Source: an uncultured Ectothiorhodospiraceae bacterium
Lineage (GTDB): Bacteria; Pseudomonadota; Gammaproteobacteria; UBA9214
Direction: 5' to 3'
DNA length: 37,447 nt
Assembly: GCA_947258515.1 (NCBI GenBank)
Contig: CAMYIO010000009.1
Coordinates: 1 to 37,447 of the forward strand
Positions 1-37,447 of the stretch are shown piece by piece; position 1 is the stretch's first letter, and each line of letters opens with the position of its first letter. A program made the position numbers and the translations under genes. The notes beneath the pieces were generated by a model. It was given only the letters and a program-made list of their open reading frames with translations, ran no database searches and was not told the DNA's origin.

Positions 1-1821
1 CGGAACGGCCGACAGCAACGCCCGGGTATAGGGATGCAGTGGCGTCTCGAGTACCTCGGCGACCGGCCCTTCTTCCACGATTCTGCCGAGATACATGACG
101 GCGACACGGTCTGCCAGGTAGGACACCACGGAGAGGTTGTGGGTGATGAACAGATAGGACAGTCCCAGTGTGTTCTGCAATTCCTTCAACAGGTTCAGGA
201 TCTGTGCCTGTACCGAGACATCCAGGGCACTGGTCGGCTCGTCGCAGACCACCAGGCGCGGATCAACCGCCAGTGCACGTGCAATACAAATACGCTGTCG
301 CTGCCCGCCGGAAAACTCGTGTGGATAACGCTGCGTGTGCTCCGGAGACAGGCCCACCTTTCTGAACAGTTCGTTGACGCGTGCACGGCGCTGCTGTTTG
401 GTGTTGCCGATGCCCTGTGCAATCATGCCTTCCTCGACGATGTCGCCAACGATCATGCGTGGATTCATGGAAGAGTAGGGATCCTGGAAGATAAACTGAA
501 AGTTCGAACGCTGTTTTCTCAGTTGCCGGCCTTTTAAGGTCGTCAGTTCGGTGTCCTCGAATTGCACCTGGCCCGCGGTCGGCCTGATCAACTGCAGGAT
601 GCCCTTGCCCACCGTTGTTTTGCCGCATCCGGATTCACCGACCAGTGCCTGTGTGCAGCCCTGGGGAATCGACATCGACACACCGTCAACAGCATACACA
701 TAGCCTGCGACACGCTTGAAAACACCCTTGTGGATCGGGAAATGCACTTTCAGGTCTGTCACCTGTAACAGTTTTACACCCCGGCTGGCGTGGCTTGACG
801 CGATGGCGATATCATCCTGATCGCGTTTAACCGAGGCCGGTACGGATAATGAGGTGTCGAGCAGGTGGCAACGTGCAAAGTGCCCGGGTTCCGCGCTGTT
901 CCAGCCCGGCGCCTGCGTCTGGCAGTGAGCCCATGCCTGCTCGCAGCGATCCACAAAGCGGCATCCCGTGAACACCTGGTCGAGCGTCGGCACGGTGCCC
1001 TGGATGGTGTTCAGGGCATGCTCGCGCTTGCGCACTTCCGGCAGCGATTCGAACAGCTTCTGACTGTACGGGTGCCGCGTATTGCCGAAGAAGCGGTCGC
1101 GGCTGGCCTCTTCCACCAGTTGCCCGGCATACATTACCGCGACCCGGTCAGCCATGCCCGCGACGATGCCGAGATCATGGGTAATGAGCAGGATGGCCAT
1201 GCGGGTTTCCTGCTGCAATCGCTGCAACAGTTCCAGCACCTGCGCCTGGATGGTGACGTCCAGCGCCGTCGTCGGTTCGTCTGCGATCAGCAGGTCGGGT
1301 TCACCGGCGAGGGCAATGGAGATCATGACGCGCTGTTTCATGCCGCCGGATAACTGGTGCGGATACTCCCTGTAACGGCGCCTGACATCGGGGATGCCCA
1401 CGGCATCCAGTAGTTCCAGTACCCGCTCCTGTGCAACGCGACCCTTCATGCCGTGATGCTGGGTCAGTACCTCGCCTATCTGGTTGCCGATGGACAGTAC
1501 CGGGTTCAGCGATGTCATCGGTTCCTGGAAGATCATGGAGATGCGGCGTCCGCGTATACGCCGCATCTCCGACTCTGGTAATAACGTCAGGTCCTGGTTG
1601 CCAAGGCTGATGTGTCCTGCAGTGATACGGCCAACAGGTTGCGGTAACAGGCGCAGTATGGACAGTGCTGTCATCGACTTGCCGCAGCCTGACTCGCCGA
1701 GCAGCGCATAGGTTTCGCCCTTGTGTATTTGAAGGCTGACGTTGTCGACCGGCCGTACGGCCGATTCACCGTGGCCGAGTTCTACGCTGACATTATCGAG
1801 TGTGAGCAGGGCTTGAGTCAT
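1..1821 (-). CDS. Peptide ABC transporter ATPase, two fused nucleotide-binding domains (YejF type), 3' end outside window
   Basis: Powers uptake of peptides or similar solutes through the two permeases encoded just upstream; a cytoplasmic ATPase. The frame starts at ATG 1821 and stays open to base 1, so 607 codons are visible and the C-terminus is missing. Domain 1 has Walker A GESGCGKS at residues 42-49, signature LSGGMKQR (near base 1330) and Walker [13 protein letters not shown] (near base 1280). Domain 2 has Walker A GESGCGKT at residues 395-402, signature FSGGQRQR (near base 305) and Walker [12 protein letters not shown] (near base 250). Both halves therefore look catalytically competent. 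In the Dpp/Opp systems the two ATPases are separate genes; a single fused protein is typical of the YejF/GsiA group. It lies 19 bp downstream of the permease gene and is the last visible gene of the operon. Confidence 0.95.
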
Positions 1822-1840
1822 GAAGGGATATCCGGCTGAA

Positions 1841-3247
1841 TCAGCGTTCGCGTGTACGCGGGTCAAAGGCGTCGCGCACGGCATCGGAGAACAGATTGGC
1901 TGCCAGCACCAGCACGAACATGAAGAGGAAGGCCGAAAACAGCGACCACCATACGACCGGCTCGCGCGCCATTTCCAGGCGTGCACTGTTGATCATGTTG
2001 CCCCAGCTGTTCATGGTCGGGTCCACACCGACGCCCACATAGGACAGCACGGCCTCGGCGAGTACCAGCCCGCTGAAGTCCAGCACCACGGTAATCAGCA
2101 CCACGTGCATCACATTCGGCAGGATATGGCGGGTGATGATCTTGCCATGTGCCACGCCAAAGGAGGTGGCGGCCTGGATGTACTCGGCCTCGCGCAATTT
2201 CAGCGCTTCCCCGCGCAGCAGCCGGCAGAGTCCCGTCCAGCTGGTGATGCCGAGAATGATACAAAGGAATAACAGCCTTATATCGGCTCTTTCCACGGTG
2301 GTTTCGAAATATTCCGGATGATTGGCTATGTACACCTGCAGCATCAGGATCGAGGCGGCGATGAGCAGCACGCCGGGTATGGAATTCAGGGTGGTGTAAA
2401 TATACTGCACCACATCGTCTGTCCAGCCGCGTGCATAGCCGGCAACGATGCCCATGAAGATCGCAAACGGCAGCATGATGAGTGTCGTCAGGGTACCGAT
2501 GAGCAGGCCGGTGCGTATGCTCTTCAGGGTCTGGTAGAAGACGTCCTGGCCAACCTTGTCGGTACCGAGGACATGGAACGCGCTGGCAAGGTTGACGGCA
2601 AGAAAAACGAGCAAGAGTATGAACGTGCCGGTCACGATGATGGTGCGCCACGGCAGCATGGTTTGGCGTGCGATTATGAGCTGCCGCATCCTGCGACTGC
2701 TGCGACCGCTGCGCCTCCCCAGCAGTGCAGCGGTCGCGTACAGGATAATGGTACCTGCAAGCAGCGCCTCGACAAGGGCCAGCAGGCTGCGTTGCAGGAT
2801 GTCCCGGCCCTTGCCCTCGCCTGATGCAGGCAAATGTCGGCCACCGTATTGCAGGCGCGGATAGGCCCGTAGCTTTGTGCCATCCTCCCGTTCGATGGTT
2901 TCCCTGGCAAACAGGTGGGTCGCAAACGGTGCCGAATAGGTTTTTTCCACCTGTGTCCTGACGGGGCCCAGCATGACATCCAGCACACTGAGCACAGCCA
3001 CGGAATAATGGGTTGCATCACTGTTGCCATTGTCTTCCAGTTGCAGACGAAAATGCAGCGAGTCGAGCAAGCCGACGACGATAAATGCAAGTAACACCAC
3101 CACGGACGCTGCGGCAATACGGCCCCTGAATACCCGGTACCAGGGCGTGCGCAGATGCGGTTTGCTGCGCGCGTAGATGACGAAGATGATCACCACGGCG
3201 GTGAGCATGAAGATCAGCGCATCGGTCCACAGCAGCACCGGCATCAT
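1841..3247 (-). CDS. Peptide ABC transporter permease, DppC/YejE-like, with long N-terminal extension
   Basis: Inner-membrane permease of the peptide importer. Residues from about 225 to the end are a standard DppC/YejE (binding-protein-dependent permease) unit: HVLGTDKVGQDV near 226, several membrane segments, and the ATPase-coupling EAA-type loop around REAEYIQAATSFG. At 468 residues it is over 100 longer than the usual 300-340. The extra N-terminal part has hydrophobic segments at about 10-25 and 44-62, a polar loop at about 68-150, and further segments at about 152-175 and 202-222. The ATG at 3247 overlaps the stop of the upstream permease by 4 bp (ATGA), which supports this start and translational coupling. 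The family is certain; the role of the extension is unknown. Confidence 0.92.
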   Translation of the reverse strand: MMPVLLWTDALIFMLTAVVIIFVIYARSKPHLRTPWYRVFRGRIAAASVVVLLAFIVVGLLDSLHFRLQLEDNGNSDATHYSVAVLSVLDVMLGPVRTQVEKTYSAPFATHLFARETIEREDGTKLRAYPRLQYGGRHLPASGEGKGRDILQRSLLALVEALLAGTIILYATAALLGRRSGRSSRRMRQLIIARQTMLPWRTIIVTGTFILLLVFLAVNLASAFHVLGTDKVGQDVFYQTLKSIRTGLLIGTLTTLIMLPFAIFMGIVAGYARGWTDDVVQYIYTTLNSIPGVLLIAASILMLQVYIANHPEYFETTVERADIRLLFLCIILGITSWTGLCRLLRGEALKLREAEYIQAATSFGVAHGKIITRHILPNVMHVVLITVVLDFSGLVLAEAVLSYVGVGVDPTMNSWGNMINSARLEMAREPVVWWSLFSAFLFMFVLVLAANLFSDAVRDAFDPRTRER

Positions 3248-4221
3248 GTCAGTCGCACCCGCGGATCGACGATGGTATAGGTGATGTCGACGAGGATCAG
3301 TCCGATGATGTAGAGCACGGAGCCGAGGAAAACCATGACCCGGACGATGGCGAAGTCCTGGTTGTTGATGGCGTCAATGGTGTAGCTGCCGAGCCCCGGG
3401 ATGGCAAAAAATGATTCCAGCAGCAGACTGCCCATGAACAACAGCGGCAGCAGGACCACGACGCCGGTGACGATCGGTATCAGGGCATTTCTGAGTATAT
3501 GCCTGAACAGCACCAGTGATTCAGAGAGTCCCTTGGCACGGGCCGTGCGCACATAGTCCTTGCCGGCCTCTTCCAGGAAGAATGTCCGGTACCAGCGGGC
3601 ACCGGAGCCGATGCCGCTGACCACGCCGATGACTACCGGTAACACGATAAACTTGAGTGCATCCAGACCGCTGTCAAAGCCGGAAATCGGCATCAGGCGA
3701 AATGATTTTGCCAGCAGGAACTGGCCGCCGATGATATAGAACATGGCCGATATCGACATCAGCACCACGCACAGGATGACACCCGAAACATCGATATAGG
3801 TTCCCCTGAAAAAGGCCATTAACAGCGCAAAGGTGATATTCACCATGAGGCCGATAATCAGCGACGGTATGGCGATGGCGAGACTCGGCATCATGCGCTG
3901 CCCGATATCAAAACTGATGTCCCTGCCATCATCCGAGTAGCCAAAATCAAACACAAACAGCTTCAGTGACTTCTCGAAGAAAATCGTGTCGGTGACCTTG
4001 TCGAGCGCATCTGCCTCACTGTTCAGCAGCAAGGGTTTGTCATAGCCGTGGCTGGCTTTCCACTTCTCGATGGCCTCCGGGGTCACCCGTTTCATGCCCA
4101 GATGCATGCGTGCCATGTCGTCCGGTGAGTTGACCACGAAGAACAGGTAGAAGGTCAGGAGATTCACGCCTATCAGGATCGGGATGGCGTAGAGCAGACG
4201 CCTGACGATGTAGGCAAACAT
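3244..4221 (-). CDS. Peptide ABC transporter permease, DppB/YejB-like
   Basis: First permease of the importer, an integral inner-membrane protein of 325 residues. It begins with the typical DppB-family N-terminus MFAYIVRRLLYAIPILIGVN, a membrane segment after a short positive stretch. It ends with the family's usual last transmembrane segment and the DPRVRLT tail. The coupling-loop region KDYVRTARAKGLSE is clear near the middle. The frame is open upstream to 4344, but ATG 4221 is chosen: homology begins there, and it overlaps the stop of the binding-protein gene by one base (TGATG), a standard coupling arrangement. The downstream permease overlaps by 4 bp. Confidence 0.94.
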   Translation of the reverse strand: MFAYIVRRLLYAIPILIGVNLLTFYLFFVVNSPDDMARMHLGMKRVTPEAIEKWKASHGYDKPLLLNSEADALDKVTDTIFFEKSLKLFVFDFGYSDDGRDISFDIGQRMMPSLAIAIPSLIIGLMVNITFALLMAFFRGTYIDVSGVILCVVLMSISAMFYIIGGQFLLAKSFRLMPISGFDSGLDALKFIVLPVVIGVVSGIGSGARWYRTFFLEEAGKDYVRTARAKGLSESLVLFRHILRNALIPIVTGVVVLLPLLFMGSLLLESFFAIPGLGSYTIDAINNQDFAIVRVMVFLGSVLYIIGLILVDITYTIVDPRVRLT

Positions 4222-6446
4222 CAGCGCTTGTCCTGGTACGCCGAGAGGCGCTGCTGACGACGGAAACCGACAAAGGCCGGTAAAACAATCACTATCACGA
4301 TGATCGCCATGGTATACAGCGGCCAGCGTACCGGGCGATTCCATTCGTTCTGCAACTGCGCCCGCAGTGCCGGTTCCAGTCGCTGGTATTTCAGCGTGTT
4401 GTTTGCCATCAGGTTGGGCTTCGAGTTTTTCACCCAGCTATGGTGCAGGGAAAACTGCGTTGGAAAGAACCCAAAGACCCAGGGTGCGTCATGGCGGGCA
4501 ATCTCCATCATCTCGTTAATGATTGACTGGCGTAACGGGCTGTTTTCCATGCTCTTCATTTGCTCGAACAGGCGATCGAATTCACTGTTCTGATAATTGG
4601 CCGCATTTTCGCCATTATGCCCAAGCTTGCTGTTCGGGCCATAGAGAAGAAACAGGAAGTTTTCGGGGTCCGGATAATCGGCATTCCAGCCCCACTGGAA
4701 GATCTGCGCGGTGCCTTTCAACATCTTTTCCTGAAAACGATTGTAGTCCGTGCCGCGGATGACGAGTTGAATGTTCAGCTTGTCAAACTGTTTCATCAGC
4801 CAGTCGAGCTGTGCCTTGGCGTCAGGGCCTGTCTGTGCCGTGTCAAAATGCAACACCAGCGGTTTGCCGGTGTTGATGTCACGGCCTTCAGGATAGCCGG
4901 CCTCGGCGAGTAGCTTGCGGGCCTCTTCTATGGGGCGGCGCACCGGGCCACGAGGGCTTGCCTTATAGACATAGTCGTTGATGCCATCCTCACCCGCCTC
5001 GTAACCAAAAATGCCGGGAGGAATGACGCCCTGTGCCGGTATGCCACGACCGTTTAGAAAGATCGAGATGTACTCCTCGAAATCTATGGCGATGGAAATC
5101 GCCTGGCGGAGTTTTCGCGCGGCCCCGGAATCTCCGCCGACCACCGGGTCCTGCATGTTGAATCCGGTATAGAAGATCGAGGTGGAGACGGCAGTGTTCA
5201 GTTCGATGCCCTGTTCGAGCATGCCTTCCGTGAGCGTGACCTCACCGCCACTGCCGATATTGATGGCCTGGTCAAAGCTGTCAGAGGATATGCCGGAGAT
5301 GTCATAGTAGCCTTGCAGGAACTTGTTCCAGTAAGGAATGGTTTCCTTTTCCAGGCTGAAGATGACCTTGTCAATGAACGGCAACGGTTTACCTGCATCA
5401 TCCAGCAGCCCTGCCTCCCGGTCGCCAGCTGCACCTTCAGCGGGATAGCTGTCACCGTGAAAACCCGGATTGCGCTCCATCACCATCTGGCGATTGGGGT
5501 TGTTGATCGTCAGCATGTAGGGACCGGTGCCGACCGGGTACCAGTCGAGGGTGATGTTGCGTTGCTTCATGCCCGGTTGTGAATAGAATTGATCTGCTTC
5601 CTGTGGCACGGGGGCGAAGAAGGGCATTGCAAGCCAGTACAGCAGCTGCGGGTATTTTCCGCGGACCTTGATGCGGTAGGCATAGCGATCGGTTACCTCG
5701 GCACCTTCCAGAGGGAACTTTGCAAGGTCGAGATACACACCCTGCTCCTTTCCGTCAGCGGCTTTTCCCCAGGCGCCTTTTAGTGTGTCTGCATACGCTT
5801 CCAGGCCCACGATGTACTCGCTCATCAGGCCAAATATCGGGGAATGCAGTTGCGGGTGCGCGAGTCGCTTGATCTGGTAGACGTAATCGTCAGCAGTCAA
5901 CTCGCGCGTTCCGGTATGTTTGAAATCACCCAGCACATGGACCGCCGATAAAGCATCATCGCCGAGGTGATGGTAGCGCAGTGCCCCCAGTTTATCCCGC
6001 GCAAATGCCGGGTGTGGCTGGTACATGATGCCGGGCTTTATGTGGATGTCGTAGATACTCCAGACAATGTCACCGGCGCTGGCATCGTCGGGCAGGACCT
6101 TGCCGTCGGCATCCAGGTAGCTGGCGACCGGCACCTCGGTTGCCGTCAATGGCATCAGTTCATAGGGACGTTTCAGGTAGTGGTACTGCAGTGGGGGTTC
6201 ATAGATTTGCCCGGTAAAGGTGGCTTCATTGGAACTGTAGGATTGCGCCGGGTCAAGATGCTTGGGCCGTTCCTGGAATAAGGAGTAGAACACGTTTTCA
6301 TGTGCACTGGCGTCAGGGTAAGGGCGATTCCATGGCTGGCCGTCACAGGCAAGCAGCCAGACGCTCGCCAGGGCGATAAGCAGCGCCGCCTTTCCCGCCG
6401 GAGAGATCAGACTGGCCGCGATGAGCCGGGCATGAAGAATGGACAT
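4221..6446 (-). CDS. Peptide ABC transporter substrate-binding lipoprotein (SBP family 5), inner-membrane-retained type
   Basis: Binds the peptide or related ligand outside the inner membrane and delivers it to the permeases. It is 741 residues, long for the family (about 500-620). The N-terminus has a hydrophobic segment ending in lipobox LLAC, with Cys34 as the likely lipidated residue and Asp35 at +2, the classical Lol-avoidance (inner-membrane retention) residue in E. coli. The family-5 body follows: HLDPAQSYSS near 60, an ISIAIDFEEYI-like segment mid-protein, and a WGWNADYPDPENF-like segment near 600. A hydrophobic segment at about 708-728 followed by RRQQR predicts a C-terminal membrane anchor. 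No Shine-Dalgarno is visible before ATG 6446. First gene of a four-gene operon. The ligand cannot be assigned from sequence. Confidence 0.92.
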   Translation of the reverse strand: MSILHARLIAASLISPAGKAALLIALASVWLLACDGQPWNRPYPDASAHENVFYSLFQERPKHLDPAQSYSSNEATFTGQIYEPPLQYHYLKRPYELMPLTATEVPVASYLDADGKVLPDDASAGDIVWSIYDIHIKPGIMYQPHPAFARDKLGALRYHHLGDDALSAVHVLGDFKHTGTRELTADDYVYQIKRLAHPQLHSPIFGLMSEYIVGLEAYADTLKGAWGKAADGKEQGVYLDLAKFPLEGAEVTDRYAYRIKVRGKYPQLLYWLAMPFFAPVPQEADQFYSQPGMKQRNITLDWYPVGTGPYMLTINNPNRQMVMERNPGFHGDSYPAEGAAGDREAGLLDDAGKPLPFIDKVIFSLEKETIPYWNKFLQGYYDISGISSDSFDQAINIGSGGEVTLTEGMLEQGIELNTAVSTSIFYTGFNMQDPVVGGDSGAARKLRQAISIAIDFEEYISIFLNGRGIPAQGVIPPGIFGYEAGEDGINDYVYKASPRGPVRRPIEEARKLLAEAGYPEGRDINTGKPLVLHFDTAQTGPDAKAQLDWLMKQFDKLNIQLVIRGTDYNRFQEKMLKGTAQIFQWGWNADYPDPENFLFLLYGPNSKLGHNGENAANYQNSEFDRLFEQMKSMENSPLRQSIINEMMEIARHDAPWVFGFFPTQFSLHHSWVKNSKPNLMANNTLKYQRLEPALRAQLQNEWNRPVRWPLYTMAIIVIVIVLPAFVGFRRQQRLSAYQDKR

Positions 6447-6454
6447 GAGCGGGC

Positions 6455-6460
6455 ATTATA
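6455..6460 (-). promoter_or_regulatory. Candidate -10 box (TATAAT) for the peptide ABC operon
   Basis: A perfect TATAAT on the minus strand lies only 8 bp before the ATG at 6446. Its expected start site would be at or within a base or two of that ATG. The -35 region at the normal spacing (6478-6483, ATGAAT) is poor. If used, the transcript would be nearly leaderless. Confidence 0.4.
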
Positions 6461-6599
6461 AGGGTCGTCGTTGCGGGATTCATAACTTTAAACCCCTTCA
6501 CGTTGCCGCCATTTTCCGGTACCGTAGCGGCACGGTTTCCGTCAGATAGTGCGCACGGCAACCCAGATACACTCTTCATTTCGGATTCAAGGTGCTTAT

Positions 6600-7385
6600 A
6601 TGGGATTCCTGAGCGGAAAACGTGCCCTTATTGTCGGGCTGGCAAGTAATCGATCGATAGCCTGGGGCGTTGCCCAGGCAATGCTGCGTGAAGGTGCCGA
6701 GCTTGCCTTCAGCTATCCCAGCGAAAAACTCGGTGAGCGGGTGTCGAAGATGGCCGCTGAATGCGGCTCTGAAATCGTACTCCCTTGCGATGTCAGCAGT
6801 GATGAGCAAATCGAGCAGTTATTCACGGCACTGGGCAGGCACTGGGACGGGCTGGATATCATCGTGCATTCCGTGGCCTTTGCGCCGGCAGACCAGCTGG
6901 CGGGCGATTATCTCGATTGCGTTACCCGTGAGGGGTTTCGCATTGCGCACGACATCAGTTCCTACAGTTTTGCCGCGCTCGCCAAGGCCGGCCATCCGCT
7001 GATGAAGGGACGTAACGGCGCCCTGTTAACCATGAGTTACCTGGGCGCGGTACAGACAGTACCCAACTACAACGTCATGGGCGTTGCAAAGGCCAGTCTG
7101 GAGGCCAATGTACGCTACCTTGCGCAGAGTCTCGGTGCTGAAGGCATCAGGGTCAACGGGATTTCTGCCGGCCCGATCAGAACGCTGGCCGCAGCCGGCA
7201 TCAGCAATTTCCGCAAGATGCTGGAGGTCTTTGCGAACACGGCGCCGTTAAAGCGTAACGTCACGATCGAAGATGTCGGCAATGCCGCGGCCTTCCTGTG
7301 TTCCGATCTGGCCGCCGGTATCACCGGCGAGATTACCTACGTGGATGGTGGCTATAACACGGTCGGAATGGCGCCGCTCGCATAG
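6600..7385 (+). CDS. fabI: Enoyl-[acyl-carrier-protein] reductase (NADH), FabI
   Basis: Catalyses the last step of each round of type II fatty-acid elongation, reducing enoyl-ACP in the cytoplasm. The 261-residue protein shows the FabI nucleotide-binding start [18 protein letters not shown], a glycine/serine-rich dinucleotide-binding turn, and the FabI catalytic set SY147 and Y157-N-V-M-G-V-A-K164, equivalent to E. coli Tyr146, Tyr156 and Lys163. [10 protein letters not shown] near 188 is also a FabI hallmark. The open frame begins at 6549, but ATG 6600 is preferred: it gives the standard N-terminus and has AAGGTG five bases upstream. Single gene, divergent from the ABC operon and convergent with the symporter gene only 11 bp away. 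Confidence 0.97.
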
Positions 7386-7396
7386 CGCTCGCAACG

Positions 7397-8695
7397 CTAA
7401 TCCGGCTTCCTGGTCAGGATTTCCGTTTCACCCTCAAGTCGACCGATCAGCACGGCGCCGACAGAGTCACTGAATACATTGACACTGGTGCGGCACATGT
7501 CCAGCACCCGGTCGACTGCCAGGATGAGGCCTACGGCCTCCAGCGGCAGACCGATGGTGGTGAGGATGATGGTAATGGCCACCAGGCTGGCTGCCGGAAT
7601 ACCCGCTACACCAATCGAGGTCAGCAAGGCCACCAGTACGACCGTAAACTGTGTCGCGAAGCTGAGCTCAAGACCGTACGCCTGGGCGATGAACATCGCC
7701 GCAACACATTCATACAGGGCGGTGCCGTCCATGTTGACGGTCGCACCCAGCGGCAATACAAAGCTCGTCGTCTGATTCGAGACCCCTGCCCGTTTCTCCA
7801 CGCATTCCATGGTCACCGGCAGGGTTGCCGACGAGGAGGCAGTCGAGAAGGCCATCAGCAGGGCCGGCGACATCGCCTGGAAGTGGCGTAGCGGGCTGAC
7901 GCCGCCGACGAAGCGCAGCAGCAACGGCAGTACCAGCAACAGGTGGATGGCCAGCGCGCCGAGTACCGTGAAGAAGAACGCCATTAACGGTTCAAAGGCC
8001 GCAAATCCGGTTGAGGCAACCACCTTGGCTACCAGGGCGAATACTCCGATGGGTGCAAACTTCATCACCCATTCAGTGATCTTCATCATGACCTCGAACA
8101 CCCCTTGCCAGAAATCTTTCAGCATCTGTCCCGGAGGGCCGGCAACGCGTGTCATGAAATAGCCGAATAAGAGGCTGAAGAAAATCAGCCCCAGCATCTT
8201 GCCCTCTGCCGCGGCGGCAACCACATTGGTTGGTACCATACGCACAAAGATGTCCACCACATCACCTGCGCCGCGCCCCTCGACACGGCTGGCAATGTCG
8301 GCGGTGGATTCCTCTGATAGTGCCACCACCTCGCTGGCGGGTTGACCGTTGACGATTCCGGGTGACACGACATTCACCATTGTCAGTCCGAGGATGATGG
8401 CCAGCAGGCTGGTGACCAGGTAGTACAGCAGGGTTTTGCCGCCAAGCCGGCCCATGGCACCGCTATCGCCGATGCCGGCGATGCCGGTAATGATGGAGGA
8501 GAACACCAGCGGGACGATCAGCATCTTCAGGGCATTCATGAAAATCGTGCCGAGGAAGGTATAGATGTCGAAAAAGCGGATGCCGAAGAGTGCGCTTTCC
8601 ACGCCTGACAACTGGCCGGCAATGACGGCCAGCACCAGTGCGATCAGGATCTGCCAATGAAGCTTCAGGAGAAGCAGTTGCCTGGCGATTGACAC
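7397..8695 (-). CDS. Dicarboxylate/amino acid:cation symporter (DAACS family), probable glutamate/aspartate transporter
   Basis: An inner-membrane secondary transporter of 432 residues with the full DAACS signature set. These are the serine-rich hairpin motif [12 protein letters not shown], the sodium/substrate motif NMDGTALYE, the second hairpin motif around [12 protein letters not shown], and the substrate site [13 protein letters not shown]. Aligned to the archaeal homologue GltPh, that last motif keeps the Asp394, Arg397 and Asn401 equivalents, the arrangement of acidic amino-acid transporters. I therefore infer glutamate/aspartate rather than neutral substrates; C4-dicarboxylates remain possible. 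The start is GTG at 8695, with no clear ribosome-binding site. It lies 12 bp after ppiD in the same direction and is likely co-transcribed with it. No terminator is visible in the 11 bp before fabI. Confidence 0.93.
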
Positions 8696-8707
8696 GGCAA
8701 GGGGATG

Positions 8708-10624
8708 TTACTGGTCTGAGGGTGGCGGTATGTGAATTACGGCCCTGTCCTTGATGGCGGTCATCACTGCCGCCATCTCCGCCTCGCCCTGGAGGCGGCT
8801 CAAGCCGCGCCATGCCTGCTGGCGTGCAGTCTCGGGAAGCTCCGAGAGATTGCCTTCCTTGATCTGCTCGAGTGCAATGATCACGTAATCGCCGCTGCGT
8901 GTTGAACGGCCGTCGTAGACTGTTTCACCCTCGCCCGGTGCCTTGAGTGAAAAGGCGGTGCTGACTATTTCCCGTGCAGGTTCAGTGGCGTTACGGAGGA
9001 TCAGCCCGGTGCTGTTAATGTCTACCTTCTCGGCAGTAGCGATGCTATCCAGTGTCGTCCCGCCCGCATTAAGCCCGGCCAGTAGTTCCTTGCCCCTGGT
9101 CTCGGCAAGTTCACGCGCCTTCCGGTTACGGGCCAGTTGTTCGACATCATCCCTGACCTGCTCGAGGGTTTGCTGTGCGGCTTCCTGGTGTTCCATTACA
9201 CGTATGACGGTGACGTGGTCCGGCGCGATTTCTACCGGTGCACTGTTGTTGCCATTGAGTAATACATCCTCACTGAAAGCAGCTTCAATAATGGCACTGT
9301 GTACAGCGATTCCCGTCCCTGCCCTTTTGCTGATCCAGTCAGACTCCTGCAGCTCCAGTTCCAGTGCATCGGCTGCACCCTCGAGGGTGTCTGGCTGTTC
9401 AAAGGCGAGGCTGGAAAGCGTTTCGAAGCGCTCGTAGTAAATATCGCTGCGCTCTTCGGCAAGCAGCTGGCTGGCCAGTTCATCACGTACATCCTGCAGC
9501 GGTATGGTGACCTCTGGCTTGATTGCTACCAGTTCTATGACGTGAAAGCCAAATGCTGATTTTACCGGCTGGCTGCGCGCGCCTTTTTGCAAGCCAAAAA
9601 CTGCATTTTCAAATTCGGGATCCATCACGCCGCGTCCGAAAAAACCAAGATCGCCGCCACTGGCAGCGGACCCCGGGTCGTCTGACAGTTCTTTTGCCAG
9701 GTCTTCGAATGATTCACCGGCATCCAGTCGTGTAACGATACCCTGTGCTTTTTCCAGTGCCGCAGCTGTTGCCGTCTCGTCGGCATCTGGCAGTAAAGCA
9801 ACCAAAATGTGCCGCGCCTGTCGTTCTTCCGGAGTGACATACTTCGCTGACTGTTCATCATAGAGGACCTGAAGCGCCTGCTCATCGACCTCAATACCCG
9901 GATCAAGGGTTGCTATATCGAGTTCCAGATACTGAAGCCTGATCCGTTCCGGCGTCATAAAAGCCTCACGGTGAGCGGCATAATAGTCTTCGATATCCTG
10001 ATCCGTGATTTCCAGCGCTTCACTGAAAGACTGCAACGGCAGAACAATGTAATTGAACTGGCGTTGTTGCCCTTCCAGCATGTAGGCCTGGTTCAGGTCC
10101 TCTGCTGTTGCGGCGGCAGTCCGTTTGATAGCTTCCCGGTACTGGTTGGTAATGATTTCCTGTTTCAGGTTGTATTCAAATTCAGGTGGGCGTATTCCCT
10201 GGTAACCGAGCACGCGTTCATAGAGTGCTTTTGAGAAAACACCGTCTTGCTTGAACGCATCGATTGCATTGATCTGTGCGGCAACCAGTTGATTGCTGGC
10301 GGCAAAGCCTTCCGAGTCAGCGGCCTGCAAGAGCAGTTCCTCATTGATCAATTGCTGCAGGGCATTCGCCTTCAGCATGTCTTCATCCAGTTGCGCCGGA
10401 TCAAAATTTTCGCCCAGCACATCCGCCATGCGCGTCCTCAGCTGCTGGTAGGCGCGCTGCTGACGTGCCTGTGAAATTTCCTGGTCATTGACGACAGCTG
10501 CATAGTTGGCTGCACTGCTCTGCAGATAGGAATTGAGTCCAAAGAATGCGAATGTAACAAACAGGATGCCGAGGATGACCCATCCCACAACACCCATAAT
10601 GCGTTCTCGTATTGCCAGTAACAT
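8708..10624 (-). CDS. ppiD: Periplasmic folding chaperone / peptidyl-prolyl isomerase PpiD
   Basis: A membrane-anchored chaperone near the Sec translocon that helps newly exported proteins fold. It is 638 residues, close to the usual 620-640. Residues 1-10 are basic/polar, then one membrane segment at about 12-34 (VVGWVILGILFVTFAFFGL) leaves the rest in the periplasm. A SurA-like N-terminal chaperone region spans roughly 35-250. A parvulin domain follows at about 260-360, with the hallmarks RQARHILV, DPGSAASGGDLGFFGRG and SAFGFHVIEL. The C-terminal region is less conserved. It follows HU and the tRNA pair as in many gammaproteobacteria, but a terminator separates it from the tRNAs. GAGAG lies about 8 bp before ATG 10624. 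Confidence 0.95.
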   Translation of the reverse strand: MLLAIRERIMGVVGWVILGILFVTFAFFGLNSYLQSSAANYAAVVNDQEISQARQQRAYQQLRTRMADVLGENFDPAQLDEDMLKANALQQLINEELLLQAADSEGFAASNQLVAAQINAIDAFKQDGVFSKALYERVLGYQGIRPPEFEYNLKQEIITNQYREAIKRTAAATAEDLNQAYMLEGQQRQFNYIVLPLQSFSEALEITDQDIEDYYAAHREAFMTPERIRLQYLELDIATLDPGIEVDEQALQVLYDEQSAKYVTPEERQARHILVALLPDADETATAAALEKAQGIVTRLDAGESFEDLAKELSDDPGSAASGGDLGFFGRGVMDPEFENAVFGLQKGARSQPVKSAFGFHVIELVAIKPEVTIPLQDVRDELASQLLAEERSDIYYERFETLSSLAFEQPDTLEGAADALELELQESDWISKRAGTGIAVHSAIIEAAFSEDVLLNGNNSAPVEIAPDHVTVIRVMEHQEAAQQTLEQVRDDVEQLARNRKARELAETRGKELLAGLNAGGTTLDSIATAEKVDINSTGLILRNATEPAREIVSTAFSLKAPGEGETVYDGRSTRSGDYVIIALEQIKEGNLSELPETARQQAWRGLSRLQGEAEMAAVMTAIKDRAVIHIPPPSDQ

Positions 10625-10689
10625 GATCAGTCTCTCGGGAAATAGCCATTGTGATGTGTCAGGCTGTGCGGTGCCAGTAGCTGGTTAAC

Positions 10690-10720
10690 AAAGAAAGGGC
10701 ACCTGATTAAAGGTGCCCTT
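10690..10720 (-). terminator. Intrinsic terminator after the hup-tRNA-Val-tRNA-Asp unit
   Basis: On the minus strand a perfect 10-bp stem (AAGGGCACCT paired with AGGTGCCCTT, 6-base loop) is followed by TTTCTTTG. It lies 13 bp after the CCA end of tRNA-Asp. Confidence 0.85.
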
Positions 10721-10733
10721 CCGTTAGCCAATA

Positions 10734-10810
10734 TGGCGGAGTGGACGGGACTCGAACCCGCGACCCCCGGCGTGACAGGCCGGTATTCTAACCAGCTGAA
10801 CTACCACTCC
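10734..10810 (-). tRNA. tRNA-Asp (GTC)
   Basis: A full cloverleaf of 77 bases including encoded CCA. The 7-bp acceptor stem is GGAGTGG/CCACTCC, the T-loop is TTCGAGT, the discriminator base is G, and the anticodon GTC sits in the loop between CGGCC-type arms. Co-oriented with tRNA-Val, 8 bp apart. Confidence 0.97.
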
Positions 10811-10818
10811 TATATCCT

Positions 10819-10894
10819 TGGTGGGTGCTGAGGGGATCGAACCCCCGACATTCGCCTTGTAAGGGCGACGCTCTCCCAGCTGAGCTAAGCACCC
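10819..10894 (-). tRNA. tRNA-Val (TAC)
   Basis: A 76-base cloverleaf with encoded CCA. The acceptor stem is GGGTGCT/AGCACCC, the T-loop is TTCGATC, the discriminator base is A and the anticodon is TAC. Its 5' end is only 9 bp after the hup stop codon, so it is probably cut from a transcript shared with hup. Confidence 0.97.
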
Positions 10895-10903
10895 GAAGGC
10901 GCG

Positions 10904-11104
10904 CTAGTTTACGTGCGGATTACGACCGGTTCTGGCGGCACGCTCACGCACATTGAAAGTACCGAAGCCTACCAGGTTAACCTGATCGCCCTTTCCCAGT
11001 GTTGCAATGATGCTGTCCAGAACGGCATCGGTTGCACGTGTTGCATCTGCCTTGGAAAGGTCAGCCTCACTGGCTACAGCGTCAATCAGTTCAGATTTAT
11101 TCAT
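10904..11104 (-). CDS. hupB: HU-family nucleoid DNA-binding protein, shortened by about 24 residues
   Basis: HU dimers bend and compact DNA. Residues 1-63 match HU closely ([29 protein letters not shown]), including the conserved RNP whose proline intercalates in DNA at the tip of the beta arm. The protein then ends as HVN-stop at residue 66, whereas HU is about 90 residues. The missing part is the returning half of the DNA-binding arm, the last beta strand and the C-terminal helix. E. coli HupB ends in AVN, so the final VN suggests an in-frame internal deletion rather than a random stop. No lost segment can be found in other frames before tRNA-Val, 9 bp away. It could be a non-functional remnant, a genuine mini-HU or an assembly error. 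It sits between lon and ppiD, the normal hupB position. Confidence 0.85.
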
Positions 11105-11133
11105 AATTTAGACATCCTCGATTATTTATCTAG

Positions 11134-11159
11134 AAAAAAACCGGCACTCGGCAAGTACC
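11134..11159 (-). terminator. Terminator-like hairpin in the hup leader (possible attenuator)
   Basis: On the minus strand a 6-bp stem (GGTACT with AGTGCC, one T-G pair, 5-base loop) is followed by GG and seven T. It ends about 30 bp before the hup start codon and lies downstream of the lon terminator, so it would interrupt transcription entering hup. Confidence 0.5.
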
Positions 11160-11230
11160 TGCACCCTGAGTAACTATCCGGGTACCCCCCGTCGTTAAGC
11201 AGGGCGTATTAAAACACAGTTATTCCCTGC

Positions 11231-11278
11231 AAAAAACCCGCCGACAGCCGAATTATCAAAACGACTGGCGGCGGGTTT
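11231..11278 (-). terminator. Intrinsic terminator of lon
   Basis: On the minus strand AAACCCGCCG pairs with CGGCGGGTTT across a 28-base loop, which itself contains AGTCG/CGGCT-type pairing, and a run of T follows. It begins 18 bp after the lon stop codon. Confidence 0.85.
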
Positions 11279-11296
11279 AAATGAGATGCTGCCGGT

Positions 11297-13711
11297 TTAG
11301 TGGGCTCTCAACGGCTTGTCTTTAGCCTTGGGTTTAGGCTTGGCGGGTTCCTTGGTGTCCGCTTCTTCCAGCGGCGTTGGCCGATGTTGAAGCGCCAGCT
11401 CGAGTACCTGGTCAATCCAGCGCACCGGCCTGATATCCAGTTTCTCCTTGACGTTCTTCGGGATTTCCGAGAGATCCTTACGATTTTCTTCTGGAATCAG
11501 TACGATAGATATTCCGCCCCGATGTGCGGCAAGCAGCTTCTCCTTCAATCCACCGATCGGCAGTACTTCGCCGCGCAAGGTGATTTCTCCCGTCATGGCC
11601 ACGTCCGATCTGACCGGGATATCGGTGAGTGCGGAGACCAGTGCTGTGCACATGCCGACGCCGGCACTGGGACCATCCTTGGGTGTGGCACCTTCCGGTA
11701 CATGAACATGGATATCGTATTTCTGGTAGAAATCAGGATCGATACCCAGTGCAGCGGAACGGCTGCGGACAACGGTAGTCGCCGCATGGATTGATTCCTG
11801 CATCACATCGCCCAGTTGTCCGGTGTGAATCATCTTGCCCTTGCCAGGGACGACGGCCGCTTCGATGGTCAACAGTTCACCGCCGACCTCGGTCCATGCA
11901 AGCCCGGTGACCTGTCCTACCTGGTCATGTTCCTCGGCAAGGCCATAGCGGAAACGTTTTACACCCAGATACTTTTCAATATTCCTCGGGGTAATCGAGA
12001 CCTTCTTGCCCTTCTCATGGAGAATGAGTTCCTTGACGACCTTGCGACAGATCTTGGAAATCTCACGTTCCAGGTTACGAACGCCGGCCTCGCGTGTGTA
12101 GTAACGTACCACATCGCGAATGGCATTTTGACTGATGGAAATCTCGGTGGCCTTGAGGCCGTTGCTTTCGATCTGTTTCGGTAACAGATAGCGCATCGCG
12201 ATGTTGATTTTCTCGTCTTCCGTGTAGCCGGGTATGCGAATAACCTCCATGCGATCCAGCAAGGGTCCGGGGATGTTCAGGGTATTTGCCGTGGCGACAA
12301 ACATGACATCCGAAAGGTCGAAATCAACCTCCAGATAATGGTCGTTGAAGGTGTAGTTCTGTTCCGGGTCCAGGACCTCCAGCAATGCCGAGGACGGATC
12401 GCCACGGAAATCCATGGACATCTTGTCCAGTTCGTCCAGCAGGAACAGTGGATTTCTCACGGCCACCTTCGACAGGTTCTGTACGATCTTGCCTGGCAGT
12501 GAGCCGATATAGGTGCGACGGTGACCGCGTATTTCGGCCTCATCGCGCACGCCGCCGAGTGACATGCGGGTGAACTTGCGTCCGGTTGCACGGGCAATCG
12601 AGCGTCCCAGCGAGGTCTTGCCGACACCGGGCGGGCCGACCAGGCACAGTATCGGTCCCTTCAGCTTCTTGACGCGTTGCTGGACAGCAAGGTACTCGAG
12701 GATGCGTTCCTTGACCTTCTCCAGTCCGTAGTGATCTTCTTCAAGAACATCTTCTGCCGCTGCCAGGTCATGACGGATCTTGGAGTGTTTCTTCCATGGT
12801 ACGCCGACCAGCCAGTCGATATAGTTTCTGACAACCGTTGCTTCAGCCGACATCGGCGACATCATTTTCAGCTTGTTCATCTCGGAGGTCGCCTTTTCCT
12901 TGGCCTCCTTGCTCATGCCCGCCTTTTCAATTTTCTGTTCCAGTTCTTCCAGTTCATTCGGGACATCGTCCATGTCACCCAGTTCCTTCTGGATGGCCTT
13001 CATCTGTTCGTTGAGATAGTACTCACGCTGGCTTTTTTCCATCTGCTGTTTGACACGCCCGCGGATGCGTTTCTCGATCTGCATGATATCGATCTCGCCC
13101 TCGATAAGTACCATGAGGCGTTCCAGTCGTGCATGACTGCTGACGATCTCGAGGATCTTCTGCTTCTCATCCAGCTTTAGCGACATGTGAGCAGCGATGG
13201 TGTCTGCCAGCCGCCCCGGTTCTTCAATACCGGACAATGATGTCAGGATTTCAGGTGGTACTTTCTTGTTCAGCTTGACGTACTGGTCAAACATCGCGAG
13301 CAATGAGCGCGTCAGTACCTCCAGTTCCCTGTCATCTTCTTCATTCTCCTGTGACAACACTTCAACGTGGGCAGTAAAGAAGCCATCGGTATCCTCGTAA
13401 CCGGTAACATGAACACGCTCGGCGCCTTCAACGAGTACCTTTACTGTACCGTCAGGAAGCTTTAACAACTGCAGGATCGTGGAGAGTGTTCCGATCTCAT
13501 GGATATCCTCCACGGACGGATCATCGATTTCCGCATTCTTCTGTGCGACCAGCAGGATTTTCTTGTCTTCCTGCATGGCTGTATCCAGCGCATTTATCGA
13601 TTTCTCGCGTCCGACAAAAAGCGGGATCACCATGTGGGGGTATACAACAACATCCCGTAGTGGCAAGACCGGTAAAGCATTAGTGGCTTGATCTGTCATA
13701 TCAGTGCTCAT
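11297..13711 (-). CDS. lon: ATP-dependent protease La (Lon)
   Basis: A cytoplasmic homo-oligomeric AAA+ protease that removes misfolded proteins and some regulators. The 804-residue length is normal. The N-terminal substrate-binding domain ([19 protein letters not shown]) covers about 14-205, then a coiled region. The AAA+ module has Walker A GPPGVGKT at 359-366 and Walker [11 protein letters not shown] ending at 430. The protease domain holds the Ser-Lys dyad: Ser682 in PKDGPSAG and Lys725 in GLKEKLL, matching E. coli Ser679/Lys722. The C-terminal tail is lysine- and proline-rich. ATG 13711 has AGGA about 5 bp upstream; a second ATG four codons in is possible. A sigma-32-type promoter lies upstream and an intrinsic terminator downstream, so lon looks like its own unit. 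Confidence 0.98.
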
Positions 13712-13830
13712 CCATTCCTGATTAAATCTGTGAAGTCCGGGTTATTCAGTCGCAATCTGCCAGGCTCCTGCCACGGCAGTCGCCCGCCCGGGGCCTTGCC
13801 CTTAAGAAATCGCAACCATGAGTTACTAAT

Positions 13831-13856
13831 ATGGGGGCCGGATGCGACACTTCAAC
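13831..13856 (-). promoter_or_regulatory. Heat-shock (sigma-32-type) promoter for lon
   Basis: On the minus strand GTTGAAG (13850-13856) and CCCCCAT (13831-13837) are separated by 12-13 bp, close to the sigma-32 consensus CTTGAAA with a 13-17 bp gap to CCCCAT. It lies 120 bp before the lon start. Known E. coli lon is heat-shock controlled, which agrees. Confidence 0.75.
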
Positions 13857-13918
13857 CATTATTTGACGGGTACACTTACAAAATACAGCAAAGACCATGC
13901 CACAAGGGCAGAAAAGAC

Positions 13919-13942
13919 AACTAACACGCTAACCTGTTAGTT
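13919..13942 (-). terminator. Inverted repeat after clpX, probable weak terminator
   Basis: A perfect 8-bp inverted repeat (AACTAACA and TGTTAGTT, 8-base loop) starts 18 bp after the clpX stop. It is followed on the minus strand by GTCTTTTC. The stem is A/T-rich and the T run is broken, so termination may be weak; an operator for lon is the alternative. Confidence 0.5.
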
Positions 13943-13959
13943 ATTATGAAGTATTTAGA

Positions 13960-15231
13960 CTACTCGGATGCAGCGATGGCATCCGGTGCGTCAAAAATCA
14001 TGTAGGGATTGGCATCGCCGAGTATAACATTCTCGTCAATGACCACTTTTCTGACGTTTTCAAGCGATGGCAGGTCGTACATGGTATCGAGTAACACCTG
14101 TTCAAGAATGGTGCGTAAGCCGCGCGCACCGGTCTTTCTCTCCATCGCCTTGCGTGCTACCGCACGCAGGGCATCATCCCTGAACTCGATTTCACAGCCT
14201 TCCATGTCAAACAGTTTTTCATATTGCTTGGTGAGGGCATTCTTGGGCTCGGTCAGGATTTGCACCAGCGCACTTTCGTCAAGTTCTTCCAGCGTTGCGA
14301 CCACCGGAAGACGTCCGACGAACTCGGGAATCAGGCCGTACTTGATGAGGTCTTGTGGTTCGACATCATAGAGAATCTCGCCGAGGTTAATGTCTTCATC
14401 CTTGCTTTTGATCTCGGCAGAGAAGCCGATACCGCCCGTCTCGGAGCGGCTGCGTATGATCTTGTCCAGCCCGGAAAAGGCCCCGCCGACAACAAACAGG
14501 ATATTCGAGGTGTCGACCTGAAGAAATTCCTGCTGCGGATGTTTGCGCCCGCCCTGCGGGGGCACGGATGCAATTGTTCCCTCAATCAGCTTGAGCAGTG
14601 CTTGTTGTACACCTTCGCCGGATACATCGCGGGTAATAGACGGGTTATCAGATTTTCTGGATATCTTGTCAATCTCGTCAATATAGACAATGCCGGTTTG
14701 TGCCTTGTCGACATCGTAATCACACTTTTGCAGCAGTTTTTGTATGATGTTCTCGACATCTTCGCCCACATAGCCTGCTTCCGTGAGTGTCGTTGCATCG
14801 GCGATGGTAAAAGGCACGTCCAGCAACCGTGCGAGCGTTTCCGCAAGTAAAGTTTTGCCTGATCCGGTTGGGCCGATAAGAAGGATGTTGCTCTTTGAAA
14901 GCTCAACATCGTCTTTCTTGCCCTGGGCCTCCAGACGTTTGTAGTGGTTATATACGGCAACAGACAGGACGCGTTTTGCGCGGTGCTGGCCGATAACATA
15001 TTCGTTGAGTGTGTCGTTGATTTCCTGTGGTTTCGGCAGTTTATCACCACCCGTGGTTTCTTTTTCCTGCATCTCCTCGCGAATGATGTCGTTACAAAGC
15101 TCGACGCACTCGTCACAAACGAACACGGAGGGGCCAGCTATCAGTTTTCTTACCTCGTGCTGGCTTTTGCCGCAAAAGGAACAGTAGAGCAATTTACCGT
15201 CTTCGCCCTTGCCGTTTCGTTCGTTGCTCAT
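13960..15231 (-). CDS. clpX: ATP-dependent Clp protease ATP-binding subunit ClpX
   Basis: An AAA+ unfoldase that recognises tagged substrates and feeds them into ClpP; cytoplasmic hexamer. The 423-residue length is typical. The N-terminal zinc-binding domain has the four cysteines C17, C20, C39 and C42. Walker A GPTGSGKT is at 120-127, Walker B follows in IVYIDEIDK, and the ClpP-docking loop is in the segment [13 protein letters not shown]. The sensor-2 region ends with [13 protein letters not shown]. It follows clpP with a 346-bp gap between start codons' facing ends reduced to 179 bp of non-coding sequence (15232-15410), which holds a lone TATAAT at 15293-15298 on the minus strand without a good -35, so a separate clpX promoter is possible but unproven. 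Confidence 0.98.
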
Positions 15232-15410
15232 ACAAAAACCTCACGTTTATCAAGCAGTGTCCCACTGAAGTCCATATTTATCACTATTTGTTATTATAAA
15301 TCAACTCCTTCAGAATGCTGTCCGGTCAACAAATCTCTGCGATAACAATGGTTTCCCGGAAATTTACTGTCTGAAGCTAATGATTATGACATTCGATCGC
15401 CCGGCGATGT

Positions 15411-16064
15411 TCAGATAATTTCCGGGCCGCTGGCATCATTGCGCTGATTAATGATTTCATCAATCAGTCCGTATTTTTTTGCTTCTTCAGCACCCATGAA
15501 ATTATCGCGATCGGTGTCGTTTTTGATCTTTTCAAGGGATTGGCCCGTGTGATTGGACAAAATCAGGTTGAGTTTCTCCCTGATCAACAGGATTTCCCTG
15601 GCATGGATATCAATATCCGTTGCCTGGCCCTGAAAACCGCCCAGCGGCTGATGGATCATGATACGTGAATGGGGAAGACAGTAGCGCTTACCCTTGGCGC
15701 CGCCGGTCAATAACAGCGCCCCCATGCTGGCTGCCTGACCGATACACATGGTGCTGACGTCGGCCTTGATGAACTGCATGGTGTCGTAGATCGCCAGGCC
15801 GGCTGTAACCGAGCCGCCGGGCGAGTTTATATAGAGGTGTATATCCTTGTCCGGGTTTTCCGATTCGAGGAACAACATTTGTGCCACGATGACATTTGCC
15901 ATGTAATCTTCAACCGGGCCAACCATGAAGACAACGCGCTCTTTTAGCAGGCGCGAGTATATGTCATAGGAGCGTTCGCCCCGGGCGGTTTGCTCGACGA
16001 CAATGGGTACCAGATTCAATGCCTGGGTATTTTGCGCGCCATCCATAGGGTTGCTATCGGTCAT
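15411..16064 (-). CDS. clpP: ATP-dependent Clp protease proteolytic subunit ClpP
   Basis: The serine peptidase barrel that degrades substrates unfolded by ClpX. With the start at ATG 16064 it is 217 residues. The catalytic triad is Ser113 (GQAASMGA), His138 (HSRIMIHQP) and Asp187 (TDRDNFM), exactly two residues offset from the E. coli precursor numbering 111/136/185. The first dozen residues or so would be a cleaved propeptide. The frame is open upstream to an ATG at 16127, but that would overlap tig; ATG 16064 lies 7 bp after the tig stop and gives the normal N-terminus. It is presumably expressed with tig. Confidence 0.97.
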
Positions 16065-16071
16065 TTCAGGT

Positions 16072-17361
16072 TTATCCTTGAGATTGCTTGGCTTCTTCAA
16101 CCAGCGCAGGGAATGTGGTTTTCTCATCCTTTACGTCAACTCCACTGTGCTCTACGACCCACTCCACCACCTGTTCTTCTATGACAGCGGACTGGACGCC
16201 GGAAAGCATTTCCTGGTTGCCATAGTACCACTGAACGACTTCCTCGGGTTTTTCATAGGAAGCCGCGATGGTTTCGACCAGTTCCCGGACACGGTCAGGA
16301 TCGAGTTGTATCTGGTTCTGTTTGGCGATCTCGGAAACAATGACCCCTAGCTTGACCCGTTTCTCCGCTCTTTCCCCGAGCGCAGCTGCATCCAGTCCCT
16401 GGTTTCCTTCCTGCTGCTGTAATTCCTTTACCTCGGATTCGACGAGACTGGCGGGTACCTCAACCGGGTTGCTCAGCAGTAATCCATCGAAAACCTGGCT
16501 CTTCATTTTTGATTTTATTAATCCTTTCAGTTCACGTTCCATGTTGCTGGTGATTTCTTCAGTGAGTGCCTGCAAACCACCTTCCGTGACACCAAAGGCC
16601 CTGGCGAAATCCTCATCGAGTTCAGGTAATACCCTCTCGGAAACGGAATGGACCTTGACGCTGAAACTCGATGCCTTGCCGGCCACCTCGGCCGAGGGGT
16701 AGTCATCAGGAAACGTAATATCGAGGGTTTTCTCCTCACCGGCCGAGACGTCGATCAACTGCTCTTCGAAGCCGGGTATCATGCTGCTGGTACCCAGCAC
16801 GATTGGCATCTTTTCGGCCTTGTTGCCTGCGAATGCATTGCCATCCACCGTGCCTTCAAAGTCGATCGTCACCTGGTCATCGTTTGCTGCGGGACGCGTG
16901 ACTTCATTCCATGTTGCGCGCTGCTTGCGCAAGTTCTCCAGCATTTCCTGTACATCGCCGTCAGCGATTTCTACAAGCGGCCGTGCAACCGAGAAGCCGT
17001 AATTGATGCTGCCTGTTAATTCCGGGAAAACTTCAAATGTTGCGATATATTCCAGCGGTTGACCGGCATGTGACTCTGCGGGCTGGACATCGGGCATTCC
17101 AGCAGGCCGCAGACCTTCCTGGCTCAATGCATCCTGCAAGGTTGAGTTAATAACCTGGTCAACGACCTCGAGCCGCACCTGTTTTCCATATTTCTGCTCG
17201 ATCACTTTTGTCGGCACCTTGCCGGGACGAAAGCCGTCAAGACGTACGGTCTGGCTCATTGACTTCAATCGGGATTCGATTTCCTGATCGACGCGCTCGG
17301 CTGGCACCTGAACGGTCATGCGACGTGAAAGTCCGCCGGTGTTTTCTATGGACACTTCCAT
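16072..17361 (-). CDS. tig: Trigger factor, ribosome-associated chaperone and prolyl isomerase
   Basis: Binds at the ribosome exit tunnel and shields nascent chains. The 429-residue length fits (E. coli 432). The N-terminal ribosome-binding domain contains the signature GFRPGKVP (about 45-52). The FKBP-type isomerase domain spans about 155-240 ([30 protein letters not shown]). The helical C-terminal chaperone domain follows. GAGGTG lies 7 bp before ATG 17361. The 99-bp gap to tRNA-Leu contains no terminator, so part of tig transcription may come through the tRNA gene. A weak local promoter candidate is TTGCAC with TATATG further along at 15 bp spacing. First gene of the tig-clpP-clpX group. 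Confidence 0.97.
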
Positions 17362-17460
17362 TCCTTCACCTCATTACTGTAGTAGTCTGTACTTCCTGAT
17401 CACGGCTATCGTGTCAGTGCCATATATCCAGAGCAGGAATTGTGCAAACTCCGGGTCAGT

Positions 17461-17545
<85 letters not shown>

Positions 17546-17591
17546 CTGTATTCTTGTTCCATGTTGCCGGTTGCGCTGATATCAGTCTGAA

Positions 17592-17620
17592 ATTATAACG
17601 ATTTATCGTGCGATTTCGCA
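17592..17620 (-). promoter_or_regulatory. Candidate tRNA-Leu/tig promoter with two adjacent palindromes
   Basis: On the minus strand a perfect TATAAT (17592-17597) lies 47 bp before tRNA-Leu. Immediately upstream are two 12-bp palindromes sharing one base, ACGATttATCGT (17598-17609) and TGCGAttTCGCA (17609-17620). Their centres are 11 bp apart, one DNA turn. They occupy the spacer and -35 area, where no good -35 hexamer exists, so an activator or repressor site is plausible. Confidence 0.4.
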
Positions 17621-17701
17621 CCCTTATTTTGCTCGACTTCAGGCACAGGGAGCGACTCGGGCGGACAAACGAGCGCGACTGTAAATCTGATGCCAGGGCA
17701 C

Positions 17702-17724
17702 AAAAAACCCGTGCCTGGCACGGG
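17702..17724 (-). terminator. Intrinsic terminator of the Pro-Arg-His-Lys tRNA operon
   Basis: On the minus strand an 8-bp GC-rich hairpin (CCCGTGCC with GGCACGGG, one-base apparent loop that would open to a small loop) is followed by six T. It starts 7 bp after the tRNA-Lys CCA end, so tRNA-Leu beyond it needs its own promoter. Confidence 0.88.
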
Positions 17725-17730
17725 CAAATG

Positions 17731-17806
17731 TGGTGGGCCGTGTAGGATTCGAACCTACGACCAAGTGATTAAGAGTCACCTGCTCTACCAGCTGAGCTAA
17801 CGGCCC
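17731..17806 (-). tRNA. tRNA-Lys (CTT)
   Basis: 76 bases with encoded CCA. The acceptor stem is GGGCCGT/ACGGCCC, the T-loop is TTCGAAT and the discriminator base is A. The anticodon stem GGTGA/TCACT encloses CTCTTAA, giving anticodon CTT. Confidence 0.97.
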
Positions 17807-17810
17807 AAAT

Positions 17811-17887
17811 TGGGGTGGACGATGGGACTCGAACCCACGACGACTGGAATCACAATCCAGGGCTCTACCAACTGAGCTACGCCCACC
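17811..17887 (-). tRNA. tRNA-His (GTG)
   Basis: 77 bases counting the extra G at position -1 and the encoded CCA. The G-1 opposite discriminator C73 is the histidine identity feature. The anticodon stem CTGGA/TCCAG encloses TTGTGAT, giving anticodon GTG. The acceptor stem contains one G-T pair. Confidence 0.97.
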
Positions 17888-17932
17888 ATTAAACCAACAC
17901 TATAAAACAGATACAGCTTTTCACGTCATGTC

Positions 17933-18009
17933 TGGCGCGCCCGGCAGGACTCGAACCTGCGACCCTCGGCTTAGAAGGCCGATGCTCTATCCAGCTGAGC
18001 TACGGGCGC
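17933..18009 (-). tRNA. tRNA-Arg (TCT)
   Basis: 77 bases with encoded CCA. The acceptor stem is GCGCCCG/CGGGCGC, the T-loop is TTCGAGT and the discriminator base is G. The anticodon stem TCGGC/GCCGA encloses CTTCTAA, giving anticodon TCT. Confidence 0.97.
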
Positions 18010-18048
18010 AGTTAACCGTCTCCGGAACTGTAACAAAATAATCAAAAT

Positions 18049-18125
18049 TGGTCGGGGTAGAGAGATTCGAACTCCCGACATCCTGCTCCCAAAGCAGGCG
18101 CGCTACCAGGCTGCGCTATACCCCG
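18049..18125 (-). tRNA. tRNA-Pro (TGG)
   Basis: 77 bases with encoded CCA. The acceptor stem is CGGGGTA/TACCCCG, the T-loop is TTCGAAT and the discriminator base is A. The anticodon stem CCTGC/GCAGG encloses TTTGGGA, giving anticodon TGG. First tRNA of the four-gene operon. Confidence 0.97.
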
Positions 18126-18178
18126 ATTTCTGTATGCCATTTCAGGGCGCAAGGTCCGCCACCCGTACAAGCCCGCAG

Positions 18179-18207
18179 ATGATACGTGCTACCCCAATAA
18201 GGGTCAA
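18179..18207 (-). promoter_or_regulatory. Sigma-70 promoter of the tRNA-Pro-Arg-His-Lys operon
   Basis: On the minus strand TTGACC (18202-18207) and TATCAT (18179-18184) are separated by exactly 17 bp. The bases after the -10 (CTGCGGGC) form a GC-rich discriminator, typical of stringently controlled stable-RNA promoters. It lies 53 bp before tRNA-Pro. Confidence 0.75.
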
Positions 18208-18371
18208 TCGGGTGATTCTCGACGCTGTGCCCCCTTCGACGGTGGAGCTGTCGCGCTGTTCTGATTCATACCAGACGGGATTTCCGGCCGGCAAGCACAT
18301 CACTGTGTTGTGCTGATTACTGGCCACATGCGAGAATCCGCACCTCTTTGGCTGATGCTCCGGAATACCGC

Positions 18372-19226
18372 ATGGTTGCAAAACTGATTGATGGCAAGGC
18401 AATCGCTGCCGAGGTGCGCCAGACCGTTAGAGCGCGAATTGATGAGCGCAGGGATAACGGTCTGCGCCTCCCGGGTCTGGCCGTGGTACTCGTCGGGCAG
18501 GATCCGGCCTCGGAAATTTATGTCCGTAACAAGTGCCTGGCCTGCGACGAGGCCGGCGTTATCTCCCATTCACACGCCCTGCCCGACGACACAACGGAAG
18601 CGGAATTGCTGACGCTGATTGATGAACTCAATCGGGATAAAAACATCGACGGTATCCTGGTTCAATTGCCTCTTCCGGAGCACATCAATGCCGAGGAGGT
18701 GACAGAGCGTATTCGGCCCGACAAGGATGTTGACGGATTTCATCCCTATAATATCGGGCGACTGGCCCTGCGACGCCCGGCGTTGCGTTCCTGCACCCCG
18801 CGCGGCGTCATTACCCTGCTTGAACATACGGAAGAAACCTTTTATGGCCGTGAGGCCGTGGTTGTGGGTGCCTCCAATATCGTCGGGCGCCCCATGAATC
18901 TGGAACTGCTACTGGCCGGCTCTACAGTAACGACCTGCCACCGTTTCACGCGTCACCTCGATGAGCATGTGGCGCGGGCGGACATACTGGTCGTTGCCGT
19001 GGGCAAGCCGGGTATTGTAAAGGGTGCCTGGGTGAAACCCGGAGCCACCGTGATTGATGTCGGTATGAATCGCCTTGAAAACGGAAAACTGGTGGGTGAT
19101 ATTGAATTCGATGCCGCTTTTGAGCGCGCCGCCTGGATCACACCGGTACCGGGTGGCGTGGGTCCCATGACGGTTGCCACGCTGCTGCAAAATACGCTGT
19201 ACGCCGCGGAAGGCTTACATTCCTGA
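18372..19226 (+). CDS. folD: Bifunctional methylenetetrahydrofolate dehydrogenase / methenyltetrahydrofolate cyclohydrolase FolD
   Basis: Interconverts methylene-, methenyl- and formyl-tetrahydrofolate, supplying one-carbon units and NADPH in the cytoplasm. The 284-residue protein has the FolD landmarks in order: YVRNKCLAC with the catalytic lysine near residue 57, [11 protein letters not shown] near 97, [12 protein letters not shown] near 119, the nucleotide-binding [12 protein letters not shown] near 165, and the signature [13 protein letters not shown] near the end. ATG 18372 gives the normal N-terminus. A TTG eight codons upstream (18348) is in frame but less likely. Divergent from the tRNA operon across 246 bp, and convergent with cysS, 7 bp between stops. 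Confidence 0.97.
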
Positions 19227-19233
19227 CGGGCGC

Positions 19234-20637
19234 CTAGCTGCGGCGCCAGCGGGTGCCGGACGCACCGTCTTCGAGAATAATGCCGGCGGCTTCGAGTTCA
19301 TCACGTATGCGGTCCGCCTCGCCCCAGTCTTTTTGCGTGCGCGCTTGCAGCCGGCGTGCAATCAGGTCTTCCACCGCCTCGCTGGATAACGCACCGGGTA
19401 TTTCAGTCTGCCCGGGTGCCGTGTCCCGTAAATAGACCTCCGGATCCACTTGCAACAGGCCCAGGATGTCACCGAGCCTGGATAAACAGCCTGCCAGCAG
19501 ATTAGCTGTTTGCGGCTGCTCCTGCTTGTGCTTGTTGATTTCGCGAGCCAGTTCGAACAGGACGGCAATCGCCTCTGGCGTGTTGAAGTCATCATCCATT
19601 GCCTTGTAAAAGGCATCGTTGTAACCATCACAGAGTTCATCTGTTGCAGCGAGCGGCGAAAGGCCACGCAAGGTGGAGTACAGGCGGGTCAGCGCGGCCT
19701 TGCCGTTTTCCAGGTTTTCCTGTGAATAATTCAGTGGGCTGCGGTAATGACTGGCAAGGATAAAATAGCGGATTTCCTCGGCACGGTAGGATTTCAGTAT
19801 TTCACGCACGGTAAAAAAGTTACCCAGTGACTTCGACATCTTCTCGTCGTCGACCCTGACAAAGCCGTTGTGCATCCAGTAGTTAACAAAATGTTCCCCG
19901 GTCGCTGCTTCCGCCTGGGCAATCTCGTTTTCATGGTGGGGAAACTTCAGGTCCATACCGCCGCCGTGTATGTCGAAGTGTGGGCCCAGGCAGCGGGTGG
20001 ACATGGCCGAGCACTCAATGTGCCAGCCGGGTCGGCCATCGCCCCAGGGTGAAGGCCAGCTGGGTTCATCCGGTTTCGCGACCTTCCAGAGCACGAAGTC
20101 CAGCGGGTCATCCTTGGCTTCGTCGACGGCGACCCGTGAACCGGCCTGCAGGTCTTGCAGGTTCTTCCCCGAAAGCAAACCGTAATTCCTGAAGCGACTG
20201 ACATCATAGTAGACATCACCATTGCCACCCTGGTAGGCATGGCCGTTTTCGACAAGCGCCTTGATCATGGCAACGATGTCCTCCATCGAGGACGTCGCCC
20301 TGGGCTCCATATCGGGTGGCTGGACCCCCAGCGCAGCGGCGTCCTCGTTCATTATAGAGATGAACCGTTCCGTGAGTGTGTGGATATCCTCGCCATTTTC
20401 ATTTGCGCGCCGGATTATCTTGTCATCCACATCGGTAATGTTGCGCACATAGGTGACCTCGTAGCCACGTGAGCGCAGGTAACGAACGACGACGTCAAAC
20501 ACGACCATGACGCGCGCATGGCCGAGATGGCAGTAGTCATAGACGGTCATGCCGCAGACGTACATGCGCACCTTGCCCGCTTCAATAGGGGTAAAGGTAT
20601 CTTTCTGATTGGTCAGAGAGTTATAGATTTTTAACAT
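19234..20637 (-). CDS. cysS: Cysteinyl-tRNA synthetase
   Basis: Charges tRNA-Cys; class I synthetase, monomeric, cytoplasmic. The 467-residue length fits (E. coli 461). It shows the family N-terminus [12 protein letters not shown], the zinc-site cysteine in [10 protein letters not shown], the HIGH-type motif HLGHARV, a further zinc-site ECSAM segment, the HHENEIAQ segment, and [10 protein letters not shown] as the KMSKS loop. The frame opens upstream at 20703, but ATG 20637 matches the family start and has CAGG just upstream. A candidate promoter is 45-70 bp upstream. In related genomes glnS often lies between the cyclophilin gene and cysS; here cysS directly faces the cyclophilin gene. Confidence 0.97.
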
Positions 20638-20681
20638 CGAGCCTGGCAATTCCATGTCTGTAAGTGCAATTTTGCGGGTGG

Positions 20682-20710
20682 ATGGTAACGGAAAGGCGTC
20701 CATGCTACAA
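20682..20710 (-). promoter_or_regulatory. Candidate cysS promoter
   Basis: On the minus strand TTGTAG (20705-20710), a 17-bp spacer and TACCAT (20682-20687). Spacing is ideal and each hexamer matches four of six consensus bases. It lies 45 bp before the cysS ATG. Confidence 0.45.
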
Positions 20711-20733
20711 AATCTGCCTGTCTCTCCCGGGGC

Positions 20734-20761
20734 TTGTAAACAACGCCAGAGCTTATATCAT
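20734..20761 (+). promoter_or_regulatory. Candidate promoter for the cyclophilin-lpxH pair
   Basis: TTGTAA (20734-20739), a 16-bp spacer and TATCAT (20756-20761), placing the transcript start about 25 bp before ATG 20793. It lies back-to-back with the cysS promoter candidate. Confidence 0.5.
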
Positions 20762-20792
20762 TGGCGCACCAGTAATATTCCGGGAGTTATCA

Positions 20793-21392
20793 ATGAAACA
20801 GTTACTTGGCCTGATACTGGCCACCGTCGTCGGTTTGCTGCCACTAACCGGCTATTCGCAAGATAATCAATCCAACGCAAAAGGAGCAGGCATGGTCAAG
20901 GTCACCATGGAAACGAACAAGGGTGTTATCACACTGGAACTGGATGGTGAGAAAGCACCTGCTACGGTCGAAAATTTCGTCACTTATGCCCGGGCCGGGC
21001 ATTATGATGGCACGGTATTTCACCGCGTCATCCCCGGGTTCATGATCCAGGGGGGTGGTTTTGATGCCGACATGAATCAAAAGGCCACTAACTCACCCGT
21101 CAAGATCGAAGCAGACAATGGCCTGAAAAATACCAAAGGCACGGTAGCGATGGCGCGCACCAATGACCCGAATTCAGCTACATCGCAATTCTTTATCAAT
21201 GTCGCTGACAATGGCTTCCTGGATCATCAATCACCTACCGCACAAGGCTGGGGTTATACGGTATTCGGCAAGGTCACCGGTGGCATGGATGTGGTGGAAT
21301 CCATTGAAAAGGTTAAAACAGGGAACAGCTCCGGACACCAGAATGTTCCTCTCGAGGATGTCATTATCGAGAAAGTGACCGTCGAGGAGTAA
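20793..21392 (+). CDS. ppiA: Cyclophilin-type peptidyl-prolyl cis-trans isomerase, exported form (PpiA-like)
   Basis: Accelerates proline isomerisation during folding. The 199-residue product starts with a signal peptide (MKQLLGLILATVVGLLPLTG, cleavage probably near SQ-D), predicting the periplasm. The cyclophilin domain begins near residue 34, with FHRVIPGFMIQGGG, MARTNDPNSATSQFFINVADN and VFGKVTGGMDVV, so the catalytic arginine and the phenylalanine/glutamine residues are present. It most resembles E. coli PpiA. ATG 20793 has GGGAG about 6 bp upstream. A second in-frame ATG at 20892 (codon 34) has an even better ribosome-binding site, so a signal-less cytoplasmic product is possible. lpxH follows after 21 bp and is probably co-transcribed. 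Confidence 0.95.
   Translation: MKQLLGLILATVVGLLPLTGYSQDNQSNAKGAGMVKVTMETNKGVITLELDGEKAPATVENFVTYARAGHYDGTVFHRVIPGFMIQGGGFDADMNQKATNSPVKIEADNGLKNTKGTVAMARTNDPNSATSQFFINVADNGFLDHQSPTAQGWGYTVFGKVTGGMDVVESIEKVKTGNSSGHQNVPLEDVIIEKVTVEE
20879..20894 (+). promoter_or_regulatory. Strong internal ribosome-binding site and second start codon in the cyclophilin gene
   Basis: AAAAGGAG (20879-20886) is followed after 5 bases by an in-frame ATG (20892). Starting there removes the signal peptide and gives a 166-residue cyclophilin beginning MVKVTMETNKG, the layout of cytoplasmic PpiB. Confidence 0.6.
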
Positions 21393-21413
21393 CACAGCGC
21401 TAATCCAGCTCCC

Positions 21414-22151
21414 ATGCCGAACACCCTGTTTATCTCGGACTTGCACCTGGATCCTGAGCGTCCGGCGGTCACGGATCTGTTTCTTGATTTTCTCGGCACC
21501 CGTGCGCCCGGGTCGGAGGCGCTGTATATACTCGGCGACCTGTTTGAGGCCTGGATTGGCGATGATGATCGCGGCGCGATGAACGATGCCGTGTGTCAGG
21601 GCCTGAAGGCGTGTACAGAGGCAGGTACCCCGGTCTTTGTCATGCACGGCAACCGCGATTTTCTGCTCGGTGCAGCATTTGCCGAGCGCTGTGGTTGCGC
21701 CCTGCTGAATGACCCCACCCGTATCGAGTTGTATGGTACGCCTACCCTGTTAATGCATGGCGATGTGCTGTGTACTGACGACACCGGGTACATGAGTTTC
21801 CGTGACAGGGTTCGTGATCCCGGCTGGCAGGCAGCGCTGTTGTCGAAGCCGCTGGACGAGCGGCGGCACATGGCACAGGAAATGCGCGCCAGCAGCCGTG
21901 AACAGACCAGCGGTAAGTCGGAATCCATTATGGATGTCAATGCTGATGCTGTTGATCGTGTGATGACAGAACATCATGTCCGGCGCCTGATTCATGGCCA
22001 TACGCATCGCCCTGCCCTTCATGACCTGAAGGTCGCCGGTCATCAGGCGCAACGGATAGTCCTTGGCGACTGGTATGAGCAAGGCAGTGTGCTGGTGTGC
22101 TCACCCGCGGGATGTGAGTTGCAGGATCTTCACATGCAGCGGGCTGATTAG
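21414..22151 (+). CDS. lpxH: UDP-2,3-diacylglucosamine diphosphatase LpxH
   Basis: Hydrolyses UDP-2,3-diacylglucosamine to lipid X and UMP, the fourth step of lipid A synthesis, at the inner face of the inner membrane. The 245-residue length is standard. All metallophosphoesterase metal motifs are present: SDLHLD (Asp9, His11), GDLFEAW (near 42), HGNRDF (near 80), MHGDVLC (near 115) and HGHTHRP (near 195). The presence of this enzyme supports a Gram-negative with lipid A. It follows the cyclophilin gene by 21 bp, a common gammaproteobacterial pair, and converges on the lipoprotein gene with only 4 bp between stops. No strong ribosome-binding site is visible. Confidence 0.96.
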   Translation: MPNTLFISDLHLDPERPAVTDLFLDFLGTRAPGSEALYILGDLFEAWIGDDDRGAMNDAVCQGLKACTEAGTPVFVMHGNRDFLLGAAFAERCGCALLNDPTRIELYGTPTLLMHGDVLCTDDTGYMSFRDRVRDPGWQAALLSKPLDERRHMAQEMRASSREQTSGKSESIMDVNADAVDRVMTEHHVRRLIHGHTHRPALHDLKVAGHQAQRIVLGDWYEQGSVLVCSPAGCELQDLHMQRAD

Positions 22152-22155
22152 TTCA

Positions 22156-22905
22156 TTACTGCCCCGGCAGGATGCTTTCATAGTCGTCCGGCACCTTGAA
22201 CAGCGCAGCTGAAACCGTTTCACCACTACGGAAATCAGTCAATGAGCTGTCATAGCCGGTGTCATCCCATATCTGCACCGGCAGTCCGTGGGTGTAATGT
22301 CGTGCGGATGCATAGGCATAGCGTGACAGGAAGCAGGGTGTACTCATCGTGTCCGGCACGGATTGTATGTCATGCAACTGCCTCTCACCCAGCGCCGTTG
22401 CGTACTCGGCCATGCCGTCAACGGCCTCGTCCATGAGTCCGCTAACCGAGACGGCCTGGTAGCACGGGGTTCCATTCGCAAGGTATTTCACATGCAGCGG
22501 TTGTTTACCTGCAATGGCTGGTGCGTCATTGTCCACAATGCGTTCTTCAGTCAATGATAAATCCGCGGGCATTGTCTCGCTTGATGGATGATTTTCAATG
22601 ACGAGTACGCTGGCATTCTCATGCGCGACGCTGTATAGCGTGCGCGAACGACGGTCAAGCAACGCATAGTCACTCTCATCATAGCCATCGTCGTATCGGA
22701 CATAATCAGGGCTCACCAGTATCCTCACCGGATACGTCTCGGTGCCGGCCTCACGCTCCATGTAGGTAAGAATGCTGACGTTTGCAAGCGTGTCAGGCTG
22801 CGCGGCCGGCGGCGCTTCTGACCGGCCGCAGGCTGTCACCAGCAGGGGCATCGTCAGACTGAGCAACAAACCGTTTCGATAGTATTTTCTAGCTGTTTTA
22901 TTCAT
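22156..22905 (-). CDS. Uncharacterised lipoprotein
   Basis: I do not recognise this 249-residue protein. The N-terminus is a lipoprotein signal (basic MNKTARKYYRNG, hydrophobic stretch, lipobox LVTAC with Cys at about 26 and Gly at +2), so an outer-membrane location is likely. The mature part is rich in predicted beta strands (ILTYMEREAGTETYPVRILVS, YVRYDDGYDESDYALLDRR, TLYSVAHENASVLVIE), resembling the shape of periplasmic proteins such as the DUF4412 or LolA/RseB-like folds, but without a matching motif. Two cysteines (GTPCYQ and STPCFL) might form a disulfide. ATG 22905 is preferred over 22920 because AAAGGA lies 6 bp upstream. It directly follows the kinase-like gene and is likely co-transcribed with it. 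Confidence 0.75.
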   Translation of the reverse strand: MNKTARKYYRNGLLLSLTMPLLVTACGRSEAPPAAQPDTLANVSILTYMEREAGTETYPVRILVSPDYVRYDDGYDESDYALLDRRSRTLYSVAHENASVLVIENHPSSETMPADLSLTEERIVDNDAPAIAGKQPLHVKYLANGTPCYQAVSVSGLMDEAVDGMAEYATALGERQLHDIQSVPDTMSTPCFLSRYAYASARHYTHGLPVQIWDDTGYDSSLTDFRSGETVSAALFKVPDDYESILPGQ

Positions 22906-22916
22906 GAATAATCCTT

Positions 22917-24185
22917 TCAACCGGGCTCATCGACAGGCCCGCAGTTGCCTTTGTATGCAATCACCAAATCCATGACATTAGTGCCGGTCGGACCTGTCTG
23001 AAACAGATCGTCGCAGGCCGCCAGATAGCTGCCTGAATCCGCCTGCAGCAAGCTGCAGTCTGCATCAAAGCCCTTCGCTTGCCCGCGTTCGAGGGTGCTG
23101 CTGTCAACAATGGCGCCAGTATAGTCAGTCGGGCCATCTGTACCATCCGTGCCGGCAGCCAGAATCACGATGTCTGCATGTACGGCCAGGACCAGCGCGG
23201 CAGACAATGCCAGGTGCTGGTTCCTGCCCCCTGATCCGGTCACCGCCGGCAAGCTCACCGTTGTTTCGCCGCCCCAGAGGTAGAGTCCATCCGGCAAGCT
23301 CTCCAGTTGTAACGCGATGGTCTGCCCGGCAAGCCGTGCATCGCCGGCCAGTGGCTCCTGCATGACTGTCACAGCGTAACCTCGTGTCCTGCCCCTGTCT
23401 GCAGCCGCCTGCAGTGCCATTTTGTTCGTTGCAATAATGTGGTGATGGACCGTGTCGGGCAAGAACCTTTCAGGGACCGGGCGCGATGCTGGTCGTCGCA
23501 GCCATTCGGGCAAGCTGGCCGTTAGCGGTAAGCGTTCACCCGGCACCAGCAATCCGGAACCGATTGTACCCGGATCATCCCCGGGCACATCGGAAATCAG
23601 CAACACGGTTGCCGGCCGTCCCTTTACATGGTCGAGCAATCCCCCGCCCTTGATCAGTGACAGTGTTTGCCGCACGTGGTTGATCTCATCAATGGGTAAG
23701 CCACTGCCTATCAGCCACTGATTGGCACGCACCAGCTGCTGCAGCTGCAGATCATCGGGCAACACCTCGACCAGGCTCGAGCAGCCGCCCGATATCAGCA
23801 ACAGCAGTTCGCTAGTCTCAGCCGTGGTTTCGATGAACTGACAGAGTGCGTCCCCGGCCAGCAGACTGTCATCATTCGGTAGCGGGTGCCCGGATTCGAG
23901 GCAGCGGAGACGTGGATTTTGCTGCAGTTGCGCGTCACCGTGGCCGCCTTTGGTTATGACCAGGCCACCGACGACCTGTTTGCCCAAAACCTCCAGGGCG
24001 CCGCGTGTCATTGCGCTGGCGGCCTTGCCCACTGCGACCAGGGAAACGGGCTGTCGCGGCGGGTTACGCGACAGGTAATCTGTCACGCAGCGCTGGCCGT
24101 GTACGGCCGCGAGGCCGGCCTGGTAGAGTTCGTAGACAAGCCGGCGTGCGGCTGTCCGGGTTGCCTGCGTCATGGAGTTGTTCAC
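22917..24185 (-). CDS. Glycerate 2-kinase family protein (DUF4147/MOFRL)
   Basis: Predicted to phosphorylate glycerate to 2-phosphoglycerate in the cytoplasm, as in the TtuD/GckA family, feeding glycerate from tartronate or serine pathways into glycolysis. The 422 residues contain the N-terminal DUF4147 landmarks VAVGKAASAM (near 50), ESGHPLPNDDS (near 96), LLLLISGGCSSLVE (near 127) and the ISDVPGDDPGTIGSG segment (near 200). The C-terminal MOFRL part has GGETTVSLP, GGRNQHLALSAAL and ILAAGTDGTDGPTD. The start shown is GTG 24185; ATG 24173 is an alternative, and neither has a clear ribosome-binding site. It lies 20 bp after metZ in the same direction. The substrate is inferred from the family only; no glycerate pathway gene is nearby. 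Confidence 0.85.
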   Translation of the reverse strand: MNNSMTQATRTAARRLVYELYQAGLAAVHGQRCVTDYLSRNPPRQPVSLVAVGKAASAMTRGALEVLGKQVVGGLVITKGGHGDAQLQQNPRLRCLESGHPLPNDDSLLAGDALCQFIETTAETSELLLLISGGCSSLVEVLPDDLQLQQLVRANQWLIGSGLPIDEINHVRQTLSLIKGGGLLDHVKGRPATVLLISDVPGDDPGTIGSGLLVPGERLPLTASLPEWLRRPASRPVPERFLPDTVHHHIIATNKMALQAAADRGRTRGYAVTVMQEPLAGDARLAGQTIALQLESLPDGLYLWGGETTVSLPAVTGSGGRNQHLALSAALVLAVHADIVILAAGTDGTDGPTDYTGAIVDSSTLERGQAKGFDADCSLLQADSGSYLAACDDLFQTGPTGTNVMDLVIAYKGNCGPVDEPG

Positions 24186-24205
24186 ATACCGGCTACAGGC
24201 ATATG

Positions 24206-25396
24206 TCAGCTTTCCAGAGCGGCAAGCCCCGCAGCGAGGTCGGCTTGCAGATCGCTGACGGCCTCCAGGCCGACAGCCAGGCGGATCAGGCAGTCCGAGA
24301 TGCCTGCATCCGCGCGCTGTTCAGGCGTCAGGCGTCCATGTGTGGTGGTCGCCGGGTGCGTGACGGTGCTCTTGGCGTCGCCCAGATTCGCCGTAATTGA
24401 GAAAATCCGCAGGGCATCGATGAATGTCCAGGCCTGCTGCTGGCCACCCTGCAACTCAAAGGACACGATGCCACCGAAGCCCGTTTGCTGGCGGCTTGCC
24501 AGCTCATGCTGCGGGTGTGATGCCAGTCCCGGCTGATAAACACGCACGACGGCCGGCTGTTGTTCCAGCCACTGCGCCAGAGTAAGCGCGCTACTGCAAT
24601 GTGCCTGCATCCTGAGAGGCAGTGTCTCCAGCCCCTTGAGAAACACCCAGGCATTGAACGGGCTCATGGTGGGTCCGGCCGCACGCAGGAAGCCGTAGAC
24701 TTCCTTGCCGACGAGCTCGCTGTCACCGACGACCGCGCCACCGATACAGCGTCCCTGGCCATCCAGGTACTTGGTTGCCGAGTGAATGACGATATCAGCG
24801 CCGAGTGCCAGCGGTTGTTGCAGGACCGGCGTGCAAAAGCAGTTGTCGACGACCAGAACACAGTTGTTCGACCGTGCCAGCGCGGACAGGCGTTTTATAT
24901 CGGCGATTTCCGTTAGCGGGTTGGAAGGCGTTTCCAGGAACAACATGCGCGTCTTCGGACGAATAGCCGCTTCCCAGCTGCCGCTATCCGCCAGTGGCAC
25001 AAAGGTCGTTTCGATTCCAAAACGCGCCAGATAGGTAGAAAACAGCACCGTGGTGGTGCCGAAGATGCTGCGTGATGAAACGATGTGATCCCCTGCCTGC
25101 AGCAGCCCGGCACAGGTGGCGAGTATGGCGGCCATGCCTGATGAGGTGGCAACACAACGTTCGCCGCCTTCCATGGAGGCGAGTCGTTCTTCGAATGTCC
25201 TTACAGTCGGGTTGGTAAAGCGTGAATAGATATTACCGGGCTGGTCACCGGAAAAACGCGCGGCCGCCTGTGCGGCACTGGCAAACACATAGCTCGAGGT
25301 CGGAAAGATTGCCTCGGAATGTTCGCCCTCTGCCGTGCGTTGCTGGCCGGCGCGCACCGCCCGTGTGGCCATCTCGAATTCATCATAATCTGACAT
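24206..25396 (-). CDS. metZ: O-succinylhomoserine sulfhydrylase MetZ
   Basis: Makes homocysteine directly from O-succinylhomoserine and sulfide in methionine synthesis; a cytoplasmic PLP enzyme. The 396 residues have the Cys/Met-metabolism PLP fold: YSRFTNPTVRTFEERLA near 57, TSSGMAAI near 85, the cofactor-phosphate region, and the PLP lysine Lys209 in SATKYLDGQGR. The motif around ALRIFSITANLGDAKS is also typical. MetZ, rather than cystathionine gamma-synthase, is inferred from this sequence type and from its position beside purF, where Pseudomonas carries metZ. GGAGAG lies about 6 bp before ATG 25396. A terminator-like hairpin ends 34 bp before the start codon, which may separate it from purF or control it. 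Confidence 0.9.
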   Translation of the reverse strand: MSDYDEFEMATRAVRAGQQRTAEGEHSEAIFPTSSYVFASAAQAAARFSGDQPGNIYSRFTNPTVRTFEERLASMEGGERCVATSSGMAAILATCAGLLQAGDHIVSSRSIFGTTTVLFSTYLARFGIETTFVPLADSGSWEAAIRPKTRMLFLETPSNPLTEIADIKRLSALARSNNCVLVVDNCFCTPVLQQPLALGADIVIHSATKYLDGQGRCIGGAVVGDSELVGKEVYGFLRAAGPTMSPFNAWVFLKGLETLPLRMQAHCSSALTLAQWLEQQPAVVRVYQPGLASHPQHELASRQQTGFGGIVSFELQGGQQQAWTFIDALRIFSITANLGDAKSTVTHPATTTHGRLTPEQRADAGISDCLIRLAVGLEAVSDLQADLAAGLAALES

Positions 25397-25430
25397 GCTG
25401 CTCTCCAGTGACGAGCATTGTTGCAGGCAT

Positions 25431-25463
25431 AAAAAAACCCGCTTTCAGCCAAACGAAAGCAGG
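25431..25463 (-). terminator. Intrinsic terminator between purF and metZ (possible metZ attenuator)
   Basis: On the minus strand CCTGCTTTC pairs with GAAAGCGGG (9 bp, one T-G pair, 8-base loop) followed by seven T. It lies 113 bp after the purF stop and 34 bp before the metZ ATG, leaving no room for a complete promoter between it and metZ. Confidence 0.8.
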
Positions 25464-25576
25464 TGCCGTCGCTTTAGCTGTATTTGTCAGGCGCCCGCAA
25501 GCTGAAGTCAAATCGGCGCAAACTGTAACGAGACTGGTTGCGCGTCTGTACGCTGTCAATATATGAGCAACTGTAT

Positions 25577-27088
25577 TCAGGCGCTGTTGTGCAGGTCAAT
25601 AACATCATCATCACTGTCGCGACGTTTCTTCTTGGCGGCATCACTGCGAATTGATTGCAGATCATCAAGGTAAATAGTGTCGATATCGCCAGTGACATAG
25701 TTCCCGGTAAATACAGAGTCATCGAAGCCGCTGATATCCGGACTGCCTTTTTTAACAGCATCAACCAGGTCTTCCATGTCCTGAAACAACAACCAGTCAG
25801 CACCAATTTCCTTGCAAATCTGGTCTTCAGTGCGCCCGTGGGCGATTAGCTCGCTGCTGGTGGGCATATCTATGCCATAGACGTTCGGATAACGCACTGG
25901 AGGTGCGGCCGATGCAAAATAGACCTTGTTCGCGCCAGCCTCGCGTGCCATGTCAATAATCTGGGAAGAGGTTGTTCCGCGTACGATTGAATCATCCACC
26001 AGTAATACATTCTTGCCGAGGAATTCAAGATCGATGGCGTTCAGTTTCTGGCGAACGGACTTTTTACGCTGTTGCTGTCCCGGCATAATGAATGTCCGCC
26101 CGATATAGCGGTTCTTGATGAATCCCTCTCGATACTTGATTCCAAGGTTACTTGCCATTTGCGAGGCGGAGGTACGGCTGGTATCGGGTATCGGGATGAC
26201 CACGTCGATGTCATGGTCCGGACGGGTGCGACGTAACTTGTCGGCAAGTTTGTCGCCCATTCTCAAGCGTGCCTTGTACACCGACACATTGTCTATGATC
26301 GAGTCCGGTCTTGCCAGGTAGACATATTCGAAAATACAGGGCTTTGTCGACGGACTGACGGCACACTGCCGGGTGTGAATCGTGCCATCCAGGGAAACAA
26401 ACACCGCCTCCCCGGGAGCGACATCGCGGATTAATTCGTAGCCAAGTACATCCAGGGCAACACTTTCTGAAGCCATCATGTAGTCGGTGCCATCCGGTGA
26501 TTCGCGTTTGCCATAGACGAGCGGACGAATTCCGAACGGGTCGCGGAACGCGACGACACCATGACCGGTGATCATGGCAACCGCTGCATACGCACCACGA
26601 CAGCGCCGGTGGACATCGCTGACTGCCCTGAATACATCGCCGACTTCCATCTTCAGCTTGGCATGTTGCTGCAGTTCGTGTGCAAGCACATTCAGCAGCA
26701 CTTCAGAGTCCGAGTCGGTATTGATCTGGCGCAGGTCTTCCTGGAAAAGTTCCTGTTTCAGCTTGTTGCTATTGGTGAGATTGCCATTGTGTGCCAGGCT
26801 GATGCCGTAGGGCGAATTGACGTAGAACGGCTGGGCTTCGGCTGAGCTTTCACAACCTGCGGTCGGGTAACGCACGTGGCCGATTCCCATATTCCCGAGC
26901 AGGCGCAACATGTGTCGTGTGTGGAAGACATCCCGCACCAGGCCATTGTTCTTGCGCAGGTGCAGTCGTTCACCTTCGCAGGTAATGATACCTGCAGCAT
27001 CCTGTCCTCGATGCTGCAGTACTGTCAGTCCGTCATAAATAGCCTGATTGACTGGACTGTGGGCAACCATGCCGATGATGCCGCACAT
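25577..27088 (-). CDS. purF: Amidophosphoribosyltransferase PurF
   Basis: First committed step of purine synthesis: PRPP plus glutamine to phosphoribosylamine, in the cytoplasm. The 503-residue length is usual. It begins [10 protein letters not shown], with Cys2 as the glutaminase nucleophile after removal of Met1 and no propeptide. The Ntn-hydrolase domain (about 1-235) includes [11 protein letters not shown] and GHVRYPTAG. The phosphoribosyltransferase domain has the PRPP loop [14 protein letters not shown] near 364. The C-terminal tail is charged. It follows cvpA by 34 bp, the classical cvpA-purF pair. The first two codons and ATG 27088 are unambiguous. Confidence 0.97.
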
Positions 27089-27122
27089 AGGCGATCCTCA
27101 ATAGATGCTGCGCAGAATTTCG

Positions 27123-27620
27123 CTATGCATAGCTGATATTGTCAGCGATTTCATTCGGCAGGTAGTTGCGTAACCAGATGGCCAGTTCCTGGAAATAACC
27201 AATAAATTGCGAGTCCTGCCACCAGGGGTCCTGGGGGAGCGGCGTCAGTCCTGCAAGCAACACGAGTATGGCAACGATAACGCCACCTCTGGCAACGCCA
27301 AAGACGATACCGAGCAACCTATCCGTTCCTGTCAGCCCTGTCTTGTCAACGAGTTTGCCGGCAAGAAAATTGACAATGGCACCCAGCAGCAGAACACAGA
27401 TAAACAGAACGGCGAATGCCGTGATCTTTTGTGCGGAGGGAGCCGAAATCCATTGCGACAGAATGTTGGCCAGATCCTCGTAAAAAGCCATTGCCACCCA
27501 CAAGGCGACCAGCCAGGTTGCGAGGGCGACAGCTTCCCTTACGAAGCCGCGGAACAAACTCAGGATTGCAGACAACGCAATCAGTGCGAGTATCACCACA
27601 TCAATCCAGGCAAATGCCAT
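27123..27620 (-). CDS. cvpA: CvpA family membrane protein
   Basis: An inner-membrane protein of 165 residues whose E. coli homologue is needed for colicin V production and affects envelope stress resistance; its molecular activity is not established. It has four predicted membrane segments (about 6-22, 28-45, 65-85 and 103-125), the family start AWIDVVILALIALSAILSLFRG, and the conserved GFVREAVALATW segment. GAGG lies about 6 bp upstream of ATG 27620 in the sequence AGAGGTAATT. The position immediately before purF is conserved across gammaproteobacteria. The 121-bp gap from dedD contains a TAAAAT that could be a -10, without a convincing -35. Confidence 0.92.
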   Translation of the reverse strand: MAFAWIDVVILALIALSAILSLFRGFVREAVALATWLVALWVAMAFYEDLANILSQWISAPSAQKITAFAVLFICVLLLGAIVNFLAGKLVDKTGLTGTDRLLGIVFGVARGGVIVAILVLLAGLTPLPQDPWWQDSQFIGYFQELAIWLRNYLPNEIADNISYA

Positions 27621-27741
27621 AATTACCTCTGGGTCTCGGACCGGTGTTTCCCGGTCATTGGGAATTTAACGGGATGTTCCAAAGTGAACATTTTAGCAGA
27701 ACTGCGCCATTAGCGGCTACGATCATCAGTATCATGGCGCG

Positions 27742-28371
27742 TCAGGGGTATTCGATGACCATCCCGGCCAGTTGCAGACCGGACTTGAGGCGGGCCGCAG
27801 TCTCTTCTGCTGTGCTTCTTGTACTGGCGGGCCCGACCAGCACCCGGTAGGCATAGCCTTTCCCGATGGCGACTTTTTGCAGACGGGACTGGTAACCCGC
27901 TGACTTGAGCCGCTCACTCAGGCCGCTGGCATTGATTTCCTGACCAAAACTACCGACTTGAACAAACCAGCCCTTGAGGTCGGGTTCGGGGACTGTCGCC
28001 GCCCTGGGTGGAGCCGCTGCCACCCGGGCGGGTTTTGCTGCAGCCGCAACCGGCTCGGGCGATTTTCCGGCTGCAGGGGGCGTTTGCGTTTCGCCAGGTG
28101 GTGGCTGGTTCGCCGCTGGTGCGGGCTGCTGCTCCTGTAAACTCAGTGCCTCGGTGACGGCACTCCTGGGCCGTTCCTGCACGGCTGCCATCGGCGCAGG
28201 TAAATCAAGTTCCATGTCGGAGCGGTAATCCATTTGCGGCTGTTCGGGGATGCTGTGGCTCCGCGGTGTCCAGTCATCATCCGGTCCTTCCAGGATTATC
28301 GGTACAAAGATAACAGCCAGTGCCACCAGCACGATGGCCCCGGTCAGTCTTTGCTTCAGTTTTAGGTCCAT
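27742..28371 (-). CDS. dedD: SPOR-domain cell-division protein DedD
   Basis: SPOR proteins bind glycan strands lacking side chains at the septum and act in division. The 209-residue protein has a short cytoplasmic start (MDLKLKQRL), one membrane segment at about 10-28 (GAIVLVALAVIFVPIIL), a proline- and alanine-rich linker at about 60-130, and a C-terminal SPOR domain at about 132-209 (GWFVQVGSFGQEINASGLSERLKSAGY, YRVLVGPASTRSTAE). The family label DedD rather than FtsN rests on the N-terminal EGPDDD-type segment and the folC-dedD-cvpA order. The start is 73 bp beyond the large hairpin at the folC stop. Confidence 0.9.
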   Translation of the reverse strand: MDLKLKQRLTGAIVLVALAVIFVPIILEGPDDDWTPRSHSIPEQPQMDYRSDMELDLPAPMAAVQERPRSAVTEALSLQEQQPAPAANQPPPGETQTPPAAGKSPEPVAAAAKPARVAAAPPRAATVPEPDLKGWFVQVGSFGQEINASGLSERLKSAGYQSRLQKVAIGKGYAYRVLVGPASTRSTAEETAARLKSGLQLAGMVIEYP

Positions 28372-28443
28372 GATGACTCCCTGATATCAAGCGACGTCCA
28401 CATGCCATTGCTGTTGTCACGCGTGACTATACATGACATTTTA

Positions 28444-28486
28444 GTGTGGTGTAACGGATACGTACACGTCATCCGTTACACCACAC
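28444..28486 (-). repeat. Perfect 16-bp inverted repeat spanning the folC stop codon
   Basis: Arms 28444-28459 and 28471-28486 are perfectly complementary (minus strand GTGTGGTGTAACGGAT and its reverse complement) with an 11-base loop. The folC stop TGA (28469-28471) sits at the edge of the loop. The stem is followed on the minus strand by TAAAATGT, not a T run, so it is not a standard terminator. It may act in mRNA 3'-end stability or folC/dedD coupling. Confidence 0.85.
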
Positions 28487-29737
28487 CAGTGCTTCCGCTA
28501 CGGTTACAAAGGAACCACAAACAACCACCCGATCGCCATCTTTTGCATCCGCGTGGGCCCGTGTACAGGCCGTCGCTACATCCTGAAAGCGCCGTACCGG
28601 TGCGCGGCTAACTTCTCCACTGATAAACTGTTGCAACTGTTCCGCTGTCAGGCCGCGATCTCCCGGGAGTGTTGCAAGGTACCAGTCATCGACCTCGGGA
28701 TGCAGTATGGCGGTAAACGCGGCAACGTCCTTGTCGGCAAGCATCCCCAGCACCATGCGGGTGCGTCCCCGCACGTCCCGCTGGCGAAGCAGTTGTACCA
28801 GTTTTTCAGCGCTGCCGGGGTTGTGTGCTACATCCAGAAGGGTCTCGACAGCCCCCGGTATCAGCTGACAACGGCCCGCGAGTGTCACCGTTAACAGCCC
28901 CCGTTCTATGGCCGGGCGCGGTAGCGGGAAGCGCGTTGCCAGGACCTCCAGTACCATGAGTACGCCGGCTGCGTTCTGCAATTGATGCTTGCCGGGAAGG
29001 GCCGGCAGCGGCAGGTCCCGGTAAACCTTGCCAGGTGACTGCCAGTTCCAGCCAGGTTCAGCTGTTGTCCAGTCAAAGCCGCAACCCGGTGCATACCAGC
29101 GGGCTGATACTGCCTGTGCCTGCCGGTGCAGGCTGGCCGGCGGTTCGGGGTCGGAGCAGACAGCCGGCCGGCCCGCCCGGAATATCCCGGCCTTTTCCCT
29201 GCCGATAGCCTCACGGTCCTTGCCAAGCCAGGCGCTGTGATCGATATCAATCGATGTCACCAGCGCCGCATCGGCATCCAGGATATTGACGGCATCCAGT
29301 CTGCCTCCCATGCCGACTTCCAGTATGGCAATATCCAGATGCGCTTGACTGAAGAGGCTGAATGCCGCTAGCGTACCGAATTCAAAATACGACAGGCTGG
29401 TGTCGCCACGGGCCTGGTCTACGGATTCAAACGCTGCGCACAGGGCTGCATCGTCGACCGTTTTACCCGCTATCCGTATGCGTTCGTTGTAATGCAGCAG
29501 GTGGGGCGAGGTATAGCAGGCGACGCGGTAGCCGGCCGAGGACAGGATGGACTCGAGCATGGCGACACTGGAGCCCTTGCCATTGGTACCCGCGACGCTG
29601 ATCACGCCATGAGCCGGTGTCAGCAATTGCATGCGCCCTGCAACACGTGCAACGCGCTCGAGGCCGAGATCTATTTTCCGCGGGTGCAGGGTCTCCTGCC
29701 AGGCAAGCCAGTCAGTCAGTGTGCTAAAGCGTGGCAT
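28469..29737 (-). CDS. folC: Bifunctional dihydrofolate synthase / folylpolyglutamate synthase FolC
   Basis: Adds glutamate to dihydropteroate and further glutamates to folates, ATP-dependent, in the cytoplasm. The 422-residue length is typical. The Mur-ligase-type ATP loop VAGTNGKGSSVAMLE is near residue 48. Also present are YTSPHLLHYNERIRI (near 76), FEFGTLAAFSLF, EVGMGGRLDAVN (near 140), DHSAWLGKDREAIGREKAGI (near 168) and LLDVAHNPGSAE (near 295). ATG 29737 gives the normal MPRFSTLTDWL start. The last five codons lie in one arm of a strong inverted repeat. It follows accD by 81 bp in the conserved accD-folC-dedD-cvpA order. Confidence 0.96.
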   Translation of the reverse strand: MPRFSTLTDWLAWQETLHPRKIDLGLERVARVAGRMQLLTPAHGVISVAGTNGKGSSVAMLESILSSAGYRVACYTSPHLLHYNERIRIAGKTVDDAALCAAFESVDQARGDTSLSYFEFGTLAAFSLFSQAHLDIAILEVGMGGRLDAVNILDADAALVTSIDIDHSAWLGKDREAIGREKAGIFRAGRPAVCSDPEPPASLHRQAQAVSARWYAPGCGFDWTTAEPGWNWQSPGKVYRDLPLPALPGKHQLQNAAGVLMVLEVLATRFPLPRPAIERGLLTVTLAGRCQLIPGAVETLLDVAHNPGSAEKLVQLLRQRDVRGRTRMVLGMLADKDVAAFTAILHPEVDDWYLATLPGDRGLTAEQLQQFISGEVSRAPVRRFQDVATACTRAHADAKDGDRVVVCGSFVTVAEALVWCNG

Positions 29738-29818
29738 GTGTAGCGGTTAATGATACGGCGAGCGAGAGGGCAATTCAGGTTGAGGTCGCAACAGGGTGAC
29801 CTGTTTGAGCAGATTGAA

Positions 29819-30685
29819 TCAGGTCCCGGTCAGTTGCTGCTTCATCAGTATCGCCAGCAGGTTGGCAATCTTCACGCTCATCTCTCGCCGGTCAACGATC
29901 AGGTCGATCGCCCCGTGTTCGAGCAGAAACTCACTGCGCTGGAATCCTTCCGGCAGGGTCTCCCTGACCGTCTGTTCAATGACGCGTGGCCCGGCGAAGC
30001 CGATCAGTGCCCGGGGTTCGGCAATATTGATATCACCCAGCATGGCAAAGCTGGCAGATACGCCACCCATGGTGGGATCTGTCAGTACCGATATATACGG
30101 GATACCGGCCTCCGCAAGCCTTGCCAGTGCCGCACTGGTCTTGGCCATTTGCATCAGTGAAAACAGCGCTTCCTGCATGCGCGCCCCGCCGCTGGCGGAA
30201 AAACAGATCAGTGGCAAGCCACGATCGAGGCATAATTGAGCGGCACGTACAAAACGCTCACCCACGACAGCCCCCATAGAGCCACCCATGAATTTGAATT
30301 CAAACGCTACGGCAACCACCGGCAGTCCCTGCAACGTACCCTGCATGGACAGCAACGCGTCTTTTTCACCGGTGGCCTTTTGTGCGCTGCTGAGGCGATC
30401 ACGGTATTTCCTGCTGTCTTTAAACTTGAGCACATCAACCGGTTCGAGGTTGGCATCCAGTTCCTGTGCCGAGTCCTTGTCGAGAAACATTTCCAGACGC
30501 AGACGTGCACCAATTCGCATGTGGTGACTGCACTTCGGGCACACATCAAAGTTTCTTTCCAGTTCCGAGCGGTACAGCACGGCACTGCAACCATCGCATT
30601 TTATCCACAGGCCTTCGGGAACTGTGCGCTTGTTACCTCCGACGGTGCGGATCTGGGAGGGTACCAGTTTGCTAAACCAGCTCAT
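29819..30685 (-). CDS. accD: Acetyl-CoA carboxylase carboxyltransferase subunit beta
   Basis: With AccA it forms the carboxyltransferase that makes malonyl-CoA for fatty acid synthesis. The 288-residue protein has the N-terminal zinc ribbon of four cysteines, C30, C33, C49 and C52. The crotonase-like carboxyltransferase domain follows, with [47 protein letters not shown] and [16 protein letters not shown]. The family start [14 protein letters not shown] supports ATG 30685. It follows trpA by 53 bp; trpA-accD-folC is a common gammaproteobacterial order. Confidence 0.97.
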
Positions 30686-30738
30686 GCGTTTGATTGTACC
30701 TGTTCATCTGCGGATACGAAAATTCGTCTGTCTGCGCG

Positions 30739-31548
30739 CTATACCGCTTTATCAATGCCGGCACGCAGGTCTGCAACCGTTGTTGCCAGTGCTGCCGGGA
30801 TGGCCCCGGGAGTCCCGGCGAGCCCGGCAATCTGGTTGACCAGCACACTGCCAACGACAACGGCATCGGCGATTTCGGCAACCTGCCCGGCTGTTTCCGC
30901 ATCGCGGATGCCGAATCCCACGCCTACCGGTAATGTCGTATGGCGGCGTAATTGCTTGAGCTTCGTGGCAACGGAAGAAACATCCAGTTGATTAGCGCCG
31001 GTGACGCCTTTGAAGGAGACGTAGTAGATAAAGCCGCTGGCGGCTTCACTGACCTTTTGCATGCGTGCGTCATCGCTGGTGGGTGCCAGCAGGAAGATGG
31101 TGTCAATCGCGTTTTCCTTCATGGCGGCCGTAAACTCGGCAGCTTCCTCCGGTGGCATATCCACCGTCAGGACGCCATCGACACCGGCGTCCGCAGCTGC
31201 ACGGGCAAAGGCCGCGTAACCCCACACCTCGATGGGATTCAGATAGCCCATCAGGATCACGGGTGTTTTATCGTCGTTGCGGCGAAAATCACTGACCATA
31301 TCGAGCACCTTGTGCAGCGTCACATGGTGCTTGAGTGCGCGTTCGCAGGCCGCCTGTATCACCGGCCCATCCGCCATCGGGTCGGAAAACGGCACGCCCA
31401 CCTCGAGCAGATCGGCGCCGGCTGACACCATGGCATGCAGGGTTGGTACCGTCACATCGGGTTGCGGATCACCCGCGGTGATGAATGGAATCAGCGCCTT
31501 TTTTTGCGCTGACTGCAAGTCTGCAAAGCGTTGCTGGATGCGGCTCAT
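30739..31548 (-). CDS. trpA: Tryptophan synthase alpha chain
   Basis: Cleaves indole-3-glycerol phosphate to indole, which is channelled to TrpB. A TIM barrel of 269 residues. The catalytic residues Glu49 (LLEVGVPF) and Asp60 (SDPMADG) fall at the same numbers as in E. coli. The [11 protein letters not shown] segment and the phosphate-binding GVGFGIRD are clear. The ATG at 31548 overlaps the trpB stop by 4 bp (ATGA), indicating translational coupling of the two subunits. Confidence 0.97.
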
Positions 31549-32768
31549 TGCTGGATTCCTTCCAGTTGTGCAATGGTGTGCATGTCCTTATCGCCACGCC
31601 CGGACAGGTTGATGATAATAATTTTGTCCTTGCCCATCTGCGGTGCCAGATTGGCCACATAGGCCAGCGCATGACTGGACTCCAGTGCCGGTATAATACC
31701 CTCGGTGTGTGTCAGGTGATGAAATGCTTCGATGGCTTCAGAGTCAGTGACGGCCACATAGGTGGCGCGCCCGCTATCCTTCAGCCAGGCATGCTCGGGA
31801 CCGACACCCGGGTAATCGAGGCCCGCGGATACAGAATGGGTTTCGGTAATCTGGCCATCACTGTCTTCCATCAAGTAGGTGCGGTTACCGTGCAGCACGC
31901 CGGAACTGCCGGCACACAGCGGCGCCGCATGGCGCCCTGTTTCAACACCGTCTCCGCCGCCCTCGACCCCGTAGAGCTCAACTGCTTCATCATCAATAAA
32001 CGGATGGAACAGACCAATGGCGTTGGAACCGCCGCCGACACAGGCGACCAGTGCATCCGGTAGCCTGCCTTCCAGTTCAAGGATTTGTTGCCGCGCTTCA
32101 CGCCCGATGATGGTTTGGAAATCCCTGACCATTACCGGGTAAGGATGCGGGCCGGCCACGGTGCCAATAATGTAAAAGGTGTTATCGACATTGGTCACCC
32201 AGTCGCGCAGGGCTTCATTGAGCGCATCCTTGAGCGTTTTCGAGCCCGACTCAACAGAGACGACTTCGGCACCCAGCATGCGCATGCGGTAGACGTTAAT
32301 CGCCTGGCGCTTGATATCTTCTGCACCCATGTACACCACACACTCCATACCGAGGCGTGCCGCAATGGTTGCCGATGCGACGCCATGTTGTCCGGCGCCG
32401 GTCTCGGCAATAATACGTGTCTTGCCCATTCGCTTTGCCAGCAGCGCCTGTCCAACGGTGTTGTTGATCTTGTGTGCGCCGGTGTGATTCAGGTCTTCAC
32501 GTTTGAGATAGATGCGCGCACCACCCGCCTCCCGGCTCCAGCGTTCCGCAAAATACAAGGGCGAAGGACGCCCGACGAAGCTGGCCAGGTCGCGGTCCAG
32601 TTCCGCCTGGAACTCTGGATCCTGCAGGTACTTCTGATAGGCTGCATTCAGTTCATCGAGTGGCAGCATCAGCGTCTCTGCAACAAAACGACCGCCAAAG
32701 GGACCGAAATGCCCGCGCTCATCCGGAAGCGGTGCCTGCTTCGCCTTGCTATCAACCGCCTGTGTCAC
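31545..32768 (-). CDS. trpB: Tryptophan synthase beta chain
   Basis: A PLP enzyme that joins indole with serine to give tryptophan, in an alpha2-beta2 complex. The 407 residues include [14 protein letters not shown] near 22, the PLP lysine Lys100 in [18 protein letters not shown] near 117, the phosphate-binding [10 protein letters not shown] and [16 protein letters not shown]. The start is GTG 32768, with AAGGAG about 9 bp upstream. It overlaps the 3' end of trpF by 17 bp. Order trpF-trpB-trpA. Confidence 0.97.
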
Positions 32769-33381
32769 TGTTCTCTACTCCTTGCATGAAAGCCGCTATT
32801 TTAGCAGCTGACTTGATACCTTTCCCCGATTCTACGCCACTGCTGACATCCACCGCGTAGGGCCGGGATGTATTGATCGCCAGGGTCACGTTTTCGGGGG
32901 TCAATCCACCAGCCAGAATCAGCGCTTTTGGCACAGAGTCAGGGATGAATCGCCAGTCAAAGGTCTTGCCGCCGCCGCCGTGTGACTGTGGCTGCCATGC
33001 ATCCAGCAAAAATCCGGCTGCATCGGGGTACATCTCCATTAGCGACAATACATCGATTCCGCCACGCATCGCGATTGATTTAATAAATGGCAGCCCAAAA
33101 GATTTGCATGTGGCATTGTCTTCATCCCCATGAAACTGCAGCAGACCCAGCGGGACGTTTTTGATGACCTCATGAACGGCATCCGGGGTGGCATTAACAA
33201 ACAGGCCAACAACCGTTACAAACGGTGACACCGATTCGGCTATCTCACGGGCAACAGCAGTGGCAACACATCGCGGGCTTTTCGGGTAAAACACCAGGCC
33301 CAGCGCGTCGGCGCCGGACTGCACCACGGCAGCGGCATCTTGTAAGCGGGTTATACCGCAAATTTTAACGCGGGTACGCAT
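32752..33381 (-). CDS. trpF: Phosphoribosylanthranilate isomerase
   Basis: Third step of tryptophan synthesis from anthranilate: Amadori rearrangement of phosphoribosylanthranilate. A small TIM barrel of 209 residues starting [12 protein letters not shown], with the catalytic Cys8 in [25 protein letters not shown] and the phosphate-binding [10 protein letters not shown] segment complete the family pattern. It is a stand-alone TrpF, not fused to TrpC. It is 75 bp after truA, and trpB overlaps its end. No clear attenuator or operator is seen upstream. Confidence 0.96.
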
Positions 33382-33456
33382 CAGCAGAGGATCAATCCCG
33401 TTTACTGCATAAAATGTAAGGAAAACGCCACAGTCAGTCCGGCATTCTTGCGGGAA

Positions 33457-34236
33457 TCAGCCAAAGACCGGCAATCGGGTGCCAGATGGTACCGCAAAAT
33501 GATCGGGGTAGCGGACTTTTACCAGGTATAAACCCGCGGGTGAGGCATTGATCCCGCTCACACGCCGGTCTTTTGCCTGCAACACATCACTGGTCCAATC
33601 GGGCGTTTGTTCACCACAACCGGTTTTTATCAGCACACCGGCGATGCAGCGCACCATGTGATGAAGGAAGGCATTGGCAATCACATCAATGGTGATAAAG
33701 CGGCCACTGCGCCTGACTTCAAGCGAGTGTATGGTGCGTACCGGACTGTGTGCCTGGCAGGCGACAGCGCGAAACGAGGTAAAATCGTGTTCACCCACCA
33801 GGTAACGCCCTGCATCGGCCATGATGCCTGCATCCAGTTCTGCATGGTGCCAGCAGACATGGTTTCTTAACAGTGCCGGCCGGCAGGGATGATTGTAAAT
33901 GATGTAGCGATAATGCCTCTGCGTCGCGCTGAAACGCGCATGAAAGGCCTCATCCATGCTGCTCAGCCAGCGCACGCTGATATCGTCAGGCAAGTTGGCA
34001 TTGGTTCCCCGTAGCCAGTTGTTGGTCGGCCGGTTTGTCCCGGTGTTGAAGTGAATGACCTGCCCGGTTGCATGAACGCCGCTATCGGTTCGTCCCGCGC
34101 AGACCACATTGAGCGCGTGGTCAGCCACCTTTGAAATGGCCTTTTCCACACAAGCCTGCACCGTGCGGCCCTCGGCCTGGCGTTGCCAGCCAAAAAAACC
34201 GCAACCGTCATATTCAATACCTGCAGCATAGCGCAT
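33457..34236 (-). CDS. truA: tRNA pseudouridine(38-40) synthase TruA
   Basis: Converts uridines 38-40 in the anticodon arm of many tRNAs to pseudouridine. From ATG 34236 it is 259 residues and starts RYAAGIEYDGCGFFGWQRQ, where family homology begins. The catalytic aspartate is Asp51 in CAGRTDSGVHATGQV. Later landmarks are FHARFSATQRHYRYII and FLHHMVRCIAGVLI. The frame is open upstream to 34317; several TruA proteins carry about ten extra residues, and no good ribosome-binding site marks either start, so the true start may be upstream. Between the EcfT-like gene and trpF. Confidence 0.94.
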   Translation of the reverse strand: MRYAAGIEYDGCGFFGWQRQAEGRTVQACVEKAISKVADHALNVVCAGRTDSGVHATGQVIHFNTGTNRPTNNWLRGTNANLPDDISVRWLSSMDEAFHARFSATQRHYRYIIYNHPCRPALLRNHVCWHHAELDAGIMADAGRYLVGEHDFTSFRAVACQAHSPVRTIHSLEVRRSGRFITIDVIANAFLHHMVRCIAGVLIKTGCGEQTPDWTSDVLQAKDRRVSGINASPAGLYLVKVRYPDHFAVPSGTRLPVFG

Positions 34237-34306
34237 GGGTGTTACTTGTGATGAGGGGTGTTCATGCAGGTATTCTACATCAAGCTCGCAGGCACACCGT
34301 GGAAAC

Positions 34307-34984
34307 TCAAACAGCAATGAAGATCACGCCACTCATCGCCAGCGGAAACATCCATTGCCACCAGGGCGGTGACGCCAGTTCATTGACATCGATCAGGGTG
34401 TCACCTGCATGAGCGGCCTTGTCGAGTACATTTTTGTAGAGTAGCCGCGATGACAGGGCGATATTGGTGAATTTCCTGGTAGTTACCGGATGCTCACGCA
34501 ATACGTCGCTGGCAAGTGATTGTACCTGCGTCACTGCCTCTATCGACAACAGCACCCGAACAGCAATGCGTTCGCGCATACGATGCGTGCTTAGCGGCCG
34601 GATCAGTTGCATGATCGCCGGCAGCAATTCTTCACGTGGAGTGCTCTGCAATAACAGGTGAACGGCGGCGACGATCGCGAGTAACGCCATTACCCGCAGC
34701 AAGCCAAGATAAAGACCATCTATTGTCGGTGACAGGGACGCCGCGCCCGGCCACAGACTGTCACCCGGTGTCCACCAGCCATAAACAAGCAGAATGGCCA
34801 GTAACAACCAGCGCAGTCGTTTAACCATGAGTAAAAAAGTCGCCGGTGAAGGATTTCCGGCCAGAACAAATAACAACAACAGTAGTACAGCACCGCCTGC
34901 CAGAAGTTCAGGCCGGGCCGTAGCCATGGCTGCAGTAAACAGCAGCAGCATGACAAGGCGTATCAGCGGGTGCAGGTCAGGCAA
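34307..34984 (-). CDS. CbiQ/EcfT-like membrane protein without partner ATPases
   Basis: A 225-residue membrane protein resembling the T component (EcfT/CbiQ) of energy-coupling-factor vitamin/metal importers. It starts LHPLIRLVMLLLFTAA and has hydrophobic segments at about 8-42, 50-70 and 90-112, followed by a long cytoplasmic-looking helical part with basic patches (STHRMRERIAVRV), then a last segment near 205-225. The EcfT coupling signature with Ala-Arg-Gly is not clearly present, and no EcfA or substrate-binding S component is visible nearby, so its transport role is doubtful. The start is TTG 34984, overlapping the fimV stop by 8 bp, so translation is probably coupled to fimV. The family call is moderate. 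Confidence 0.65.
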   Translation of the reverse strand: MPDLHPLIRLVMLLLFTAAMATARPELLAGGAVLLLLLFVLAGNPSPATFLLMVKRLRWLLLAILLVYGWWTPGDSLWPGAASLSPTIDGLYLGLLRVMALLAIVAAVHLLLQSTPREELLPAIMQLIRPLSTHRMRERIAVRVLLSIEAVTQVQSLASDVLREHPVTTRKFTNIALSSRLLYKNVLDKAAHAGDTLIDVNELASPPWWQWMFPLAMSGVIFIAV

Positions 34985-37094
34985 GTTTTGATATTAATGT
35001 TTCAGCTTCGTTCTTCTGCTCGTCGTTGCCCTCTTCCAGCACCTCACCGAGGATGCTACGCGCACCTTCAGGATCACCCATATCCAGGTAAGCACGGGCA
35101 AGATCGAGCTTCGTCGTGACTTCGTCTGAGGTACTCAGCAGCCCTTCCGATGCTTCTTCCTCATCAAAAGCAGCTTCAGCATCGGCTGTGTCAATTGCCT
35201 CGTCCATTGTATACTCGATACTTTCAGGCAGCTCTGGTTCCGGGCTGTCGTCCATGGCATCACCAGGATGATCCTGCGGACCTTCCATTTCGTGAAGGCC
35301 TGTGTCGTGATCGCTATGGGGATCGGCAGTATGAATCGCTGCAGCACGATACAGCTCATTGCCCGGCGACATGGCATACCCCATTGAAGCCACCTGCATC
35401 CAGGCGGCATCCTCTTCTGTGACACCCTCGCGAAAATCACTGGCTTCACGGTCAAATGCAGCCATATTTCCGGCAGCATGGTAGACCTCAAGCAGCTTCA
35501 GGCGGATGGCGCTATCCCCCGGTGAGCTGGCCAATGCAGCCTGCAATACGTCCTCAGCCTGCTGGATCCTTCCATAGGCGAGGTACACATCAGCCTCGGT
35601 CAAGGGGTCACTTTCATTGTTGGCCGGTTCGGAACCAGCCTGAGCCGGCTGTTCCGGTTCCGTATCATGCTCGTCAAAAACAGGGGGTGTCCGCTCTTGC
35701 CGGGAGCCGGTTGCCGCGTTGGCCATGCGACCTTCCAGTGTCACCTCATCATCAAAGATATCCGTGTGGTTCCTTTTCCGTGTTGAGGTCCAGAGAAAAC
35801 CACCGAGCAACATCGCGACCAGTACGCCGAGGCCGGCGAGCAGCGGATTATCCATCAACTGGTTGACGATTCCTCTGGGTTCATCCGCCGCTTTATCCAT
35901 GACAGGCGCATCTTCGTCAACAGTCTCTGTTGCAGTCGCCTCGGCCAGCCGGGTTTCATCCAGGGTTTCCTGTGCCGCCTCTTCAGGCGCTGTCTCGCCG
36001 GCTGCGACGGCCTCGTTGTCGATGCCGTCCGAAAGACGTTGTTGTATGCTGGCGAGCGCTTCATCCTTCAGTTCCAGCAGGCGTTTCATGGTTTCAACCT
36101 GGTCTTCCAGTTCAGTTACCTGCGACTGGTATTCCGCCGACCGGGCCTTGCTGGTTTCCGCCTCTTCTGTTGCCAGTGCAAGCTGTTGATTCAGTATCCC
36201 GGTGTTGGGTTCTCCGCTGTCACCTGTCGCCTCAACCGGGTCGCCAGACGTGGCGGTACCGTCTGCGGCGCCGATCTCAGGGGCCATCAGCTGCAAGCGC
36301 GATTCTGTGGTCACTGCTTTTTCAGGGGCGGCGTCGGTTTCAGCGACTGGCGTCGTTTCCTGCAGTGGCTCGGCGGGTTGGATGCCCTCCTTCCATTCAG
36401 CATACTGGCGCTGGGTTTCCGCATAGGCCGCCGAGGCCCTAAGCGACTGTATCTCACTCCGTGAGGGGATCTTCAGGGTTGCACCGGCATTGAGTTTGTT
36501 AATATTGTTGTCTGCGAAGGCCTGTGGATTTTCCCTCTGTAATGCCAGCATCATCTGGTGCATCGATATGTCGCTACCCGGACGGAGCTTTTCGGCAATC
36601 GACCACAAGGTCTCATTGCGCCTGATTGCTCCATAGCTGTCAGCGGATACAGACGTTACTGGTGCTGCTGTACGAACCGCTGCCGATGCCGGCCGGCTTG
36701 CGCCGCGGTACTGTGGCTGAACAACCGCCGGGGCGGCAGGCACACGGCTGACGGGGGTGGCGGGCCTGGCAGGCGCTACCGGCATGGTGACAGGCGGATC
36801 TACCAGCACGGTGTATTGACGTAACAGGTGCCCGTTTGGCCATGTGAGTTCAAGCAGGAACTCCAGGAACGGCTCTTGAACGGCGCTGCGACTGGTGATT
36901 CTGACCACGGTATTGCCACGCTTGTCTGTTTCTATGCTGAAATCGAAGTCATTGAGAATTCTGGAGCGTGACAAGCCGATGCGCTGGTGGTCTGCCTGGG
37001 AGGCCAGGGTGACTGTCACCGTGGAAAGATCGGCAGCGGCTGCTGATGTCAAGTCAATGGATGCCTTCATCGGCTGGTTGAGGGCCGACTGCAT
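34977..37094 (-). CDS. fimV: FimV-family polar/pilus scaffold protein, lacking a visible signal peptide
   Basis: FimV is an inner-membrane peptidoglycan-binding hub protein required for type IV pilus function and polar localisation in Pseudomonas. Homology starts at once with SALNQPMKASIDL, then EPFLEFLLELTWPNGHLLRQYTVLVDPP (about 74-101), a proline-rich stretch (102-150), a LysM domain (about 154-210), a coiled coil (about 302-355), a membrane segment at about 417-436 followed by TSTRKR, a long acidic cytoplasmic region, tetratricopeptide-like helices (about 515-570) and the FimV C-terminal domain (about 658-705). Normal FimV has a signal peptide and LGLGEI before SALNQP. Here an in-frame stop lies about 60 bp upstream of ATG 37094 and the intervening codons are not hydrophobic. 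Either it is truncated or the region is wrong. Confidence 0.88.
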   Translation of the reverse strand: MQSALNQPMKASIDLTSAAAADLSTVTVTLASQADHQRIGLSRSRILNDFDFSIETDKRGNTVVRITSRSAVQEPFLEFLLELTWPNGHLLRQYTVLVDPPVTMPVAPARPATPVSRVPAAPAVVQPQYRGASRPASAAVRTAAPVTSVSADSYGAIRRNETLWSIAEKLRPGSDISMHQMMLALQRENPQAFADNNINKLNAGATLKIPSRSEIQSLRASAAYAETQRQYAEWKEGIQPAEPLQETTPVAETDAAPEKAVTTESRLQLMAPEIGAADGTATSGDPVEATGDSGEPNTGILNQQLALATEEAETSKARSAEYQSQVTELEDQVETMKRLLELKDEALASIQQRLSDGIDNEAVAAGETAPEEAAQETLDETRLAEATATETVDEDAPVMDKAADEPRGIVNQLMDNPLLAGLGVLVAMLLGGFLWTSTRKRNHTDIFDDEVTLEGRMANAATGSRQERTPPVFDEHDTEPEQPAQAGSEPANNESDPLTEADVYLAYGRIQQAEDVLQAALASSPGDSAIRLKLLEVYHAAGNMAAFDREASDFREGVTEEDAAWMQVASMGYAMSPGNELYRAAAIHTADPHSDHDTGLHEMEGPQDHPGDAMDDSPEPELPESIEYTMDEAIDTADAEAAFDEEEASEGLLSTSDEVTTKLDLARAYLDMGDPEGARSILGEVLEEGNDEQKNEAETLISKLA

Positions 37095-37210
37095 GTCAAT
37101 CGTACATGCCTGGATCCCCTTTTGTTGTCCTAGCCATAGATTACGAGTAATAAATTACAATCCTTGTGCGAGAGTACAGTACCGAAGTTGTCCTGGTGGC
37201 AGACTATATA

Positions 37211-37447
37211 TCAGAAATACTTTTCGACCAAAATTTCGGCAATCTGAATACTGTTGAGTGCAGCACCCTTGCGTACGTTATCGGCCACAACCCACAGATC
37301 TAAGCCCCGCGGGTGGGAAATATCTTCCCTGATTCGACCGACATAAACCGGGTCGTGGTTGGCACCTTCGGAAACGGCTGTCGGGTAACCACCATCCTTG
37401 CGTTCGTCCAGCACCACAACGCCGGGTGTTTTCTGCAGCAGGGCGGT
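37211..37447 (-). CDS. asd: Aspartate-semialdehyde dehydrogenase, C-terminal part
   Basis: Asd reduces aspartyl phosphate to the semialdehyde used for lysine, threonine, methionine and diaminopimelate. Only the last 78 residues are in the window; the frame is open to the right edge, where the 5' part continues. The segment PTAVSEGANHDPVYVGRIRE, then LDLWVVADNVRKGAALNSIQIAE, is the family's C-terminal signature. It lies upstream of fimV in the same direction, with 116 bp between them and no clear terminator. The asd-fimV-truA order agrees with Pseudomonas. Confidence 0.95.
   Translation of the reverse strand, partial: TALLQKTPGVVVLDERKDGGYPTAVSEGANHDPVYVGRIREDISHPRGLDLWVVADNVRKGAALNSIQIAEILVEKYF

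Follow-up and report, generated by a model that had tools for sequence, protein, structure and literature searches.

The window, a stretch of 37,447 nt that makes up the whole of contig C9 in the draft genome of an uncultured Ectothiorhodospiraceae bacterium, carries near one end a fimV gene that opens without codons for a signal peptide. Has the organism lost the export signal of its FimV, or has only the draft lost it? In excerpts of PMC12918733, the FimV of Pseudomonas putida is described as a polar organiser whose signal peptide comprises residues 1-24, whose LysM domain binds the cell wall, and whose Ig-like domain is needed for its placement. We consider it likely, at a probability of roughly 0.7, that the gene in the window is an ordinary FimV/HubP orthologue and that the missing signal codons are an assembly fault.

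A FimV orthologue with a lesion

The open reading frame and its domains are located as follows (window coordinates).

34977..37094, minus strand: fimV/hubP open reading frame remaining after the deletion; 705 aa, starts MQSALNQP
36792..37094, minus strand: FimV_N Ig-like domain, residues 1-101 (PF25800, E 1.4e-34)
36393..36614, minus strand: FimV_core/LysM region, residues 161-234 (TIGR03505, E 2.9e-26)
35790..35849, minus strand: membrane segment NPLLAGLGVLVAMLLGGFLW, residues 416-435, followed by TSTRKR (by eye from the sequence)
34983..35114, minus strand: FimV_Cterm domain, residues 661-704 (TIGR03504; the genome's contigs hold no other match)

FimV_N reaches 118.8 bits (cut-off 27), with residues 1-101 matching profile positions 8-108 of 108, while FimV_core scores 91.1 bits (curated cut-off 43.45) and FimV_Cterm 71.3 bits (curated cut-off 30.65). 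The profile search also places TPR_19 and TPR_14 above their cut-offs in the same protein. The original prediction had described a FimV homologue without a signal peptide or LGLG motif, in which homology sets in at the N-terminal end of the frame and a LysM domain is followed by a membrane segment about 415 residues in, and this description is borne out. The gene order asd-fimV-truA that goes with the FimV/HubP class is present, and the window is collinear with G003, the closest relative by fimV. In Pseudomonas, the neighbourhood is presumably asd-fimV-truA-trpF. By homology, the gene is an orthologue of the FimV/HubP polar landmark, for which a polar placement with a periplasmic N-terminus is predicted. 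As the signal peptide and LGLG motif of the class are missing here and present in all 20 same-family matches, we class the gene as an orthologue with a lesion and not as an intact member.

The deletion junction and the leaders of relatives

The asd stop codon and the ATG of the open reading frame (37094) are separated by 116 nt. As had been claimed, there is an in-frame stop about 60 bp upstream of this ATG, followed by 20 open codons (FITRNLWLGQQKGIQACTID), and the gap encodes no hydrophobic segment: across its three minus frames and the first 60 nt of the open reading frame, no 11-residue stretch has a Kyte-Doolittle mean above 0.91. This rules out a leader in a different frame. The gap and the adjoining end of asd contain the following features.

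37211..37447, minus strand: 3′-end of asd, 78 codons, cut by the contig end (tblastn to G003 asd, 88% identity, residues 263-340)
37116..37123, minus strand: AAAAGGGG, Shine-Dalgarno-like, belonging to the original fimV start (genus relatives carry AAAGGGGAT or a variant in the same place before the signal peptide start)
37096..37107, minus strand: what is left of the original start, ATG TAC followed by the junction, read Met-Tyr-Asp-stop (103 nt from asd stop to ATG, as in G003)
37101..37102, minus strand: deletion junction, breakpoints uncertain by about 1 base (74-nt gap relative to G003, comprising leader codons 3-26 and part of codon 27)

Across residues 1-705, the FimV of the window shares 68% identity with that of G003 (locus L002) and 63% with that of G004 (locus L003). 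Both relatives have the same gene order, and both carry a 29-codon leader with a signal peptide and LGLGxI, whereas the window has 13 nt in its place. The distance from the original signal peptide ATG to the ATG of MQSALNQP is thus 13 nt as against 87 nt in G003, and direct alignment gives the same 74-nt loss, which falls between signal peptide codon 2 and the LGLGxID motif. The Shine-Dalgarno sequence and the first two signal peptide codons are retained at the spacing from asd seen in G003. The old start at 37107 now yields Met-Tyr-Asp-stop, and a single base separates this stop codon from the ATG at 37094. An RNA structure at the junction was considered and rejected, with a z of -0.55. The AAAAGGGG run had been put forward as a possible indel site; it lies at 37123-37116, one base from where it had been placed, and is equivalent to the Shine-Dalgarno sequence of relatives, in which the same stretch is kept, so it is ruled out as the site of an indel.

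The asd-fimV region was compared with relatives in the genus (12 other genomes, 11 of them with a fimV match; G006, 82% complete, had none) and in the family (22 other genomes, 20 with a match; none in G006 or in G021, which is 64% complete). In every match, 11 of 11 in the genus and 20 of 20 in the family, the fimV coding sequence follows on in frame from a start codon, a hydrophobic core, and then LGLG or IGLG. The maximum 11-residue Kyte-Doolittle mean of the leader ranges from 2.04 to 3.21 in 19 same-family loci; in the twentieth, L019, the best match starts farther into the protein and the leader was judged by eye. Nine more distant loci also have a leader with LG.G. From ATG to ATG, 9 of the 11 genus relatives have a leader of 87 nt and the other two one of 84 nt (L010 by eye), and a loss of 74 nt shifts the frame whichever length is taken. 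The original prediction held that a relative with a signal peptide in the same gap would show the truncation to be artefactual. Such relatives exist, but by themselves they show no more than that, of the genomes sampled, the window genome alone has the loss.

The same junction could potentially be explained by a real and very recent 74-bp deletion that inactivated fimV, leaving a normal start that gives three residues. It is clean and both of its flanks are conserved, and according to the excerpted text of PMC12918733, FimV/HubP has yet to be found essential in any species. Any FimV made from the ATG at 37094 would then be cytosolic, so that polar anchoring and twitching would suffer. We regard this account as possible but rather unlikely. 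The retention of other pilus genes, which the original prediction had proposed to look for in the genome, speaks against it: PilB scores above its cut-off, and two PilQ pieces lie on two contigs, each below the cut-off alone.

Other losses in the same draft

Open reading frames of at least 100 aa in G003 (724 in 61 contig stretches, 794 kb) were compared with the window genome, and 195 of them could be paired with a counterpart in 42 stretches (875 kb of 3.59 Mb). Seven internal gaps of at least 25 nt were found in the window genome. Three are in frame (48, 54, and 132 nt) and four out of frame (74, 76, 77, and 232 nt). The 74-nt gap is that of fimV. The 76-nt gap lies in an MFS transporter gene on contig C14, near 33605-33630, which is intact in G003 and G004. 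The 77-nt gap splits a gene for a Proton_antipo_M protein (an antiporter subunit) into two frames on contig C42 (L170, near 15570), and the 232-nt gap likewise splits a gene on contig C39 (L167, near 5145). In the reverse comparison, six gaps turned up among 192 pairs, of which three were out of frame (31, 44, and 50 nt). None of these three survived inspection: they were traced to a longer open reading frame start on a hybrid asd, to a query whose end lies beyond the region of homology, and to Ns in the window genome. Runs of N number six (17-72 nt) in the 875 kb of the window draft as against none in the 794 kb of G003, which suggests scaffolding, although such runs may instead be masked sequence.

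These losses suggest a systematic fault of the draft. Small as the sample is, a technical cause accounts better than three mutations would for clean losses of 74-77 nt in three unrelated genes. The 76- and 77-nt losses strengthen the case for an assembly fault; they also count against a real deletion in fimV. Three similar sizes among 42 stretches may nevertheless be a coincidence. It further speaks against a fault of assembly that, of the 50 genes from G003 contig C161, all but the MFS transporter (49) can be read in one frame on C9 or C14, so errors are not everywhere in the draft; this one-frame test failed to flag the loss in fimV or the hybrid asd on C14. The original prediction had offered decay, sequence error, and unusual membrane insertion as explanations. 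Sequence error is the best supported of them, given 74 nt lost out of frame within signal peptide codons and 76 and 77 nt lost elsewhere, while nothing positive was found for unusual membrane insertion. If the assembly is at fault, as we infer, the 74 nt would have been dropped from the draft only, like several comparable pieces, and the FimV encoded by the organism itself would keep its signal. It would normally be exported by means of this signal peptide, which would make its Ig-like and LysM domains periplasmic.

The neighbouring contig

C14 (3.6-38.7 kb) and, in reverse orientation, C9 (12-37.4 kb) adjoin each other on G003 contig C161, the boundary falling within asd, and the order in G004 is identical. 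The fimV junction is about 345 nt from the contig end, and about 110 nt of the native asd are absent from both C14 and C9. At its own end, C14 contains the following.

L033 3612-7525 (G000:C14:37611-41524): hybrid asd, then a divergent, frameshifted fimV', running off the contig end

The C14 asd is an in-frame hybrid, genus-like to about residue 226 (93% identity to G003) and then continuing into a divergent tail, which shares at most 68% identity over at least 76 residues with the compared loci and 81% with one 27-residue end of L066. The fimV' gene that follows has its own signal peptide and shares 36% identity with the FimV of the window in two stretches. Such an arrangement could result from real gene exchange, in which an incoming asd-fimV' recombined into asd and fimV', with its signal peptide, replaced a native fimV that then decays. 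The in-frame hybrid followed by a gene with a signal peptide is what this account would predict. Several observations make it very unlikely: fimV' is itself frameshifted (near L033:5980-6000, by eye), the top-scoring match to it in a search of 274 genomes, its own aside, is 38% identical (short stretches reach 48% among the matches listed), and its C-terminus was not found in a profile search of the genome's contigs. The bin holds one FimV C-terminus and one truA, both on C9. The end of C14 is probably a mis-join into the asd-fimV of another bacterium. The state of this contig and the closeness of the fimV junction to a contig end both favour an assembly fault. An intact second fimV allele was not found in the bin, which counts against an assembly fault.

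Elsewhere in the window, a 422-aa open reading frame (22917-24185, minus strand), a putative glycerate 2-kinase gene, has no nucleotide match to G003 between collinear flanks.

Constraint on fimV

Relative to G003, fimV has a dN/dS of 0.175, a rough ratio as dS is 1.19; the values for ten neighbouring genes are 0.030-0.223. With G004 as the third sequence, fimV shows 50 unique amino-acid changes in the window and 50 in G003. By region, the counts for the window and G003 are 10 and 5 in the N-terminal domain, 0 and 1 in residues 406-440, and 1 and 4 at the C-terminus. Neither dN/dS nor the unique-change counts thus give any sign of relaxed selection across the whole gene, and the gene looks, from these comparisons, to have been under constraint until very recently or to be so still. 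The unrelaxed constraint speaks against a real deletion, although the small excess in the N-terminal domain may be in its favour, and it also speaks against the decay of a native fimV after gene exchange.

An intact and constrained frame would also be expected if a FimV without a signal peptide were made and used. The three-codon mini-ORF would feed reinitiation at the ATG at 37094, one base from its stop, and the protein would work in the cytosol or insert by way of its membrane segment, the basic residues beyond which would favour a cytosolic C-terminus. FimV without its signal, if translated, would come from reinitiation at 37094. This ATG is no evidence for reinitiation, because all 11 genus relatives with a match encode an internal Met at this position. 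Some 415 residues would need to pass the membrane with no signal to direct them, the arrangement is seen in none of the 20 family relatives, the LysM and Ig-like domains are described as periplasmic in P. putida (PMC12918733, excerpts), and the similar losses elsewhere in the draft indicate a technical cause. We therefore hold this use of the protein to be highly improbable, and we give still less credence to its stricter form, a natural strain whose FimV lacks the export signal, is still made by stop-restart coupling, and acts from the cytosolic side only.

Implications and comparison with known systems

With an assembly fault as the preferred reading, the locus is foremost a caution, as the draft in which a conserved gene seems to have lost its export signal also lacks pieces of nearly equal size from other genes. 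Gene losses inferred from this draft, in which the adjoining contig is probably mis-joined, call for comparison with reads. A real loss would provide a natural test of FimV working without cell-wall anchoring, and a signal-less FimV in use would separate its role as a cytosolic hub from that anchoring. A FimV without a signal peptide is predicted to fail, and should fail, to reach the periplasm. None is mentioned in the titles and abstract beginnings of the literature searched.

The FimV of the window and that of P. putida are alike in having an Ig-like domain, a LysM region, one membrane segment, an acidic region, TPR, and a C-terminal domain, and they differ in the signal peptide, which P. 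putida FimV has at residues 1-24 and the window FimV lacks (PMC12918733, excerpts). The HubP proteins of Vibrio and Shewanella are, by their description in the same excerpts, polar landmarks with LysM, a membrane segment, an acidic region, and C-terminal TPR, as in the window, but without the Ig-like domain that the window FimV retains (PMC12918733).
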